A stretch of 64,000 bases of DNA from positions 4,526,001 through 4,590,000 of the forward strand of contig CP036296.1 of the NCBI GenBank assembly GCA_007751255.1, in the 5' to 3' direction. Below, piece by piece: positions 1 to 64,000 of this stretch. The DNA comes from Engelhardtia mirabilis. GTDB taxonomy: Bacteria; Planctomycetota; UBA1135; GCA-002686595. Numbering within the stretch: the first letter of the stretch is position 1; each line of letters starts with the position of its first letter. The notes under the pieces are model-generated. The model did not search any database. It saw only the letters and a program-made list of their open reading frames with translations, and was not told the DNA's origin. Both the position numbers and the translations under genes were made by a program.

Positions 1-1
1 G

Positions 2-2128
2 TCGAACAGCGTCGGCCTCTCGGTCGTCGACGACGGGCTGATCGGGGGCGCGGGGAGCTTCGAAGCGCGCTTCGACCCGAGCGGCGTGACCTTCGTGCCC
101 GTCCTCGGACAACAGGCCCCGGTCGAACAGACGCTCACCTTGTCGGCGACGTCACTGCGCCGGGTCGGCGCGTCCGTCGATCTGAAGCCGGTCGCGCCCC
201 GCGCCGAAGGCTTGGTGGCCAGCTACGACCGCGCCGAGGGTGTGGTCGAGCGCTTCGAAGTCACCGGCGAGGGTCTGTGGCACAGCGTCGTGCTCGACCG
301 GGCCCCGCTCGGCAGCGGCGACCTCGAGCTGCGGCTCACCATCGGTGGCGTGCTGCGCGACCGCGCCCTGGGCACCGCCGACGGGGGCCTCGAGTTCGAC
401 GCCGGCTTCGGCGGAGTCCGCTACGGCGCCCTGACTGGCGTCGACGCCCGCGGACGCACCGCGCCTGGGTCGGTCCGCGTCGAGGGCACGCAGTTGGTCC
501 TGCGCCTCGCGGCGGACTTCGTCGACTCGGCCAGCTACCCGATGGTGCTCGACCCACTGATCGGGACGCGCTTCCCCGTCGACAGCTCGACCTTCGACGA
601 CGCGGAGCCCGACGTGGCCTGGGACGCCTCCTGGGGCCGCTTCCTGGTGGTCTGGAAGCGCACCTTCTCAGCAATCAGCAGCGCCATCCGCGGTCAGGTC
701 CTGATCGGCGACGGGACCCTGGACGGCGGCACGGTCTTCTTCGGTAGCAGTGGTCAGGTGACCCGGCCCCAGGTCGCCAACGCCAACTATGCGAGCACCT
801 TCGTGGTGGTCTGGCGCCAAACGGCGTCGGGTGCCGACTCGATCCGCGCCCAGGCCTTCTCGCCGGGCGTGAGCGGGCTGACGGGCGTCGTCCCGATCGC
901 CATCGGAGCAGCCGGCAGCCTCTCGCGGCCGGATGTCGGCGGCGAGCTGCTCAAGGTCCCGTTCAAGCAGGCCCTGGTGATCTGGGATCGCAGCGGCGTC
1001 GGGATCGAGGGCGTCAAGTTGAACGTGGAGCTGGACAGCACGCCCACCGCGGTCTCGGCTTTCACGGTGGCGACCGAGGTCCCGCTGCTCAGCACGGTCG
1101 ACTCGCCGTCGATCACCCGCAACGCGGGCAACGTCGGGCTGTACGGCGTCACGTACCTGCGACGTGCTTCGCTGATCGGAGGGGTCTCCTCGGTCTTCGC
1201 CGCGGTGCTCGACCGCGACGGCACCGTGGTCAACCCGGGCCAGAAGATCACCAGCGCCCCCAGCCAGGAATACGAGCCCGAGATCGAAGGCGGCGGCGTG
1301 GCGGACTCGCGTTGGATCGTCGCCAGCTCCTACGAGCAGACGCCCGGCAGCGGCGACTACACGGTGCTGTTGACTCCCGTCGTGCCCGGTGCCACGACCC
1401 TCACGGCCTCGCCCTCGCAGGTCCTGACCCAGGTCGCCGGCGCTCCGCGCGTGGCCCTGGGTTGGCGTCCCGGCAAGACCTACGTCGCCTGGCGCGAGAA
1501 CGGGCTCTTCGCCGACGCCCTGCGGGTGACGGGCGTCGACGCGACGACCTGCCTGACCTGTGAGGCATCCCTGTTGGTCGAGGTCCTGTCGGCGGGCGAT
1601 CCCACCCTGGCCCTGTGCACCACGGCATCGGGTGGCAACTACGGCGAGGGCCGAGCGCTCTTGGTCTGGAACGAGGAGTCGGTCTCGCCCCTCAGCACCG
1701 ACCAGGATGTTCAAGGTCAGTTGCTCGACGCCTTCACCTCGACCTACTCGATCACCGACCTGGGCGGCGGCTGCGGCGCCGGCGGGACGGCGGTCACCCC
1801 GAATCCGGCCACGATCGGCAACGGCTACTTCCAAGTTCTGCTCCAGGGCGCGAGTCCGTTGGCGCCGGCCGCGATCTTGAACCTGAGCGTGACCACCGCC
1901 GTGCCGCTGGCCTGTGGCCCCTGTCTCTGGGTGCCCTTCGGCACGACCTTCGTCCAGCCGGTTCTCGGCGGTGGGGCCGGAATGGTCCTCGCGATCCCCT
2001 GCAACCCGGCTCTGGTTGCAGCCCAGCTCGACTTGCAGTGGACGGTGCTCACGCCCGGCAGCAGCCCCTGCGCCCTGAGCCCGGACGTGTCCGTGTCGAA
2101 CCGGATGCGACTCCTGCTGGGCTCCTGA
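2..2128 (+). CDS. Large secreted beta-rich protein, 5' end outside window
   Basis: The reading frame is open from base 2, so the gene begins before the window; a GTG at 86 is only an internal codon. About 708 residues are visible. I recognise no enzyme domain. The middle has repeated short blocks of the type VAWD..W.RFLVVW and FVVVWRQ followed by Q-A-F/L, the look of a beta-propeller-like extracellular protein. The last 120 residues, from about base 1775, are Gly/Pro/Cys-rich and carry a PALVAAQLDLQW segment resembling the C-terminal module of other secreted proteins in this window. The next gene lies about 190 bases downstream on the same strand. Function unknown; extracellular location is inferred from composition because the signal peptide lies outside the window. 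Confidence 0.8.
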   Translation, partial: SNSVGLSVVDDGLIGGAGSFEARFDPSGVTFVPVLGQQAPVEQTLTLSATSLRRVGASVDLKPVAPRAEGLVASYDRAEGVVERFEVTGEGLWHSVVLDRAPLGSGDLELRLTIGGVLRDRALGTADGGLEFDAGFGGVRYGALTGVDARGRTAPGSVRVEGTQLVLRLAADFVDSASYPMVLDPLIGTRFPVDSSTFDDAEPDVAWDASWGRFLVVWKRTFSAISSAIRGQVLIGDGTLDGGTVFFGSSGQVTRPQVANANYASTFVVVWRQTASGADSIRAQAFSPGVSGLTGVVPIAIGAAGSLSRPDVGGELLKVPFKQALVIWDRSGVGIEGVKLNVELDSTPTAVSAFTVATEVPLLSTVDSPSITRNAGNVGLYGVTYLRRASLIGGVSSVFAAVLDRDGTVVNPGQKITSAPSQEYEPEIEGGGVADSRWIVASSYEQTPGSGDYTVLLTPVVPGATTLTASPSQVLTQVAGAPRVALGWRPGKTYVAWRENGLFADALRVTGVDATTCLTCEASLLVEVLSAGDPTLALCTTASGGNYGEGRALLVWNEESVSPLSTDQDVQGQLLDAFTSTYSITDLGGGCGAGGTAVTPNPATIGNGYFQVLLQGASPLAPAAILNLSVTTAVPLACGPCLWVPFGTTFVQPVLGGGAGMVLAIPCNPALVAAQLDLQWTVLTPGSSPCALSPDVSVSNRMRLLLGS

Positions 2129-2318
2129 ACCCGTCGGCGTCCGTACGCGTCGAGATCCGGCCGACCTGGACACCCAGGCCGGCCGGATCCGCTTTCGGCG
2201 GGCCTCGCTCGGGGCGATCTCGGCGCCTGGAGCGGGACGTCCCCCCCAACGCGCGGGTTTGTCCATCAGCGGGCGCAGCAGCGCCCACGGTTCCAAGCAC
2301 TCCTCGCCACCCAGCCCG

Positions 2319-3809
2319 ATGTTCACCCACAAGATCCTGCTCGCCTCGACCCTCGCGTTCCTGTCCCCGGCCGCCCTCGCGGGCGACGGCGGCTTCGCCA
2401 CCGGCGACCTCTGGCTGCGGACGTCCGTGCAATCCGGCACGCCCTTCGGAGCCCTGGTCCGCGTCGACGCCTCGACCGGTGAGAGCGAGGTCGTGCTGCC
2501 CTTCACCAACTGGCACGGCAACAGCGAGGTCTACCAGACCCTGTGCTACGACCCGCGCCGGGACCGGATCCTGGTCTACGGCGTGCTCGACGTCGCCGGC
2601 ATCGCGAAGACGCGGGTCTGGGCCGTGGACGCCAAGGGTCAATACACCGAGACCAGCCTGGGCGGCAGCGCCCTCGCGCCGGCGTCGGACGGCAAGGTCT
2701 ATGCCGCGCTGACGGGCGTCGGCACGGCGCCCTTCATCAACTTCTACGACACCGCCGACGTGCAGCACCCACTGCTGAACGCGGCGGGGACGGGCCCCTT
2801 CGCCCCCGGCTTCACCCTGGGGTTCGGCCCGACCATCGCCAGCCTGATCTACGACCCTGGCACCCACTCCCTGTTGTGGGCCGTCGGCAACGCCGGCAGC
2901 CAGTGCGCGGGGCCCAGCGGCAGCGGCATGGGAGCCATCTACCGCCTCGACCTGTCGCCCGACGGGACTCGCGTCGTGTCGTCGAGCTGCACCACCTACG
3001 ACCTGGACGGCGCGAACCCCTTCACCGTCGGGGGCTACCCGATGGGCTTCGGGCGGCGCGCGGATGGCAAGTACGTTCTGACCCTGCGCGGCGGCGGCGC
3101 AGCGGGCACCAACGACGACCAGGCCGCGCGGATGGTGCTGGTCGATCCAGCGACGCTGTCGACGTCGACCTTCGCCTCCAACGGGCCCTACACCCAGGCG
3201 CTGTACACGAATGCCGGCACCTGGAGTCGCGTGCGCGGCGAGGCGGTGATCTTCGACCCGGCCGGCAATCAACTGCGGGCCTTCGCCCTGGGTGAGGTGG
3301 GCGGCGGGACGCTGCTGGCGAGCGGCGCGATCGGCAGCTCCTCGGACCCCTTCGGCTTCCCGATCGACTTCGAGCGCGCCGGTCTGATCGAGATTGCGCC
3401 GCTGGTCCTGAACGGGCACCTCAGCGCCGCGCCGACCACGGCCTCCATTGCCAGCGGTGGCCTGCAGTCCCTGAGCCTGGACTTCGGCGCGGCCTCGGCC
3501 GGGTCGATCTTTCTGGTCCTGGGTAGCGTCAGTGGCGCGGTCCCGCCGACGCCGATCGATGGCAAGCTACTGCCCCTCGCGATCGACTCCTACCTGCTGT
3601 TCAGCCTGAGCAACGCCAATTCGGCGGTCTTCGTGAACACCCTCGGAGTCCTCGACGGCGCCGGGAAGAAGACCGCGGCGATCTCCGTCCCCACCGGCCT
3701 GGGCCCGGCACTCGCCGGCCTGGTGCTGCACCACGCAGCCCTGACCCTCTCGCCGATCGGCGCGGTCACGGCCGTGAGCGACGCGGTCTCGCTGCGCCTG
3801 GTGCCGTGA
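2319..3809 (+). CDS. Secreted protein of unknown function with shared C-terminal module
   Basis: The protein has 496 residues. The frame opens earlier, at 2259, but ATG 2319 is preferred because it is followed at once by a typical signal peptide (MFTHKILLASTL then AALA before GDGG). The mature part has beta-propeller-like features such as repeated YDP..D.ILVYG and VYAALTG blocks, suggesting a repeat-built extracellular fold; no catalytic motif is recognised. The last 130 residues (from about base 3418) contain FLVLGSVSG, FVNTLGVLD and a GPALAGLVL segment. These match the tail of the DUF1028 protein at 6436-7950 (VLASLSG, FVNTLGSTD). It is convergent with the glyoxalase gene; the intervening space is filled by a tandem repeat. 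Confidence 0.8.
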   Translation: MFTHKILLASTLAFLSPAALAGDGGFATGDLWLRTSVQSGTPFGALVRVDASTGESEVVLPFTNWHGNSEVYQTLCYDPRRDRILVYGVLDVAGIAKTRVWAVDAKGQYTETSLGGSALAPASDGKVYAALTGVGTAPFINFYDTADVQHPLLNAAGTGPFAPGFTLGFGPTIASLIYDPGTHSLLWAVGNAGSQCAGPSGSGMGAIYRLDLSPDGTRVVSSSCTTYDLDGANPFTVGGYPMGFGRRADGKYVLTLRGGGAAGTNDDQAARMVLVDPATLSTSTFASNGPYTQALYTNAGTWSRVRGEAVIFDPAGNQLRAFALGEVGGGTLLASGAIGSSSDPFGFPIDFERAGLIEIAPLVLNGHLSAAPTTASIASGGLQSLSLDFGAASAGSIFLVLGSVSGAVPPTPIDGKLLPLAIDSYLLFSLSNANSAVFVNTLGVLDGAGKKTAAISVPTGLGPALAGLVLHHAALTLSPIGAVTAVSDAVSLRLVP

Positions 3810-3854
3810 GCCAGCGGGTAGTCTAGGACCGATGGATCACCGCCAGCCGGCGGC

Positions 3855-4046
3855 GGGATAGGCACCGCGCGGGATCGTTACCGCGCGGGATCGCTACCGC
3901 GCGGGATCGCTACCGCGCGGGATAGGCACCGCGCGGGATAGGCACCGCGCGGGATAGGCACCGCGCGGGATAGGCACCGCGCGGGATAGGCACCGCGCGG
4001 GATAGGCACCGCGCGGGATAGGCACCGCGCGGGATAGGCACCGCGC
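3855..4046. repeat. Tandem array, 12 copies of a 16-bp unit
   Basis: Twelve head-to-tail 16-bp units fill 3855-4046. Unit 1 and units 5-12 read gggataggcaccgcgc exactly; units 2-4 are variants (gggatcgttaccgcgc once, gggatcgctaccgcgc twice). There are no spacers, so it is not a CRISPR. The array lies between two convergent genes, 45 bases after the stop of the upstream gene. A 16-bp period is not a multiple of three, and the open frames through it would be repetitive artefacts, so I treat it as non-coding. Confidence 0.95.
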
Positions 4047-4103
4047 TCGCCGCTGACCCCGGGCCTCGATCGACCTGGCCACGCCCCTCGCCCGGAGCGG
4101 GCC

Positions 4104-4469
4104 TCAGCGCGCTTCGAGGACCTCGATCGCGTACCCGTTGGGGTCCGTGACGAAGATGTAGTTGCTCGAGTTCTCGGGCTTCGAGCGACGGTACTCCAGA
4201 CCCTTGGCCTCGACCTTGGCCACGAAGGGCTCGAGGTCGTCGACGGTGAAGGCCAGGTGACCGAACTGGCTGCCCAGCTCGTAGTCGCGACCGTCGTGGT
4301 TGTAGGTCAACTCGATGAAGTAGTTCTCCCACTCGTCGCTGAGGAACACCAGGGTGGCCTCGTCGCCGATCGTGCCCCGGCGGGTCTCTTTGAGGCCCAG
4401 GAACTCGGTGTAGAACGCGATCGTCTCTTCCAGGTCCTTGACCCGGATCATGGTGTGGGCGAGTTGCAT
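4104..4469 (-). CDS. gloA: Lactoylglutathione lyase (glyoxalase I)
   Basis: This 121-residue enzyme would isomerise the hemithioacetal of methylglyoxal and glutathione (or another thiol) to S-lactoylglutathione, detoxifying methylglyoxal in the cytoplasm. It is one VOC-fold chain. The four expected metal ligands are visible: His5 (MQLAHTM), Glu53 (IELTYN), His71 (FGHLAF) and Glu116 (AIEVLE). Length is slightly shorter than E. coli GloA (135). The frame extends upstream to 4592, but the ATG at 4469 begins exactly at the conserved N-terminus, so it is taken as the start. It is followed on the same strand, upstream, by the nhaD gene with 170 bases between. Thiol cofactor cannot be told from sequence. 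Confidence 0.93.
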   Translation of the reverse strand: MQLAHTMIRVKDLEETIAFYTEFLGLKETRRGTIGDEATLVFLSDEWENYFIELTYNHDGRDYELGSQFGHLAFTVDDLEPFVAKVEAKGLEYRRSKPENSSNYIFVTDPNGYAIEVLEAR

Positions 4470-4639
4470 GGCGGGGAGTCTAGCGCGGGCCGATCCCCCC
4501 CATTCGGACGGTTCCCGACGTTTCGGCCCATCGAGCGAGAAAGTCGCCGGCGTCCGGACCGCTCGGCGATCCGCTCGGCGATCCGCAAGCACCGAGCCCG
4601 CCGAGCGATCGCTTCACGCCGATCGCTCCCGGATCCGGC

Positions 4640-6028
4640 TCAGCCGCCGCCTGCGAGCACCGAGGCCGCCGGCATGTTCAGGAGCTGGTGCACCCCGATC
4701 GAGGCCGCGTAGCCCAACAGGATGGCCGGCGTCCAGACCAGGTGCCGCATGAAGGTGTACTCGCCGCCTGTGGTCCCCATCAGAGCCACGCCCGCGGCGG
4801 AGCCGACCGAGAGCAGGGATCCTCCGACCCCGGCTGCGAGGGTGGCCAACAGCCACTGGTGGATCTCCGCGGCCGGCGTTGCGCCCATGACCGGGTCCAT
4901 GGAGAGCACAGCGAACATGACCGGGACGTTGTCCACCACTGCCGAGATCAGGCCCACGGCGATGTTGGCGTTGGTCGGCCCGTGGCCCGTATAGAGGGCC
5001 TCGCTGGTCACCGCCAGGTAGCCCAGCTCGGACAGGCCTCCGACGCACATCAGGACGCCGAAGAAGAACAGCAGGGTGTCCCACTCGACCTTGGCCACGT
5101 CGTCGAAGACGTCGACCGGCTCGGCCATCTGATAGCGCCGCGCATTGAGTCGGGTCCAGTAGCCCCAGAGCATGTAGTAGCCCAGACCCGTGGTCATCCC
5201 CAGGAAGGGCGGCAGGTGCAGGACTGCATGGAAGCAGACGGCGGTGGCGATGGTGGCCAGGAACATCAGCATCACCATCAGCCAGCCCGGCTTCAGCTCG
5301 ACGTCCTCGGTGACCGCCTGGGGCCGGACCGCGGGCACGGCCAGGCTCATCAGGATCGCCGGCACGAGCCAGTTGACCAGGGCCGCGGGGACGAGGTCGA
5401 GGAAGACCAGCGTCGGCACGTGGCCCGCCTGCCAGACCATCAGCGTCGTGATGTCGCCGAAGGGCGAGAAGGCCCCGCCCGCGTTGGCGGCGATGACGAC
5501 GTTGATGCACGCCAGCGAGATGAAGCGCGTGTTCCCGCGGCCGACGGTGGTGACCACCGCCCCCATCAGGAGCGCCGTGGTCAGGTTGTCGGCGATCGGC
5601 GAGATCATGAACGCCAACGCGCCAGTGGTCCAGAAGATCGCGCGCAGCCCGAAGCCGGCGTTGACCAGCAGGGCGTTGAGCTTGAAGAACACGTTCCGGT
5701 GGGCGATGGCGCTGATGTAGGTCATCGCCACCATCAGGAAGAGGAACAGCTCAGCGAACTCCGCCACGTGCTGCTCGACCCGGTGCGCGATCGTCTCCGG
5801 ATCGTTCATGCCGATCGCGGTCAGGATCCAGATCACCCCCGCGGCGATCAGCACCGGCTTGGACTTGCGCAGATGGATCACGTCCTCCGCGACCACCAGC
5901 AGGTAGGCGAAGACGAAGACCACGACGGCGGCCAGCCCGACGGCAGAGCCGGTCAGGTCGGTGTCGTGGTGGGCGCCCTCCGAGAGGGCGGCGAGGGGGC
6001 CGAGCAGGGCGGGGAGGATGGCGTTCAC
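4640..6028 (-). CDS. nhaD: Na+/H+ antiporter, NhaD family
   Basis: This 462-residue inner-membrane protein of the ion-transporter superfamily is expected to expel Na+ (or Li+) in exchange for protons. A dozen or so hydrophobic segments span the chain. The family signatures are present: SPIADNLTTALL near residues 143-154 and NAGGAFSPFGDITT near 182-195, the discontinuous-helix region that carries the transport residues; VDNVPVMFA lies in the second half. Length is typical of NhaD. It starts with a leader-like stretch before the first membrane helix, as in other NhaD proteins. It stands alone, fitting a saline habitat, though that habitat is inference. Confidence 0.92.
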   Translation of the reverse strand: MNAILPALLGPLAALSEGAHHDTDLTGSAVGLAAVVVFVFAYLLVVAEDVIHLRKSKPVLIAAGVIWILTAIGMNDPETIAHRVEQHVAEFAELFLFLMVAMTYISAIAHRNVFFKLNALLVNAGFGLRAIFWTTGALAFMISPIADNLTTALLMGAVVTTVGRGNTRFISLACINVVIAANAGGAFSPFGDITTLMVWQAGHVPTLVFLDLVPAALVNWLVPAILMSLAVPAVRPQAVTEDVELKPGWLMVMLMFLATIATAVCFHAVLHLPPFLGMTTGLGYYMLWGYWTRLNARRYQMAEPVDVFDDVAKVEWDTLLFFFGVLMCVGGLSELGYLAVTSEALYTGHGPTNANIAVGLISAVVDNVPVMFAVLSMDPVMGATPAAEIHQWLLATLAAGVGGSLLSVGSAAGVALMGTTGGEYTFMRHLVWTPAILLGYAASIGVHQLLNMPAASVLAGGG

Positions 6029-6089
6029 GGTGGGCTTCGCGTCTTCGGCCGGAATGGGGCTCCGACTCAGGGGCGGAGACGTCGCCGAC

Positions 6090-6398
6090 TCAGGACCGGG
6101 AAGCCCAGACGACCAGCGCGCCGATCAACGCTCCTGCGACCAACCCCACGCCCAGCGCGAGCCGGGCGACTCGGGCCTGCGACCGGGACGCGCGGGAGGG
6201 ACCTGCGCGATCGGGGCCGCCATACCCGCCGGGGGGGCTCCCGAGGAATGGGTCCACGTCGGATCCACTGCCGTCGGGCGGAAGGAGCGCCGCTCCGCAG
6301 GCCGGACAATAGTGGTACGACCCGGGGCAGCGGTACCCGCAGGCCGGACAAACCGTCAGCTCGACGCCGATCCGCTGATAACTCTCGGGGGGAAGCAC
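6090..6398 (-). CDS. Small zinc-ribbon protein with C-terminal membrane anchor
   Basis: The protein has 102 residues. Residues 17-34 form a zinc ribbon with two CPAC motifs (Cys17/Cys20 and Cys31/Cys34) separated by GYRCPGSYHY. A Gly/Pro/Ser-rich linker follows, then one hydrophobic helix at about 77-97 ending in WASRS. The topology suggests a tail-anchored protein with the ribbon in the cytoplasm. Such proteins are common and mostly uncharacterised; no function can be assigned. It lies 61 bases upstream (in transcription order) of nhaD and could be cotranscribed with it. Confidence 0.7.
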   Translation of the reverse strand: MLPPESYQRIGVELTVCPACGYRCPGSYHYCPACGAALLPPDGSGSDVDPFLGSPPGGYGGPDRAGPSRASRSQARVARLALGVGLVAGALIGALVVWASRS

Positions 6399-6435
6399 GG
6401 CGGGCGCAGGGTACGGGTCTCGGCCTGGACGTGGA

Positions 6436-7950
6436 TCAGGGTTCGATGTCGAAGCCGGCCGCAGCGGTGACCGACGGACCGGCGCCGAGCACCAGAGCGG
6501 CCAGGTCGATCCGCCCGCCGGCCACTGCGCCGAGGACGCCGGGCGGAATGGACAGGCCCGCCGCCGCGTGACCGAGGGCGTCAGTGCTGCCCAGGGTGTT
6601 CACGAAGGGCCCCTGGTTGGGCTGGACCAGGCTCAGGTCCACGAGCGGATCGGGATTGAGCGGCAGGGTCCCGAAGCCCAAGGGCACCCCGGGCGCGGTG
6701 CCGGAGAGACTGGCCAAGACCAGGTACACGGCGTTCGAATCGGTGTTCAGGGTCAGCGGCACCTGGGCGCCCTGGGCAGCCGACACGGCGTCGAAGCCAC
6801 AGTGCAGGTCCACCAAAGGATCGACCCGCAGCTCCAGGTAGGGGTACAGCAGCACCGGCCCCGAGCCATCGTCGGCGGTGATCGCCAGGGACTCGACGCC
6901 GGCGCTGGTGCCGGCCGTCAGGGCGAAGGTGTAGCTGCCGTCGCCGTTGTCGGTCACCGCTCCCACTTGGGTCAGGGTCGCGCCACCGCCGGCGCTGGCG
7001 ATGCCGAGCGCGGCGCCGCCGGAGCCCAGCGGCAGGCCGTCGAGGTCGACCAGCTGGACCGTCACCTGGGCCGACGAGGCTCCGTCGGCCACGAGCGACT
7101 GAACGTCCGCCTTGGCGCTGGAGAGCAGTTGGTCGGGCACCCCGGCCTGGGAGGCCCGCCAGGCGCCGTAGAGGCTCTGCAGGGTCAGGACCGGGTCGGG
7201 ATCGGGGATCGACCCGATCACGTTGAGGTTCAGGTGGTAGCTGCCGTTGGTGCAGCCCGCCTGACCACTGCAGGTGCCGTCGCTGTCGCCCATGCGCGCC
7301 ACCACCAGGAAGCCGATGTGGGCGGCCTTGGTGAAGCTCGGCGGCGGCGCTCCGCAGGAGGTGGGCTGCAGGATCGAGCACGAGCAGCGCCCATCGCCGC
7401 CGAGCGCGCGGGCGGCCTCCATGGCGGCCATGACCTTCTGGCTCGCGTCACCGGGAGTCGAGAGCAGCGCCGCGACCGCGTCGTCGATGACCTGGTCCGC
7501 GGTCAGCACGTTGCCCTGCACCGAGTAGATCCAGGGCAGGGACTTGCCCGCGAGCGCCTTCTTGGCCTTGCCCGCGCCGTTGCCGGTGAACTTGGCCGGG
7601 TTGTGGAGCACGTCGACGATCCCGTACTGCCGACTCTGGTGCTGGGGATCGCTCCCGGCGAGCAACTGCAGGATGTTGGCGGGCGGCACCTCGGCGATGA
7701 ACGAGTCCCAGATCAACTGGCGGTTGACGCCGCTCGAGTCGACCAGCGACTGGGCCGCGGCCGCGCCGTAACCCACACGCACCACGGGCAGGGCGACCTC
7801 GAGGTCGAAGTTCGCCAGGCAAGTGGCCGAGGCGATCACGACCTCGCGCGTCTCGATGTTGACCAGGATGATCGACCAGGTGGCCGAGGCTGGCGCGGCG
7901 AACAGAGTGGCGCTGGCGAGGAGCGCGGCGAGGGGGCGCGGTGTACGCAT
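6436..7950 (-). CDS. Secreted DUF1028 protein with Ig-like and shared C-terminal module
   Basis: This 504-residue exported protein starts at ATG 7950, where a signal peptide begins (MRTPRPLAALL...APASA). DUF1028 occupies about residues 24-265, starting at the family's TWSII block; the family is, as I recall, related to Ntn-hydrolase folds. Predicted cleavage after ASA would leave Thr24 as the new N-terminus, which would suit an Ntn-type nucleophile. Next comes an Ig-like invasin/Big_1-type domain (VQLVDLDG...DNGDGSYTF...) at about 285-360, then the C-terminal module shared with other secreted proteins here. The frame extends upstream to 8541 but only as a shadow over the next gene. Substrate unknown. 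Confidence 0.85.
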   Translation of the reverse strand: MRTPRPLAALLASATLFAAPASATWSIILVNIETREVVIASATCLANFDLEVALPVVRVGYGAAAAQSLVDSSGVNRQLIWDSFIAEVPPANILQLLAGSDPQHQSRQYGIVDVLHNPAKFTGNGAGKAKKALAGKSLPWIYSVQGNVLTADQVIDDAVAALLSTPGDASQKVMAAMEAARALGGDGRCSCSILQPTSCGAPPPSFTKAAHIGFLVVARMGDSDGTCSGQAGCTNGSYHLNLNVIGSIPDPDPVLTLQSLYGAWRASQAGVPDQLLSSAKADVQSLVADGASSAQVTVQLVDLDGLPLGSGGAALGIASAGGGATLTQVGAVTDNGDGSYTFALTAGTSAGVESLAITADDGSGPVLLYPYLELRVDPLVDLHCGFDAVSAAQGAQVPLTLNTDSNAVYLVLASLSGTAPGVPLGFGTLPLNPDPLVDLSLVQPNQGPFVNTLGSTDALGHAAAGLSIPPGVLGAVAGGRIDLAALVLGAGPSVTAAAGFDIEP

Positions 7951-7988
7951 GGGAATCGAGGGACCTGGGACCGAGGGTCTGCTCGATC

Positions 7989-8705
7989 CTACCCGGGCGC
8001 TCCGCCCTCGGACCCGCTCGGCAGGATCCACTGGTAACGCGGCTCTAGGGCGCGGGTCCCGAGCCTGGACAGGGGGCCCAATCCGAACTCCTCGACGAAG
8101 GAGCAGCACTCCCAGCGTCCCGGGTAGAAGGACTCGGCCGCGGCCCGCGCCACTTCGACCTCCGCGCTGGTCGGCCCCACGTCGAGTTCGATCAGCCCCC
8201 GCGTCCCCAGTCGCACCCATTGCTTCTTCCAGGGCACGAGGCAACTGGCGTGGCCCTCGTTCCGATCGAAGGCGGCGAAGACCCGAGCCCCGTGGCCGGC
8301 GCGGCGCAGGACGTGGCAGGCGTAGAGCGCCCAGTCCTCGCAATCGCCCTGGCGCAGGGCGTGGGTCTGCTCCGGCGTCTGCCAGAACTCCTCCACCCCG
8401 TGCAGGACCTGGTCGTGGACGTACTCGAAGCAGGTCTGCATGTAGTCGAGCACGCGGTGCGGCGAGCGACAGCGCCGCTCGACGGTCGCCAAGCTCCAGC
8501 CGTGCCAACGGTGCGACGCCAGGTAGCGCTCCACGCGCCACAACACGCCACCGGTACGCCGCGCGCGGCCCAGTTCGGTGAGGGGCACGGAGCCCAGGTC
8601 GGCTCGCCCCTGGTCGTAGGCGAGGGTCGGTAGGGATCCACGACCGGCGGGTTCGTCCCGGCTCCGATCGTCGCTCCGGGGTGGGTTCTCGACTCCGTCG
8701 GCCAT
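7989..8705 (-). CDS. Transglutaminase-like cysteine protease-fold protein
   Basis: The protein has 238 residues. The core motif GDCEDWA (Cys122) and later EGHAS (His152), with Asp175 in IELDVG, match the Cys-His-Asp triad of bacterial transglutaminase-like (BTLCP-type) proteins. Such proteins may act as proteases, amidases or transglutaminases; the substrate cannot be read from sequence. No signal peptide is evident, so a cytoplasmic location is likely. The N-terminal 40 residues are polar and probably disordered. It lies directly upstream of the DUF1028 gene on the same strand with 38 bases between, so cotranscription is plausible. Confidence 0.78.
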   Translation of the reverse strand: MADGVENPPRSDDRSRDEPAGRGSLPTLAYDQGRADLGSVPLTELGRARRTGGVLWRVERYLASHRWHGWSLATVERRCRSPHRVLDYMQTCFEYVHDQVLHGVEEFWQTPEQTHALRQGDCEDWALYACHVLRRAGHGARVFAAFDRNEGHASCLVPWKKQWVRLGTRGLIELDVGPTSAEVEVARAAAESFYPGRWECCSFVEEFGLGPLSRLGTRALEPRYQWILPSGSEGGAPG

Positions 8706-8742
8706 CTGGCGGCCGAGTCTAACCCCGCGCTCCCGACGCGGC

Positions 8743-9744
8743 TCAGCGCACGATCAGAGCCAGACCGAAGGCCGGCTGCTCGACCCCGTCGCGGGTGACC
8801 GAACCGTCGACGATCGCTACCGCCACCCCGCCGAAGACGTAGTTGACCAGGGTCTCGCGGTCCTTGAGGCGCACGTCGAAGGCCACCGCGGTGGGCGACG
8901 CGTTCTCCGCCGCCGGGACGTTCCAGCTCGCGCGATAGCGACCGGGCCAGCGGAAGAAGCCACCCAGGCTCAGGTTCGAGATCTTGAACGCGGGCTCACC
9001 CGTCACCGCGAGGGTCTGCGCGCCCCGGGTGGCGAAGCCCGCAAAGCGTCCCACCAGGGGTCGCAGCGTCCCGCCGGAACGGTGGAAGCGCAGGTCGTCC
9101 GCCGTCGCCGCCTCCCCCACGAATGCGTAGACCCCGTGGTAGCCGTCGCCGAACAGATCGGTGTAGGTCTTCACCAGCGGGTTCTTGTCGGGCAGGTGGC
9201 AGAACTCGTAGCTGACGCGGCCCTCGAAGCGGCGCTCGCCCAGGGTCAGGCTCGCGCGCGACGAACCCGTGTCGAAGCGCGCCCCGGCGTCCTCGGAGCT
9301 GCGCCGAATCTCGATCGGCTGCGCGACCAGCTCCAGACCGTTGGGCGGGCTCGCGACAGTGATACCGGCCAGGGCGGTGCCGGTCACGGCGAAGCTCGCC
9401 GTGCTCGGGATGGACTCGTAGCTGACATCGGTGCCGGCCAGGTCTCCGGTGCCGGACAACTTGCGCCAGCCGTCACCCTCGACCCACAGCACGGCAAAGT
9501 ACTCGGCCTGTTCCTCGGTGCCCTTGCGGCCCCGGTTGGCGTCGAAGGCAAAGACCACACGCCCCTTCTCGTCGCCCCCCGCAAAGCAGAAGAAGTCTGA
9601 GAGGTACTCCAGGTCCGTGGCGCTGGCTGCGGGCCCCGGTGCGGCCCCCGCAGCGGGCGCGGCAGGTCCATCCGCGGCGCTCGCGGCACAGGCGGGAGCG
9701 GTGAGCAGGGTCGACAGCAGCAGGCTGGTTGCGATTCGAAGCAT
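8743..9744 (-). CDS. Secreted protein of unknown function, possibly lipocalin-like
   Basis: The protein has 333 residues from ATG 9744, chosen because it opens a clear signal peptide (MLRIATSLLLSTLL then APACAAS). An Ala/Pro-rich linker precedes the mature domain. Blocks such as FFCFAGGDEKGRVVFAFDANRG and GRFEGRVSYEF, with regular beta strands, loosely recall secreted lipocalin-like (AttH/CrtC-type) domains, but I cannot confirm that. The Cys in APACAAS could be a lipobox cysteine. A 13-bp inverted repeat lies in the 5' region between this gene and the methyltransferase upstream. Confidence 0.65.
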   Translation of the reverse strand: MLRIATSLLLSTLLTAPACAASAADGPAAPAAGAAPGPAASATDLEYLSDFFCFAGGDEKGRVVFAFDANRGRKGTEEQAEYFAVLWVEGDGWRKLSGTGDLAGTDVSYESIPSTASFAVTGTALAGITVASPPNGLELVAQPIEIRRSSEDAGARFDTGSSRASLTLGERRFEGRVSYEFCHLPDKNPLVKTYTDLFGDGYHGVYAFVGEAATADDLRFHRSGGTLRPLVGRFAGFATRGAQTLAVTGEPAFKISNLSLGGFFRWPGRYRASWNVPAAENASPTAVAFDVRLKDRETLVNYVFGGVAVAIVDGSVTRDGVEQPAFGLALIVR

Positions 9745-9871
9745 GGTCGTGTTCCTCGGTTCCCGTGCGGACGGGGGGCGCTTCGAGCCGCGGACGCGGC
9801 CGGATGCAGTCGATCTGGCCCGTCCTTGGACAGTGCTGCCCGCCGCAACATCGCGGCGGCTGCGCCGAACG

Positions 9872-9912
9872 GCCAGGGGCCCCCGGCGCGCCACGCGCAG
9901 GGGGCCCCTGGC
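9872..9912 (-). terminator. 13-bp perfect inverted repeat, probable terminator
   Basis: The arms 9872-9884 (gccaggggccccc) and 9900-9912 are perfect inverted copies around a 15-base spacer. The hairpin sits about 80 bases after the stop of the minus-strand methyltransferase and about 130 bases before the start of the secreted-protein gene. There is no T-run, so a GC-rich terminator or attenuator is inferred from position only. Confidence 0.5.
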
Positions 9913-9991
9913 TCCTATCGGACCGGACGGCCTGCAGAAACGAGCGCCGGCCTACGAGGGTCGACGCGGCTCCTTCCAGAACGGCGGCGTC

Positions 9992-10993
9992 CTACTTCTG
10001 CGCCACGATGTAAGTGACCCAGGCCGGGCAGTTCTCGCCGACGTCCGACTTCTCGAACTCGCCGTTGCCCTCGAGGTAGTCGTCCTCGCCGGCTTCGTCG
10101 TCTTCCTCGGTCCCTTCCCAGTAGGAATCGACGCTGCTGAAACCGGCCTCACGCAGGATGTCGACCACCTCAGGCAGGAACCACAGGCGCCAGTCGTAGT
10201 CGAACATGTCGCGGATCTCGCTGCCGTCTTCGAAACGGAAGTGGATCTTGCAACGGTAGCGACCGCTGGCAGGGTGGTAGCTGTCCTGGTCCCAGACGTA
10301 GGTGAAGTTCGCGCCGTCGATCTCGCGCTCTTCCTCGAGTTCTTCGAAGGCTTCAGGGCCGCCGTAGATGTCCATCACGAACAGGCCCTTGTCGGCCAGG
10401 TCCGCGTGGGCCGCCTTGAAGTACTCGAGCAGCACCGCGCGCTCCGTGAAGATCATCCACGAGAAGTTCGGCGCAGTGCGAATGTCGGGCTGGCGGTCGC
10501 TCGGCTCGCGCACGTCGCCCAGGTGCAGCTTGAGCCGCGACTCGTGCGCCTTGACGTCGTCGAAGTTGTGGGCGAGGCCCCACTCGATCGGCTCGGGGTC
10601 GTTGTCGAAGCCCTCCGCGGTGTTCTTCTTGTTGCGCCGCAGCCACTCGGCCAGCAGGTAGCCGGTGCCGCAGAAGTCCTCGCGCAGGTGCCGCGGCTCC
10701 TTGTTGCGCAGCTTCTTGAAGGTGTCGATCAGGAAGTCGACATCGGCGCCGGGCGACTGCACGGCGGCCTGGTACAGCTCGTACTTGTCGGCCGTCGCCG
10801 CGGTCAGCCCAGCAACCTTGCGCTTCTTGCCGGCCCCCTTGGCCTTGGCGCCCGCCTTGCCACTCTTCTTCGGACCACTCTTCGTCGGACCATTCTTAGC
10901 AGCAGCTGCCGCGGGTCGCTTCGTCGAGGGTTTCCGCTCGGCCTGCTTGCCGGCGCTCTTGCTCTTCTTCTTGGCGGTGCTGCTGGGGCTCAT
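9992..10993 (-). CDS. Class I SAM-dependent methyltransferase with basic N-terminal tail
   Basis: The protein has 333 residues. The first 60 are almost entirely Lys, Ala, Gly, Pro and Ser, a low-complexity cationic tail that could bind nucleic acid. From about residue 70 a Rossmann methyltransferase follows, with the SAM-binding motif I in LREDFCGTGYL, an acidic loop residue in GFDNDPEP, and later FVMDIYGG and FRFEDGSEIRDMFDYDWRLW. The C-terminus is again acidic. Family members are annotated only as class I methyltransferases; the acceptor substrate is unknown. It is probably monocistronic. Confidence 0.8.
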   Translation of the reverse strand: MSPSSTAKKKSKSAGKQAERKPSTKRPAAAAAKNGPTKSGPKKSGKAGAKAKGAGKKRKVAGLTAATADKYELYQAAVQSPGADVDFLIDTFKKLRNKEPRHLREDFCGTGYLLAEWLRRNKKNTAEGFDNDPEPIEWGLAHNFDDVKAHESRLKLHLGDVREPSDRQPDIRTAPNFSWMIFTERAVLLEYFKAAHADLADKGLFVMDIYGGPEAFEELEEEREIDGANFTYVWDQDSYHPASGRYRCKIHFRFEDGSEIRDMFDYDWRLWFLPEVVDILREAGFSSVDSYWEGTEEDDEAGEDDYLEGNGEFEKSDVGENCPAWVTYIVAQK

Positions 10994-11104
10994 CTCGGTG
11001 GTCTTCGGGTCCAGGTTTGCGTGGGGGGGCAGATACTACGCGACGGGCCGGCCTTGTGCGACTGGCCCAGTCATCGCTGCGTGCTCCGAGCGGCTCGCCG
11101 CCGC

Positions 11105-12622
11105 TCAGCGCTGGGCGGGCTGCATGCCCTCGTTCCAGGCCGGAGTCACGGCGCCGGAACCGAGCAGGGCAGCGGCCTTCGCGGAGACGGTCACCGCCTG
11201 CTCCATGTGGTCGTAATCAACCGTCCACCACTCGTCGGTGACCTGGTGGTAGTCGTCGTGCAGATCGAACGACGAGAGGGTCTGGGCCACGATGCCTTCC
11301 ATCACGAAGGCGTAGTTGTCCGAGCGCTGGAAGAAGCGCTGCTCCGGCCGCGGATCGGGGGTCAGCTCCACCCCCAGCTCGGCGCAGAGCGGTCCGACGT
11401 TGGTCAGCTCATAGCCCGTGAACCACATGTGACCGGGGCCGCCGACGAGGGCGTCGGGACGCCCGAGCATCTCGAAGTTCAGGTTGTAGATCGTCTCAGC
11501 CAGGGGCCTGGCCGGCCTGCGCAGGTACTCGCGGGTGCCGAGCAGCCCGCGCTCTTCGCCCGTGGCCAGCAACGCCACGAAGGTTCGCGCCGGACGCGGA
11601 CCGAGCGCCAGGGCTTCCGCGACCTCGATCACCGCCGCCACGCCTGACGCGTCGTCGTCGGCGCCGTTGTAGACCAGGTCGGCCTCGGGATCGTCACTCT
11701 GGGTCGTGCCGATGTGGTCGAGGTGGGCGCTGAGCACGATCACCTCGCCCGCCAGCTCGGGGTGCGCTTCGCTGCCCGCGCCGGGCAGGATCGCGACCAC
11801 GTTGTGGGACGACAGCTCCACGCGCTCGGCTTCCAGGGCGATCGCGAGCTTGCCGACCGTGCCCGCTTCGATGCGACCCAGGAACTCCCCGCGGGCGCGC
11901 AGCACCGGGAAGATCGCGCCGCCCGTCTCCACTTCCATGCGCGGGCTCGGCAGGCGACCACCCGGGCGACCAGGACTCGAGGGCCCAGGCAGGATCACGA
12001 GTGCCGGCGCGTCGTCGCCGCGCGCGGCGAGCTCGGCCAGCACGGAGGCGCGCTCGCTGGTGGAGGCGGGCACGAACAGGGCCTGGTCGGTGAACGGGAT
12101 CGAGTCGAGGTCCTCGGCCACGACCACGTCGAACTCCCCCGCCAGGGGCGCCCAGGTGACCATCGTGTAGTCGACGCGCCACTCGACGACGGCGTCCGTG
12201 CCGACCTCGGCCACGCTCGGATCGACTTCGACGGTGGTCACGGACAGGGGCACGCGCTGGAGGAACGTCCCGTCGTCTCCGCCGGGCTGCCACCCGGCCG
12301 CCTCGAGCCGCTCGGCGATGTAGGCCACCGCCAGGGCCTCGCCCGCGCTGCCCGTTTCGCGCCCGGCCAGGAGATCCTGGGACAGGTAGCCCACGTGCGC
12401 TTCGAGCTCGAGCGCCGTGACCTCCTCGGTCAAGAGGTCGCGACCCTCGTCGATCCGAGGTCCGCGATCCGGCCGCTCGCGAGGAGCCGCGGCCTCGTCG
12501 GTCTCCTGAACTGCCCCATCTTGCGCGCCTGCCGCAGTCGAGGTGAGCCCGACGAGCGCGAGGACGAGCCCCTGCGTCAGACGAGGGGCGTCCAGCGCCA
12601 GCCGCAGTCCCTCAGATCGCAT
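11105..12622 (-). CDS. Secreted M28-family zinc metallopeptidase
   Basis: This 505-residue exported aminopeptidase-type enzyme starts at ATG 12622, which gives an N-terminal export signal (residues about 15-33, ending AAGAQ). The two-zinc site is visible: His300/Asp302 in SAHLDH, Asp322 in NGADDDASG, catalytic Glu356-Glu357 in GEERGLLG, Glu384 in NFEMLG (Glu where many members have Asp), and a late His in LHDDYHQVTD. A PA-domain-like insertion lies at about 140-260. It should release N-terminal amino acids from peptides outside the cytoplasm. Its start codon overlaps the end of the upstream small gene by 11 bases, suggesting translational coupling. Confidence 0.88.
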   Translation of the reverse strand: MRSEGLRLALDAPRLTQGLVLALVGLTSTAAGAQDGAVQETDEAAAPRERPDRGPRIDEGRDLLTEEVTALELEAHVGYLSQDLLAGRETGSAGEALAVAYIAERLEAAGWQPGGDDGTFLQRVPLSVTTVEVDPSVAEVGTDAVVEWRVDYTMVTWAPLAGEFDVVVAEDLDSIPFTDQALFVPASTSERASVLAELAARGDDAPALVILPGPSSPGRPGGRLPSPRMEVETGGAIFPVLRARGEFLGRIEAGTVGKLAIALEAERVELSSHNVVAILPGAGSEAHPELAGEVIVLSAHLDHIGTTQSDDPEADLVYNGADDDASGVAAVIEVAEALALGPRPARTFVALLATGEERGLLGTREYLRRPARPLAETIYNLNFEMLGRPDALVGGPGHMWFTGYELTNVGPLCAELGVELTPDPRPEQRFFQRSDNYAFVMEGIVAQTLSSFDLHDDYHQVTDEWWTVDYDHMEQAVTVSAKAAALLGSGAVTPAWNEGMQPAQR

Positions 12623-12914
12623 CGTCGTCCTCGGACTCCTCGTCTTCGCCCGTGTTGCCCTTGAGCAGCTCGGCGATCGAGGCCAGCACGCGCTCGTTCT
12701 CCTTGGCGTCGCGCACCGGGATTCGCAGCGCCCCGGGGATCCCGTGGGGCACCGACACCGCACCCGCGTAGAGGCGCTGATTCAGACGCTCCGCGAACCC
12801 CGGAGCGTCGTCGAGCTTCATCAGGATCCAGCTGCCTACCGACGGCATGAGTTCGACGTCGGGGAGGGTGGAAAGACGCGAGTAGAAGCGCTCGTGCTCG
12901 TGATTCTCGGCCAT
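12612..12914 (-). CDS. Stand-alone aminotransferase C-terminal (HisC-like) domain
   Basis: The protein has 100 residues from ATG 12914. The sequence (LMPSVGSWILMKLDDA, FAERLNQRLYAGAVSVPHG, PGALRIPVRDAKENERVLASIAELL) corresponds to the small C-terminal domain of fold-type I aminotransferases such as HisC. The large PLP-binding domain and its lysine are absent: upstream lies only a divergent promoter region and thrB. It ends in a very acidic tail. It could be a relic of a truncated gene or a genuine small domain protein. The reading frame is intact and it overlaps the M28 peptidase gene, so it may still be translated. It cannot be a transaminase by itself. Confidence 0.65.
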   Translation of the reverse strand: MAENHEHERFYSRLSTLPDVELMPSVGSWILMKLDDAPGFAERLNQRLYAGAVSVPHGIPGALRIPVRDAKENERVLASIAELLKGNTGEDEESEDDDAI

Positions 12915-13077
12915 GCTTTTTCTCCGTGCTCTGCGGGCCAGCTCCATCGCGGAGCGGCGTTAGGACCCTTTTCGAGCGGTCCTCCGGAGATGAGGGGCGC
13001 CGAGTCTACCCTGCTACAACGGATCGCGACACTGGGCCGCTAGACCCTGCGGCGGCGCGCGCTATCGTCGGGACACG

Positions 13078-14058
13078 ATGGGCGACGGGCAAGAGATCGA
13101 CGGAAGGGCTCGGCCGCGGGGCGACAGGTTCCGGTTGGCCGTCCCCTGCTCGACCTCGAACCTGGGACCCGGTTTCGACCAGTTGGGTCTGTGCCTCTCC
13201 CTCTTCCTGCATGTCGAGGTCGGGCCGCGCCCCGCGGGCCAACCGCAGGTCGTCGCGCATTCGAGTCCCAGCGGGCCGAGCAGCAGCGGTCCGGAGCCCA
13301 GCCCCGACTGGCCGGAGCCGGGGCGCGACCTGCTCCTGCGCGCCTTCGAGCGTTCGGCTGGTCCCCGGGCGCAGGAGGCCCAGTTGATCGTCGACTCCGA
13401 GATCCCGATCGGGCGGGGACTGGGCTCCACCGGCGCGGCCGTGGCGGCGGGGCTCTTGCTCGGCCGAGCGTGGTGCGGCGAGCTCGAACCGGACCGTCGC
13501 GGCCTGCTGAACGCAGGGATCGAGCTCGAGGGGCATCCCGACAACGTGACGGCCTCGCTCTTCGGCGGCTGCACGGTCTGCGTCCCGATCGCGGGTGAGC
13601 CCGCGCCGCTGATCCAGGTCGACGTGCACCCCGACCTGGGCTTCGCCGCGGCCTGGCCCCGCGAGCCCCTGGCCACCGCGCGGGCCCGTGCCGTGCTCCC
13701 GGATCGGGTGCCCTTCGCCGATGCCGTGGAGAACGCGCGGCGAGTGCCCCTGTTGCTCGAGGGGCTGCGTACCGGGAACCCAGCCCTACTGCGCCACGGC
13801 ACCAGCGACCTGCTCCACGAGCCATACCGCCTGGGCCTCCTGCCCGGCGCGAGTCGCGCCCTGGATGCCGCCCGGCAGGCGGGAGCCTTCGCGGCCAACA
13901 TCAGCGGCGCCGGCTCCGCCCTCGTGGCGATCGGCCCTCCCGCGCGTCGGGACGAGATCGCCCGGGCCATGGCCGACGAGCTGCGCGCCGCCACGGGCTG
14001 GGCCGCTGGACGACCCCTGGACGTGGTCCGAGCGGCGCCCGTCGTCGAGCGCACCTGA
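13078..14058 (+). CDS. thrB: Homoserine kinase
   Basis: This 326-residue cytoplasmic GHMP kinase phosphorylates L-homoserine with ATP, the penultimate step of threonine synthesis. GHMP motif 1 is STSNLGPGFDQLG (about 25-37), the ATP-binding Gly/Ser loop is IPIGRGLGSTGAAV (about 109-122), EGHPDNV lies at 151-157, and motif 3 is ISGAGSALVAI near 275. Length matches the family (about 300-330). The ATG at 13078 gives a slightly extended N-terminus before the first strand. It is divergent from the aminotransferase-domain gene and convergent with the enzyme I-like gene. Confidence 0.92.
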   Translation: MGDGQEIDGRARPRGDRFRLAVPCSTSNLGPGFDQLGLCLSLFLHVEVGPRPAGQPQVVAHSSPSGPSSSGPEPSPDWPEPGRDLLLRAFERSAGPRAQEAQLIVDSEIPIGRGLGSTGAAVAAGLLLGRAWCGELEPDRRGLLNAGIELEGHPDNVTASLFGGCTVCVPIAGEPAPLIQVDVHPDLGFAAAWPREPLATARARAVLPDRVPFADAVENARRVPLLLEGLRTGNPALLRHGTSDLLHEPYRLGLLPGASRALDAARQAGAFAANISGAGSALVAIGPPARRDEIARAMADELRAATGWAAGRPLDVVRAAPVVERT

Positions 14059-14150
14059 CGCGCGCCCGGGCCGCTCGGAGGTCCGCTCTATGGGGCCGGC
14101 CATGCGGCCCGACCGGCGGCGGCTGCGCCTTCGCGCGCCCCGCTAGCGGG

Positions 14151-15998
14151 TCAGTCGCCCTCGCCGGACGCGAAGCCGTGGTGGAAACCGGCCACCGGGG
14201 AGACTCCGCGGGCGTGGCTGCCCGCGCGACGGGCAGCATCCAGCTGGCGCCCGGCCGCTTCCATGTCGGTCGCACGCACCGCCGCAACCACCTGGGGCGT
14301 GGCGTGTAGGGACGGACACAGGCGCCGGAAGCCCAGCGCCAAGAGCAGCGGCACGTTCTCGGGCCGATCGACCAGACCGCCGAAGACGGCGTGCTCGACC
14401 CCACTGGTGTGGACCGCCTCGAGGGCGTGGGCCAGGGCCCGCAGGACGAAGGGGTGCAGGCGCTCGAACAACGGACGGAAGACCGGCGCGGTGCGATCGG
14501 CGACCATCAGGTGCATCACCAGCGCGTCCACGTTGAAGTGCACGAAGTTGGCGTGCTCGCACAGGTCCTCGAGCCCGAACAGCGCGCCGGGGGTGTCGAT
14601 GGTGACCCCGAGCTGCACGTCGTCCGCCGGCCTGCGGCCGAGCTTGCGCAGGGACTCGCGCGCGGCCACCAGGGCGTCGCGCACGGCGATGAACGAGTCC
14701 ACGTCGTCGACGAACGGGATCGCGATGCGGACCGGATCGTCGGCGGCGACCATCAACAGCGCCGCGAGCTGATTCTGCAGCAGCTCGGGCTGCGCGCGCA
14801 GGAAGCGCACCCCGGGCTGGCGCGCCGCCGCGGACTTGGCATCCATGAACGGCAGCGGCGTCTTCGCGTCCGCATGCAACAGGCGGAAGCTGACCCGCGC
14901 GCCCCCGGCCGCATCGGCGATGGCGCGGTGGTAGGTCTCGAGGCGCGCGACGTCGGGCGCCGTGGACTCGGTCACGAAGGCCATCTCGGTACGCACCAGG
15001 CCGATCTCGCGCGCGCCCCACTCGACCACCCGCGCAACCTCGTCGCGGCCGGAGCACAGGGGCAGGATCGCGATCGAGCGGCCGTCGCGGGTGGAGACGT
15101 CGTCCAGTCGCTCGACTTCGATCGAGTCGATGTCCGCGCCGGCGGCTTCGATCGAGTCCCAGTCCGCGATCGCCGCCGGGTCGTCGGAGACGCGCAGCAC
15201 CCCGGCGTCGGCGTCGAGCACGGCCCACTGGCCGTCGCGCAGGGACTCGAACGCCCCCTCCACACCGGTCAGGGCGGGGACGCCCATGGATCGCGCCAGG
15301 ATCGCCGCGTGGGAGCTGCCGCCGCCCGTCTCGGCCACCAGGCCGGCGACCGCGCCGCGCTCGAGGTCGAACAGGTCCACGACGGAGAGCTCGCGGGCCA
15401 CGAGGATCCGAGGCCCGTCGTCCGCCGCGGCCACGGGCACCGCCGGGACCGTGTCGGGACCCTCGGGCCCGTCGAGGTTGCGGAGCACGCGCAGGCCCAC
15501 GTCGCGCAGGTCCGCGGCGCCGCGCCGCAGCTCCTCGGACTTGACCAACCGGAAGATGCGATCGAAGTCCCCCACGACCTTGCCGATCGCAGTCTCGAGG
15601 CGCAGTTGGCTCTCGAGGATCAGGTTCTCGACGTCGGCGATGAAGGCGCTGTCCTTGGACAGGGCCAGGTGCGTGTCGAGGATCCTCGCGTCCTCGGCAC
15701 CGACCTCGTCCTTCAGCCGCTCGCGGAGCTCGCGGAGTTGGTTGCGCGCGCGGCCCAGGGCGCGGCGGAAGCGGTTGAGCTCGTCCTCGACCGCGTCCCG
15801 AGCGATGCGCTCGGTGGGCAGGCTACCGAGGGCGTCGGGCACCACCACCAGGCGGCCGGCCACGCGCCCCCGGGAGGCGCGCTCGCCGCGCAGGGTCAGG
15901 ACCTCGGCCACGGTCGGCGCGCCGGCCGGCTCGGGGGTCCCCTGGATTTCACTCGCCTGGCGCGCGGCCAGGGCTTCCGCCGTTCGAACGTCACTCAT
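14151..15998 (-). CDS. PTS enzyme I-like (PEP-protein phosphotransferase) protein with degenerate active site
   Basis: The protein has 615 residues from ATG 15998. The order matches enzyme I: HPr-binding/N-terminal helical region (60-180), the swivelling phosphohistidine domain with GGGSSHAAILA (His230), and a C-terminal TIM-barrel PEP domain with LVRTE (Arg336). Several PEP-site residues differ from E. coli enzyme I. The catalytic cysteine loop CGELAG reads FGGLVD (Phe539), GTNDL reads FNVDAL (Asp491 kept, Asn replaced by Val), and the metal-binding Glu reads Asp468. The phosphohistidine is kept. It may be an altered or regulatory paralogue. No HPr or EIIA gene is nearby. A much longer frame to 17234 is an antisense artefact. 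Confidence 0.82.
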   Translation of the reverse strand: MSDVRTAEALAARQASEIQGTPEPAGAPTVAEVLTLRGERASRGRVAGRLVVVPDALGSLPTERIARDAVEDELNRFRRALGRARNQLRELRERLKDEVGAEDARILDTHLALSKDSAFIADVENLILESQLRLETAIGKVVGDFDRIFRLVKSEELRRGAADLRDVGLRVLRNLDGPEGPDTVPAVPVAAADDGPRILVARELSVVDLFDLERGAVAGLVAETGGGSSHAAILARSMGVPALTGVEGAFESLRDGQWAVLDADAGVLRVSDDPAAIADWDSIEAAGADIDSIEVERLDDVSTRDGRSIAILPLCSGRDEVARVVEWGAREIGLVRTEMAFVTESTAPDVARLETYHRAIADAAGGARVSFRLLHADAKTPLPFMDAKSAAARQPGVRFLRAQPELLQNQLAALLMVAADDPVRIAIPFVDDVDSFIAVRDALVAARESLRKLGRRPADDVQLGVTIDTPGALFGLEDLCEHANFVHFNVDALVMHLMVADRTAPVFRPLFERLHPFVLRALAHALEAVHTSGVEHAVFGGLVDRPENVPLLLALGFRRLCPSLHATPQVVAAVRATDMEAAGRQLDAARRAGSHARGVSPVAGFHHGFASGEGD

Positions 15999-16082
15999 CG
16001 CGTCGGCAAGTATGCTCTGCCGCCCCGCGGACCCGAAAGGCCCGCCACCCGCCTCATCCGCACATCGACGGATTCGCAAGCC

Positions 16083-17189
16083 ATGCCCCCGACCCTCGAC
16101 GCCCCCCACGACCGGCTCTCGCGCCTCGCCCAGGCGTCCGGCCTGGCCGCCGCGCTGCTCGCCGGCCTCTTGGCCGCCTGCGCCTCCCCGGGCCCCGGGG
16201 CCCTGCACGCGACCGCGCTCCAGGACCCGGCAGCCACTGCGGCCGCCGAGTCGGCCTGGGCCCCGGCGGCCCCCACGGAGCTGTTCGATGTGGTGCGGGT
16301 GGTCGACGGCGACACGATCCACATCCAGCGGGCGGGCCAGGTGGAGAAGCTGCGCCTGCTCAACGTGGACACCGAGGAGAAGCTCTCGGGCCGCTCGGAC
16401 GTGGACCCGCTCAAGCCCGAGACGGTCTTCGGCCAGCAGTGCGCCGATTGGGCGGTGGAGTTCTTCGCCGAGCACAGCCTCGTCGACGGCGTCCAGCGGG
16501 TCGGCCTGCTGTTCCCGGGCGGGGTCGAGCGCCGCGACGTCTACGGGCGCCTCCTGTGCCACGTCCTGCTGCCGGACGGCACCGACTTCAACCTGCTGCT
16601 GATCGAGCGCGGCAAGAGCCCCTACTTCAACAAGTACGGCAATAGCCTGGTCTGCGACGCCGCGATGCGCGCCGCGCAGACCCGCGCCCGCGCGGCGCGG
16701 ATCGGCATCTGGAACCCGGCCACCAATCGTGCCGCGAACGAAGCTGGGCCTGAGGTCCTGCGGCCCTACGCCGAGCTCTTGCCCTGGTGGGACGCTCGCG
16801 CGGCGGCGGTCGACGCCTACCGCGCGCGGGCCGCGGCGGTGGACAGCGCGGTCGGAGCAGCCGACGACCCCGACGGCCTTGAGGCCCTGCGCCAACGCGC
16901 GACCGCGGAGGTGGAGGTCTTCGGCGCGATCGACCGCATCTTCGACGAGGACGACGGCGGCGTGACCCTCCTGCTGCGCGGCGACCGCAGCCGCGCCGTA
17001 CGCGCGCGCATCGCCGCCGACGCGGTCTCGAAGTTCGACCGCGATGCCCTGGAGCACTCGCGCGAGTCCTTCACCCAGAACTTCCTGTGGTTCCGTGGCA
17101 AGCTGCGCACGGATCGCTCCGGCTTCGACATGGTCATCGAGGACCCGGCTCAGATCCACAGCGCCGGGCCCGAGCCCGGGGGCGCCTGA
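16083..17189 (+). CDS. Staphylococcal-nuclease-like lipoprotein
   Basis: The protein has 368 residues from ATG 16083. A lipoprotein signal peptide ends at LLAAC (Cys33), so it is likely anchored to a membrane facing the periplasm or outside. The SNase OB-fold begins at about residue 68: VVRVVDGDTIHIQ (Asp75, Asp77), RLLNVDTEE (Arg91, Glu98/Glu99) and RRDVYGRLL (Arg156). These correspond to the calcium-binding Asp/Glu and the two catalytic arginines of staphylococcal nuclease. It should be a calcium-dependent DNA/RNA nuclease. The C-terminal 160 residues are an unassigned extension. It is divergent from the enzyme I-like gene, with 84 bases between starts. Confidence 0.85.
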   Translation: MPPTLDAPHDRLSRLAQASGLAAALLAGLLAACASPGPGALHATALQDPAATAAAESAWAPAAPTELFDVVRVVDGDTIHIQRAGQVEKLRLLNVDTEEKLSGRSDVDPLKPETVFGQQCADWAVEFFAEHSLVDGVQRVGLLFPGGVERRDVYGRLLCHVLLPDGTDFNLLLIERGKSPYFNKYGNSLVCDAAMRAAQTRARAARIGIWNPATNRAANEAGPEVLRPYAELLPWWDARAAAVDAYRARAAAVDSAVGAADDPDGLEALRQRATAEVEVFGAIDRIFDEDDGGVTLLLRGDRSRAVRARIAADAVSKFDRDALEHSRESFTQNFLWFRGKLRTDRSGFDMVIEDPAQIHSAGPEPGGA

Positions 17190-17250
17190 GCCAAGGGGGT
17201 CGGCGTCGAGAGCGGGTCTCGGCCAGCCGGGCACGCGCGGCGGGATCCGC

Positions 17251-17643
17251 TCAACCGGCCAACAGCGCGTTGCCCACCGCGCGCCCCGCGACCACCGCGG
17301 CGAGGCCCACGAGGAGCTGGCCGAGGGCGTTGGCCAGGGCCAACCCCGCGCGGCCCTCGCGCAGCAACTCGACGGTCTCGTAGCCGAAGGTCGAGAAGGT
17401 CGTGTAGCTGCCGAGGAAGCCGACCACGAGCACCAGGCGCCAAGCGACCGCGGGCTCTTCGCGCGCCTCGAGCCAGGCCACGGCCAGGCCGATCGCCAGG
17501 CAGCCCAGCATGTTGGCCGTGACCGTCGCGAGCACCGTGTCCAGGCCCAGCCTACGCGTCACGAAGCCCCCGGTCAGGTAGCGCGCCACGGCCCCGGCGA
17601 AGCCGCCCGTGCCCACCAACAGAACCTCGCGCAGTCCGCTCAT
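17251..17643 (-). CDS. crcB: Fluoride channel FluC (CrcB)
   Basis: This 130-residue protein has four hydrophobic helices. The family signature GFLGSYTTFSTF is at residues 75-86, with the conserved Asn44 in TANMLG and GGFAGAVARY near the N-terminus. FluC dimers export fluoride across the inner membrane. Length is typical. The ATG at 17643 overlaps the TGA of the upstream htrA-type gene (four-base ATGA overlap), so the two are translated from one message. No fluoride riboswitch was recognised ahead of the pair. Confidence 0.93.
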   Translation of the reverse strand: MSGLREVLLVGTGGFAGAVARYLTGGFVTRRLGLDTVLATVTANMLGCLAIGLAVAWLEAREEPAVAWRLVLVVGFLGSYTTFSTFGYETVELLREGRAGLALANALGQLLVGLAAVVAGRAVGNALLAG

Positions 17644-18803
17644 CGCTCGAAGCTCTCCACCGTCACCGGTCGCACGGTCAGCTCGACCTCGCGCCCCTCG
17701 CGCCAGACGAGCAGCGGCACGGCGGATCCGGGCTCGTGCTCGGACAGCTCGACCACCAGGTCGTCGCGATTGCGCACCGGCATCCCCGCCACCTCGAGCA
17801 CCACGTCGGCAACCACGCTGCCGCTGTCGCTCATGTGCAGACCGCGCAGCCCGGCCACTTCCGCTGGTGAACCCGGCACGACCTCGCCGATCGGGACCCC
17901 GTGGTCCAGCCCGAGGTCCAGGAGCAGCCCTCGGTTGGCGATGAACACGCCGATCGCCGTGCGCCCCACCGCTCCGGTCTGGATGATCTGCGGAACGATG
18001 CGGTTGACCGTGTCGACGGGGATCGAGAAGCCGACCCCGGCCGACGCGCCCGACGGCGAGAGGATCGCCGTGTTGACGCCGATCAGTCGCCCTGCGCTGT
18101 CGAGCAAGGGCCCGCCCGAGTTGCCGGGGTTGATCGCCGCGTCGCTCTGGATCAAGCCGCCGACGACCTCGCCGAGCTCGGTCCGCACGGTCCGGTCGAC
18201 GCCACTGATGACGCCCGTCGTCAAAGTCTGGTCCAAACCGAACGGATTCCCGATGGCGAACACCTGCTGCCCCACGAGCAGGTCGGACGACTCCCCCACG
18301 GCGATCTGCCGCAGTTGCGCGCGGGGCGCATCGATCCGCAGCACCGCCAGGTCGAAGGACGGGGCGGTCCCGATCAGGGTCGCGCTCCATTGGGAGCGAT
18401 CCGCGAGAGTCACCACGCAGGTGCGCGCGCCGCGGATCACGTGGTTGTTGGTGACGACATGCCCCTCTACGTCCCACAGGAAGCCGCTGCCCGAGCCCTC
18501 GGGCCAAAGATCCCCCAGGACCAACTTGCCCAACTCGTCAAGGCGCCGTGAAGACGTATCGATGTGGACCACCGACGGCGCTGCCGCTTGGAAGATCTCG
18601 ATCGTCGTCCGCTCCTGATCCGAAAGGTCTCCGCGCGGCGTGACCGACCGGGGTACGGCATCCGGATCGAGGAGCGCACGGCCACCGAAGCGATCGACCA
18701 CCGTCGCCGCGCCCACCACGGCCAGGAGCACGACCAGGCCGATTCCGGCCGCCGTCAGCACGCCCCTCAGCGCGGGGCTCGTGGTCGCGGATGCAAAATG
18801 CAT
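17640..18803 (-). CDS. HtrA/DegP-type serine protease with PDZ domain
   Basis: The protein has 387 residues. A single N-terminal membrane helix (about 13-35) anchors it facing the periplasm. The S1C protease domain has the full triad: His121 (VVTNNHVI), Asp151 (SFDLAVL) and Ser229 (NPGNSGGPL). One PDZ domain follows (about 285-375, GEVVPGSPAEVAGL...GMPVRNRDDLV). This is the DegS-like arrangement of one helix, protease and one PDZ. It likely degrades misfolded or regulatory envelope proteins. The stop codon overlaps the crcB start by four bases. It is divergent from the GGDEF-EAL gene; the 156 bases between must hold both promoters. Confidence 0.9.
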   Translation of the reverse strand: MHFASATTSPALRGVLTAAGIGLVVLLAVVGAATVVDRFGGRALLDPDAVPRSVTPRGDLSDQERTTIEIFQAAAPSVVHIDTSSRRLDELGKLVLGDLWPEGSGSGFLWDVEGHVVTNNHVIRGARTCVVTLADRSQWSATLIGTAPSFDLAVLRIDAPRAQLRQIAVGESSDLLVGQQVFAIGNPFGLDQTLTTGVISGVDRTVRTELGEVVGGLIQSDAAINPGNSGGPLLDSAGRLIGVNTAILSPSGASAGVGFSIPVDTVNRIVPQIIQTGAVGRTAIGVFIANRGLLLDLGLDHGVPIGEVVPGSPAEVAGLRGLHMSDSGSVVADVVLEVAGMPVRNRDDLVVELSEHEPGSAVPLLVWREGREVELTVRPVTVESFER

Positions 18804-18959
18804 GTTCGAGTGGGGTTCGGGCCCTGGGCTGCGCGGATCCCAGTTCCCGGAAGGTCCGAGGGGCCCCGTTGACCCGAGCGCCCCGGCGCGGCGGACTGGG
18901 AGTCCGGTCGAAGTCGCCAGGGTGCCAGTTCGGCGCTTGCTACGCCTCGGTCCGGGAGC

Positions 18960-20717
18960 ATGTTAGATCGCAGCCACCTCGAATCGGAGCCCACGTCGGG
19001 ACCGATCGTCGCCACTCCGCCGCGCGGAGAGTTTCCCCTCGGACGCCGCACGGGCGGCATCGCGGACGTCGTCGACGTGCTCGTGGTCAGCGCCAACGCG
19101 GGCCTCGTGAGCAACCTGCGGGCGCTGCTCGGCGGCGATGGGCAGTTCGCCGTCGCGTCCGCGCTCAGCTTCTCGAGCGCCGAGCGCCAACTCCAGGAGA
19201 CCGCACCGGACGCCATCCTCTTGGACCTGGCCCTCGAGAGTGACGACGCCCTGGCTGGCTTGGAGCGCCTCTCGGCCACGGCTCCGGACCTGCCGCTGAT
19301 CGCCCTCGACCGTACCGAGTTGGCCGACCGGGCCCTCGAACGCGGCGCCCAGGACCACCTGCCCGCGGACGACCTGAGGTCCGAGGGTCTGCGCCGCGCG
19401 GTGCGCCACGCGATTCGGCGCCAGCGGGTGAAGAACGACCACGAGACCGTCTCCAGCGAGCTTCGCAAGGCCAACGCTCGGCTGGCCGAGCTGGCCCTGG
19501 TCGACCCGCTGACCTCGCTGCTCAACCGACGCGGCCTGCAGCAGATGTTGACCCGCGAGCTACGCTGGGCTCGGCGCGACGGCTCGGAGCTGGCCCTTTT
19601 CCTGGTCGACCTGGACGACTTCCGCCGCATCAACGATTCCTTCGGGCACACGGTGGGCGACATCGTGCTGCGCGAGGTAGCGGAGTGCCTGCGCGATTCC
19701 CTGCGCGCCACGGACTACTTGGCCCGCATCGGCGGGGACGAGTTCATGGTGCTGCTGCCGCAGACGCGGCTGGGCGAGGCCCTGCGGGTGGCCGAGAAGG
19801 TGCGGCGTTCCGTGGCCAGCACCCCCGTCGCCGTGCGCGAGAGCTCGGTCCACGTCAGCGCCAGCGTGGGCGTGACCCTGGTGGTCGACGAGGGCGTGTC
19901 CGTCGACGAGCTGTGGTCCATCGCCCACCAGCGCCTGCGCGCCGACAAGCGCCGGGGACCGAACCGGGTTTGCGGACCCCAGTTCACCGACGTGCCCAAT
20001 GATGCAGCCGAGCGGGGTGGCGCCGGCTCGCTGGCCGAAGCCCTGCGCGCGGGCCGCTTCCTCCGCATGGCGCGCCAGCCGATCCTGCACCTGCCGGACT
20101 CGCGCGTGATCGGCTACGAGATGCTCGCGCGCTCCACCGACGAGGCCTTCGGCGAACCCCAGGACTTCTTCCGTCGGGCATTCGAGGCCGGGGCGCAGAC
20201 GGCCCTGGACCGACGCTGCTTCGAGCTGGCCGTGCAGACCGCCGGCGAGCTGCGGCCCGAGCACGACTGCTTCTTGAATGTGCTGCCCTCGACCCTGATC
20301 GACGTGCCAGTGGAGCACTTCGTCGAGCTCTTGGAGTCGGACGACCGACCGACGCGCTTCGTGGTCGAGATCAGCGAGCAGCAGATCATCGGTGATCCCT
20401 CCTACCTGCGCGACGCGGTGGGCGCGTTGCACGCCGCCGGGGCGCGGGTCGCGATCGACGACGTGGGCTTCGGGCGCAGTTGCCTCGAGAGCCTGGTGAT
20501 GCTCGAGCCGGACCTGATCAAGATCGACCGGCGCTGCATCGACGGGATCGCGACGGCCGGCGAGCGGCGACGCTCCCTGGAGCGGCTGCTGAAGGTCGCG
20601 GCGACCCTCGAGGCCCGGGTCGTGGCCGAGGGCATCGAAGCGGACGCCGATCTGGCCGTCCTGCTCGACCTGGGAGTCCCCCTGGGCCAGGGATTCCTGT
20701 TCGGCAAGCCCCAGTGA
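18960..20717 (+). CDS. Cyclic di-GMP signalling protein: degenerate receiver, GGDEF and EAL domains
   Basis: The protein has 585 residues. Residues about 38-150 resemble a response-regulator receiver with Asp89, but the acidic pair is SAN and the conserved Lys region reads DHLPAD, so phosphorylation is doubtful. A diguanylate cyclase domain follows with intact GGDEF (258-262) and an inhibitory-site RATD (249-252) exactly five residues before it. The C-terminal EAL domain starts YEMLAR and keeps the catalytic set visible as LNVLP, VEISE, IDDVGFG, LIKID, AEGIE and QGFLF. Both activities could therefore be real. It acts in the cytoplasm; no membrane segment is seen. Confidence 0.9.
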   Translation: MLDRSHLESEPTSGPIVATPPRGEFPLGRRTGGIADVVDVLVVSANAGLVSNLRALLGGDGQFAVASALSFSSAERQLQETAPDAILLDLALESDDALAGLERLSATAPDLPLIALDRTELADRALERGAQDHLPADDLRSEGLRRAVRHAIRRQRVKNDHETVSSELRKANARLAELALVDPLTSLLNRRGLQQMLTRELRWARRDGSELALFLVDLDDFRRINDSFGHTVGDIVLREVAECLRDSLRATDYLARIGGDEFMVLLPQTRLGEALRVAEKVRRSVASTPVAVRESSVHVSASVGVTLVVDEGVSVDELWSIAHQRLRADKRRGPNRVCGPQFTDVPNDAAERGGAGSLAEALRAGRFLRMARQPILHLPDSRVIGYEMLARSTDEAFGEPQDFFRRAFEAGAQTALDRRCFELAVQTAGELRPEHDCFLNVLPSTLIDVPVEHFVELLESDDRPTRFVVEISEQQIIGDPSYLRDAVGALHAAGARVAIDDVGFGRSCLESLVMLEPDLIKIDRRCIDGIATAGERRRSLERLLKVAATLEARVVAEGIEADADLAVLLDLGVPLGQGFLFGKPQ

Positions 20718-21053
20718 TGCCCGGCGCCGCTGGCTGGCCGGATTGGTCCCTCTGAGCTGCCCCGAGCGCGCTCTGCCCCTCTCCTGGTCCGCACGATCGG
20801 CCTCTGGGCCACTGCCAGGCGGCCTCGCCCCCTCCCGGAGACGCCCGGCCGAGCCTCGACGAGGGCGGCGATTTCTCGTCCCAGTCGACGGGATCGACAC
20901 ATAGCCCGGCCTGCACCGGTTGATCACCGCGCCCGAGGCGCCGACAATATTCCGCCGGATCGGTCCCCAGGGATCCCTTCCCGCTCGTGAGCGACGTCCC
21001 CCTGACGCCGCTCACTCGCAGCGCAACCGCGGCGCGCGCCGCCGCGAACATCC
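20718..21053. other. Intergenic region with no recognised gene
   Basis: There are 336 bases between the GGDEF-EAL stop and the thioredoxin-fold gene. Short open frames here have no family features. A locally A/T-rich patch (gacaatattcc near 20941) could be part of the promoter for the downstream gene, but this is only suggestive. Confidence 0.5.
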
Positions 21054-21455
21054 ATGCCCACGACCACGTCCTCGTCCCACCCCCACTTCGACGACCGCGG
21101 AACCCTCGACTGGTTCAAGACCTTCGCCGAGGCCCAGGCGGCCGCCCGTCGCGACGGCAAGAAGATCCTGATCGAGTACGGTCGCGAAAAGTGCAGCCAG
21201 TGCCGCGCCTTCGTCCAGAGCGTGGTGCCTCGCCCCGAGGTCGCCGAGCTCCTGCGCGAGAACTTCGTCGCCCTGGCCTCGGACTGCGACGACCCGGAGG
21301 AAGAGGTCGAAGAGCTCGCCATGAAGCTCGAGGACGCGACCACCCTGCCCTTCATCGTCCTCGCGGACGCCAACGGTCAGTTCCTCGAGGGGATCGCCGG
21401 CGCGGTCGAGGCGACCACGCTCCAGCGCATGCTGGAACGCCTGACCCAGGACTGA
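21054..21455 (+). CDS. Thioredoxin-fold protein with CSQC motif
   Basis: The protein has 133 residues with no signal peptide, so it is cytoplasmic. The sequence runs helix (DWFKTFAEAQAAARRDGK), strand KILIEYG, then Cys47-Ser-Gln-Cys50, then a second half with the cis-proline equivalent in TTLPFIVLAD and FLEGIAGAV. This is the DUF255/thioredoxin-like arrangement seen in small proteins that reduce disulfides or sense redox state. CSQC differs from the CGPC of thioredoxin; partner unknown. It is convergent with the acyl-CoA ligase gene. Confidence 0.8.
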   Translation: MPTTTSSSHPHFDDRGTLDWFKTFAEAQAAARRDGKKILIEYGREKCSQCRAFVQSVVPRPEVAELLRENFVALASDCDDPEEEVEELAMKLEDATTLPFIVLADANGQFLEGIAGAVEATTLQRMLERLTQD

Positions 21456-21505
21456 CGTCCGCCCCGGGGTAGGCGTTCGTACGGTGCCAGGCACAAAACC
21501 GCCGC

Positions 21506-23218
21506 CTAACCCGGCAGCCCCGCCTGCCCGTCGCCACGCTGCTTGCCGAGCTCACGGTCGCGCAGCTCGCGGCGCAGGATCTTCATCACGCTCGAGCGCG
21601 GCAGCTCCGGGATGAATTCCACCTCCGACGGCACCTTGTAGGGCGCCAGGCGTTCGGCGCAGTGGGTGATGACCTCCTCGGCGGTCATGGTCTTGCCGGC
21701 CTCGAGCACGACGAAGGACTTCACGTACTCGTTGCCCGAGGGCTTGGGCAGTCCGATGGTCGCCGCCTCCAGGATCGACGGGTGGTCGTGCAGCACGTCG
21801 TCGACCTCGTCGGGGAAGACCTTCAGGCCGCCGACGCTGATCATGTCCTTGGTGCGCCCGACGATCTTGAAGTAGCCCTGCTCGTCCATCACCGCCAGGT
21901 CGCCGGTGTGCATCCAGCCGCCGGCCAGGGCCTCGGCGCTGGCCTCGGGCTGCTGCCAATAGCCCTGCATGACCTGGGGGCCGCGGACCAGCAGCTGCCC
22001 GGCCTCCCCCACCGGCATCACCTGCGCGTCGTCCTCGACGGCCACGATCTTGGCGTCCGTGTCCGAGAGCGGAATGCCGATGGTGCCGATCTTGCGCGTG
22101 CCGTGGAACGGGTTGGCGTGGGTCACCGGCGAGGTCTCGGTCATGCCGAAGCCCTCGAGGATCTTGCCGCCGGTGAGTCGCTCGAACTTGGTCTGGACGT
22201 CGCTGGGTAGGGGCGCGGACCCGGAGACGCAGACGCGCACGGACGACAGGTCGAAGTCGCCGATGTTCGGCAGCTTGTTGATGTTGGCGAACAGCGCCGG
22301 CACGCCCGGGAAGAGACTCACGCGGTGCTTGGCGATGAGCTTGACCACCGTCGGGATGTCGCGTGGGTTGGGCTGCAGCACCTGGTGCGCGCCCATCGAC
22401 AGGGCCAGGTTCATGGCGACCGTCATCCCGAACACGTGGAACAGGGGCAGGGCGGTCAGGATCACCTCGTCGTGGGGCTGGTCCGAGTTGATCCAAGCCA
22501 CCAGCTGCTGCACGTTGCTGGTCAGGTTGTGGTGGCTGAGCACCGCGCCCTTGGAACGGCCGGTGGTGCCGCCCGTGTACTGCAGCACCGCGATGTCCTC
22601 CGCGGTCGAGGAGATCTCGGGGAAGGACGTGGACTGCCCGGAGAGGAGCTGCTTGAAGCGGTGGATGCCCGGACCATCGGGCACCTTGGCGATGGCCGGC
22701 GGGTCCTGTTTGCGCAGCTTGAAGGGCGCCAGGAGGTTGAGCGGGAACTTGAGGTACTCCGGGATCGAGAGGATCACGAAGTGCTTCGCGTTGACCTTGG
22801 AGCGCACCTTCGCGACCGTGCTCGCGTAGAGGAAGTCCGCCACGAAGGCCACCTCGACCTGCGCGTCGTTCCACTGGTGCTCGATCTCGGGCGCCGTGTA
22901 GAGCGGGTTGGTCAGGGCCACCTTGGCGCCGGCCGCCAGGGCCGCGTGGTAGGCAATCACCGTCTGGGGCAGGTTCGGGGCCATGATCCCCACCGTCGTG
23001 CCCTCGCGCACGCCGAGGCCGCGCAGGGCGTTGGCCATACGCGCGACGTCGGCACCCAGCTCGGCGAAGGTCAGGGTGCGGTTGATGAAGGTCACCGCGG
23101 GCCGCGGGCCGTTCCCGTCGATACTGCGCCGCAGCATCGCGGTCAGGGTGCCCTGGTCGTAGTCCAGCGACGTGGGGACGCCGGAGTCGTAGTGGCCGTG
23201 CCAGATGCGCTCTTGCAT
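21506..23218 (-). CDS. fadD: Long-chain fatty acid CoA ligase
   Basis: This 570-residue member of the ANL adenylating family activates a fatty acid with ATP and joins it to CoA. The start is ATG 23218 (MQERIWHGHY), where homologous FadD proteins begin; the longer frame to 23404 runs into the divergent promoter. Motifs are the P-loop YTGGTTGRSKGA (about 215), LPLFHVFGM, the GFGMTETSP adenine-binding motif, TGDLAVMDEQGYFKIVGRTKD, and a C-terminal PRSSVMKILRRELRD with the catalytic Lys. It is likely membrane-associated on the cytoplasmic side and feeds beta-oxidation or lipid synthesis. Gene symbol is by family; substrate length cannot be fixed from sequence. Confidence 0.9.
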   Translation of the reverse strand: MQERIWHGHYDSGVPTSLDYDQGTLTAMLRRSIDGNGPRPAVTFINRTLTFAELGADVARMANALRGLGVREGTTVGIMAPNLPQTVIAYHAALAAGAKVALTNPLYTAPEIEHQWNDAQVEVAFVADFLYASTVAKVRSKVNAKHFVILSIPEYLKFPLNLLAPFKLRKQDPPAIAKVPDGPGIHRFKQLLSGQSTSFPEISSTAEDIAVLQYTGGTTGRSKGAVLSHHNLTSNVQQLVAWINSDQPHDEVILTALPLFHVFGMTVAMNLALSMGAHQVLQPNPRDIPTVVKLIAKHRVSLFPGVPALFANINKLPNIGDFDLSSVRVCVSGSAPLPSDVQTKFERLTGGKILEGFGMTETSPVTHANPFHGTRKIGTIGIPLSDTDAKIVAVEDDAQVMPVGEAGQLLVRGPQVMQGYWQQPEASAEALAGGWMHTGDLAVMDEQGYFKIVGRTKDMISVGGLKVFPDEVDDVLHDHPSILEAATIGLPKPSGNEYVKSFVVLEAGKTMTAEEVITHCAERLAPYKVPSEVEFIPELPRSSVMKILRRELRDRELGKQRGDGQAGLPG

Positions 23219-23324
23219 GGAGGGCGGTTGTTCCTCGGGTGCGGCCGAATGCGAGCGGAACCACCGTTCTCGCAGGGGGCCGTAGAATGGCGAGCCTACC
23301 CGCTGGCCCCCCGATCTCCGCGAC

Positions 23325-25622
23325 ATGAAGCAAGCCCCCCGCCTCGCCGCCCTCGCCGCCATCTTCGTTGCCACAGCAACCCCGGGGCACGCAACCCAGC
23401 ACAAGCACCGTTTTGCGGACGTCTACGAGACCGGCGGCTTCCGGGTCGCGGGCCGGGCCCTGGAGGGTACGGCACCGTTCGAGCGGGTCGAGCGCAGGCG
23501 CGTGGACGCCGGCGCGCCGGCCCTGCTCGTCTTCGCGCCGCGCACCGTGCGCGAGCTGGTCCGCATGGACGCCCAGGCCCTCTTGTACGAGTGGCTGCCC
23601 CAGGGCGAGCGCGCCTGGCTCGAAGAGCTGCGGGTCGTGGCGGACGGCCATGTGATCGACGCCCGCGAGCTATCGGGCGCGATGGTCGGCGACCCGCGCT
23701 TCGGCCACGTGAACGCCGACCTGGAGCGTCTGCCGGAGACCCTCTCGCACCTGCACCGCCACGGGCGCCAGTTCGCCTCGCCCCTGGCGCCGACGCTCGA
23801 GGGCGACGCGGCCCTGCTCATGGCCGAGTCCATCGGCGAGCGCGTGAACGACCTCGTCGCCGACCTGCGCGCGACGCCCGACCAGCCCTACGGCCGGGTG
23901 GACTTCAGCCTCGACCTGGACCAGATCTTCGCGGGCACGGACCCCGCCGGCAGCCTGCGGCCGGTGACGATCGAGGTCGACTACCGCCTGTCCGACGGAC
24001 GCCTGGCCACGGCCTGGCGCACCTTCGAGCTGCGCTGGCTCGGCGAGCGCCCGGGCGTCGGCTCCGGTCCCCTCCCGATCGCCGGTGCCAACTTCGAGGT
24101 GCACCGCGGCGACCTGCACGTGCACTCCTGCCACGGCGAGGCCGTGGGAGCCTGCGCGCCCAGCTCCAACTGCGCCGCCGAGACCCTGCAGGTCTCGGGC
24201 TCGTTCAGCTTCGCCCAGCTCAAGACCCAGTACCAAGCCCTCGGGGTCGACTTCTTCACCTCGACCGATCACAGCTACTGCATCGACGACAACGCCGAGT
24301 TCGCCGTGATCGAGGGCGAGCTGGCGGCGATCACCGACGCCGGCTTCATCGCGATCATGGACACCGAGCTGTCCAGCGACGAGGTCGGACCCCAGACCGG
24401 CAGCAACAGCGGTGACCTGACCTGCCTGGGCCTGTCCCAGCACAACCACATGGGCGCCCACGGCATCGACACCCGCAAGGCCGGCGGCGGCAGCGGGCTC
24501 TTGGGCTGGTGCGACGGGCTCTTCTCCGACGCCCTCGACTCGTTCACGAACAACATCGCCAAGGTACGCGCCGAGGGCGGCTACCCGGTCGTCAACCACG
24601 GCACCGCGGACTTCTTCGGCTGGCAGAGCTTCCAGGCCACCACCGGCATCGAGGCCGGCGGCATGCACGGCTGCGAGATCTGGAACGGCGAGTTCGTCTC
24701 CGGCCAGGGCGGCGACGTGGGCCAGTGGGTCGACTGGCTGCTCGGGGGTCGCATCCTCTACGGCTACGGAGGCAGCGACACCCACGACGCGGCCTTCGAC
24801 TTCGGCGTCAACCACGTGCTGGTGCCGCCGGGTGGCTTCTCGACCGCCGGCCTCGAGGCCGCCCTGAAGGCTGGCCGCGTGTTCGTCTCCAACGACGCGA
24901 CCCTGATCCTCGAAGCGCGCCTGGGCACCCTCGAGCTGCCCATGGGCACCCTGCAGTCCTTCGACCCGGGCACCGTCGCGCCGAACCAGGTGACCCTCGA
25001 GGTGACCTACGACTTCGGCGCCAAGCCCAGCCAGATCACGATCTTCACCGGCCGCGTGGGCGACGCGGACGAGACCGTGGCCTGCCAGAGCGCGACACTT
25101 TCCGGCGCGGGCAGCTTCGAGTGCACCGTGCCCCTGGAGCTCGGCGCCCGTTCCTGGTTCCGCGCCTACTCCCAGAGCTCCGCCGGCACCGAGGCCGCCT
25201 ACACCAACCCGGTCTTCTTCCTGCCCAGCTCCTGCGCATGGGCCCCCTACGGCCTGGCCCTGGGCGGCGCCAACGTGGGCAGCCTGTCGAGCGCCACCGG
25301 CCCCAGCGTCGGCTCGATCCAGCGTCTGGAGTTCGCCGGGCTCGGCACCTCGCCCGCGGCCGTGGTCGCCGGCGGCCTGCCCCTCGCTGCCCCGGGCCTG
25401 CCCTTCGCCGGCGGCTCGCTCCTGCTGCAGCTCCCCGCCCCGATCCTGACCACCGCACCCATGGCCGGCGGCGCCGGCGTCTTCGACGTCGAGCTGCCCC
25501 TGATCCCCGCCCTGGTCGGCGCGACTCTCGCCTGGCAAGCGGCGGCGGTGGACGGCACCCAACCGGGCGGGCTGGCCTTCACCAACGGCATCAGCGCGAG
25601 CCTCTGCGCGGTGGGCGGCTGA
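23325..25622 (+). CDS. Secreted PHP-domain metal-dependent hydrolase with shared C-terminal module
   Basis: The protein has 765 residues. A signal peptide (about 1-24, MKQAPRLAALAAIF...GHA) leads to a 200-residue beta-rich N-terminal part. A PHP phosphoesterase domain follows, with metal-binding motifs GDLHVHSCHG (about 262-271), FTSTDHS (about 312), an internal NHGT and GYGGSDTHD (about 481). PHP proteins bind two or three metals and cleave phosphoesters; an exported one likely acts on extracellular phosphorylated or sugar substrates. The last 130 residues carry LLLQLPAP and PALVGATLAWQ, related to the tail module of the first gene in the window. It is divergent from the acyl-CoA ligase with 106 bases between. 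Confidence 0.85.
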   Translation: MKQAPRLAALAAIFVATATPGHATQHKHRFADVYETGGFRVAGRALEGTAPFERVERRRVDAGAPALLVFAPRTVRELVRMDAQALLYEWLPQGERAWLEELRVVADGHVIDARELSGAMVGDPRFGHVNADLERLPETLSHLHRHGRQFASPLAPTLEGDAALLMAESIGERVNDLVADLRATPDQPYGRVDFSLDLDQIFAGTDPAGSLRPVTIEVDYRLSDGRLATAWRTFELRWLGERPGVGSGPLPIAGANFEVHRGDLHVHSCHGEAVGACAPSSNCAAETLQVSGSFSFAQLKTQYQALGVDFFTSTDHSYCIDDNAEFAVIEGELAAITDAGFIAIMDTELSSDEVGPQTGSNSGDLTCLGLSQHNHMGAHGIDTRKAGGGSGLLGWCDGLFSDALDSFTNNIAKVRAEGGYPVVNHGTADFFGWQSFQATTGIEAGGMHGCEIWNGEFVSGQGGDVGQWVDWLLGGRILYGYGGSDTHDAAFDFGVNHVLVPPGGFSTAGLEAALKAGRVFVSNDATLILEARLGTLELPMGTLQSFDPGTVAPNQVTLEVTYDFGAKPSQITIFTGRVGDADETVACQSATLSGAGSFECTVPLELGARSWFRAYSQSSAGTEAAYTNPVFFLPSSCAWAPYGLALGGANVGSLSSATGPSVGSIQRLEFAGLGTSPAAVVAGGLPLAAPGLPFAGGSLLLQLPAPILTTAPMAGGAGVFDVELPLIPALVGATLAWQAAAVDGTQPGGLAFTNGISASLCAVGG

Positions 25623-25673
25623 ACGGGGGCGGCGGCCGGCGCGCGCGCGCCGGCTGCCACCTGCCGCTCCAGT

Positions 25674-26150
25674 CGAGATCGCCAGGCTCTGGGCGGGCGC
25701 GGCGCCGCTGCACGGGTCGCGGGGCGAGGCCAGGGCCAGGAACGGCTCTGGCGTCAGGTGCGCGCGCATGCCGCCGAGATTCGGTCCGTTCATGCGCCCG
25801 ACGCCCCACATCTCACAGTCCCCCACCTCGTTCAGCCCGCGCATCTGCACGTTGGGTTTGCTCTCAAAGTCCATCACCTGGGTCCACCGGCTGCCGTCCC
25901 AGCGGTAGACGCCCAGTTCGCCGCAGGTGCCCGAGCTGGAGACGAGGTCACCGCTGGCGCGGTGCACCAGGGAGCTGCCGCCCCCGGGAGCCGACACCTG
26001 GATCCAGGACGATCCGTCCCAGTGCACGAACAGCGGCACGCGCGCCGGGATCAGGCCCTGGATCTCCGTGTAGAAGTCGCTGGCCCAGACGTCGTCGCTC
26101 GCGATGGCCGAGGCGGCGACCAGCGAGTAACCTCCGCCGCAGTCAGCCAG
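25674..26150 (-). pseudogene. Fragment of the large secreted protein encoded at 30622-32781
   Basis: The minus strand here encodes segments nearly identical to the downstream gene: IASDDVWASDFYTEIQGL, VPLFVHWDGSSW, LVHRASGDLVSSSGT, NVQMRGLNEVGDCEMWG and DPCSG.APAQSLAIS. It lacks the N-terminal 440 or so residues and the whole C-terminal module. An internal stretch of about 70 residues is also deleted (the join falls at SLVAASAIASDDVWAS). No signal peptide or start context exists. It is a dead partial duplicate, bounded on one side by the PHP gene and near the MITE/IS630 pair on the other. Confidence 0.9.
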
Positions 26151-26303
26151 GCTCTCGCCCTCGCGCGACCGGTACTTTTCATCGATCGCCGACGTGATCG
26201 TTGAGCACATGCATTGGGGGCTGTCCTCCCCTCCAAGGCCGCTTCAGCCATCCCTTTCACCAGGGCCCGGAGCCTGGCCCAAGCCCCGGTACCTGATTCC
26301 GAC

Positions 26304-26467
26304 TAGTGTCCTGGATCAGAATTTCGGCGTCACTGCCCGGAGGTCCGATCGATGCTGGCTAGGCGCGCCGACGACGCGTATCCGCTGCGATACTCGGAGG
26401 AGGCGCAACGACGCCAGCGGCGATCGGAGCCCGGGAAGTGACGCCGAATTTCTGATCCAGGACACTA
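26304..26467. mobile_element. MITE-like element with 29-bp terminal inverted repeats
   Basis: Bases 26306-26334 (beginning GTGTCCTGGATCAGAA) are repeated inverted at 26437-26465 with one mismatch. A TA dinucleotide lies on each side (26304-26305 and 26466-26467), the target duplication typical of IS630/Tc1-type elements. The 160-bp body has no gene, and the inverted symmetry continues partly inward (tccgatcg / cgatcgga). Its right-hand TA is at the same time the left target base pair of the adjacent IS630 element. It is non-autonomous and would need a transposase supplied in trans. Confidence 0.85.
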
Positions 26468-27673
26468 GTGGGGTGAGTCAAAGCTTCGACTCATTTGTTT
26501 GCCGGGAACGAGTGGCGTTCGCTGTGTCGCAGTAGCGGCGGAGGCTGGCGAGGATCTGGTCTGCGGTCTTGGTCCAGACGTACGGCTTCGGCTCGTCGTT
26601 GTGGGCATCGATGAACGCCCTCACGTCCTTCTCGAGCGCAGCCGTACTTCGATGGACGCCGCGCTCAGTCACTCGCCGGGAGACGATCGAGAACCAGCTC
26701 TCGACGAGGTTGAGCCAGGACGACGTCGTCGGCGTGAAGTGCACGTGAAATCGGGGTCGGCGTAGCAGCCACCGCTTCACGGCTGGCGTCTTGTGCGTGG
26801 CGTAGTTGTCCATCACGAGGTGGACGTCCAGCTCCTTGGGCACGGACTGCTCGATCTCGCCCAGGAACTTCAGGAACTCCTTCGACCTGTGTCGACGGAA
26901 GCACTTGCCGATGACTCGCCCCGTGGCGATGTCGAGCGCTGCGAACAGCGACGTCGTCCCGTGGCGCACGTAGGTATTCGAGCGTCGCTCCGGGTGCGTC
27001 GGCGTCATCGGCAGCAGGGGCTGAGTGCGATCCAGTGCCTGCATCTGGGACTTCTCGTCGACGCAGAGCACGAGCGCATTGTCCGGAGGGCTCATGTACA
27101 GTCCCACGATGTCCCGGACCTTCTCGACGAACTGAGGGTCGCGGGACAAGGAGAAGGACTCGCTGCGGTCTGGACGAAGGCTGAAGGCCTTCCAGATCCG
27201 CGCCACAGCGCTCTGAGACAATCCGAGCTCGTTCGCGACTTGGCGGGAGCTCCAGTGGGTCCCGGTTTTCGGCGTACGGTGGAGCGTCATGTCCACGACG
27301 CGGGCGACATCGTCATCTGAGACGCTCCTCGGCCGTCCAATCCGAGGCTCGTCGTACAGCGCGTCCAGACGCTCCTTCACGAATCGGCGACGCCAGCGAC
27401 CAACGGTCTGAAAGTGCAGCCCCAACTCGTCGGCGACATCGGTATTGTCCAGCCCCTTCGCACAGCGAAGGATGGCGCGCGCCCGCACCGCCACTGCCGC
27501 AGGCGTCGAGCGACGCCGAACCAGCCGATTCAACTCCGCGCGCTCCTGCTCGGACAACACGAGCTTCGCCTTCGGCCGTCCCATCTTGGTCGTCATGATG
27601 CAACCATCGGCGCGGCCGAGCCCGACTTGCCCGAAACTTGCAACTTATTAGTCGAATCTTTGACTCGCCCCAC
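26468..27673 (-). mobile_element. IS630-family insertion sequence, complete
   Basis: The element is 1206 bp long. The left end starts GTGGGGTGAGTCAAAGCTTC and the right end, read inward, starts GTGGGGCGAGTCAAAGATTC. These are imperfect terminal inverted repeats of about 26 bp flanked by TA on both sides (26466-26467 and 27674-27675). It carries a single intact transposase gene whose last codons lie inside the left repeat. It abuts the MITE-like element with one shared TA. Confidence 0.92.
26478..27596 (-). CDS. IS630-family transposase
   Basis: The protein has 372 residues and is full length. An N-terminal helix-turn-helix region (about 10-60 and 100-140, [19 protein letters not shown] and [19 protein letters not shown]) binds the inverted repeats. 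A DDE catalytic domain follows with Asp in [10 protein letters not shown], Asp in [10 protein letters not shown] and Glu in [11 protein letters not shown]. The [12 protein letters not shown] block is typical of IS630. It catalyses cut-and-paste transposition into TA. All catalytic residues are intact, so the element may be active, and its enzyme could in principle mobilise related MITEs. Confidence 0.95.
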
Positions 27674-27961
27674 TAGCCGTTCGTAATTGGGCCCCATCGT
27701 CTCCGCGGGAACAGCCTTGCAATCCCGACTGGGAGGGGACCATCGTCCTTCGGCGGATCACTCCAGTGAGATTCGAGTAGTCAACCGCCGCTTGCGATCG
27801 ACATCGAATCAACCGAACTGGAGCAAGTTCCCGTGCGTTCACACGACTACCTGGCCGTACTGTCCCCCATCGTCCAAGCCGCGCTCCCAGCCACCGCGCA
27901 GACGCCCCAGACCCCTTGCGGCGACCACAGTCCCGGCTAGTCGGTTCCCGCTTCAACCCAG

Positions 27962-28237
27962 GTGAACGGATCCGGCGCAACTGGCGCCGCCGCTACGAAC
28001 CAAGCCAAGGCCAACCTGTTGCCCGTCGGCCTTCATTGCGGTGGGATCCGCAGTGGGCAGAACGAGACATGCGACCAAGACACAGGCTGGCGCAATGGAG
28101 TCGAGCCCACCACCACCACGCCGGTATGGGACCCGATTCAAGGCGATTGGAACTCAACTGCTTCGGTCGGCGGTTCGTCGTTGGTCGGCTGGATCACCTG
28201 CTCAGATTGCTACTACGTCGACCCGGGCGAACTGTAG
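27962..28237 (+). CDS. Small hypothetical protein, possibly a truncated secreted protein
   Basis: The frame has 91 residues with a weak GTG start at 27962; it is open for seven further codons upstream to a stop at 27938. It is polar and Cys-containing (LHCGGIRSGQNETCDQDTG, WITCSDCYYVDPGEL), with composition like an extracellular domain but no signal peptide. It may be the remaining 3' end of a gene disrupted when the IS630 element entered about 290 bases upstream, or a spurious frame. The following gene starts about 140 bases downstream. I see no function. Confidence 0.35.
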   Translation: MNGSGATGAAATNQAKANLLPVGLHCGGIRSGQNETCDQDTGWRNGVEPTTTTPVWDPIQGDWNSTASVGGSSLVGWITCSDCYYVDPGEL

Positions 28238-28380
28238 AACTCCCGACTTCGACTCGCCTGAGGATCGGCGCGGAGTGGCCCAGGGGCGATCCCGCATTCG
28301 GATCGGCTTCGCCTCGACTGCCGTACCTGGCCGTTCGAGGCGAATCAGAGTCCGATTCAGGTGACTGAACCGTGTTTGCA

Positions 28381-30396
28381 ATGAGAACCCGTCGCACATC
28401 ACTGCTGTTGCTAGCCTCGATCGCGCTGCCACTGGGCGCAATCTGGTTCCTGTCGAGGCTAGGGGGCGGCTCGAGCGAGCAAGACCAGGAGCCGGGTCGC
28501 GCGAGCGGCGGCCCTCCCGAGGCTGAGGCACCCGAGGCAGAGGCACCCGAGGCAGAGGCACCCGAGGCAGGGGCACCCGAGGTTGGGCCCGAGGTTCTCG
28601 GATTGCACGACAACAGTCGGTCAACCGGGACGTCACCCGATCGCGAAGCAGTGCCTCCGCAGATGAAGGCGATGGTCTTTCGCTTCCACGTGCCGGATTC
28701 ACGCAACGAATCGCCTCCGGGCGTCGAAGGTCTCCCGGGCCGAAAGCCGGCGCCCGTCGACGGAGTTGCCCGGATGCGGTTCGTCAGCCCATTCGACGGC
28801 GAGATCGCCATTCGAGTGGAAGACGGGTCGGCACGGGTCGAAATCCCGCCTTCCCAACTGCCTGTCGAGTGGTACGAGTCCCTCGAGCAGCAGAGCGTGG
28901 ATGTCGCGTTCGATTCGCGCGGCGAACTGCGCTCCAGCTCGGGTAGTGGGGTACTCGAGATCGTCGACGTCACAAGATCGGAGATCCCATTGTGCTTCGA
29001 CGTGCGACTGGAGTCGCCCGCGGAGTGGGACGTGCGAGTGGTCAGCTCGACGGGCGAGCAGATTCCAGACTCCGCGATCCAGGTCTTGCTGACGCCGGGC
29101 TCCAGGTGGCTCGCGCCCGCATTGGCCGCTCCCTCCGAGCATGCCGAGCCCTGTCCGTTGGACGCGCGCGACGGCGTCGTCAGCCTTCCGGCGCTCGAGA
29201 ATCCGAACGGGATCTACTGGCTCGGCGCTGAAGGCTACAGCTGGACCCCGTTCCGCTGGTCTCGGCGCGGTGAGCTTGGTCACCTGGTCGAGCTGGACGC
29301 ACCTGCACGCTTGACCCTCGACGCTCCGGCATCGCTGGCCCAGGTCGAATGCGACGTGCTCCTGTTCCACCCGTCGCGGATGTGGGGCGAACGCCCCCTG
29401 CTCAGGCTCCCTTACTGGCTCGGTAGGAACTCGCACGTCGCGATCCCGTCGGGCCGCCACCTCGTCGTCGTTCGGCTTCCGGGGCACGAGTCCAAGCCCC
29501 TGGCATGGCCCACGGAACTGATCGCCGAACCCGGCCGGGACTATCGGATGGAGCTCTGGAGCACGACCGATGCCCGCGCCGTATCGATCGCCATCTCGGT
29601 GAATCCGCAGGCCCCACCCTTCGATTGGACCCTCTGGCTGCTGGGCGACGGCACTCCTGGCACAAGCAAGCGAGTGGTCGCTGCCTCGGCTGAGGACGAC
29701 TTCGGGACGCCAGAGAGGACCATTACCTGGACCGCGCTGCCTCTCGGCTTCTATGCGCTCCAGATCGATTCGGGTGTCTCCCTCGCGTTCCGTGTGAACC
29801 CAAGTTCGACCGTCATGGAGGCAGGCTTCGATCTGCAGGACTTCGTGGAGGTCGGCGTCTACTTGCCGCCGAGTCAGACGAGCGAAGGGGGCGCCCCGTC
29901 GCTCCCAGCGGCCGAGCCCGTCTGGGTCAGGGGCTCGATCGTCCTCGGGGACACCAGCGACTGGCCGACGATTCCTTTCCCCGCAGCCGAGCTGGGCGCG
30001 CCGGAAGCTCGAGTCGTCATGGTCCGCGGTCCCAGGGCATCGCAGCTCAGGATCTCCTACTCCGACGGCCCCGGTGTCGAAGGGGCAGTGCTCCATCTCG
30101 GCGACGCCAACCATGAAGAGGTCGAGCCACGCCCTCGTGCCATGCTGATCTGGTCGAAGGACGAGCCCCGCCCCCCGATGGGATGGCTCTCGGGCGTGCT
30201 CCTCGAGCGACGCGATGGCACGCGCTCGTCGGACCCGCCGGTCACCTTCACGGACGAGGTCGGGATCACTGGCGTCGGATCGGACGATCCTGATGTATCC
30301 AGGATCTACCTTCCTGCCTTCGCGGAGAATCAGTCCATCGGCGCCTGGTATCCGCTGCCGGGCCCACCGTCGACGACACGAATCCGTGACCTCTGA
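28381..30396 (+). CDS. Large exported or membrane-anchored protein of unknown function
   Basis: The protein has 671 residues from ATG 28381; a GTG three codons earlier (28372) is an alternative. An N-terminal hydrophobic helix (TSLLLLASIALPLGAIWFL) anchors or exports it. It is followed by a short Glu/Ala/Pro repeat, where EAEAP recurs three times through a 15-bp DNA repeat at about 28520-28580. The rest is beta-rich without recognisable catalytic motifs and looks like several carboxypeptidase-regulatory or Ig-like extracellular domains. Base composition is somewhat less GC-skewed than the flanking genes. Neighbours give no functional hint. Confidence 0.7.
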   Translation: MRTRRTSLLLLASIALPLGAIWFLSRLGGGSSEQDQEPGRASGGPPEAEAPEAEAPEAEAPEAGAPEVGPEVLGLHDNSRSTGTSPDREAVPPQMKAMVFRFHVPDSRNESPPGVEGLPGRKPAPVDGVARMRFVSPFDGEIAIRVEDGSARVEIPPSQLPVEWYESLEQQSVDVAFDSRGELRSSSGSGVLEIVDVTRSEIPLCFDVRLESPAEWDVRVVSSTGEQIPDSAIQVLLTPGSRWLAPALAAPSEHAEPCPLDARDGVVSLPALENPNGIYWLGAEGYSWTPFRWSRRGELGHLVELDAPARLTLDAPASLAQVECDVLLFHPSRMWGERPLLRLPYWLGRNSHVAIPSGRHLVVVRLPGHESKPLAWPTELIAEPGRDYRMELWSTTDARAVSIAISVNPQAPPFDWTLWLLGDGTPGTSKRVVAASAEDDFGTPERTITWTALPLGFYALQIDSGVSLAFRVNPSSTVMEAGFDLQDFVEVGVYLPPSQTSEGGAPSLPAAEPVWVRGSIVLGDTSDWPTIPFPAAELGAPEARVVMVRGPRASQLRISYSDGPGVEGAVLHLGDANHEEVEPRPRAMLIWSKDEPRPPMGWLSGVLLERRDGTRSSDPPVTFTDEVGITGVGSDDPDVSRIYLPAFAENQSIGAWYPLPGPPSTTRIRDL

Positions 30397-30621
30397 GACG
30401 GCGAGCCGTACCTGAGCGATCCGGTCGCTGGGGACTGGCGAAGCTGGGCCAAGGGTCCGCCCGTCGAGTTGACGCACCGCACGCTCCTGTCGATGCAGCG
30501 GATTGACCGTCGCTGCCTGGGGCGCTTCCGACGGCATGCTCCATTGGGGACTCTCGAGCCCGCGATGGCGCTCGAAGGCGTGACGGCAGACTGCCGACCG
30601 CGCACGCCTTCGAGCTTGCGA

Positions 30622-32781
30622 TCAGTCGCCGATCGAGAGATCGACGCCCCCCGCCAGGACGATGTCCAGAGCCGACGGATCCACGAAGACCCCCTGGCTG
30701 TAGAGCTTCGCGCCGAGCAGCGCCGCGTCCATCGGGATCGGCACGTCGATCAGCGCGGGTGCGCCGGGGCCGCCCCAGACGGCGGGGCCGAGCAGGATCG
30801 GGGTGCTCGCCGAGTCGATCAGGATCTCGCCGCTCTGGCTGCCGGGGCCGAAGTCCGGCAGCAGGGTGCCGCAGGGGAAGCCGGGGGCGGGCTGCAGTGA
30901 GACGGCCAGGACCGCCAGGCTGCCGGGCATCAGACCCGCCTGGTTCGCCGGGTCGTCGAGGCGCACCGACATGGGGTGGCCGATCTGAGGCGCCGGCGAG
31001 ATCGCCAGGCTCTGGGCGGGAGCGGTCCCGCTGCACGGGTCGCGCGGAAGGGCCAGGGCCAGGAACGGCTCCGGCGTCAGGTGCGCCCGCATGCCGCCCG
31101 GGCTCAGGCCGTTCATTCGGCCGACGCCCCACATCTCGCAGTCCCCCACCTCGTTCAGCCCGCGCATCTGCACGTTGGGCGTGCTCTCGAAGTCCATCAC
31201 CTGGGTCCACTGGCTGCCGTCCCAGCGGTAGACGCCCTGCTCGCCGTAGGTGCCCGAGCTCGAGACGAGGTCGCCGCTGGCGCGGTGGACCAGGGTGCTG
31301 CCCCCGCCGGGAGACGCGTATTGGGTCCAGGATGATCCGTCCCAGTGCACGAACAGCGGCACGCGCACGGCCAAGAGGCCCTGGATCTCGGTGTAGAAGC
31401 CGCTGGCCCACACGTCGTCGCTGGCGATGGCCTCGACCGCGTAGATCTGCTGGTCGATGCCGGGGGTCGGCCCGGGCACGTGCTCCCAGGTCGAGCCGTC
31501 CCAGTGCGCCAGGTAGGAGTAGGGCGTGAAGTCGCCGTCGTGGGCACCGCCACCGGCCCAGATGTCGTCGCTCGCGATCGCGGAGGCGGCGATCAGCGAG
31601 TGACCCCCGCCGTAGCCGATCTTGTTGTCGAAGAAGGGCGTGTCGACCACCGTGAAGTCACTGCCGTCCCAGTGCATGGCGAGGGAGCGCTGCTCGCCCA
31701 GGGCACTGGCCTGGAAGCCGAGCCACTCGCCGAAGAACCAGATGTCGTCCGGCGCGACGACCTCGATGTCGTTCACGTGGGGACCGCTGCCACCGGAGGT
31801 CTGGGGCGCGGGGACGACCTCCCAGCTCGTGCCGTCGAAGTGCAGCACGAGGATCTGCGAGCCGACGAATCCGTCGGGGCTGACCACGCGGGCGCTGCCG
31901 GCCGCCCACACGTCGTCGGACGCGACGACTGCCACCGCATTGAGGGTCGAATAGCCGCCTCCGGGATACGGCTCGGGGTGCGGCAGGTCGGCGACGGTCC
32001 AGGTCGTGCCGTCGAAGTGCTCGGCGTAGACATAGGTCTCGCTGACGATGGGGAAGTCGAACTCGAAGCGCCAGCCGACGGCCCACACGTCGTCGGGCCC
32101 GGTGCCCTCGACGTCGGTGAACATCACACCCGACTGAATCGCCGGTTGCGGCACGATGTCCCAGTCACCGCAGGGATCCGACCCGGCCTGGAGCGGCGTG
32201 TCGTCGAGCCCGTAGAGCTCGAAGGCGAGGTCCGCGTCGAGGTCGTAGGTGTAGCTGCTCTGGTAGGGAACCCACGGGCCGCCGGGCTCGTGGCGGACCA
32301 CGAAGGGGTTGTCGTTGGGCTGGCCAAAGTTCGAGATCGACCAGTCCCAGATGCCCGTCACGTCGACCTGCACCGAGAGGTAGGCGCGGTCGGTGGAGAC
32401 GAAGGGGGGATCCAGGGTCATGTCGATCAGCGTCGGGCCCTTCAGCACGACGAGGTCCGGGTCGCCGTCGACGAAGGTCTCTTCACGCAGCAGTGCGCCG
32501 GGCCCCTGGGGCGTCCAGGCATAGAGGCGCAGCGTCGCCGCGTGGAAGGTCCCCGGGGCGCACGGCAGGCAGCCGCTTCCGAACGCCCGCACGCGGTGCA
32601 CGTCCCCCACCACGTGGAAGTCGTCCGCGGCCTCGAGGAAGTCGGGAGCGACGACCGAGGGCACGGTGGCCCAGTAGTGGACCTGCTGCTGCAGGAGCAG
32701 TTCGAGCGGGCCGGTCTGGGCGAGCGCGAGCGGGGCCGCGAGCGCCGTGGCGCCGAGGGCGGGGAGGAGGGATCGAAGCAT
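30622..32781 (-). CDS. Large secreted repeat protein with shared C-terminal module
   Basis: The protein has 719 residues from ATG 32781, which opens a signal peptide (MLRSLLPALGATALAAPLALA). The centre has at least six repeats of the pattern ..AIASDDVWA.G.....(L/V)HWDGSSW..V, i.e. SDDVWA/HFDGTTW blocks, the signature of a bacterial beta-propeller whose blades each carry DDVWAVG. The last 135 residues (VRLDDPANQAG...AALLGAKLYSQG...) form the C-terminal module seen on other secreted proteins here. It is probably extracellular; ligand unknown. A truncated, decayed copy of its central part lies at 25674-26150. Confidence 0.85.
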   Translation of the reverse strand: MLRSLLPALGATALAAPLALAQTGPLELLLQQQVHYWATVPSVVAPDFLEAADDFHVVGDVHRVRAFGSGCLPCAPGTFHAATLRLYAWTPQGPGALLREETFVDGDPDLVVLKGPTLIDMTLDPPFVSTDRAYLSVQVDVTGIWDWSISNFGQPNDNPFVVRHEPGGPWVPYQSSYTYDLDADLAFELYGLDDTPLQAGSDPCGDWDIVPQPAIQSGVMFTDVEGTGPDDVWAVGWRFEFDFPIVSETYVYAEHFDGTTWTVADLPHPEPYPGGGYSTLNAVAVVASDDVWAAGSARVVSPDGFVGSQILVLHFDGTSWEVVPAPQTSGGSGPHVNDIEVVAPDDIWFFGEWLGFQASALGEQRSLAMHWDGSDFTVVDTPFFDNKIGYGGGHSLIAASAIASDDIWAGGGAHDGDFTPYSYLAHWDGSTWEHVPGPTPGIDQQIYAVEAIASDDVWASGFYTEIQGLLAVRVPLFVHWDGSSWTQYASPGGGSTLVHRASGDLVSSSGTYGEQGVYRWDGSQWTQVMDFESTPNVQMRGLNEVGDCEMWGVGRMNGLSPGGMRAHLTPEPFLALALPRDPCSGTAPAQSLAISPAPQIGHPMSVRLDDPANQAGLMPGSLAVLAVSLQPAPGFPCGTLLPDFGPGSQSGEILIDSASTPILLGPAVWGGPGAPALIDVPIPMDAALLGAKLYSQGVFVDPSALDIVLAGGVDLSIGD

Positions 32782-33008
32782 GGTTGGTTGGAGGTGTGGG
32801 CGGTGAGCGGGCGACTCTCCACCTGGGGGCAAACTCCGTTCCACCCCGCCAGTCGGCGCTGGAGCGTGGTCGGGCCCCTCGAAATCCAGCATCTGGACGG
32901 CCAGTCGGGCGGATGGACCCGTCGCGCCCGAGCGTTCCAACCGGGTCGACCTGTGAGGGAACGCCGGCCGAGCCCCACGGGTTCCCGCCTGACCGCCGAG
33001 CCGGGACG

Positions 33009-33371
33009 CTACGTCGCGAGCCAGGCCGACGGGATCAAGTGGCCGTTCACGAACAGAAGCAGAGCGAGGACGGGAAGCGCCGCGACGGCGAGACCGTCCT
33101 TCGTCGCATCGGGACGCCCGGTCCGACTCCCTGCAAAGCTCAGGCACAGCCCGAGCACTAGCGTCGGCAACGAACCGAACAGAATGCCGATGGCGATCGG
33201 AGAAACGAACCAATCGGCCCATTCCGCCCGCTTGAACGCGGCCACCAGCACGATGCCGAGCACCTGCGCCAAGGCCAACAGGCGCGCGAGGCCCGCGACG
33301 AACTTCCACCGTCCGCCCGTCGACGCTTCAGGGGATCGCGCTTGGTCTCTATTCCGCCCGTTGCCAGTCAA
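33009..33371 (-). CDS. Small multi-pass membrane protein
   Basis: About 120 residues if the TTG at 33371 is used; no ATG or GTG is available close to the hydrophobic part, so the start is uncertain. Three hydrophobic helices are visible (LARLLALAQVLGIVLVAAF, ISPIAIGILFGSLPTLVLGL-like and LAVAALPVLALLLFV), with a conserved-looking WADWF between the first two. The reading frame continues upstream through non-coding sequence, so it is not delimited by composition. No family recognised. Confidence 0.45.
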   Translation of the reverse strand: MTGNGRNRDQARSPEASTGGRWKFVAGLARLLALAQVLGIVLVAAFKRAEWADWFVSPIAIGILFGSLPTLVLGLCLSFAGSRTGRPDATKDGLAVAALPVLALLLFVNGHLIPSAWLAT

Positions 33372-33734
33372 GGATCCTCTCGGCCACCCGCTCCAGGCCG
33401 AGGCTATCGGCTCCGGATCGTGCAGGGCGCGCGTTCTCTTGCAAAGCGGCCGGGATTGGCTGAAGAGAACCCTGCCGAGGAGCGCCTTGTCGCTCGCTCG
33501 AGCTGCCACTGTCCTCCCGCGGCCCGTGCAGCGACGGCGCGGATGCCACCGGCCGCGGGCGGTCTTCGAGCCGCGGAGGATGGCAGGCCATTCAGGTGGT
33601 TCGAAGTCCGGGCACCGCCCCCACACGGGCTCATCCAGCCTCCCGGGAGCTGGAGCAAGTCCTGGCGCTTCCCGCAGGACCGCACACAGGGTCACCCACC
33701 AACGCGCACTACGCGCCCCGAAAGAAGCCGACCG
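33372..33734. other. Intergenic region with no recognised gene
   Basis: There are 363 bases between the small membrane protein and the NADP-dependent oxidoreductase. Open frames on both strands here are extensions of the flanking genes and show no domain features. It presumably holds the divergent promoters. Confidence 0.45.
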
Positions 33735-34766
33735 ATGAGCCAATCCAAGAGCGTCAACCGTCGATTCGTGCTGGCGCAGCGCCCCACGGGCGAGCCCGAC
33801 AACGACACGCTGCGGCTCGAGACCGCTGATCTGCCGACTCCTGCCGCAGGGCAGATGCTGCTGCGCAACGAGTACCTGTCGCTCGATCCCTACATGCGCG
33901 GTCGCATGAGCGACGCGCCCTCCTACGCCGAGCCCGTGGCCCTGGGCGAGGTCATGGTCGGCGGCACCGTCTCCCAGGTCGTCACCTCGCAGGTCGAGGG
34001 CTTCGCTGAAGGCGACTGGGCCGTCGCGTTCGGTGGCTGGCAGGACTACGCCCTTTCGGACGGCAAGGGGGTCATCAACCTGGGCAAGAACCCGGAGAAC
34101 CCCTCGTGGTCCCTGGGCGTCCTCGGAATGCCCGGCCTGACCGCCTGGGCCGGACTCACGCAGATCGGACGCCCCGAGGCGGGTGAGACGCTGGTGGTCG
34201 CTGGCGCGAGCGGGCCGGTCGGCGCGACGGTCGGTCAAGTGGGCAAGATCCTTGGCTGTCGCGTCGTGGGGATCGCCGGTGGGCCGCAGAAGTGCGGCCA
34301 CGTGGTCGACACCCTGGGCTTCGACGACTGCATCGACTACAAGGCCAGCGGCTTCCCGGACGCCCTCGCAACAGCGGCATCGGACGGAATCGACGTCTAC
34401 TACGAGAACGTCGGTGGCGCCGTGTTCGACGCGGTCCTGCCCCTGCTCAACACCTCCGCACGCATCCCCGTCTGCGGCCTGATCTCGCAGTACAACGCCA
34501 CGTCCCTGCCCGAGGGGCCCGACCGCATGGGCTACCTGATGGGACAGGTCTTGCGTCGGCGGATCACGATGCGTGGCTTCATCGTCTTCGACGACTTCGG
34601 GCACCTCTACCCCGAGTTCGCGAGCCAGATGACGACCTGGGTCAAGCAAGGCAAGGTCCGCTACCGCGAGGAAGTGATCGCAGGGCTCGAACAGGCGCCC
34701 GCGGCGTTCGTCGGCCTGCTTCGAGGCGAGGCGTTCGGCAAGCGCGTGGTTCACCTCGACGACTAG
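33735..34766 (+). CDS. NADP-dependent oxidoreductase, MDR superfamily (CurA/leukotriene B4 dehydrogenase type)
   Basis: The protein has 343 residues from ATG 33735. It is a zinc-independent medium-chain dehydrogenase/reductase: N-terminal GroES-like domain (LSLDPYMRGRMSD is characteristic), then a Rossmann domain with VAGASGPVGATVGQVGKILG (about 151-170) and YYENVGG. Family members reduce alpha,beta-unsaturated ketones or aldehydes with NADPH. It is cytoplasmic and of typical length. It is convergent with the short-chain dehydrogenase gene, 91 bases apart. Confidence 0.9.
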   Translation: MSQSKSVNRRFVLAQRPTGEPDNDTLRLETADLPTPAAGQMLLRNEYLSLDPYMRGRMSDAPSYAEPVALGEVMVGGTVSQVVTSQVEGFAEGDWAVAFGGWQDYALSDGKGVINLGKNPENPSWSLGVLGMPGLTAWAGLTQIGRPEAGETLVVAGASGPVGATVGQVGKILGCRVVGIAGGPQKCGHVVDTLGFDDCIDYKASGFPDALATAASDGIDVYYENVGGAVFDAVLPLLNTSARIPVCGLISQYNATSLPEGPDRMGYLMGQVLRRRITMRGFIVFDDFGHLYPEFASQMTTWVKQGKVRYREEVIAGLEQAPAAFVGLLRGEAFGKRVVHLDD

Positions 34767-34857
34767 CGAACGGCTGGCCAGCTCTGCCGAGATCTACATC
34801 GAGAACGACAGCGCTGTGCCGATGACCTGCTCGCGCGCCCGGCGCGGATCTGTCAGC

Positions 34858-35619
34858 TCACGCCGGCCTCGCCCTGCGCGCGAGGGCGCGCCACAGGGCG
34901 CGGGGCCAACCACGCGTGAGCGCCAGGGGCACCGACAACTGCCAGGGGAAGGCGCAGATCGCCCGTCCGCGCTCGAGGTCGTCGACGATCCGCCGCGCCG
35001 CGCGGGGCGTGTTCCACTTGAAGGGCATGTGGAAGTCGTTGTGGTCGGTCATCTCCGAGGCGACGAAGCCCGGTTGGACGTCGACGACCTGCAAGCCCGT
35101 TCCCGCCAGGTCGACCGTGAGCGTCTCGAGGAACGTCGCCAGGGCGGCCTTGCTGGCGGAGTAGGCGCCGGAGCCGGGCATGCCGCCGCGGCTGGCCAGA
35201 CTGGAGATGCCGCACAGGGTCCCGCGACCGCGTACGCGCATCCGCTCGAGGGCACAGGTGAGCGTCGCCATGGCCCCCACCACGTTGACCAGCAGCACCG
35301 GCTCGACCTCCTCCCAGGTGAGCCGCCTGGCCGTCACCGCCCGTCCGACCCCGGCGTTGGCGATCACCAGGTCGAGCCCGCCCAGGCGCTCGTCCCAGCG
35401 CGTCACGACTTCGCGCACGGCGGCCGTGTCGACCACGTCGAGCACCTCCACCTCCGCCTGGCCGCCGGCCGCGCGCAGCTCCGCAGCCAAGGACTCCAGA
35501 CGGTCGGCGCGCCGGGCGGCGAGCACGACCCGCGTCCCCCGCCGCGACAGCTCGCGGGCGAGCTCCGCGCCGATTCCGCTCGAGGCCCCGGTGATCAGTG
35601 CGCTGTTGAAGTGAGCCAT
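34858..35619 (-). CDS. Short-chain dehydrogenase/reductase
   Basis: The protein has 253 residues from ATG 35619. It is a classical SDR: TGASSGIG cofactor loop at residues 10-17, NAG at 88-90, and catalytic Ser140, Tyr153 and Lys157 (GAYSASKAAL). The Arg-rich end of strand 2 (LAARRADR) suggests NADP(H). The C-terminal 30 residues are basic and could be membrane-associated (LSVPLALTRGWPRALWRALARRAR). Substrate unknown. It is divergent from the phosphoesterase gene. The long frame to 36414 is an antisense shadow. Confidence 0.9.
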   Translation of the reverse strand: MAHFNSALITGASSGIGAELARELSRRGTRVVLAARRADRLESLAAELRAAGGQAEVEVLDVVDTAAVREVVTRWDERLGGLDLVIANAGVGRAVTARRLTWEEVEPVLLVNVVGAMATLTCALERMRVRGRGTLCGISSLASRGGMPGSGAYSASKAALATFLETLTVDLAGTGLQVVDVQPGFVASEMTDHNDFHMPFKWNTPRAARRIVDDLERGRAICAFPWQLSVPLALTRGWPRALWRALARRARPA

Positions 35620-35856
35620 GGCCGGAGTCTGCCGTCCGAGCGCCGTCGAGTCCCGCGCGGAGGCCCTTCGCGAAGGTCCGGTTGCCGATCGCACAAGGCC
35701 CGCCGAGGACGGGATCAAACTTGCATCAACCCCCGAAAGGGGCGCTTGCAAGCCTCCCACCGCGCCGAACGACCGGTTAGACCGAGCCCGCGCACAGGCC
35801 CGGCGACCGTCGCCCGACGCCACGCGCACCGCCTTCGCCCCTGCCCCGACAGCGAC

Positions 35857-36702
35857 ATGTCGCCCGACGACCACGGCCGCCGGTACCGCACGATCTGGAT
35901 CTCCGACCTCCACCTGGGGACGCGCGGCTGCAAGGCCGAGTTCCTGCTCGACTTCCTGCGCCACACCGAGAGCGACACGCTCTACCTCGTGGGCGACATC
36001 GTCGACGGCTGGCGGCTGCGCAAGGCGCCCTACTGGAACGCGTCCCAGGGCAACGTGGTCCAGGCCCTGCTCCGCAAGGCGCGCAAGGGCACCGAGGTGC
36101 GCTACGTGCCCGGCAACCACGACGAGGCCCTGCGCGGCTACGTGGGGATGATCTTCGGCGGGGTCAAGATGATGCCCGAGGCGATTCACACCTGCGCCGA
36201 CGGCAAGCGCTACCTGGTGGTGCACGGCGACGCCTTCGACGGGGTCGTGCAGTGCCACCGCTGGTTGGCCCTGCTGGGCGACCGCGCCTACCAGACGGCC
36301 CTGCACCTGAACCACTGGTTCAACGTCGCGCGCCGGCGCCTGGGCCTGCCCTACTGGAGCCTCTCGGCCTACCTCAAGCACCGCGTGAAGAACGCGGTCG
36401 AGTTCATTGCCCACTTCGAGCGCTCACTGGCCCGCGAGGCGCGCGAGCGCGGCCTGGACGGGGTCATCTGCGGCCACATCCACCACGCCGAGATCCGCGA
36501 GATCGAGGGGGTCCTGTACTGCAACGACGGGGACTGGGTCGAGAGCTGCACGGCACTGGTCGAGCACCGCGACGGGCGGCTCGAGATCCTGGACTGGGCC
36601 CAGTTGCGCGGCGAGGACCTCTTGACCCTGGAGCGCGCCGAACCCGCCGCAACGACGCCCCAGACGGCCGCCATGCTTCCGACCGGCACGGCCGCCCACT
36701 AG
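35857..36702 (+). CDS. LpxH-like UDP-2,3-diacylglucosamine diphosphatase family phosphoesterase
   Basis: The protein has 281 residues from ATG 35857. It is a calcineurin-like metallophosphoesterase with the full metal set: Asp17/His19 (SDLHLG), Asp47 (VGDIVD), Asn87/His88 (GNHDE), VVHGDAFDG and GHIHHAEI. The sequence between GDIVD and GNHDE and the C-terminal YCNDGDWVESC match the COG2908 group related to LpxH, which hydrolyses UDP-2,3-diacylglucosamine in lipid A synthesis. This supports, but does not prove, an outer membrane with lipid A. The glycosyltransferase start is 11 bases downstream, so the two form an operon. Confidence 0.87.
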   Translation: MSPDDHGRRYRTIWISDLHLGTRGCKAEFLLDFLRHTESDTLYLVGDIVDGWRLRKAPYWNASQGNVVQALLRKARKGTEVRYVPGNHDEALRGYVGMIFGGVKMMPEAIHTCADGKRYLVVHGDAFDGVVQCHRWLALLGDRAYQTALHLNHWFNVARRRLGLPYWSLSAYLKHRVKNAVEFIAHFERSLAREARERGLDGVICGHIHHAEIREIEGVLYCNDGDWVESCTALVEHRDGRLEILDWAQLRGEDLLTLERAEPAATTPQTAAMLPTGTAAH

Positions 36703-36713
36703 GCTCGACGACC

Positions 36714-37793
36714 TTGGCCACGATCTTCTACAGCATGGCCGGCGAGGGCCGCGGTCACGCCACGCGCGTGCGCACCGTCGTCGAGCATCTGCGCGAGCGC
36801 CACCGCCTGATCCTGCTCGCGCCGGGGGACGCCTACGACCTGCTCGAGCCCGCCTACCGCGGCAGCGACGTCGAGGTGGTCCGGATCCCCTGCCTGCGCT
36901 TCGTCTACGACAGCCGGCAGCGGGTGTCGGTGGGCGGCTCGGTGGTCGGTGCCCTGCGCTACGTGGGCGGGCTGCGGCGGCTGGTGGCCGAGCTGGGCGC
37001 GCGCATGCGCCGCGAGCGCGCGGACCTGCTCCTGACCGACTTCGACCCCGGCGCGCCGCGCGCGGCCGAGGCGGTCGGGGTGCCCTACCTGGCCCTCGAC
37101 CACCAGTCCTTCATGTGGGCCAGCGACCTGTCGTTCCTGCCCACCGGCCTGCGCGCCCAGGCGCGGCTGATGGTGCCCGGCCTGCGCGCCATGTACCGCC
37201 GCCAGACGCACACCATCTCGTCCAGCTTCTTCCAGCCGGACCCCAAGCCGGGGCTGCGGGACGTGACCTTCGTCGGGACCATGCTGCGCGACGGGCTGCT
37301 CGAGGCTCGCCCCTCGCTCGGCGAGCACCTCGTCGCCTACTGCCGCCGCACCATGCCCACCAACGTGCTCGAAGCCCTGCGCGCCAGCCCGGTGGAGGTG
37401 CGCGTGTACGGCCTGGGCGAGCGCCTGAGCGACGGCCCCCTGCGCTTCCGGCCGATCAGCGAAGAGGGCTTCATCGAGGACCTCGCCACCTGCCGCGCCG
37501 TGGTCGCCAGCGCCGGCAACCAACTGCTGGGCGAGGTGCTGTTCCTGGGCAAGCCGGTCCTGGCCCTGCCCGAGGCGCGCCAGTCGGAGCAGCTCATCAA
37601 CTGCCACTTCCTGGAGCGCATGGGCGGCGGTGAGTGGGTCGCGCCCCAGCTCTTGAGCGGCGCGCGGCTCGGGGTCTTCCTGGATCGCGCTCCCGGCTTG
37701 GCTGGGCGCATCGACCGGGACTTCGCGCGGGGCAACGAGCGTGCTGTGGCCGCGATCGAGGCGCAGCTCGAGGCTGTCGGCGCAGGCGTCTAA
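36714..37793 (+). CDS. Glycosyltransferase, MurG/GT28-like
   Basis: The protein has 359 residues. The start is TTG 36714: it is the only start that keeps the first Rossmann strand (ATIFYSMAGEGRGHATR), the donor-binding loop of this fold, and it lies 11 bases after the previous stop. The second domain contains FIEDLATCRAVVASAGNQLLGEVLFLGKPVLALPE, the UDP-sugar-binding region of GT28-type transferases. Sugar and acceptor are unknown. Its operon with an LpxH-like phosphoesterase suggests an envelope glycolipid. Confidence 0.85.
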   Translation: MATIFYSMAGEGRGHATRVRTVVEHLRERHRLILLAPGDAYDLLEPAYRGSDVEVVRIPCLRFVYDSRQRVSVGGSVVGALRYVGGLRRLVAELGARMRRERADLLLTDFDPGAPRAAEAVGVPYLALDHQSFMWASDLSFLPTGLRAQARLMVPGLRAMYRRQTHTISSSFFQPDPKPGLRDVTFVGTMLRDGLLEARPSLGEHLVAYCRRTMPTNVLEALRASPVEVRVYGLGERLSDGPLRFRPISEEGFIEDLATCRAVVASAGNQLLGEVLFLGKPVLALPEARQSEQLINCHFLERMGGGEWVAPQLLSGARLGVFLDRAPGLAGRIDRDFARGNERAVAAIEAQLEAVGAGV

Positions 37794-37834
37794 TCGAGGG
37801 GACGGACCGCGCGCCGGCGAGTGCGAGGCCTAGG

Positions 37835-39961
37835 ATGGCGCCCATGGCCGCATCGATCCCGCGCCCCTTCGCGCCCGCCCTCGTGCTCCTCGCCGCCCTC
37901 TGCGGCCCCACGTCCGCCGCTCAGGAGGACGAGCTGCTCACCGACGCCCCGCCGCGTCCCGGTCGCGGGTTGGCGCTCTTGGCCTTCGCCGGGGAGTCGC
38001 AGCCGGTACTCCTGGCGCGGGCCCTGCGCCTGGCGGGCAGCCGCGAGCATCCGGGGGCCGACTTCAGCCACTTCCTCGGCATGCGCTCGGCCACGGTCGA
38101 CATGCGCCCGCGGGACTTCGGCTTGGAGGTACGGGTCGAGGCGCCCTCGCGACTTCTGGGCGAGGTGCTCGCCGCCACCGGCAACCTGCTGGCCGAGCCG
38201 GCCTGGACCGACGATGTCGCGCAGAACGCGGCCCTCCAATTGGCGCTGACTTGGGGCGACCCCCTGGACACCTTCGAACAGCAATTGGAGCTGCTGTTGG
38301 ACGGGGCCGGGCGCGCGCGCTACGTGGCGCAGCTCGCGGGCGGCGGCGGATCGGGCGAGGATGCGGACGGACACGGAGGCGAGTCGGAAGTGGACGCCGA
38401 CCAAGGGGGCGACCACGGGCTGGATGCGGACGACGGCGCAGATGTCGACCGCGGCGACGGCCACGCTCGAGGCGCGGACGAGGGTAACGGTGACGGTGAC
38501 GACGGCAGCGGCGACGACGGTGATGGCGACGGCGGCTTCCCCTTCGACCTGCCGCCGATCCCCGCGCCCAGCATCGACGAGCTCGAAGCCCTGCGCGGCG
38601 CCATGCTCCTCGGACCGCGACGGGTACTGATCGCAGTCGAGGACGACGGCGAAGCGATGGCGGCCGCCCTGGCGGTACTGCGCGCCCTGCCCCCCGGTGA
38701 CCTGCCGACTCCCACGCCCCCGGCGGCCACTCCGGCGATCGAGCGTCTGTTCCTGGCCGCGGTCGACGAAGTTCCCGGCGCCCTGGTCGGCTGGACCGCG
38801 CCCCTGTCGACGGAAGGCCCCGACGCCCTGGCGACGGTGGGCATCGCCGCTTGGGAGCAGGGTCCCCTGACCCAGGCCCTGGCCGAGTTCCTGCAGCCCG
38901 GCACGCGCGCCAGCGCGCGGCTGACCGAAGCCGGCGAGGGTCCCCTCTCGATCCGCGTCCGCGCCCTGGTGCAGGCCCCCTACGCGCGCGACGCGGCCGA
39001 GGCCATCGACGCCGCGCTCGCCGGCCTGGCCCAGTGGAGCCCGAGCGAGGCCCAGATCACGGCCACCCTCGATCGCATGTTCGACCCAGGCGCCGCGACC
39101 CTCGCGCCGGGCGAGCCGCGCTCGTCGGTGCGAGTACGACGGGCGCTGTACGGCTGGCCCCTGCAACCGGCCACGCGTGACGAGCTCGAGCGCGCACTGG
39201 CCGCGGACCCGTCCCAGGCCGCACGCAGCGCTGCCGCCCTGTTCGACCTCAGCGCCGGTCGCACCCTGATCGCCGCCGACGAGGCGATCGTGTCGGCCCT
39301 CGGCGCCGGCGGCCTGGCTTCGACCTGGCGCCTGGACCGCAGCGCCGCGAGCCAGGCGGGCGAGCGCGCCGCGGCGGCGGCGGCCGCGCTACTCGAGGCC
39401 GTCGGTGGCCGCGAAGCCTGGGCAGCGCTGGAGACGATCCGCTTCCGCTCGGAGACCCAGCCCGGCAGCACCAGCGCACGCTCCGCCGTGCGCACGGCGA
39501 TCCAATGGCGCGACTTGGCCCGGCCGCGCTTCGTGCTCGAAGAACTGGCCCAGGAGAAGGTCACCACGATCGTCACGCCCGATCTCATGGAGCAGCACGT
39601 GGAGGGCGGGCCGTCGCGTCGCTTCGGGGTGGAGTTCTCCGAGCGCATGCTCGACATCCACCGCGCCACGCTGATCGTGCTGCTGCACGAGCTGGCGGCG
39701 AGTGACCAGCTCGCGCCTCAGCTGGACGAAGCGGGAATCCTCCAGTTGAGCGACATCGACGGTCTGCGCTCGCGCCTCACCATCGGCGACGACGGGCGCC
39801 CCGCATCGGCCGAGGGCGTGGGCGGAACCACGGAGTTCCGCGCTTGGACCGAGGTCGAGGGCATCTGGCTGCCCCTCCAGCAGCGCTCCCTGCAACCGCC
39901 GGCGAACCACACCTGGTCGGAGATCGAGCTGAATCCTGCGACGCCCGGCTGGCTGCAGTAG
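37835..39961 (+). CDS. Secreted M16-like (insulinase-fold) protein with acidic insert
   Basis: The protein has 708 residues from ATG 37835; an ATG three codons later (37844) starts the signal peptide just as well (MAASIPRPFAPALVLLAALC...SAA). Two M16-type domains are inferred from strand and helix patterns around GRGLALLAFAGESQ and GPRRVLIAVEDDG...AWEQGPLTQALAEF. The zinc motif HxxEH is not present, so it is probably a non-catalytic member. An insert of about 65 residues at roughly 169-235 is nearly all Asp, Gly and Glu, resembling a calcium-binding or linker repeat. The C-terminus (LGGREAW...IRFRSE) resembles the LolA-like tail of other planctomycete M16 proteins. Convergent with the CRTAC1-type gene. 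Confidence 0.72.
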   Translation: MAPMAASIPRPFAPALVLLAALCGPTSAAQEDELLTDAPPRPGRGLALLAFAGESQPVLLARALRLAGSREHPGADFSHFLGMRSATVDMRPRDFGLEVRVEAPSRLLGEVLAATGNLLAEPAWTDDVAQNAALQLALTWGDPLDTFEQQLELLLDGAGRARYVAQLAGGGGSGEDADGHGGESEVDADQGGDHGLDADDGADVDRGDGHARGADEGNGDGDDGSGDDGDGDGGFPFDLPPIPAPSIDELEALRGAMLLGPRRVLIAVEDDGEAMAAALAVLRALPPGDLPTPTPPAATPAIERLFLAAVDEVPGALVGWTAPLSTEGPDALATVGIAAWEQGPLTQALAEFLQPGTRASARLTEAGEGPLSIRVRALVQAPYARDAAEAIDAALAGLAQWSPSEAQITATLDRMFDPGAATLAPGEPRSSVRVRRALYGWPLQPATRDELERALAADPSQAARSAAALFDLSAGRTLIAADEAIVSALGAGGLASTWRLDRSAASQAGERAAAAAAALLEAVGGREAWAALETIRFRSETQPGSTSARSAVRTAIQWRDLARPRFVLEELAQEKVTTIVTPDLMEQHVEGGPSRRFGVEFSERMLDIHRATLIVLLHELAASDQLAPQLDEAGILQLSDIDGLRSRLTIGDDGRPASAEGVGGTTEFRAWTEVEGIWLPLQQRSLQPPANHTWSEIELNPATPGWLQ

Positions 39962-40084
39962 CCCGCTCATCTGCAGTCCTCGTCGCGAGCGGTGGCGCTG
40001 TGCCCGCTGGCGTGCCTCGCCCATGGCCGCTCGGTCCGAAGGGTCGGTCGGTCGTGACGAGCCGCGCTCGACCCCGCTGCCCAA

Positions 40085-41797
40085 TCAGCCGTCGCGGCGA
40101 ACGCGGTGCCAACGCCCGGCTTCGAACGCATCCAGCTGAGCTGTCTCGCCGTCGGGCCAGTGCACCTCGACGCTGACCAGGCGACCCGCGCCGAGTCCCA
40201 CGTGGATCCGCGGATCGCTGCTGGATTGGTAGGAGGACGCCGCGCGCGCGGTGCGGTGGATGCGGCGCTCGCCCGCCGGCGTCTCGACCGTCACCACCAC
40301 CTGCGCGTGCAGAGACGGCGCACCACTGGACTCGCGCAGGTCGAAGCCGATCCAGCCGCCGCGTTCGGCGCACAGGTTCCGCAGCAAGTGCGCCGGTCCG
40401 TCGCGGTTGACCACCAGCACGTCCACCCCACCGTCGCCATCCACGTCCCCGAAGGCCGCGGCCCGCGCGGTCGCGACCAGCACCGGCTCGGTGCCGCCGA
40501 GGGGCTCCACGCGCTCGAAGCGACCCTGCGCCGATCCGCGGAAGAGCTGGTTCGGCTCGGCGTAGGGATCGTCCGCGGGCGAGCGCCCCGGGGCGCGCTG
40601 CACCCGGCCGTTGGCCTGGAACAGGTCCAACCAGCCGTCGTGGTCGAAGTCGCAGAAGCCCAGGCCGAAGCGCGTGAAGGGCTTGCTGCTGGCCCCCATC
40701 CCGACGCGACGGGTGGAATCGGCGAAGCGCTCGCCGCGCAGCATGTAGATCGAATCGGACTCCCGCGCGAGGTTGCCGACCAACAGGTCCTCGCGCCCGT
40801 CGTCGTCCAGGTCCGCCACGGCCACGCCCATGCCCGCCTTGGCCAGGCCGTCGGAGTCCACGGCGATGCCCAGCTCGGCCGCGTCGTCGCGAAAGCGCGC
40901 GCCCGCTTCGGAGCGCCACAGGCGATCGGGCATGGCGTCGTTGGCGACGAAGACGTCGAGCCAGCCGTCCGCGTCCACGTCCAGGATGGCGACGCCGAGG
41001 CCGGTCCCCACCGCGCCCATGCCGACCAGCTCGGTCTCGTCCACGAAGCGACCCTGGCCCGCGTTGCGCAGGAACGTGTCGCGCGCCGGCGACTCGTAGC
41101 TGGCGGGACTGCAGTAGTCCGGAGCCCCGCGCGGGTTCACGCAGGGCAGCTCGTTCTCCGGCCGCCAGGCCAAGTAGTTGCACACGAACAGGTCCAAGTC
41201 GCCGTCGCGATCCGCGTCGAAGAAGGCGGCGCTGGTGCCCCACCCGGGATCGGCGGCGCCGCCGTCGTCGCGGGTCTCGAAGCGCAGCTCGCCGCGGTTG
41301 AAGAGCAGCGTGTTGGGGCCGAGGTTGGTCACGTAGAGGTCGACGCGGCCGTCGCCGTCGGCGTCGCCGCAGGCCACGCCGTTGCCGTAGCCCCGGTCCC
41401 CGGCGCCGCTGCCCTCGGTCACGTCGGTGAAGTGACCGCCGTCGTTGCGCAGCAGCAGGTTGGGATCGCGCTCGGAGGCTGGCCCGCGCACGGCGCCGGC
41501 CTGCACCAGATAGGCGTCCAGGTCGCCGTCGTCGTCGCCGTCGAACAGGGCTGCTCCGCCGGACATGATCTCGGGCATGAACAGCTCGCCCGTCGCGCCG
41601 GAGTGCTGGACGAAGTCGAGGCCGCGGGCAGCGGCCTCCTGCGCGAACCAAGGTTCGTTCGCGGCCGGGCGCACGGCGGCGCTGCCCAGGTCGGCCCCGG
41701 CAGGTTCACCCTGCGGATCCGCGCCACAGCCCAGCAGGGCCAGGCATCCGAACACGGCGCACAGGACGGCCGAACGCTCGAGCGTGACGCCGGTCAC
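40085..41797 (-). CDS. CRTAC1-type FG-GAP repeat lipoprotein with UnbV/ASPIC domain
   Basis: The protein has 570 residues. It starts at GTG 41797, overlapping the TPR stop by four bases (GTGA), so the two are translationally coupled. A lipobox (LALLGCGA) predicts a surface or periplasmic lipoprotein. Six or more FG-GAP blades carry DxDGD calcium loops (GDDDGDLDAY, GDADGDGRVDLY, DADRDGDLDLF, DVDADGWLDVF, DLDDDGREDLL, DFDHDGWLDLF). The C-terminal UnbV/ASPIC domain (about 485-565) ends with SSSDPRIHVGLG and VEVHWPDGE. CRTAC1-type proteins with a TPR partner are common in this kind of bacterium. Function unknown, perhaps surface binding or an export complex. Confidence 0.88.
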   Translation of the reverse strand: MTGVTLERSAVLCAVFGCLALLGCGADPQGEPAGADLGSAAVRPAANEPWFAQEAAARGLDFVQHSGATGELFMPEIMSGGAALFDGDDDGDLDAYLVQAGAVRGPASERDPNLLLRNDGGHFTDVTEGSGAGDRGYGNGVACGDADGDGRVDLYVTNLGPNTLLFNRGELRFETRDDGGAADPGWGTSAAFFDADRDGDLDLFVCNYLAWRPENELPCVNPRGAPDYCSPASYESPARDTFLRNAGQGRFVDETELVGMGAVGTGLGVAILDVDADGWLDVFVANDAMPDRLWRSEAGARFRDDAAELGIAVDSDGLAKAGMGVAVADLDDDGREDLLVGNLARESDSIYMLRGERFADSTRRVGMGASSKPFTRFGLGFCDFDHDGWLDLFQANGRVQRAPGRSPADDPYAEPNQLFRGSAQGRFERVEPLGGTEPVLVATARAAAFGDVDGDGGVDVLVVNRDGPAHLLRNLCAERGGWIGFDLRESSGAPSLHAQVVVTVETPAGERRIHRTARAASSYQSSSDPRIHVGLGAGRLVSVEVHWPDGETAQLDAFEAGRWHRVRRDG

Positions 41798-43035
41798 GGT
41801 CCGACCTCCTCGGGCGGCACGCCCAGTCGCACGAGCCGCGGGGCGACGCGCTGACGCGGATACCCCAAGCGCAGGGCGCTGCGGTAGGCGCTGACCGCCT
41901 CGTCACGATGCCCGAGCAGCTCGCGCAGCCGGCCGAGTTGGAAGCGCGACGTGGCGTGCTCGGGATGCAAGGCAACCGCCCGCTCGGCCTGGTCGAGGGC
42001 CTCGTCAACGCGGCCGCAGGCCTGCAGGTTGATCGAGCGGTTGAGGGCGATGCGATAGTGCTGGGGCTGGCGCGCGGCCGCCGCCTCGAGCATCGGCAAG
42101 GCGTCCTCGGGGTGACCCAGGGCCGCATGGGTCGCAGCCAACATGCCCTGGATCGTCACGTCGTCGGGCCGATCCGCGTGGAGCTTCTCGAGCAGGTCGA
42201 GGGCCTGCTGGGGTCGACCAGCCTGGAGCGCGGCCAAGGCCTCGCCCAGCTCCGCACCGCGGCCCACGTGCAGGTCCTCGAGCTCGTCGACCCAGGGGTC
42301 GTACCAATCGTGGAAGGCCTCGCCCTCGGGCCGCACGCGCTCGGCGTCCTCGGGGCGGCCGAGCTCCGCCAGGGCCCGAGCGAGGAGCAGGCGCGCGTAG
42401 GGTCGCTCGAGCAGCCCCGGGGGCGCCGACTGCAGTGCCGCCAGGGCCAACGCGGGCTCGCCCGCGTCGAGCTCGATGCGCGCGCTGGCGAGGTAGCAAC
42501 TCGGATCGAGGGGGTCGGCGACCAGGGCGCGCTCGAGGGCCGCGCGCGCGCCCTCCAGGTCGCCGAGCTCCCCCAACCACAGGGCCAGGCGCCAGTGCGC
42601 CGGGGCGCGCTCGGGGGCCTGGGCGATCGCGAGGCCCAGCTGTTCGACGGCGGACTCGAGCTGCCCCAGCTCGTAGAGACAGCGGGCCAGGTGGAAGGCC
42701 GCCTGGGGGTGCCGCGGCTCGCGCTCCAGCAACATGCGGTAGGCCTCGGCCGCCTGGGCCGGCAGCGCGTGGGCGTCGAGCAGCATCCCCAGGCGCAACA
42801 TCGAGCCCGGACTCGGAGCGCTGCTCGCCGTGACCTCGGCCCGCGCATCGCGCAGGGTCGTCGCCAGGTCGGCGTCCAGACGCTCGAGCAACTCGTCGCT
42901 GGGCGGCCAAGCCCGCTCGGCGGGCGAGCTCGGCTCACCCCTGGGCTCCGAGCCGCCCCCACAGGCCGCCAGGGCGACGAGGGCGAGCCACGCCAGCGTC
43001 CGGCTGACGAGTCGGGGCAGGGAGGCGGCGCGCAT
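41794..43035 (-). CDS. TPR-repeat lipoprotein (full-length copy)
   Basis: The protein has 413 residues from ATG 43035, which opens a lipoprotein signal peptide (MRAASLPRLVSRTLAWLALVALAAC). The body is a run of tetratricopeptide repeats, e.g. AAEAYRMLLEREPRHPQAAFHLARCLYELGQ, GARAALERALVADPLDPSCYLA and ALDQAERAVALHPEHATSRFQLG. TPRs form a protein-binding superhelix. It is cotranslated with the downstream CRTAC1-type lipoprotein and probably works with it. A second, truncated copy of this gene is at 47241-48077. Confidence 0.88.
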   Translation of the reverse strand: MRAASLPRLVSRTLAWLALVALAACGGGSEPRGEPSSPAERAWPPSDELLERLDADLATTLRDARAEVTASSAPSPGSMLRLGMLLDAHALPAQAAEAYRMLLEREPRHPQAAFHLARCLYELGQLESAVEQLGLAIAQAPERAPAHWRLALWLGELGDLEGARAALERALVADPLDPSCYLASARIELDAGEPALALAALQSAPPGLLERPYARLLLARALAELGRPEDAERVRPEGEAFHDWYDPWVDELEDLHVGRGAELGEALAALQAGRPQQALDLLEKLHADRPDDVTIQGMLAATHAALGHPEDALPMLEAAAARQPQHYRIALNRSINLQACGRVDEALDQAERAVALHPEHATSRFQLGRLRELLGHRDEAVSAYRSALRLGYPRQRVAPRLVRLGVPPEEVGP

Positions 43036-43265
43036 CGGCCGCGCAGTGTAGCGGCCGCGGACCCCGATCCCCCCGTGGGGTGAGTGCGCCCCCGGACCCC
43101 GAGCGAGCTGGCGAGGGTACGCCGGCGCCGAGGGGAGCACTCCCTCCCAGTGGCCGCCGGCGCAGGCCCTCTGCGGGGCTTCCCTTTCACCTGCGTCCGA
43201 GTGTGCCGCCTGCCCCCTGGGGTGGCCGACCCTGCTCAAGTAGATCCCCGCGCCCGGGGCGTGAG

Positions 43266-44000
43266 GGCGCTGCTCCTCTCGGTGATGAACTTCAGCCCCC
43301 GGGTGCTCTTCTGCAGGTTGCCGCCGATCCGCTCACCACCAAAGGCCAGGGCGCTGATCGACGCCGCGCTCGGCAGGCCGGGCCCAATCTGCACCCTGCC
43401 CCCCCGGCCAAGTGGGCCACCACGTCCGACTCCGCGAGGCTGCGGCCGCCCAACTTCATGGCCGCCAGCCCGAGCACGGCCCAGGGCGCTGCGAGGGTCG
43501 CGTCGAGTGTCGGCAAACCACTCGTCCCGGCCGGCCCGGTAACGAATGCGGTCCTGGAGGCCGGTCCGTAGACGGCCGTGTGATTCGCCTCCGCCGAGCA
43601 CTCGAGGTCGCCGTGCTCGTCCATACCGTGGCCGTGCTCCGCGACTGTGGCGACCACGTTGGCCGGCTGCGGGCCGCGCTCGCTGCGTGACGTGGGTCTG
43701 CGTTCAGTTGGCCGAGGCGGAGTCCTCGTCGGTTTCTGCGACATCCGACGAGGAGGGTCACCTGGAGTGGACCGAACCAGGGTCGGATGCCCGCACCGGT
43801 CGCTCCCGTACAGCTTGTCGTCCGCCGAGAGGCCGGCCACGTGAAGGCCCAGGTCACCGTCGTGGTCATTGTCGGGCGAGCCCGCGTCGTCTGGGCAGCC
43901 GAAGGCAAGTGCGCGGCGACGCTCGAGCCCTCCTCCGTGGATCCCGACCCCGAAGCCTGCACGTTGTTCGTAGTGTCATCACCGATCCCTGTGCCGTCCG
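43266..44000 (-). pseudogene. Decayed FG-GAP repeat gene (third family copy)
   Basis: The minus strand retains clear remnants of the genes at 48549-50648 and 51176-53281, but spread over different frames. They are DHDGDLGLHVAGLSADDKLYGSD and TLVRSTPG, then GPASRTAFVTGPAGTSGLPTLDATLA, then VQIGPGLPSAASIS and IGGNLQKSTRGLKFITE near 43276-43400. The original stop is lost (ITQ-stop has become ITERSS). Similarity fades upstream of about 44000, although a PPGYVST stretch at about 44240 may belong to the same relic. Frameshifts and internal deletions rule out a working gene. It follows the TPR gene exactly as the intact FG-GAP gene follows the second TPR copy. Confidence 0.8.
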
Positions 44001-44908
44001 TAACAAGGCGGTGACGGTATCGAACCCCGAGGCGATCTCGGTGGCGATGCCAAGCCTCGACGGCCTCCACCTCAAGTGTCTAGTCCAAGACGCGCGCGTC
44101 GAGATCTGCGAAAACCACGGCAAGAACCCGAAGCCCGCACTCATCTGCCCCTGCTGGGCGCTAAAGAAGCGCCCCGGGCATTCGACGACGTCGAGGCCCA
44201 GATCCGCGCGGAGTTCCAGCGAACCAGCCGCTGCATCCTCCGTGCTCACATACCCGGGAGGTCCGTGGCGGCCATGCTCAACGGAAGTCGGGTCAACGTC
44301 GCGCCCATGAGGATCGAACGATGCGTCGCCAAAGCGCCCCACGGTCGACCCTCACACTCCACCCGCGCGTACCGCCCGCTCGAGAAACAGCTCGACGGCA
44401 ATCCGCAGCCCATCCGCCCCCGCATCACCTAGGGTCCAACGGAAGCGCTCTGCGGCAAGTCCAGCGCAATCACCGAGCGAATATGCGCGTCTCCAGTCCG
44501 CCTCCGCATTGGTCGCGTCGATCGCGAACACTCTTTCTGCCGCAGTAGCGTGCATGGAACGCCAGCCCCCACCCCAGCCCAACAGAACTTCCACAGACGG
44601 CGCGGGTGAACCCAGCATCGGCGTGCTGGCGTGGGGTGCCGCGCCGTCCGGTGTCTCCAGGTCGCTTCCGGTGCGAATCCCCCGCGCCAGCGAAGTGGTC
44701 GCGGCGCAGGAGCAATTTTCGCGACTCTTGGCATCCGCAAATCTGGAACTTGGAGGGTGTTATGACCCTGAACCTGATCTGAAACCTGATCTGAAACCTG
44801 ATCTGAAACCTGATCCGGAACCTGACCCGTATCATCCGAGACCGCGGCGCCCGACGCCAGCTGCCGACACCAGTCGAACACCATTTCTTCTTCCGCTTGG
44901 CCGAAACC
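44001..44908. other. Degraded intergenic region, weak pseudogene traces
   Basis: No convincing gene. Short frames on both strands (44076-44432, 44429-44884) lack domain features, starts or composition of real genes. On the minus strand, 44100-44350 shows faint resemblance to middle parts of the FG-GAP family. The 12-bp tandem repeat at 44771-44829 lies here. The stretch looks like decayed flank of the duplication. Confidence 0.5.
44771..44829. repeat. 12-bp tandem repeat, about five copies
   Basis: The unit cctgatctgaaa is repeated about three to four times perfectly, then degrades (cctgatccggaa, cctgacccg). Period twelve is a multiple of three, but no credible frame uses it. It sits 80 bases before the start of the small secreted-protein gene at 44909. 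Confidence 0.85.
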
Positions 44909-45361
44909 ATGAATCGCTCGCTCGTCTTCCCCGTCTCCTTCCTGGCTGCCGTCTCGGTCGGCTTTGGTATCGCCGCGATCGCATCAGCCCAAGTTACTGG
45001 CGGCCCATCTCAAGTCACGTTCACGATCAAGTGCGGCGAAGACGACCAGGGGTCGGGCAGGTTTGAGATCGTTGGCGAGAAGTGCTCTGGCTCGCCGAAC
45101 TCCGACAAGAAGTTCGAAGCGCTCGACGACGCGAACACCGCGTGGTCCCAGACGTTCGGCTGCTACTGCGAGAATGAGCCCTCCGCGACCTGCGAGAAGA
45201 CATTTGCGCCCGCGGAGCCGTTCTCGGCCTCCGACCTTGATCCGGGGGGTGATTGCACCTACGAGCACATCGGAGCGTGTCCGGATAACAAGTACAAGCA
45301 CCTTCACCGGGTGACCTGCGTCAAGTTCATCGCATGGACCTTGAGCTGCAGTGACTGTTGA
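44909..45361 (+). CDS. Small secreted cysteine-rich protein
   Basis: The protein has 150 residues from ATG 44909. A signal peptide (MNRSLVFPVSFLAAVSVGFGIAAIASA) precedes a mature chain of about 120 residues with nine or so cysteines (TIKCGEDD, GEKCSGS, CYCENE, TCEKTF, DCTYEH, GACPDN, TCVKF, SCSDC), so several disulfides are likely. I recognise no family. It is first of three closely packed plus-strand genes, 34 bases before the next start. Confidence 0.65.
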   Translation: MNRSLVFPVSFLAAVSVGFGIAAIASAQVTGGPSQVTFTIKCGEDDQGSGRFEIVGEKCSGSPNSDKKFEALDDANTAWSQTFGCYCENEPSATCEKTFAPAEPFSASDLDPGGDCTYEHIGACPDNKYKHLHRVTCVKFIAWTLSCSDC

Positions 45362-45395
45362 TTCGCCGAGGGTGGTTCCACCGTCGAGTGTCGTC

Positions 45396-46079
45396 ATGGG
45401 TTGGAAGAGACTGGCCAGCGTCTGCATCGCGGCGTGCATCTGTGTGATTTTTGTGTTCTGGCCGCGCGCCGCGCAGCCCCATCGCGCCGCGGACTCACCA
45501 ACGGATTCCGTCGCGGCGCTGGGCCCGAGTACCTCTGGCGAGCAGGCTTTCTCGGCTCACGGCCCGTCAGAGCGCCAACTGCTTCCGCGTGACGAGGGTC
45601 AGCGGGAAATCGTGCAACACGGTGGGAACGCGCGGGCAGAACCGGGCCCAGTCGTCGCCCCATCGACCGTAGCGAACAAGGTCGGCGGCGAAGACGTGGC
45701 CCGCGGCCCCATTCGGGCCCCCATCTTCGACGAAGGCCAAGCCGTGATCTTTGGGCCGACGGGGCTTGTGCTCGTCGAGGGCCCCTACACCGGCCCCCCG
45801 GTGCCCGACGCCCGCGACTACGACGACCTCGACAAGCAGCACATCAACGGCACCTGGTACGAGTATTCGGACTCGGGCGTCTTGCTCGTCGTCACCGACT
45901 ATCGACGCGGCGTCGCGAACGGCTACGGCGAGGCCTTCTACGAAGACGGCTCCCGCCGCGGGCAGGGTTGGCAAGTGAACGGGATTTTCCACGGTCAATG
46001 CACCTTCTGGCACGAGGACGGAACCCTCGACACCGACCGGACGGGCTTGTACCAGTATGGCGAGAAGGTGTCCGAATGA
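45396..46079 (+). CDS. Exported protein with MORN/YwqK-like repeats
   Basis: The protein has 227 residues from ATG 45396 (an upstream GTG at 45351 would overlap the previous gene). An N-terminal helix (VCIAACICVIFVFW) is a signal anchor. The C-terminal 80 residues have repeats of the form INGTWYEYSDSGVLLVVTDYRRGVANG and YEDGSRRGQG...WHEDGTLD, i.e. MORN-type or YwqK-like repeats, each ending G-x-Y/W-x-E/D-D/S-G. Such repeats form beta-hairpin sheets in exported or membrane-bound proteins. The stop overlaps the next gene's ATG (ATGA), so the pair is cotranslated. Confidence 0.68.
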   Translation: MGWKRLASVCIAACICVIFVFWPRAAQPHRAADSPTDSVAALGPSTSGEQAFSAHGPSERQLLPRDEGQREIVQHGGNARAEPGPVVAPSTVANKVGGEDVARGPIRAPIFDEGQAVIFGPTGLVLVEGPYTGPPVPDARDYDDLDKQHINGTWYEYSDSGVLLVVTDYRRGVANGYGEAFYEDGSRRGQGWQVNGIFHGQCTFWHEDGTLDTDRTGLYQYGEKVSE

Positions 46080-46606
46080 GGGCTGCAAGTGCCGTCGTCC
46101 TCGGCGGCGTGCTCGGTCTCTCGATCGGCTGGTTCTCGGGCCACAATCACAGTGCGGCCACCCTCCGGCTCCCGGAGGTCGTCGCGACAGATTCGCTGGA
46201 GGCCGTGAACGCGGGAGGATTGCGGGTCGCGGTCGACGCGCATTGGATGACCGATATCGTCGCGCGTGCCCGATCGCGTCCAACGGAGAGCTTGCGCGCG
46301 GACGTGGCGGCACTGCGGTCCTATCTCGAGGACGAGGCGAGCCGAGAGCTCGACCGGCTCCACGTCCTGGGAGACTCGCACCTCTTGGCCCATGCCGACA
46401 AGTCGGGAGACTTGCCTCGGATCATCGAGGCCCAGCGAAGGGTGTTCGACGGTCTGCCGGAACTCGTCGAGGCCCGTGCGGTGCGCGCGGCCGACGGCAC
46501 GGCGGAGTACCGCCTGGCAGTCCTGGACCGCGCCCGCTACGGACCGCTATGGGACGTCGCACTCGAACTCCGGCTTCTCGAATCGGTGCTCGACGAGCGG
46601 CCCTGA
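46076..46606 (+). CDS. Small membrane-anchored protein of unknown function
   Basis: The protein has 176 residues from ATG 46076, inside the previous gene's last codons (ATGA overlap). An N-terminal hydrophobic helix (ASAVVLGGVLGLSIGWFSG) precedes a mostly helical, charged domain (DIVARARSRPTESLRADVAALRSYLEDEASRELDRLHVLG...). No recognised family. Its coupling to the MORN-repeat gene suggests that the two proteins act together. Confidence 0.62.
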   Translation: MRAASAVVLGGVLGLSIGWFSGHNHSAATLRLPEVVATDSLEAVNAGGLRVAVDAHWMTDIVARARSRPTESLRADVAALRSYLEDEASRELDRLHVLGDSHLLAHADKSGDLPRIIEAQRRVFDGLPELVEARAVRAADGTAEYRLAVLDRARYGPLWDVALELRLLESVLDERP

Positions 46607-47240
46607 TCAGCGGTCCCGACGTGCGACGTGACCGGGCTCGGATCCGTTCGAGTTCGTGTTGCGGTAGGTCGAGCCGACCCGAGCGAATTGGATTCGTCCG
46701 GCCTGCGGTCGCGAAAGTCGGCGCGACGGCGCTCGGTGGCGGCCGCCTCGATCGCATGTGCGGTCGAGCCTTCGGCAGCCGACGCCTCGGTGAGCCCGGG
46801 AGGATCTTCGCGGATCGTCTCGCCGCGCGTGAAACACGAGCGTTGACTCACGACATGAGAACTGGCGACAGCGAGGGCACAGTCGCTGCGCCGTCGAGGA
46901 GTGAGAGGGCGTAGAAGGACAGGGTCGAGCCGTTGGTTTCCCCCTTACGGCAGGTGGCGCCCCACTCGTGAAGCATCTCGCGCGCGGCCGCGCCCAGCAC
47001 CGAGACCTGGGCGCGCGGGTTTGGGCACCCGCGGGCGACAGGTGCGACGCCGCCGGCCGCTAGCAGGTCCTCAACGGTGGCGACGATCGGCGGAAGGGCA
47101 ATGCTGAATCAACAGCTGGGCCGAATCGGCGCAGCTCGCCCTCGCTCAGGACCGCGACCAACGCCGCGGGGGCCGCCCTCGGAGGCAATGCGAGCATTCC
47201 CTGGATAGGCTTGACGCCCGTCGTCGCACAACCGCCGAAT
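46607..47240. other. Intergenic region with residual TPR pseudogene sequence
   Basis: 46607-47150 contains no recognised gene on either strand. From about 47155 to 47240 the minus strand resembles the middle of the full-length TPR gene (a PIQGMLA block equals its TIQGMLA) but is frame-shifted, showing that the truncated TPR copy once extended further. Confidence 0.6.
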
Positions 47241-48077
47241 CTACGCCTCCGGGACCCGACCAGTCTGCAGTGCCACCAGAGCCTCGCCCAGCTCCGCACC
47301 GCGGCCCACGTGCAGGTCCTCGAGCTCGTCGACCCAGGGGTCGTACCAATCGTGGAAGGCCTCGCCGTCGGGCCGGACGCGCTCGGCGTCCTCGGGGCGG
47401 CCGAGCTCCGCCAGGGCCCGGGCGAGGAGCAGCCGCGCGTAGGGTCGCTCGAGCAAACCCGGGGGCGCCGACTCCAGGGCCGCCCGGGCCGCCGCGGGCT
47501 CGCCCGCGTCGAGCTCGATGCGCGCGCGCGCCAGGTAGCAACTCGCGTCGGCGGGATCGGCGGCCAGGGCCCGCTCCAGAGCCGCACGCGCGCCCTCCAG
47601 GTCGCCGAGCTCCCCCAACCACAGGGCCAGGCGCCAGTGGCCCGGGGCGCGGTCGGGCGCCAGGTCGATCGCCCGGCGCAATTGCTCGACGGCGGCCTCC
47701 AGCTCCCCGAGTTCGTAGCGGCAGCGCGCCAGGTGGAAGGCCGCGCGGGCGTTGTGGGGATCGCGCTCGAGCAGCAGGCGGTAGGCCTCGGCCGCCTGGG
47801 CCGGCAGCGCGTGGGCGTCAAGCAGCATCCCCAGGCGCAACATCGAGCCCGGACTCGGAGCGCTGCTCGTCAGGACGTCGCCGCGCGCCTCGCGCAGGGC
47901 CGTTGCCAGATCGGCGTCCAAGCGCTCGAGCAGCTCGTCGCTCGGCGGCCAGGCCCGCTCGGCGGGCGGGCTCGGGTCACCCCTGGGCTCGGAGCCGCCA
48001 CCACAGGCCGCCAGGGCGACGAGGGCGAGCCACGCCAGCGTCCGGCTGACGAGTCGGGGCAGGGAGACGGCGCGCAT
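47241..48077 (-). pseudogene. Truncated TPR lipoprotein (second copy)
   Basis: The frame has 278 residues from ATG 48077 and begins with the same lipoprotein signal as the copy at 41794-43035 (one residue changed). It follows the same repeats to ...GEALVALQTG, then hits a premature stop (VPEA). The remaining 135 residues survive only as frame-shifted remnants down to about 47155. The open part is intact and could still make a shortened lipoprotein. No CRTAC1-type partner follows it. Confidence 0.8.
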
Positions 48078-48548
48078 CGGCCGGGCAGTGTAGCGGCCGC
48101 CGACTCCGATCCCCGCGCCAGGTGAGTGCGCCCCCGGACCCCGAGCGAGCTGGCGACAAGACACCGGCGCCGAGAGGAAAGTGCGCTGCGAGGGGGCAAG
48201 AAGCACCGGTCGCCGCCGGGCCCGGGGGAAGCACTCTCCCCCAGTGGCCGCCGGCGCCGGTCCATTACAGGAATTCCCCCAGCGCGCGAGTGGGCCGCCC
48301 ATCCCACTCGGGACGAGCGGCCTGGGCCGACTAGAGCTCGGCGGCGAGCCGTCTCAGCGATTCGCGGTCGCCTGGATCCGCGACCGGTCCGATCAGCCCG
48401 ATCCCAGCTGCCGCCTCCTGGATCGACTCCCCGCAGCCGCGGCTTCACGCTCCGTCGAGGGCAGTTCGCAGTGGAAGTTGCTGCCAGCGGGGCGAAGGGC
48501 CGTCCCTGCGACGTGCGGGGCGCGAGCCCTGGTGACCGCCGGAGCCTG
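48078..48548. other. Spacer containing a duplicated promoter-region sequence
   Basis: The part next to the TPR start (about 48078-48260) is clearly homologous to 43036-43180 in front of the other TPR gene, e.g. the shared gtgagtgcgcccccggaccc and cccagtggccgccggcgc. The rest, up to the FG-GAP stop at 48549, shows no gene. Confidence 0.6.
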
Positions 48549-50648
48549 CTACTGCGTGATGACCTCGAGTCCCTGGGTGCTCGAGAGCAGGTTCCCGCCG
48601 ATCCCGTCGAGCCCGAAGCCCTGAGCGTAGACCGAAACGCCGGTCGGCAGGCCGGACCCGATCGGGATCTCGACCGCCGCCTGGCCGGCGGCATTGGCCG
48701 TGCCGTCGAAGTCCGCGAGCACGTTCCCGCCCACGTTCAGGGTCGCCAGCCCGGGCAGGGGCAGGGGCGACGCCAGGGCCGCGTCGGTCACGAACAGCAG
48801 CCAGCCAGAACTCGGGCTCAGGCCGTCGAGGGTCAGGAAGAGCGAGCTGTCGCTGGTCGCCGTGGATGCCGCGTCGAGGGTCGGCACTCCGCTGGCCCCG
48901 GCTACGCCGGCACCGAAGCTGGCCTTGAAAGCCGGACCGAAGGTGGCCACGTAGGTCTGGTCCGCCGAGGTCCCCAGGTTGCCGTACTCGTCCGAGGAGT
49001 GGATGCGGTATGCCACGTTGCCTACCAGGTTCGACGGCAGAAGGCCGCGGAAGATCTGGCCCTGTGAGCTCATCATCGGGCGGCTGGTCAGCGTCACGCC
49101 GTCGACGTCGAACTCGATCGAAGTCGGGTTGTACCAGGTGATGTAGTAGGGCGCGTTGTCGTAGACCTGAGCGCGCACGGGGAAAGTGCCGGGCGCCGCG
49201 GTGCGATCGCCCAAGTTCTCCACGTGCGGAATGTAGGGAGCGTGGGTGTCGGGCACCTGGGTGCCGTTGATCAGCGTGCGGTTGGCCGAGAAGGAGTCCT
49301 CCGCCACGATCAGGTCGTAGTCGCCATCCTTGTCGATGTCCGCGGCGTCTGCGTCGAGCGACGAAGCGCCGCCCGGCGTCGACTGGACCAGGGTCATGAA
49401 GCCGTTCCCGTCGTTGGAATAGAGCTTGTCGTTGCCCGAGAAGTTGGCGACGAACAGGTCCAGATCGCCGTCGTTGTCGAAGTCGAGGAAGTCGCCCTCG
49501 TTGTCGTCGGCGTTCGAGCCCTGCAGGTTGGTCTCCAGGTTCGCGAACAGCCCCGAGCCGTTGTTGCGGAAGGTCTTGTCGCTGAAGCCGTTCCAGTTCA
49601 GGCCGTAGATGTCGAGATCACCGTCGCCGTCGAGGTCCCCCATCTCCTGCTCGTAGTTGCCGCCACCCGTGGCCCAGTTGTTCGGGAAGGCGCGACCGGT
49701 GATGTCGCGGAACCCCAACACGCCGCCGTTCTCCTCGAGGCGGTTCTCGAACAGGCGCGGCTCCTCTTGGCGCGCGCCGTGGAGGATGTCGAGATCGAAG
49801 TCACCGTCGATGTCGCCCACGTCGATGTCGAGGGCAGTGCTGGCCACGTCCGCGAACTGCCCCAGGAAGTTGATGGTGTTCGCCTGCTGGGTGCCCTGGG
49901 CCCAGATGGCCGGGTTGCCATTCGAGATGAGGTTGCCGGTCAACTGGAAACCGCTCGGGTTGAACTCCTTGAAATGGCCGCCGCCATCGTTGAGGAAGAT
50001 CCGCGTCGGAACCTGCCCGCCGAACGCTCCTCCGTAGGAGGAGTGCACCAGATCGAGGTCGCCGTCGTTGTCCAGGTCACCGAAGTCGCAGTCGCAGGAC
50101 CAGTCGATGAAGGTGCCGCCGCTCAGCAGTGCGGTCGCGATCGACGACCCGTTGACGCCCAGATCGATCCAGCGGGACGAAGTCTCGTCGGTGTAGAAGC
50201 CGAGCGTCCCGCCCTGCTCTCCACCGTTGTTGACCCACCACTTGTTGCCCTGATTCGAGAGCTGTGCGGTGTTGGAGACGTAGATGTCCAGGTCTCCGTC
50301 GTTGTCGATGTCCGCGAACTCGATGTCGCGGCTGTCGTCCGACTCGGCGGGCAGGCGTGCGCCGGTCTCGTCCGAGAAGGTCCCGATGGTCCCGGCCTGG
50401 AGGCCGCCCTTGTTGATCCAGATGCGGTTCTGGTCGTTCCCGTTGTCACCCCCGTCGGCGAAGATCGCGTCCCAGTCACCGTCCTGGTCGACGTCGCCGA
50501 AGTCGACGTTCTCGGTCGAGGACGCGATCCCCGGCCCCGTCGGATTGCCTGAGTTGTCGGAGGTGAGTTGAGCGCTGGCGTCGGAACCGAGGGTCAGCCA
50601 AGCGGCGGCGCTGGCGGCGGTCCAGGCGAGGATCGGTGAGTTCTTCAT
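48549..50648 (-). CDS. Secreted FG-GAP/VCBS repeat protein, paralogue A
   Basis: The protein has 699 residues from ATG 50648. A signal peptide (MKNSPILAWTAASAAAWLTLGSDASA) is followed by about eight FG-GAP/VCBS blades with calcium-binding DxDxDG loops (GDVDQDGDWDAIF, ADIDNDGDLDIY, CDFGDLDNDGDLDLVH, GDIDGDFDLDILH, GDLDGDGDLDIYG, DFDNDGDLDLF, ADIDKDGDYDLIV). An Ig-like beta domain follows (about 505-595, containing RAQVYDNAPYYITWYNPTS), then the shared C-terminal module with VSVYAQGFG. It is about 75 percent similar by eye to the neighbour at 51176-53281. Extracellular adhesion or ligand binding is inferred; no catalytic motif is seen. Confidence 0.87.
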   Translation of the reverse strand: MKNSPILAWTAASAAAWLTLGSDASAQLTSDNSGNPTGPGIASSTENVDFGDVDQDGDWDAIFADGGDNGNDQNRIWINKGGLQAGTIGTFSDETGARLPAESDDSRDIEFADIDNDGDLDIYVSNTAQLSNQGNKWWVNNGGEQGGTLGFYTDETSSRWIDLGVNGSSIATALLSGGTFIDWSCDCDFGDLDNDGDLDLVHSSYGGAFGGQVPTRIFLNDGGGHFKEFNPSGFQLTGNLISNGNPAIWAQGTQQANTINFLGQFADVASTALDIDVGDIDGDFDLDILHGARQEEPRLFENRLEENGGVLGFRDITGRAFPNNWATGGGNYEQEMGDLDGDGDLDIYGLNWNGFSDKTFRNNGSGLFANLETNLQGSNADDNEGDFLDFDNDGDLDLFVANFSGNDKLYSNDGNGFMTLVQSTPGGASSLDADAADIDKDGDYDLIVAEDSFSANRTLINGTQVPDTHAPYIPHVENLGDRTAAPGTFPVRAQVYDNAPYYITWYNPTSIEFDVDGVTLTSRPMMSSQGQIFRGLLPSNLVGNVAYRIHSSDEYGNLGTSADQTYVATFGPAFKASFGAGVAGASGVPTLDAASTATSDSSLFLTLDGLSPSSGWLLFVTDAALASPLPLPGLATLNVGGNVLADFDGTANAAGQAAVEIPIGSGLPTGVSVYAQGFGLDGIGGNLLSSTQGLEVITQ

Positions 50649-51175
50649 CGGGGGTCGGGTCGCGTGCAGGGGGGGCGATAGGCCGAGGCAAACGGGGTGG
50701 ATGGCCCGGCTACCACGGCGACAAGGGGCTGGCGACCGGCTCGATGGCCGATCGACGGCTGACTGCCACCCTAGCTTGACGCTCTGCGATCAGCGGGCGA
50801 GGCGTGCCCACCGCCGCCGACTCAGCTCGTCGCACGCCGAGGCTGCATGCCGAAGAACTCGCCCAAGAGGACGTGAATCGCCGATCCGGCGCCAAGGGGT
50901 CGAGCACGCGAACCTCGGCCCCGTCATGTTGCGCTCATCTGAGAGATCGCGATTGCGCCCCGATCGTCTCTTCGCGGTCGCCGACGGATTCGACCTGCGA
51001 CAGACTCGGCTCGAGGGTCAACAGGCCCGAACGGCAGGAGGCCGGGCTCCGAAGAGCCCGGCCTCCGCCGGTGCTGGATCGCCGAGGCGAGTCCAGCCGG
51101 TCTGTCCGGTCGGCTGACCGTCGTGCCCGGCCCGGAGCCGGACGCGACGTCCTAGTCGACCGTCACCAGGCTAGA
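50649..51175. other. Intergenic region with terminator, no gene
   Basis: There are 527 bases between the two FG-GAP genes. Apart from the strong hairpin at 51037-51066 I see no gene, RNA or repeat; the short plus-strand frames are poor in composition. Promoter signals for paralogue A presumably lie near 50660-50750. Confidence 0.5.
51037..51066 (-). terminator. Hairpin with UUCG loop after FG-GAP paralogue B
   Basis: A 13-bp perfect stem ggaggccgggctc / gagcccggcctcc encloses a four-base loop. Read on the minus strand the loop is TTCG closed by a C-G pair, the extra-stable C(UUCG)G tetraloop. It lies 110 bases beyond the stop of the minus-strand gene, where a terminator is expected. No long T-run follows. 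Confidence 0.75.
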
Positions 51176-53281
51176 TCACTGCGTGATGATCTCGAGGCCG
51201 TTCGACGTCGAGACGATGTTACCGCCGGTGCCGTCGGTGCCGAAGGCCTGCGAGAAGACCGAGATGCCGGCCGGCACCGTGGGGCCGACGGGGATCTTGA
51301 CCACGACTTCGTTGCCCGCAGCGGCCGAGCCGGAGAAGAGCGCGAGAACCGAACCGGTGACGTTGAGGTTACCGATGCCGGGCAGGAACAGCGGGCTCGC
51401 CAGCTTGGCGTCGGTCAGGTACAGGAAGTAGCTGGCGCCGGCCGTGATGTTGGTGGCGGTCAGGTACAGGTCCGAGCCAGCGAAGGCGACGGACGCCGCG
51501 TTGAGGCTCGGGACACCGCTGGTGCCGGCGGTGCCGGCGCCGAAGGCGCCGCCGATGCCGAGACCGGTCGAACCGACGTAGCTCTCGTCAGCCGAGGTGC
51601 CGGTGTTGCCGTACTCGTCCGAGGAGCGGACGCGGTAGGTGACGTTGCCGACGAGGTTCTCGGGGAGCAGACCACGGAAGATCTGACCCTGCGAGCTCAT
51701 CATCGAGCGGCTCTCGAGGGTGACGCCGTTGACGTCGAACTCGATGAAGGTCGGGTTGTACCAGGTGATGTAGTACGGGGCGTTGTCGTAGACCTGGGCG
51801 CGGACCGAGAACTCGCCGGCGGCCGCGGTGCGGTTGCCGTCGTTCTCGACGCGGGGGATGTACGACGGGGTGGTGTCCGCCACGTTGGTCGTGTTGATCA
51901 GCGTGGTGTTGGGACGGTTGTTGTCCTCGGCGACGATCAGGTCGTAGTCGCCGTCCTTGTCGATGTCAGCCGCGTCGGCGTCCAGGGACGCAGCGCCGCT
52001 GGCGGAGGTCCCGGTCTGCTGGGCCAGGGTCATCGTGCCCGTGCCGTTGTTGTTGTAGAGCTTGTCGAGGCCGGAGAAGTTGGCCACGAACAGGTCGAGG
52101 TCGCCGTCGTTGTCGTAGTCGACGAAGTCGCCTTCGTTGTCGTCGGCGCCCGAGTTCGGGAGGCTGCTCTGGAGGATGGTGAAGACGCCGCTGCCGTTGT
52201 TGCGGAAGGTGCGGTCGTTGAAGCCGTTCCAGTTGAGGCCGTAGACGTCGAGGTCGCCGTCCCCGTCCATGTCGCCCATTTCCTGCTCGTAGTTGTCCCC
52301 GGTGCTGACGTAGCCAGCGGGGAACACGGCGGAGGTGACGTCGCGGAAGGCGAGGCTGCCGGTCTCCTCGAGGCGGTTCAGGAACATCCGGGGATCTTCC
52401 TGACGGGCGCCGTGGAGGAGGTCGAGGTCGAAGTCGCCGTCGATGTCACCGAGGTCGATGTCGAGCGCGGAGCTGGCGATGTCGGCCTGGGCGCCGGTGC
52501 TGTTGTTGGTGTTGGACTGCTGCGTGCCCTCGGCCCAGATGGCCGGGTTGCCGTTGGAGATCAGGTTGCCGGCGAGCTGGAAGCCGCTCGGGTTGAACTC
52601 CTTGAAGTGGCCGTCGCCGTCGTTGAGGAAGATTCGGGTCGGGACCTGCCCGCCGAACGCTCCGCCGTAGGACGAGTGCACGAGGTCGAGGTCACCGTCG
52701 TTGTCGAGGTCACCGAAGTCGCAGTCGCAGGACCAGTCGATGAAGGTGCCCGCGCCGACGAGGGCGGGGGAGATCGACGAGCCGTTGGTGCCGAGGTCGA
52801 CCCAGCGCGCGGCCGTCTCGTCGGCGAAGAAGCCGAGCGTGCCGCCCTGCTTGCCACCGTTGTTGACCCACCAGTGGTTGCCCTGGTTGGCGAGCTGAGC
52901 CGTGTTCGAGATGTAGAGGTCGATGTCCCCGTCGTTGTCGATGTCCGCGAACTCGATGTCGCGGCTGTCGTCCGACTGGTTCGGGAAGCGGGTCGAGGTC
53001 TGGTCCAGGAAGGTTCCGGGCGAACCGCTCTGGAGGCCGCCGCGGTTGATCCAGATGCGGTTCTGGTCGTTGCCGCCGTCGCCGCCGTCGGCGAAGACCG
53101 CGTCCCAGTCGCCGTCCTGGTCGACGTCGCCGAAGTCCACGTTCTCGGAGCTGGAAGCGATTCCGGCGCCGGTCGGGTTGCCCGAGTTGTTGATGGTGTA
53201 CTGGGCGCTGGCAGTGGCGCCGAGCGCCATCCACAGGGCAGCGCTGGCAGCCGTGCAGGCGAGGGTTTGCTTGCGATTCAT
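51176..53281 (-). CDS. Secreted FG-GAP/VCBS repeat protein, paralogue B
   Basis: The protein has 701 residues from ATG 53281, chosen because it opens the signal peptide (MNRKQTLACTAASAALWMALGATASA). Architecture is the same as paralogue A: about eight FG-GAP blades with DxDxDG loops including a WSCDCDFGDLDNDGDLDL block, then the Ig-like domain (RAQVYDNAPYYITWYNPTF), then the shared C-terminal module ending GISVFSQAFG...GLEIITQ. The two cysteines of WSCDCD are conserved in both. It is followed by a strong hairpin terminator. It is probably extracellular; A and B likely arose by tandem duplication. Confidence 0.88.
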   Translation of the reverse strand: MNRKQTLACTAASAALWMALGATASAQYTINNSGNPTGAGIASSSENVDFGDVDQDGDWDAVFADGGDGGNDQNRIWINRGGLQSGSPGTFLDQTSTRFPNQSDDSRDIEFADIDNDGDIDLYISNTAQLANQGNHWWVNNGGKQGGTLGFFADETAARWVDLGTNGSSISPALVGAGTFIDWSCDCDFGDLDNDGDLDLVHSSYGGAFGGQVPTRIFLNDGDGHFKEFNPSGFQLAGNLISNGNPAIWAEGTQQSNTNNSTGAQADIASSALDIDLGDIDGDFDLDLLHGARQEDPRMFLNRLEETGSLAFRDVTSAVFPAGYVSTGDNYEQEMGDMDGDGDLDVYGLNWNGFNDRTFRNNGSGVFTILQSSLPNSGADDNEGDFVDYDNDGDLDLFVANFSGLDKLYNNNGTGTMTLAQQTGTSASGAASLDADAADIDKDGDYDLIVAEDNNRPNTTLINTTNVADTTPSYIPRVENDGNRTAAAGEFSVRAQVYDNAPYYITWYNPTFIEFDVNGVTLESRSMMSSQGQIFRGLLPENLVGNVTYRVRSSDEYGNTGTSADESYVGSTGLGIGGAFGAGTAGTSGVPSLNAASVAFAGSDLYLTATNITAGASYFLYLTDAKLASPLFLPGIGNLNVTGSVLALFSGSAAAGNEVVVKIPVGPTVPAGISVFSQAFGTDGTGGNIVSTSNGLEIITQ

Positions 53282-53672
53282 GAAGGGGTCTCTCCGGGAC
53301 GAGATTGCGGCCAACGGGCCGCAACAGAGGGTTCGACGCACGGTCGTGCGATCGAGTGGGAGTGATCCGTACGTCGAGTACGTGGCACCCAGCCGCCCTT
53401 CGGCCCTGGCGGTTGGTGATCGCGAAAGTCTACGTCGCCAATCAGAACGTGCCAGCAGCCGGATCGGGGTGGTCGGCGCCGTCAAGACGACCTGAGCCGC
53501 GACAAGGTTCCCGAAACCCCAAGCAGAGGCCCACCAAGGCGCCTTGCGGGGGGGCACCGGCCCCGATCGGCGCCGGGAACCGAATGGGGCTTCGTCATGC
53601 GCTCGTCATCTAACTAGGCCCATTCACGCCCCACGCGACCGAGGCGGGTCTGATTCCCCGTCCGAGAGAACC
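53282..53672. other. Intergenic region with no recognised gene
   Basis: There are 391 bases between FG-GAP paralogue B and the BtpA gene, both transcribed leftward. The region must contain the paralogue B promoter. The open frame at 53305-53613 lacks protein-like composition. Confidence 0.45.
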
Positions 53673-54488
53673 TCAGGGCCGTCCAGCCAGGGCCGAGCAC
53701 AGGGCGGCGACCCGTTCGGGATCGACCGGCCGGTCCACACGGCCCCCCAATTTGATCGAGGTCCCCACGATGGCCGCATCGATCAGCCTCCGGTAGTCCC
53801 CCGCATTCTCGAGGCTCAGGCCCGAGCCCAGCAGCAGGGGCGCTTCCGGGCAAGCCTGGCGGACGGCCTCGAGGGCCGCCGGGTCGGCTGCCTCCCCGGT
53901 CCCCGCCCCGCTCACCACCAACCCGTCGGCGAGGCCGCGCCGGAGAGCATCGCGCGCCGCGTCAGCGATCGTGCCTCCGGCCAGGGGCTCGGCGTGCTTC
54001 ACGTGGACGTCGGCCAGGATCGCGCAGGCGAGGCCGAGTCGCGCCCGCTCGCGCAGGGTCTCGTCGGCGCGCCCCTCCAGCAGCCCCTGGTCGGCCACCG
54101 CCGCGCCACAGTGCACATTGACCCGCAGGAACTCGGCTCCGGTCGCTGCACACAGCCCCAAGGCCGCACGCGCGTCGTTGCGCAGCACGTTGACCCCCAC
54201 CGCCAGCTCGCCAACCGCCCGCTGAACCCGAGCCGTGGCCAGGGCCATGGCCGCCACGGTCTCCGGGTCGACGCGATCGCGCCGGAAGGGGATGTCGCCG
54301 AAGTTCTCGACGATGATCGCGTCCCCCCCACCCTCCGCGATGGCCAGGGCGTCGGCGACAGCGCGCTCGAGGACCAAGGGCAGGTCGCCGCCATAGCGCG
54401 GCGCGCCCGGCAGGGCCCCCAGGTGCACGACGCCGATCAGTGCCGGGTGTCGCCGGCCGCGAAGGAAATTGAGCACAGCGGGAGTCAT
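53673..54488 (-). CDS. BtpA-family TIM-barrel protein
   Basis: The protein has 271 residues. It begins near-canonically with LIGVVHLGALPGAPRYGG and has GGGDAIIVENFGDIPF, GVNVLRNDARAALGLC, FLRVNVHCGA and LLLGSGLSLENAGDYRRLIDAAIVGTSIK, a (beta/alpha)8 pattern. In cyanobacteria BtpA is needed for photosystem I accumulation; related SgcQ proteins have unclear, possibly sugar-related roles. Here photosynthesis is not suggested, so the role is open. It is cytoplasmic. It is divergent from the PhoX-like gene with only 45 bases between starts. Confidence 0.85.
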   Translation of the reverse strand: MTPAVLNFLRGRRHPALIGVVHLGALPGAPRYGGDLPLVLERAVADALAIAEGGGDAIIVENFGDIPFRRDRVDPETVAAMALATARVQRAVGELAVGVNVLRNDARAALGLCAATGAEFLRVNVHCGAAVADQGLLEGRADETLRERARLGLACAILADVHVKHAEPLAGGTIADAARDALRRGLADGLVVSGAGTGEAADPAALEAVRQACPEAPLLLGSGLSLENAGDYRRLIDAAIVGTSIKLGGRVDRPVDPERVAALCSALAGRP

Positions 54489-54533
54489 GGGCGGCCTACG
54501 TTAGCGGCCGCAACGCCCGTTCGGCAGCTATCC

Positions 54534-56417
54534 ATGACGACCTCTTCCCCCTCGCCCCGCGACGACTTCGAACGAATCGTCGAGCGGCGCTTCTCACGCC
54601 GCGAGGCCCTGCGCGCGACCGCGGCCGGCATCGCCCTGACCGCGTTCGCCCCGGGTGCCGCCGCGCGCCGACGTCCCTCGGCGAGTTCGCTCGGCTTCAC
54701 CGAGGTTCGCCACGGACTGGACGAGGTCCATGAGGTCTCCGACGGTCACACCTGCGAGCCGCTGATCGCCTGGGGCGATCCGGTGGTCGCGGGAGCCGCC
54801 CCCCTCGACGTGCGCCGCCCCGACCCCGAGGCCCAGTCGACCCAGTTCGGACACGGCAACGACTTCGTCGCGTTCTTGCCCCACCGAGGCCAGCCCCACT
54901 CGTCGACCCGCGGTCTGCTCGCCGTCAACCACGAGCACAGCGTCGGCAAGCTGATGTGGGCCGAGCCCGGCGCGGTGCCGCCGCTCGTGCGCGCTCGTGC
55001 GGAGCTCACGGCTCAAGGCCTGTCGGTGGTCGAGGTCACGCGCGTTGGCGGCTCCTGGAGCACCGTGCACGGCTCGCGCTTCGGTCGCCGCATCACCGGC
55101 GAGACGCCCATGCGCCTGTCCGGTCCGGCCGCTGGGCACGCGCGCCTGGCGACCTCCGCCGACCGCTCCGGCGGCTTGGTGCTGGGAACCTTCGGCAACT
55201 GCTCCGGCGGAACGACGCCCTGGGGCACGGTCCTGTCCGGCGAAGAGAACATCCACGAGCACTTCGGGGGCGCGGTTCCGACCGCAGGCCCCGAGGCCGA
55301 CAACCACCGACGCATGGGGATGGGTGCCACGGTCTACGACTGGGCCGCCTGGATCCCGCGCTTCGACATGGAGCGCGAGCCCAACGAGCCCAACCGCTTC
55401 GGCTGGGTGGTCGAGGTCGACCCCCACGACCCCGACGCGCTGCCGGTCAAGCGCACGGCCCTGGGTCGCTTCAAGCACGAGGCCGCCGCCACCGTGGTCG
55501 ATGCCAGCGGACGCCTGGTGGTTTACCTGGGCGACGACGAGCGCGGGCAGTGCCTGTATCGCTACGTGTCGGACGGCGTGGTGGATCTGGAGCAGCGCAG
55601 CCGCAACGGCGAGCTGCTCGACCGCGGCGTCCTGTCGGTGGCGCGCTTCGAGTCCGACGGCAGCCTGCGCTGGCTGCCGCTGGTGTTCGGCGAGGGCCCG
55701 CTGATCGAGCGCAACGGGTTCCGCTCCCAGGCCGACGTGTTGATCGAATGCCGCCGCGCCGCCGAGCTGCTCGGCGGCACGCCCCTCGATCGCCCCGAGG
55801 ACGTGGAGGCCAACCCGGTCACGGGCCTGGTCTACGCGGCCATGACCAACAACACCCTGCGCGGCAAGCACCGCCATCAGCCGGTGGACGCCGCCAACCC
55901 GCGGCCCGAGAACCGCCACGGGCACGTGGTCGAGCTGATCCCGCCGGGCGAGCCCGGAGCCCGCCACCACGCGGCCTCCGCCTTCCGTTGGGAGCTGTTC
56001 CTGCTCGGCGGCGATCCGGGCGGCGACGTCGGCGCCCGCGCCCACCCCGACACCACCGTCGACGGCTGGTTGTCCTGCCCCGACAACCTGACCTTCGACT
56101 CCCGCGGGCGCCTGTGGATCGCCACCGACGGCATGGGCAAGCTCGGCCTGGGGGACGGCCTGTACGGCTGCGACACCGCCGGCGAGGGACGCGCCCTCAC
56201 CCGCCAGTTCTTCCGCGCGCCGCGGGGAGCAGAGGTCTGCGGCCCGTGCTTCACGCCGGACGACCGCACCCTCTTCCTGGCGGTGCAGCACCCGGGCAAC
56301 GAAGGCGGCTCGACCTTCGCGCAACCCTCCACCCGCTGGCCGGACTTCTCCCCCGACCTACCGCCGCGTCCGGCGGTGATGGTCGCCGAACGGCTCGACG
56401 GCGGACCGATTGGCTGA
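54534..56417 (+). CDS. Tat-exported PhoX/DUF839-family protein
   Basis: The protein has 627 residues from ATG 54534. The N-terminus (FSRREALRATAAGIALTAFAPGAAA) is a twin-arginine signal, so it is exported folded, probably after cofactor insertion. The body matches the PhoX-like (DUF839) family: GLLAVNHEHS, TPWGTVLSGEENIHEHFGG, GRFKHEAAATVVD, DRPEDVEANPVTGLVYAAMTNN, DNLTFDSRGRLWIATDG and CFTPDDRTLFLAVQHPG. PhoX enzymes are calcium/iron-dependent alkaline phosphatases that release phosphate from organic esters; whether the active site is complete needs structure-guided alignment. Confidence 0.85.
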   Translation: MTTSSPSPRDDFERIVERRFSRREALRATAAGIALTAFAPGAAARRRPSASSLGFTEVRHGLDEVHEVSDGHTCEPLIAWGDPVVAGAAPLDVRRPDPEAQSTQFGHGNDFVAFLPHRGQPHSSTRGLLAVNHEHSVGKLMWAEPGAVPPLVRARAELTAQGLSVVEVTRVGGSWSTVHGSRFGRRITGETPMRLSGPAAGHARLATSADRSGGLVLGTFGNCSGGTTPWGTVLSGEENIHEHFGGAVPTAGPEADNHRRMGMGATVYDWAAWIPRFDMEREPNEPNRFGWVVEVDPHDPDALPVKRTALGRFKHEAAATVVDASGRLVVYLGDDERGQCLYRYVSDGVVDLEQRSRNGELLDRGVLSVARFESDGSLRWLPLVFGEGPLIERNGFRSQADVLIECRRAAELLGGTPLDRPEDVEANPVTGLVYAAMTNNTLRGKHRHQPVDAANPRPENRHGHVVELIPPGEPGARHHAASAFRWELFLLGGDPGGDVGARAHPDTTVDGWLSCPDNLTFDSRGRLWIATDGMGKLGLGDGLYGCDTAGEGRALTRQFFRAPRGAEVCGPCFTPDDRTLFLAVQHPGNEGGSTFAQPSTRWPDFSPDLPPRPAVMVAERLDGGPIG

Positions 56418-56435
56418 GCGGCCCCGCTGGGCCCC

Positions 56436-56461
56436 GCGCTTCAGCGGCCGTTGACCGCGCT

Positions 56462-56477
<16 letters not shown>
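56436..56477. repeat. 21-bp tandem duplication spanning the aspartase stop codon
   Basis: The sequence gcgcttcagcggccgttg occurs at 56436 and again at 56457, period 21. The second copy encodes the last codons and stop (ANGR-stop) of the minus-strand aspartase; the first repeats them just beyond. A stop loss in the gene would therefore add seven residues and stop again. Confidence 0.85.
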
Positions 56478-58333
<1,856 letters not shown>

Positions 58334-58433
58334 CGCGTGGGGGGAGGGGGGGGCTGCGGGTGGCCGGACGGTCAACCGGGCGGGAGAGCATACGCGCCCG
58401 AGCAGGGGCGGGATCATTCGTCCCACCGGGTCA

Positions 58434-58558
58434 TGTGGAGGCGGGACGTACGGTGGCGGGACCATTCGTCCCACCGGGGCGCAGCGTCGCCGGCAGATCC
58501 GGCGACGCTGCGCCCCGGTGGGACGAATGGTCCCGCCACCGTACGTCCCGCCTCCACA
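58434..58558. repeat. Perfect inverted repeat, 60-bp arms with 5-base loop
   Basis: Left arm 58434-58493 and right arm 58499-58558 are exact inverse complements, separated only by cagat. A smaller copy of the central motif (ggcgggatcattcgtcccac) lies just before the left arm at about 58407-58426, so the palindrome is built from a sequence present more than once. It lies 9 bases after the stop of the amidohydrolase gene and about 100 bases before the aspartase start, both leftward. In RNA it would fold to a 60-bp hairpin, which could end or insulate transcription. A REP-like or cruciform mobile module is equally possible. Confidence 0.97.
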
Positions 58559-58567
58559 CGACCCTGC

Positions 58568-60226
58568 TCAGTCCCGCGCGAACACGACCCGCCCCCCCAC
58601 CACCGTGGCGACGACCCGCGCCTCGGCCAGGCTCTCCTCACTGGCGAAGAGGTCCCGGTCGACCAGCACCAAGTCGCCCACGTAGCCGGGGATCAGGGCC
58701 CCGCTCCAGCCCTCGCTGTGGAGCGCGAACGCCGCCCCGCGGGTGTAGGCCGTCAGTGCCTCGTCCAGGGTCAGTGACTGCTCGGGTACGAAGGTCTTGC
58801 CGTCGAGGGTCCCGGCCTCGACCGCCGCGGCCAGGCCCAGTAAGGGATCGGCGCTCACCACCGGCCAGTCGCTGCCGAAGGCCAGGGTCGCGCCGGAGTC
58901 GACCAGGTCACGGAAAGCGTAGGACGTCGCGCAACGCACGGGGCCAATGCGCGTCTGGGCGTAACGACCGTCGTCGGCCTTGTGGTACGGCTGCATCGAC
59001 GCCACCACGCCCAGCTCGGCGAAGCGGCCGACGTCCTCGGGCGCCAGGTGCTGGGCGTGCTCGACCCGCGGGCGCAGGTCGGCGCGGCGCTCGACCGGGA
59101 TGGCCTCGTACCAATCGAGGATGGTGCGGTTGGCGCGATCGCCGATGGCGTGCACAGCCGGCTGTAGGCCGCGGTCCGCGGCCAGGTCGATCAGCGTCTT
59201 CAGCTCTCCCGTCTCGGCCAGGGCCAGGGGGAAGCCGACGTTGCCCGGCGCGTCGTCGAAGTCCGCGAGCATCCACGCCGTGTGCGACCCCAGGCTGCCG
59301 TCCATGAAGCCCTTGAAGCCGAGCAACTCGACGTTCGGCGAGAGGGTCCGCGGCCGATCGAGCCAGGCCAGGGCGCGACTCCAGGCCGAGAGGGTCGGGC
59401 CCGCGTCGCGCACCGTAGCGCGCACGCGCAGGGTCAGCTCGCCCGCGCTGTCGAGGGGCACGAGCTCCTGCTCGATCGTCGCGCGCGAGTCGATCGCCCC
59501 CACCTGGGTCAGGCCCCAGGCGTTGGCCTGGGCCAGGGCCTGACGCATCAGCGCGCGACGGCCCTCGACCGTGTCCGCCGCCGAGGGAGCATCCACGAGG
59601 CCCATGGCGCTCTCGTACAGGGCCCCATCGGGCTGGCCGTCCGCGAGCCGTCCGATCTTGCCGCCGGCCGGGTCGGCGGGGCCCTCGGCGTCGATCCCGG
59701 CCAGCTCGAGGGCGCGGCTCGATGCGATCAGGCTGTGGCCGTCCATGCGCACCAGCACCACCGGCCGCTCCCCCGCCGCCGCTTGGAGCTCGTCCGCGCG
59801 CGGCGCTCGCGGATCGGGCCAGCTCTCCGCCGACCAACCGCGCCCGACGATCCAATCGCCGGCGTCCGTGGCCGCCGCCCGCCGGGCCACCAGCTCGAGC
59901 AGCGCCTCTCGACTGGCCGCCCCGCGCACGTCGAGGAGCGCGAAGCCTTCCGCCGCGCCGGCCAGGTGGACGTGGGCGTCGATCAGGCCCGGCAGCACGC
60001 TGCGCCCCCGGGCCTCCAGCACCACGGTGTCCTCGTCGATCAGGTGAGCCGGCGGCTCCCCCATGCCGAGGGAGTGCACGCGACCGTCCATGATCGCGAC
60101 CCACTCGGCGTCGGGTTGCTCGGGGTCGGCGGTCCACACCCGTCCGTCCCGCACGACCAGGTCCGCCGCGCCGTCGCCGGCCGACGCGAGCGCTCCAAGC
60201 GCGAGCGCCGCAAACAGTTGCATCAT
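58568..60226 (-). CDS. Exported amidohydrolase, YtcJ-like
   Basis: The protein has 552 residues from ATG 60226; a TTG four codons earlier overlaps the previous stop and is an alternative. A signal peptide is visible (MMQLFAALALGALASAG). The amidohydrolase fold shows the metal motif HVH in GLIDAHVHLAG, MDGHS, KGFMDGSLGSHTAWM, HAIGDRAN, RVEHAQHL and FGSDWPV, in the YtcJ arrangement with a large loop. Such enzymes hydrolyse C-N bonds in cyclic or N-substituted substrates, natural substrate mostly unknown. It is probably cotranscribed with the small gene just upstream. Confidence 0.87.
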   Translation of the reverse strand: MMQLFAALALGALASAGDGAADLVVRDGRVWTADPEQPDAEWVAIMDGRVHSLGMGEPPAHLIDEDTVVLEARGRSVLPGLIDAHVHLAGAAEGFALLDVRGAASREALLELVARRAAATDAGDWIVGRGWSAESWPDPRAPRADELQAAAGERPVVLVRMDGHSLIASSRALELAGIDAEGPADPAGGKIGRLADGQPDGALYESAMGLVDAPSAADTVEGRRALMRQALAQANAWGLTQVGAIDSRATIEQELVPLDSAGELTLRVRATVRDAGPTLSAWSRALAWLDRPRTLSPNVELLGFKGFMDGSLGSHTAWMLADFDDAPGNVGFPLALAETGELKTLIDLAADRGLQPAVHAIGDRANRTILDWYEAIPVERRADLRPRVEHAQHLAPEDVGRFAELGVVASMQPYHKADDGRYAQTRIGPVRCATSYAFRDLVDSGATLAFGSDWPVVSADPLLGLAAAVEAGTLDGKTFVPEQSLTLDEALTAYTRGAAFALHSEGWSGALIPGYVGDLVLVDRDLFASEESLAEARVVATVVGGRVVFARD

Positions 60227-60234
60227 CGTAGTCC

Positions 60235-60639
60235 TCAAGCTCGGAGCCAGTCGAGGGCGGCGTCGCGCCGGCCCTCGGGGAAGAAGCGCACCACCGCCTC
60301 GGTCAACAGCATCTCACCCACGCGCACCAGGAACTCCCGGTGACGCTCCTCCCCGACCACGGCGCAGGCCTCGACGGTCTCGAGCAACTGCGACGTGAAC
60401 TCGAAGCTGCGCCAGGGCTGGCCCGGCTCGTCCGTGCCCAGCGCAGTCACCTCGAGCAACACGGCGGCGGGATCACCCGCGTGGCTGACCAGGGTCTCGA
60501 GCGTCCGAGGGAAGCGGGAGTAGTCCCCGATCAACTGGGCGCCGTCCACCCGCACCGCGAGCAACCCCTCGTCACACAGCTCGTCGAGTGTCTCGTGCAC
60601 GGCGTGGAGGATAGCGGTCGCGGGATCGAAGGTTGACAT
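60235..60639 (-). CDS. Small conserved-looking cytoplasmic protein
   Basis: The protein has 134 residues from ATG 60639. It is mainly helical with strands (GLLAVRVDGAQLIGDYSRFPRTLETLV, LLEVTALG, EFLVRVGEMLLTEAVVRFFPEGRRDAALDWLRA) and no signal peptide or membrane helix. I recognise no family. It is sandwiched between the sigma factor (37 bases upstream) and the amidohydrolase (8 bases downstream) on the same strand, so all three may be one transcription unit. Confidence 0.6.
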   Translation of the reverse strand: MSTFDPATAILHAVHETLDELCDEGLLAVRVDGAQLIGDYSRFPRTLETLVSHAGDPAAVLLEVTALGTDEPGQPWRSFEFTSQLLETVEACAVVGEERHREFLVRVGEMLLTEAVVRFFPEGRRDAALDWLRA

Positions 60640-60676
60640 CGGACCCGGAACGGCCTGCAGGCTCGTCGTCCCCCTC

Positions 60677-61330
60677 TCAGTCCGACAGGCGCTGCCGAAC
60701 CGCCTTCGAGAGCGCGATCCTGGCGCGCGCGTGGAGCATGGTGGCGGCCCCCTCGGAGTCGCGACCCAGCTCCTGAGCGACATCGCGCCAACTCAGGCCC
60801 AAGTAGTCTCGTAGCAGGAGCACTTCGCGATGTTGCTCGGACAGCCCGTCCATGGCGACCAAGATGATCTCGCTGGCCTCGGCCCTCGCCGCGGCCTCGG
60901 GTGGCAGGGTCGAGTCCCCGGCGGGATCGAACCTCACGCTACCCGAGGTGGCCTGCCGCCCCAGACTCTCGATCGCGCGGTCCCGTCGCACATCGCGCTT
61001 GGCGGCCTGCAAGTAGTCGAGCTCTCCACGGATCTGGTTGATGGCGATGGTCGACAGCCAACACATGAAGGCCCCCTCGGTCCGGTACTCGAAGGACTCG
61101 ATCCCCGCCAAGGCGTGAAGGAAGGTCCGCTGAACCAGGTCGTCGATGTCCGTTCGACCGCGCAGGGAGGGACCGATCTTCGAGCGCACGACCATGCGTA
61201 CGCGCTCGTAGTAGCGCTCGAACAGCCGGTTCAGCGCCCCGTCGTCCCCTTCGCGGTAGCGCTCCAGAAGCTGGACCGTAGCCGTCAACGATTGCTGTTC
61301 AGCGACCGAGAGAGATTCGTCGTGGTCCAT
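60677..61330 (-). CDS. ECF-type RNA polymerase sigma factor
   Basis: The protein has 217 residues from ATG 61330. Region 2 is visible in ALNRLFERYYERVRMVVRSKIG...DIDDLVQRTFLHALAGIESFEYRTEGAFMCWLSTIAINQIRGEL and region 4 in LSEQHREVLLLRDYLGLSWRDVAQELGRDSEGAATMLHARARIALSKAV. There are no domains before region 2, so it is a group IV sigma factor of the kind abundant in planctomycetes. No anti-sigma gene lies beside it. It lies 29 bases from the UbiB-like gene, same strand. Confidence 0.9.
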   Translation of the reverse strand: MDHDESLSVAEQQSLTATVQLLERYREGDDGALNRLFERYYERVRMVVRSKIGPSLRGRTDIDDLVQRTFLHALAGIESFEYRTEGAFMCWLSTIAINQIRGELDYLQAAKRDVRRDRAIESLGRQATSGSVRFDPAGDSTLPPEAAARAEASEIILVAMDGLSEQHREVLLLRDYLGLSWRDVAQELGRDSEGAATMLHARARIALSKAVRQRLSD

Positions 61331-61359
61331 CGAGTCGGGCGAGATTCGGAAGCGGGTTG

Positions 61360-63039
61360 CTACCGTCGGCCACTGCGGAGGATCGACCACAGCAGCCCGG
61401 CACCCACGGCACAGGAGGTCAGGAAGCCGAGCAGGCCGAGGACAGGAATCCCCAGCAGCATCGGCCCCTTGTCCACGGTCATGGCGATCGACGTGCCCAC
61501 GATCAGCGCCGCGGTGATCATGCCGACGGTGACGCGGTTGGCGCTCTCGGTGATGCGGTCGCCGAACTCGGGGAGGCGGTTGACGCGCACTTCGAGGCGC
61601 AGCTTGCCGCGGCGCGCCTTGTCGAAGAGCTGGCGCAGGTCGCGGGGCAGCTCGCGCACGAGCCCCGCCAGGTCCTCGGTCTGCCGGCCGAGGACGTTCA
61701 GCAGCGAATGCTGCTCGCGGATCGCCCGCTCGGCCATGGGTTGGATCTTCGAGGTCAGGTCGAAGTCCGGGTCGAGCTCGCGGCCCAGGTTGTCCAGAAG
61801 GGCGAAGACGCGAATCAAGCTCGACATGTCGGCGGGCAGGATCAAGCCGTTCTCGCGCACCATGTCGACCACGTCCCCGAGCACCGCCTGCAGGTCGACA
61901 TCGCCCAACTTGGCGCCGTGGTAGCGGTCGATGAAGGCGCGCGCGTCCTGGGCGAGCAGCTCGGTGTCGACCTCCTCCTCGTCGCCGGCCCAGTCGAGCA
62001 GCACCGCGACCACCCGCCGTTCGTCGCGCTTGAACACGGCCACGAGCAGGTTCATGAACTCCTCGCGGCGTCGCTCGGACAGGCGCCCGACCATGCCGCA
62101 GTCGAGCAGCACGAGCCGTGCCTGGGGCTGGAAGAACACGTTCCCCGGGTGCGGATCGGCGTGGTAGATGCCGTCCACGAAGATCATCTTCAGGATCGCG
62201 TCGGCACCGCGCGCGGCGAGCAAGGGCCCCTCGCCCGTACCGGGCTCGTGCTCGTGCGCCCACTCGCCCGCCGAGACGCCGTCGACGAAGGCCAACACCA
62301 ACAGGCGTTCGCGGGTGAACTCGTCGATCACTTCGGGCACCTCGACGAACTCGTCGTCGGCGAGGTTGCGACCGATCAGTTCGGTGTTGCGCGCCTCGAG
62401 GGACAGGTCGAGCTCCTCCCGCAGGGTCCGCGAGAACAGGCGCACCATCTGCACCGGGCGGTAGCGGCGCAGCTCGGGCAGCTCCTGCTCGGTCAGCTCG
62501 GCGAAGCGCTCCAACAGGCGCAGGTCCGCCTCGACCTTGGCGCGGATCCCCGGGCGCCGGATCTTGAGCACCACCCGTCGACCGTCGGACAACCTCGCCG
62601 AGTGCACCTGCCCGATCGAGCCCGCCGCCAGGGGCGTCTCGTCGAAGCCCTCGAAGAGCTCGCGCGGGTCGGCGCCCAGGTCCTCCTCGAGCTGCGGCAG
62701 GAGCTCGGCGAAGGGCACTGGAGTGACGGCCTGGTGTAGGCGCTCGAACTCGGTGATCCAGTCCGGCGACAGGAGGTCGGGGCGCGTCGCCAGGAGCTGT
62801 CCGAACTTGACGAAGGTCGGCCCCAGTTGCTCCAGCGCCCGCCGCACCCGCTCGTGGGTCGGCATCTCGCGCAGTTGGTCGGCACCGGACCAGTGCAGGG
62901 CGCGTCCCGCGCGCTCGAGGGGTCCGGACAGACCCATGCGCTGGACCACGTCACCCAAGCCGTGGCGGGCGAAGGTAGAGGCGATCTCTTGCAGGCGCCC
63001 CAGGTCGCGGGCGGCGAACAGCACGTCGAGCACGGACAT
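61360..63039 (-). CDS. UbiB/ABC1-family atypical kinase
   Basis: The protein has 559 residues from ATG 63039; upstream codons are a low-quality extension. UbiB family motifs are the KxGQ-type LGPTFVKFGQLLATRPDLL, an Ala-rich nucleotide loop AAGSIGQVHSARL, VVLKIRRPG, YHADPHPGN (catalytic Asp and Asn) and LLDCGMVG (the metal-binding Asp). Two C-terminal hydrophobic helices (VGMITAALIVGTSIAM and LLGIPVLGLLGFLTSCAVGAGLLW) anchor it to the membrane. UbiB proteins support isoprenoid quinone synthesis; here menaquinone, fitting the futalosine hydrolase gene on its other side. Confidence 0.9.
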   Translation of the reverse strand: MSVLDVLFAARDLGRLQEIASTFARHGLGDVVQRMGLSGPLERAGRALHWSGADQLREMPTHERVRRALEQLGPTFVKFGQLLATRPDLLSPDWITEFERLHQAVTPVPFAELLPQLEEDLGADPRELFEGFDETPLAAGSIGQVHSARLSDGRRVVLKIRRPGIRAKVEADLRLLERFAELTEQELPELRRYRPVQMVRLFSRTLREELDLSLEARNTELIGRNLADDEFVEVPEVIDEFTRERLLVLAFVDGVSAGEWAHEHEPGTGEGPLLAARGADAILKMIFVDGIYHADPHPGNVFFQPQARLVLLDCGMVGRLSERRREEFMNLLVAVFKRDERRVVAVLLDWAGDEEEVDTELLAQDARAFIDRYHGAKLGDVDLQAVLGDVVDMVRENGLILPADMSSLIRVFALLDNLGRELDPDFDLTSKIQPMAERAIREQHSLLNVLGRQTEDLAGLVRELPRDLRQLFDKARRGKLRLEVRVNRLPEFGDRITESANRVTVGMITAALIVGTSIAMTVDKGPMLLGIPVLGLLGFLTSCAVGAGLLWSILRSGRR

Positions 63040-63317
63040 GGGCCCGACTATGGACACCGGCGCGGCCCGAAGCCAGCCCCACGCACGGGTGGCCCAGACC
63101 CCGCTGGCGCGGTCCATCCATGAACGCGCGCCCGAGACACCCTGATCCGCCTGCTGTTCGGGCCTCTCGGTCCCAGTCGGCGCCCTGCGAACGCCAGCCT
63201 GCTCGACCACCCTTCGCGGTCACCCTCGCGGGTGCCATCCACGGTGCAGCGGCGCGAGGCGTGCGGCGCAGTTTCGAGCACGTCTTCGTCGTTGGTCCGG
63301 GCTAGTCTCTGCGCGCC

Positions 63318-64000
63318 ATGGTCGAACGCGCCGCCGGATCCGGCTCTCCCACCCTGCTGCTGTTTCCCACCGAGTTGGAGCAGCGCCGCTTCCTCGACGC
63401 CGGCGGTCTGCCCGTCGGCCTGGCGCTTCAGGCCCTCTGCGGCTTTGGTCCCGTGGCCGCCGCGGCCCGCACGGCCGAGCTGTGCGCGCGCGTCGCGCCG
63501 CGGCGGGTGCTGTTGATCGGGATCGCCGGTGCCTACGACGTGGAGCGCGATCCGGTGGGCTGTGCGCGGGTCTTCGAAGGCACGGCCCTGGACGGGGTCG
63601 GCGCAGGAGAGGGCGCTGGCTTCCGCGGCCCCACGGCCCTGGGCTTTCCCCAGTGGCCGTCTCGACCGGGTGTCGACGGCGCTGCGATCGAAGACCGCCT
63701 GCCCCTGTGGCGCCCGCAGCAGTCGACGAACGACCGTTACCGCGGCGGCGGAACCCTGCTGACCACCTGCGCCGCCGCCGACGGACCCGAGATGGCCGCG
63801 CGACGCCGCGAGCGCTTCGCGGACGCGGGGGCCGAGGACATGGAGGGATTCGCCGTGGCCTTCGCCTGCACCCTGGCGCGGGTGCCGGTGGCGGTGGTGC
63901 GCGGCATCTCCAACCTGGTGGGCGATCGCGACGGCACGCGCTGGCGCATCCCCCAGGCCTTGGCGAGCGCTCGGGAGGCCGCGTTGGAGATCCTGGCCCA
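63318..64000 (+). CDS. mqnB: Futalosine hydrolase, 3' end outside window
   Basis: This gene is open to the right edge, with 227 codons visible from ATG 63318. A nucleoside-phosphorylase fold is seen: LLLFPTELEQRRF, CGFGPVAAAARTAEL, VLLIGIAGAYD, and near the end EDMEGFAVAFACTLARVPVAVVRGISNLVGDRD followed by WRIPQAL, the MqnB signature. It removes hypoxanthine from futalosine in the alternative (futalosine) pathway to menaquinone. It is divergent from the UbiB-like gene across 278 bases, so the two quinone-related genes may share regulation. Confidence 0.9.
   Translation, partial: MVERAAGSGSPTLLLFPTELEQRRFLDAGGLPVGLALQALCGFGPVAAAARTAELCARVAPRRVLLIGIAGAYDVERDPVGCARVFEGTALDGVGAGEGAGFRGPTALGFPQWPSRPGVDGAAIEDRLPLWRPQQSTNDRYRGGGTLLTTCAAADGPEMAARRRERFADAGAEDMEGFAVAFACTLARVPVAVVRGISNLVGDRDGTRWRIPQALASAREAALEILA

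What the first reader, a model, noticed from the sequence alone, without database searches (positions are those of the whole stretch)
51179..51540. A shared C-terminal module on at least seven unrelated secreted proteins
The last 110-130 residues of seven exported proteins here look alike although their bodies differ completely. They are at about 1775-2128, 3418-3806, 6439-6800, 25225-25619, 30625-31020, 48552-48925 and 51179-51540. Shared marks are a run of strands, then P..L.G..(L/V)...(A/S)Q....D and a final S..(G/A)L stretch, e.g. LLGAKLYSQG, TGVSVYAQGFG and AGISVFSQAFG. Some pairs are closer (3418-3806 with 6439-6800 share FVNTLG). A remnant persists in the pseudogene at 43266-44000. A common tail on a propeller, a PHP hydrolase, a DUF1028 protein and FG-GAP proteins is what a sorting, secretion or cell-surface attachment domain looks like. 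That it is undescribed is my guess.
Basis: partly seen in the sequence, partly recalled or inferred. Interest (0 to 1): 0.72.

Follow-up and report, generated by a model that had tools for sequence, protein, structure and literature searches.

The report
Shared end module on exported proteins
A planctomycete bacterium carries the same roughly 120-residue end piece on more than two hundred mostly unrelated, mostly exported proteins, usually at the tail but sometimes at the head, and it looks like an undescribed docking or surface-anchoring module.

Summary
The tails are real, and the seven are a small sample. A profile built only from other genomes finds five of seven (E 6e-15 to 3e-7; best decoy 0.45). 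The other two (3390-3806, 6439-6852) form a second branch, type B, related to type A by profile comparison (hhalign probability 93-95%, E 3e-7 to 4e-8). The genome holds at least 134 type-A and 81 type-B places, 215 in all. No Pfam or NCBIfam model covers them.

Type A is C-terminal in 116 of 134; in 15 it sits just behind the signal peptide, with no second module in those proteins. This argues against an obligatory C-terminal sorting signal of the T9SS or PEP-CTERM kind and fits a position-tolerant docking or anchoring module.

Type A occurs in 59 and type B in 54 of 294 planctomycete genomes, the 54 inside the 59. Two low-confidence models suggest an immunoglobulin-like beta-sandwich. One glutamine is nearly invariant in type A. 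The partner is unknown; no call tests the mechanism directly.

The parts
1769..2125 (+). type-A module at the C-terminus of ORF 2-2128 (cut by the window start)
   Evidence: E 2.2e-8 by the other-genome profile
3390..3806 (+). type-B module at the C-terminus of ORF 2319-3809
   Evidence: weak or absent with type-A profiles
6439..6852 (-). type-B module at the C-terminus of the DUF1028 protein 6436-7950
   Evidence: not found by type-A profiles
25248..25619 (+). type-A module at the C-terminus of the CehA/McbA-like metallohydrolase 23325-25622
   Evidence: E 5.7e-15
30625..31032 (-). type-A module at the C-terminus of ORF 30622-32781 (propeller-like body, weak)
   Evidence: E 2.2e-11
48552..48920 (-). 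type-A module at the C-terminus of FG-GAP protein 48549-50648
   Evidence: E 2.9e-7
51179..51547 (-). type-A module at the C-terminus of FG-GAP protein 51176-53281
   Evidence: E 2.8e-9
43278..43975 (-). pieces of a broken FG-GAP gene of the same kind, with the last 39-40 residues of the module still readable

Best explanation
It is a mobile terminal docking (anchoring) module of exported proteins. The protein crosses the inner membrane by its N-terminal signal peptide. The module folds as a compact, charge-poor beta-sandwich at one end of the chain and binds one common partner in the outer envelope or the extracellular matrix, so that very different enzymes, propellers and FG-GAP proteins are delivered to, or held at, the same place. 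Shown by calls: homology, end placement, one copy per protein with one exception, diverse bodies, a near-invariant glutamine in type A, low charge, and co-occurrence of types A and B. Inferred: the fold (two weak models), the common partner, and the anchoring itself.
For: End placement: 116 of 134 type-A modules C-terminal, 15 directly behind the signal peptide, 3 others; 29 of 30 inspected type-B modules (of 81) C-terminal; 52 of 53 in 34 other genomes (rows picked from the best matches). A profile of 163 rows, 162 of them C-terminal modules, recognises all 18 non-C-terminal ones (iE 1e-21 to 4e-8), and only 1 of 166 ORFs has two modules. Signal-peptide-like start in 105 of 136 module ORFs against 42 of 132 control ORFs. 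Diverse bodies: 113 bodies scanned, 45 and 30 Pfam families in the two batches. 39 pairs of similar bodies with type A on one and type B on the other. Glutamine kept in 129 of 133 modules here and 53 of 53 elsewhere. K+R 1.6% (A) and 1.2% (B) against 4.4-5.5% in bodies. Type B occurs only where type A does (54 inside 59 of 294 genomes).
Against: No partner or location is known. 31 of 136 module ORFs fail the crude signal-peptide rule. Co-occurrence of A and B can follow from common ancestry alone. The 87% C-terminal share is also what a C-terminal signal with exceptions would give. The models are weak (pLDDT 56.5 and 58.5). One module is inserted mid-protein and one lies behind another domain.
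Confidence: 0.5

Rival explanations
1. An outer-membrane secretion signal that works like the type IX C-terminal domain: a folded beta-sandwich recognised by an unknown planctomycete translocon, perhaps removed afterwards. The N-terminal copies are exceptions or have lost the function.
For: 116 of 134 type-A and 29 of 30 inspected type-B modules are C-terminal, 52 of 53 in other genomes end 0-5 residues from the end; extracellular enzyme bodies, among them a C25 peptidase; the weak models resemble immunoglobulin-like sandwiches, the fold class of type IX domains (PMC11285876, passages).
Against: 15 copies directly behind the signal peptide and no C-terminal copy in those proteins. No match to any Pfam or NCBIfam model. 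Lysine in the last 15 residues in only 6 of 116, 8 of 52 and 1 of 29 modules. SprA 0 of 294 genomes, though no control rang.
Confidence: 0.25
2. A glycan-binding module that holds exported proteins to the cell's own polysaccharide or to substrate particles.
For: Single copy at either end of diverse exported enzymes; beta-sandwich (weak models).
Against: Few charged residues; no carbohydrate-binding family matched; also on proteins whose bodies do not look like polysaccharide enzymes.
Confidence: 0.15
3. An inert stabilising cap: a common beta-sandwich that closes the ends of extracellular proteins and has no partner.
For: Low identity between modules (mean column identity 24% in A3); immunoglobulin-like domains are widespread.
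Against: Ordinary accessory domains occur in tandem and mid-protein; here 1 of 166 ORFs has two modules. One glutamine stays in 129 of 133 modules. Type B is found only in genomes that have type A.
Confidence: 0.1

Closest known systems
Type IX secretion system C-terminal domain (Bacteroidota)
   Same: A folded module, mostly at the C-terminus of many unrelated signal-peptide proteins; possibly the same broad fold class (Ig-like sandwich; weak models here).
   Different: No match to any Pfam or NCBIfam model; 15 of 134 copies N-terminal; no conserved lysine in the last strand; no SprA found (no control rang).
PEP-CTERM, MYXO-CTERM and similar sorting tags (names as in the listings; features partly recalled)
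   Same: Many proteins of one genome share one C-terminal label.
   Different: Those are short tags with a membrane helix and a basic end; this is a 110-130 residue domain: hydrophobic helix-like window in 3 of 118, two or more K/R in the last 7 in 7 of 118, PEP in 1 of 118.
Wall- or glycan-binding modules of exported enzymes (general class, recalled)
   Same: Single module at either end of diverse exported proteins.
   Different: No Pfam or NCBIfam family matches; partner unknown.

Membership tests
Type IX secretion C-terminal domain | matches a curated model of that domain (Pfam, NCBIfam) | tested here: not met
   27 type-A modules: one stray match each (DUF5351 0.028; TIGR00975 0.019) and no other; 5 more none at E <= 1; 29 type-B none at 0.01
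Type IX secretion C-terminal domain | always the last domain of the cargo | tested here: not met
   18 of 134 type-A modules are not C-terminal, 15 of them behind the signal peptide
Type IX secretion C-terminal domain | conserved lysine in the last strand (PMC11285876, passages) | tested here: not met
   any lysine in the last 15 residues: 6 of 116, 8 of 52, 1 of 29
Type IX secretion C-terminal domain | genome encodes the SprA translocon | tested here: inconclusive
   TIGR04189 0 of 1 and 0 of 294 genomes, but it rang in none of 14 control genomes
Type IX secretion C-terminal domain | immunoglobulin-like 3+4 sandwich | tested here: inconclusive
Type IX secretion C-terminal domain | removed by a PorU-like peptidase | not testable with these tools
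   needs protein data
PEP-CTERM-like tags | short motif, membrane helix and basic end at the C-terminus | tested here: not met
   of 118 C-terminal modules: helix-like window 3, two or more K/R in the last 7 residues 7, PEP in the last 40 residues 1
Any solved-structure family | sequence match to a PDB chain | tested here: not met
   type A none at E <= 1; type B two chance-level rows, E 0.48 and 0.79

The most novel reading that the evidence does not exclude
A subset of Planctomycetota has its own, undescribed system for delivering or anchoring exported proteins. Its address label is a folded module in two versions (A and B) that works from either end of the chain, is carried by more than two hundred proteins in one genome, and is read by a partner not yet identified.
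Probability: 0.4. Interest if true: 0.85.

Novelty: new variant of a known kind. Interest (0 to 1): 0.7.

Why it matters
At least 215 places in one 6.9 Mb genome bear the module, and the 113 bodies scanned span dozens of Pfam families. A shared label of this abundance, found in about a fifth of the sampled planctomycete genomes, marks where to look for an unknown secretion or surface-display route in a phylum with unusual cell envelopes. The near-invariant glutamine and the natural N-terminal copies make the question testable with simple fusions.

Tried and rejected
A seven-sequence alignment of the tails was too poor to judge homology; larger families were needed. A 22-row profile missed three of seven tails.

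Two of the 136 places (583150, 3405076) are type B by score and are counted as B. Two others (1712177, 1712393) are short pieces, probably of one broken copy.

A first signal-peptide rule (83 of 136, no control) was too strict for starts without K/R; the looser rule with controls is the one used.

The tree of 133 modules needs 11 changes between N- and C-terminal places (shuffled mean 14.4; 1 of 500 shuffles as low), but well-supported branches force only 1, so several separate moves are likely, not shown.

Papers: six word searches aimed at the module and one for genus names, listings only, showed no description; passages of PMC11032199 and PMC11285876 were seen.

Full report
What was claimed.

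Where we are. The window lies at 4,526,001-4,590,000 of contig C1 of a 6.95 Mb genome. The second contig is 100% identical over 3,488 bases to plasmid pPla133_1 of Planctomycetes bacterium Pla133 (taxid 2528011, Engelhardtia mirabilis), with coordinates shifted by 30 bases. So the genome is most likely that species, that strain or a sister strain. The window is about 70% G+C.

Is the similarity real? Yes. Single tails as queries gave 14 and 18 matches in the own genome. A profile of 27 tails (A2) gave 136 places at E <= 0.01, with only 150 of 251 candidates scored, so this is a lower bound. The strongest test uses no sequence of this genome: a profile of 53 modules from 34 other planctomycete genomes finds five of the seven window tails at E 5.7e-15 to 2.9e-7 among 563 six-frame ORFs, against a best decoy of 0.45. 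The remaining two, 3390-3806 and 6439-6852, are 37% identical and together pull out 81 places (150 of 154 candidates scored): type B. Type-A profiles do not find them securely: one of 110 rows found the first at 3e-4, the combined one of 163 rows did not, and the second was found by none. But the type-B family and type A align by profile comparison (probability 93.2, 93.3 and 95.0%; E 2.9e-7, 2.7e-7 and 3.6e-8 for one comparison; 97, 99 and 52 columns). Two places are in both lists and belong to type B, which leaves 134 type A plus 81 type B, 215 places. Two of the 134 are probably pieces of one broken copy. At least one more type-A module, behind the interior type-B module of L263, was missed and found later.

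Where in the protein? Of the 136 places, 118 end within 19 residues of the C-terminus and 18 do not; without the two type-B places it is 116 of 134. I fetched the 18 whole. In 15 the module begins 14 to 56 residues after the putative start, just behind the signal peptide, and is followed by 135 to 747 residues of other sequence. One lies behind another N-terminal domain, one is inserted mid-protein, one is in an ORF without a clear start. A profile of 163 rows, 162 of them C-terminal modules, recognises all 18 (iE 1e-21 to 4e-8) and finds no second module in them. Of 30 type-B modules inspected out of 81, 29 are C-terminal; the other is followed by a second body that itself ends in a type-A module, the only one of 166 ORFs with two. 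In 34 other genomes 52 of 53 modules end 0-5 residues from the C-terminus; I picked those 53 from the best matches, which likely favours the usual arrangement.

What carries it? By a crude rule 105 of 136 module ORFs have a signal-peptide-like start, against 42 of 132 control ORFs from the same stretches. I scanned 113 of 118 C-terminal bodies; five had under 60 residues between called start and module. The batches of 56 and 57 matched 45 and 30 Pfam families at E <= 1e-4, the first 25 of each shown: FG-GAP, Kelch and other propellers, trypsin-like, M12, M14, C25, S8 and S9 peptidases, esterases, Endonuclease I, MauG, plastocyanin, Laminin G, PKD. In 39 pairs of similar bodies one protein carries type A and the other type B (40 listed; one is the same protein twice), so the two types look interchangeable; many of these bodies are repeat proteins, for which body similarity comes easily.

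Spread. At E <= 1e-5 type A is in 59 and type B in 54 of 294 planctomycete genomes (own genome included). Every type-B genome also has type A, and the five type-A-only genomes have one or two matches each. The listed genomes of the same family (9) and order (12) all have both. Many genomes reach the limit of 14-15 scored matches, so copy numbers there are lower bounds. The pattern fits one system, but shared ancestry alone would also give it. Other phyla were not searched with a profile.

Known families. No Pfam or NCBIfam family matches beyond single stray rows (27, 5 and 29 modules), and no PDB chain matches by sequence beyond chance. Compared with the type IX C-terminal domain the module fails on model match, on obligatory C-terminal place and on the conserved lysine of the last strand (PMC11285876, passages). 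The SprA search is negative in 294 genomes, but no control rang. It lacks the helix and basic end of PEP-CTERM-like tags. It may still work like either in the broad sense of an address label.

Mechanism. One copy, at an end, at either end, on many unrelated mostly exported bodies, two interchangeable versions and a fixed glutamine: this is what a docking or anchoring domain with a common partner should look like. A C-terminal secretion signal with rare exceptions is the main rival. A glycan-binding module and a passive cap are less likely but not excluded. No partner was found, and location was not measured.

Limits. Counts rest on profile searches with capped scoring. ORFs are stop-to-stop with inferred starts. 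The tree cannot say how often the module moved between ends. The absence of a description in print rests on six word searches of an open library, listings only.

Noticed in passing
window 43278-43975 (-), 48549-50648 (-), 51176-53281 (-): Two FG-GAP paralogues and a broken third copy lie on one strand; the two intact bodies are 77% identical but their modules 53%.
   Followed up: partly
G000 contig C2 15962-16357 (-); L272: The plasmid of this genome also carries a type-B protein, annotated only as hypothetical (QDU70150.1) in pPla133_1.
   Followed up: partly
L103 (G000:C1:2332134-2345136): Five tandem paralogues in a row each end in a type-A module; bodies 52-71% and modules 67-97% identical.
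   Followed up: no
L263 (G000:C1:604643-605026 and downstream): One protein holds an interior type-B module followed by a second body that ends in a type-A module, like two module proteins fused.
   Followed up: no
L168 (G000:C1:6843605-6848668): A type-A module is inserted mid-protein, between a propeller-like and a cytochrome-peroxidase-like part (domains read by eye).
   Followed up: no
G000:C1:1712177-1712548 (L094): Two short type-A pieces in separate 80-residue frames, probably one broken copy.
   Followed up: no
G108, G180, G244, G275, G291: Five genomes have only one or two type-A matches and no type B, perhaps single acquired genes or chance; they could help to find a partner gene.
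   Followed up: no
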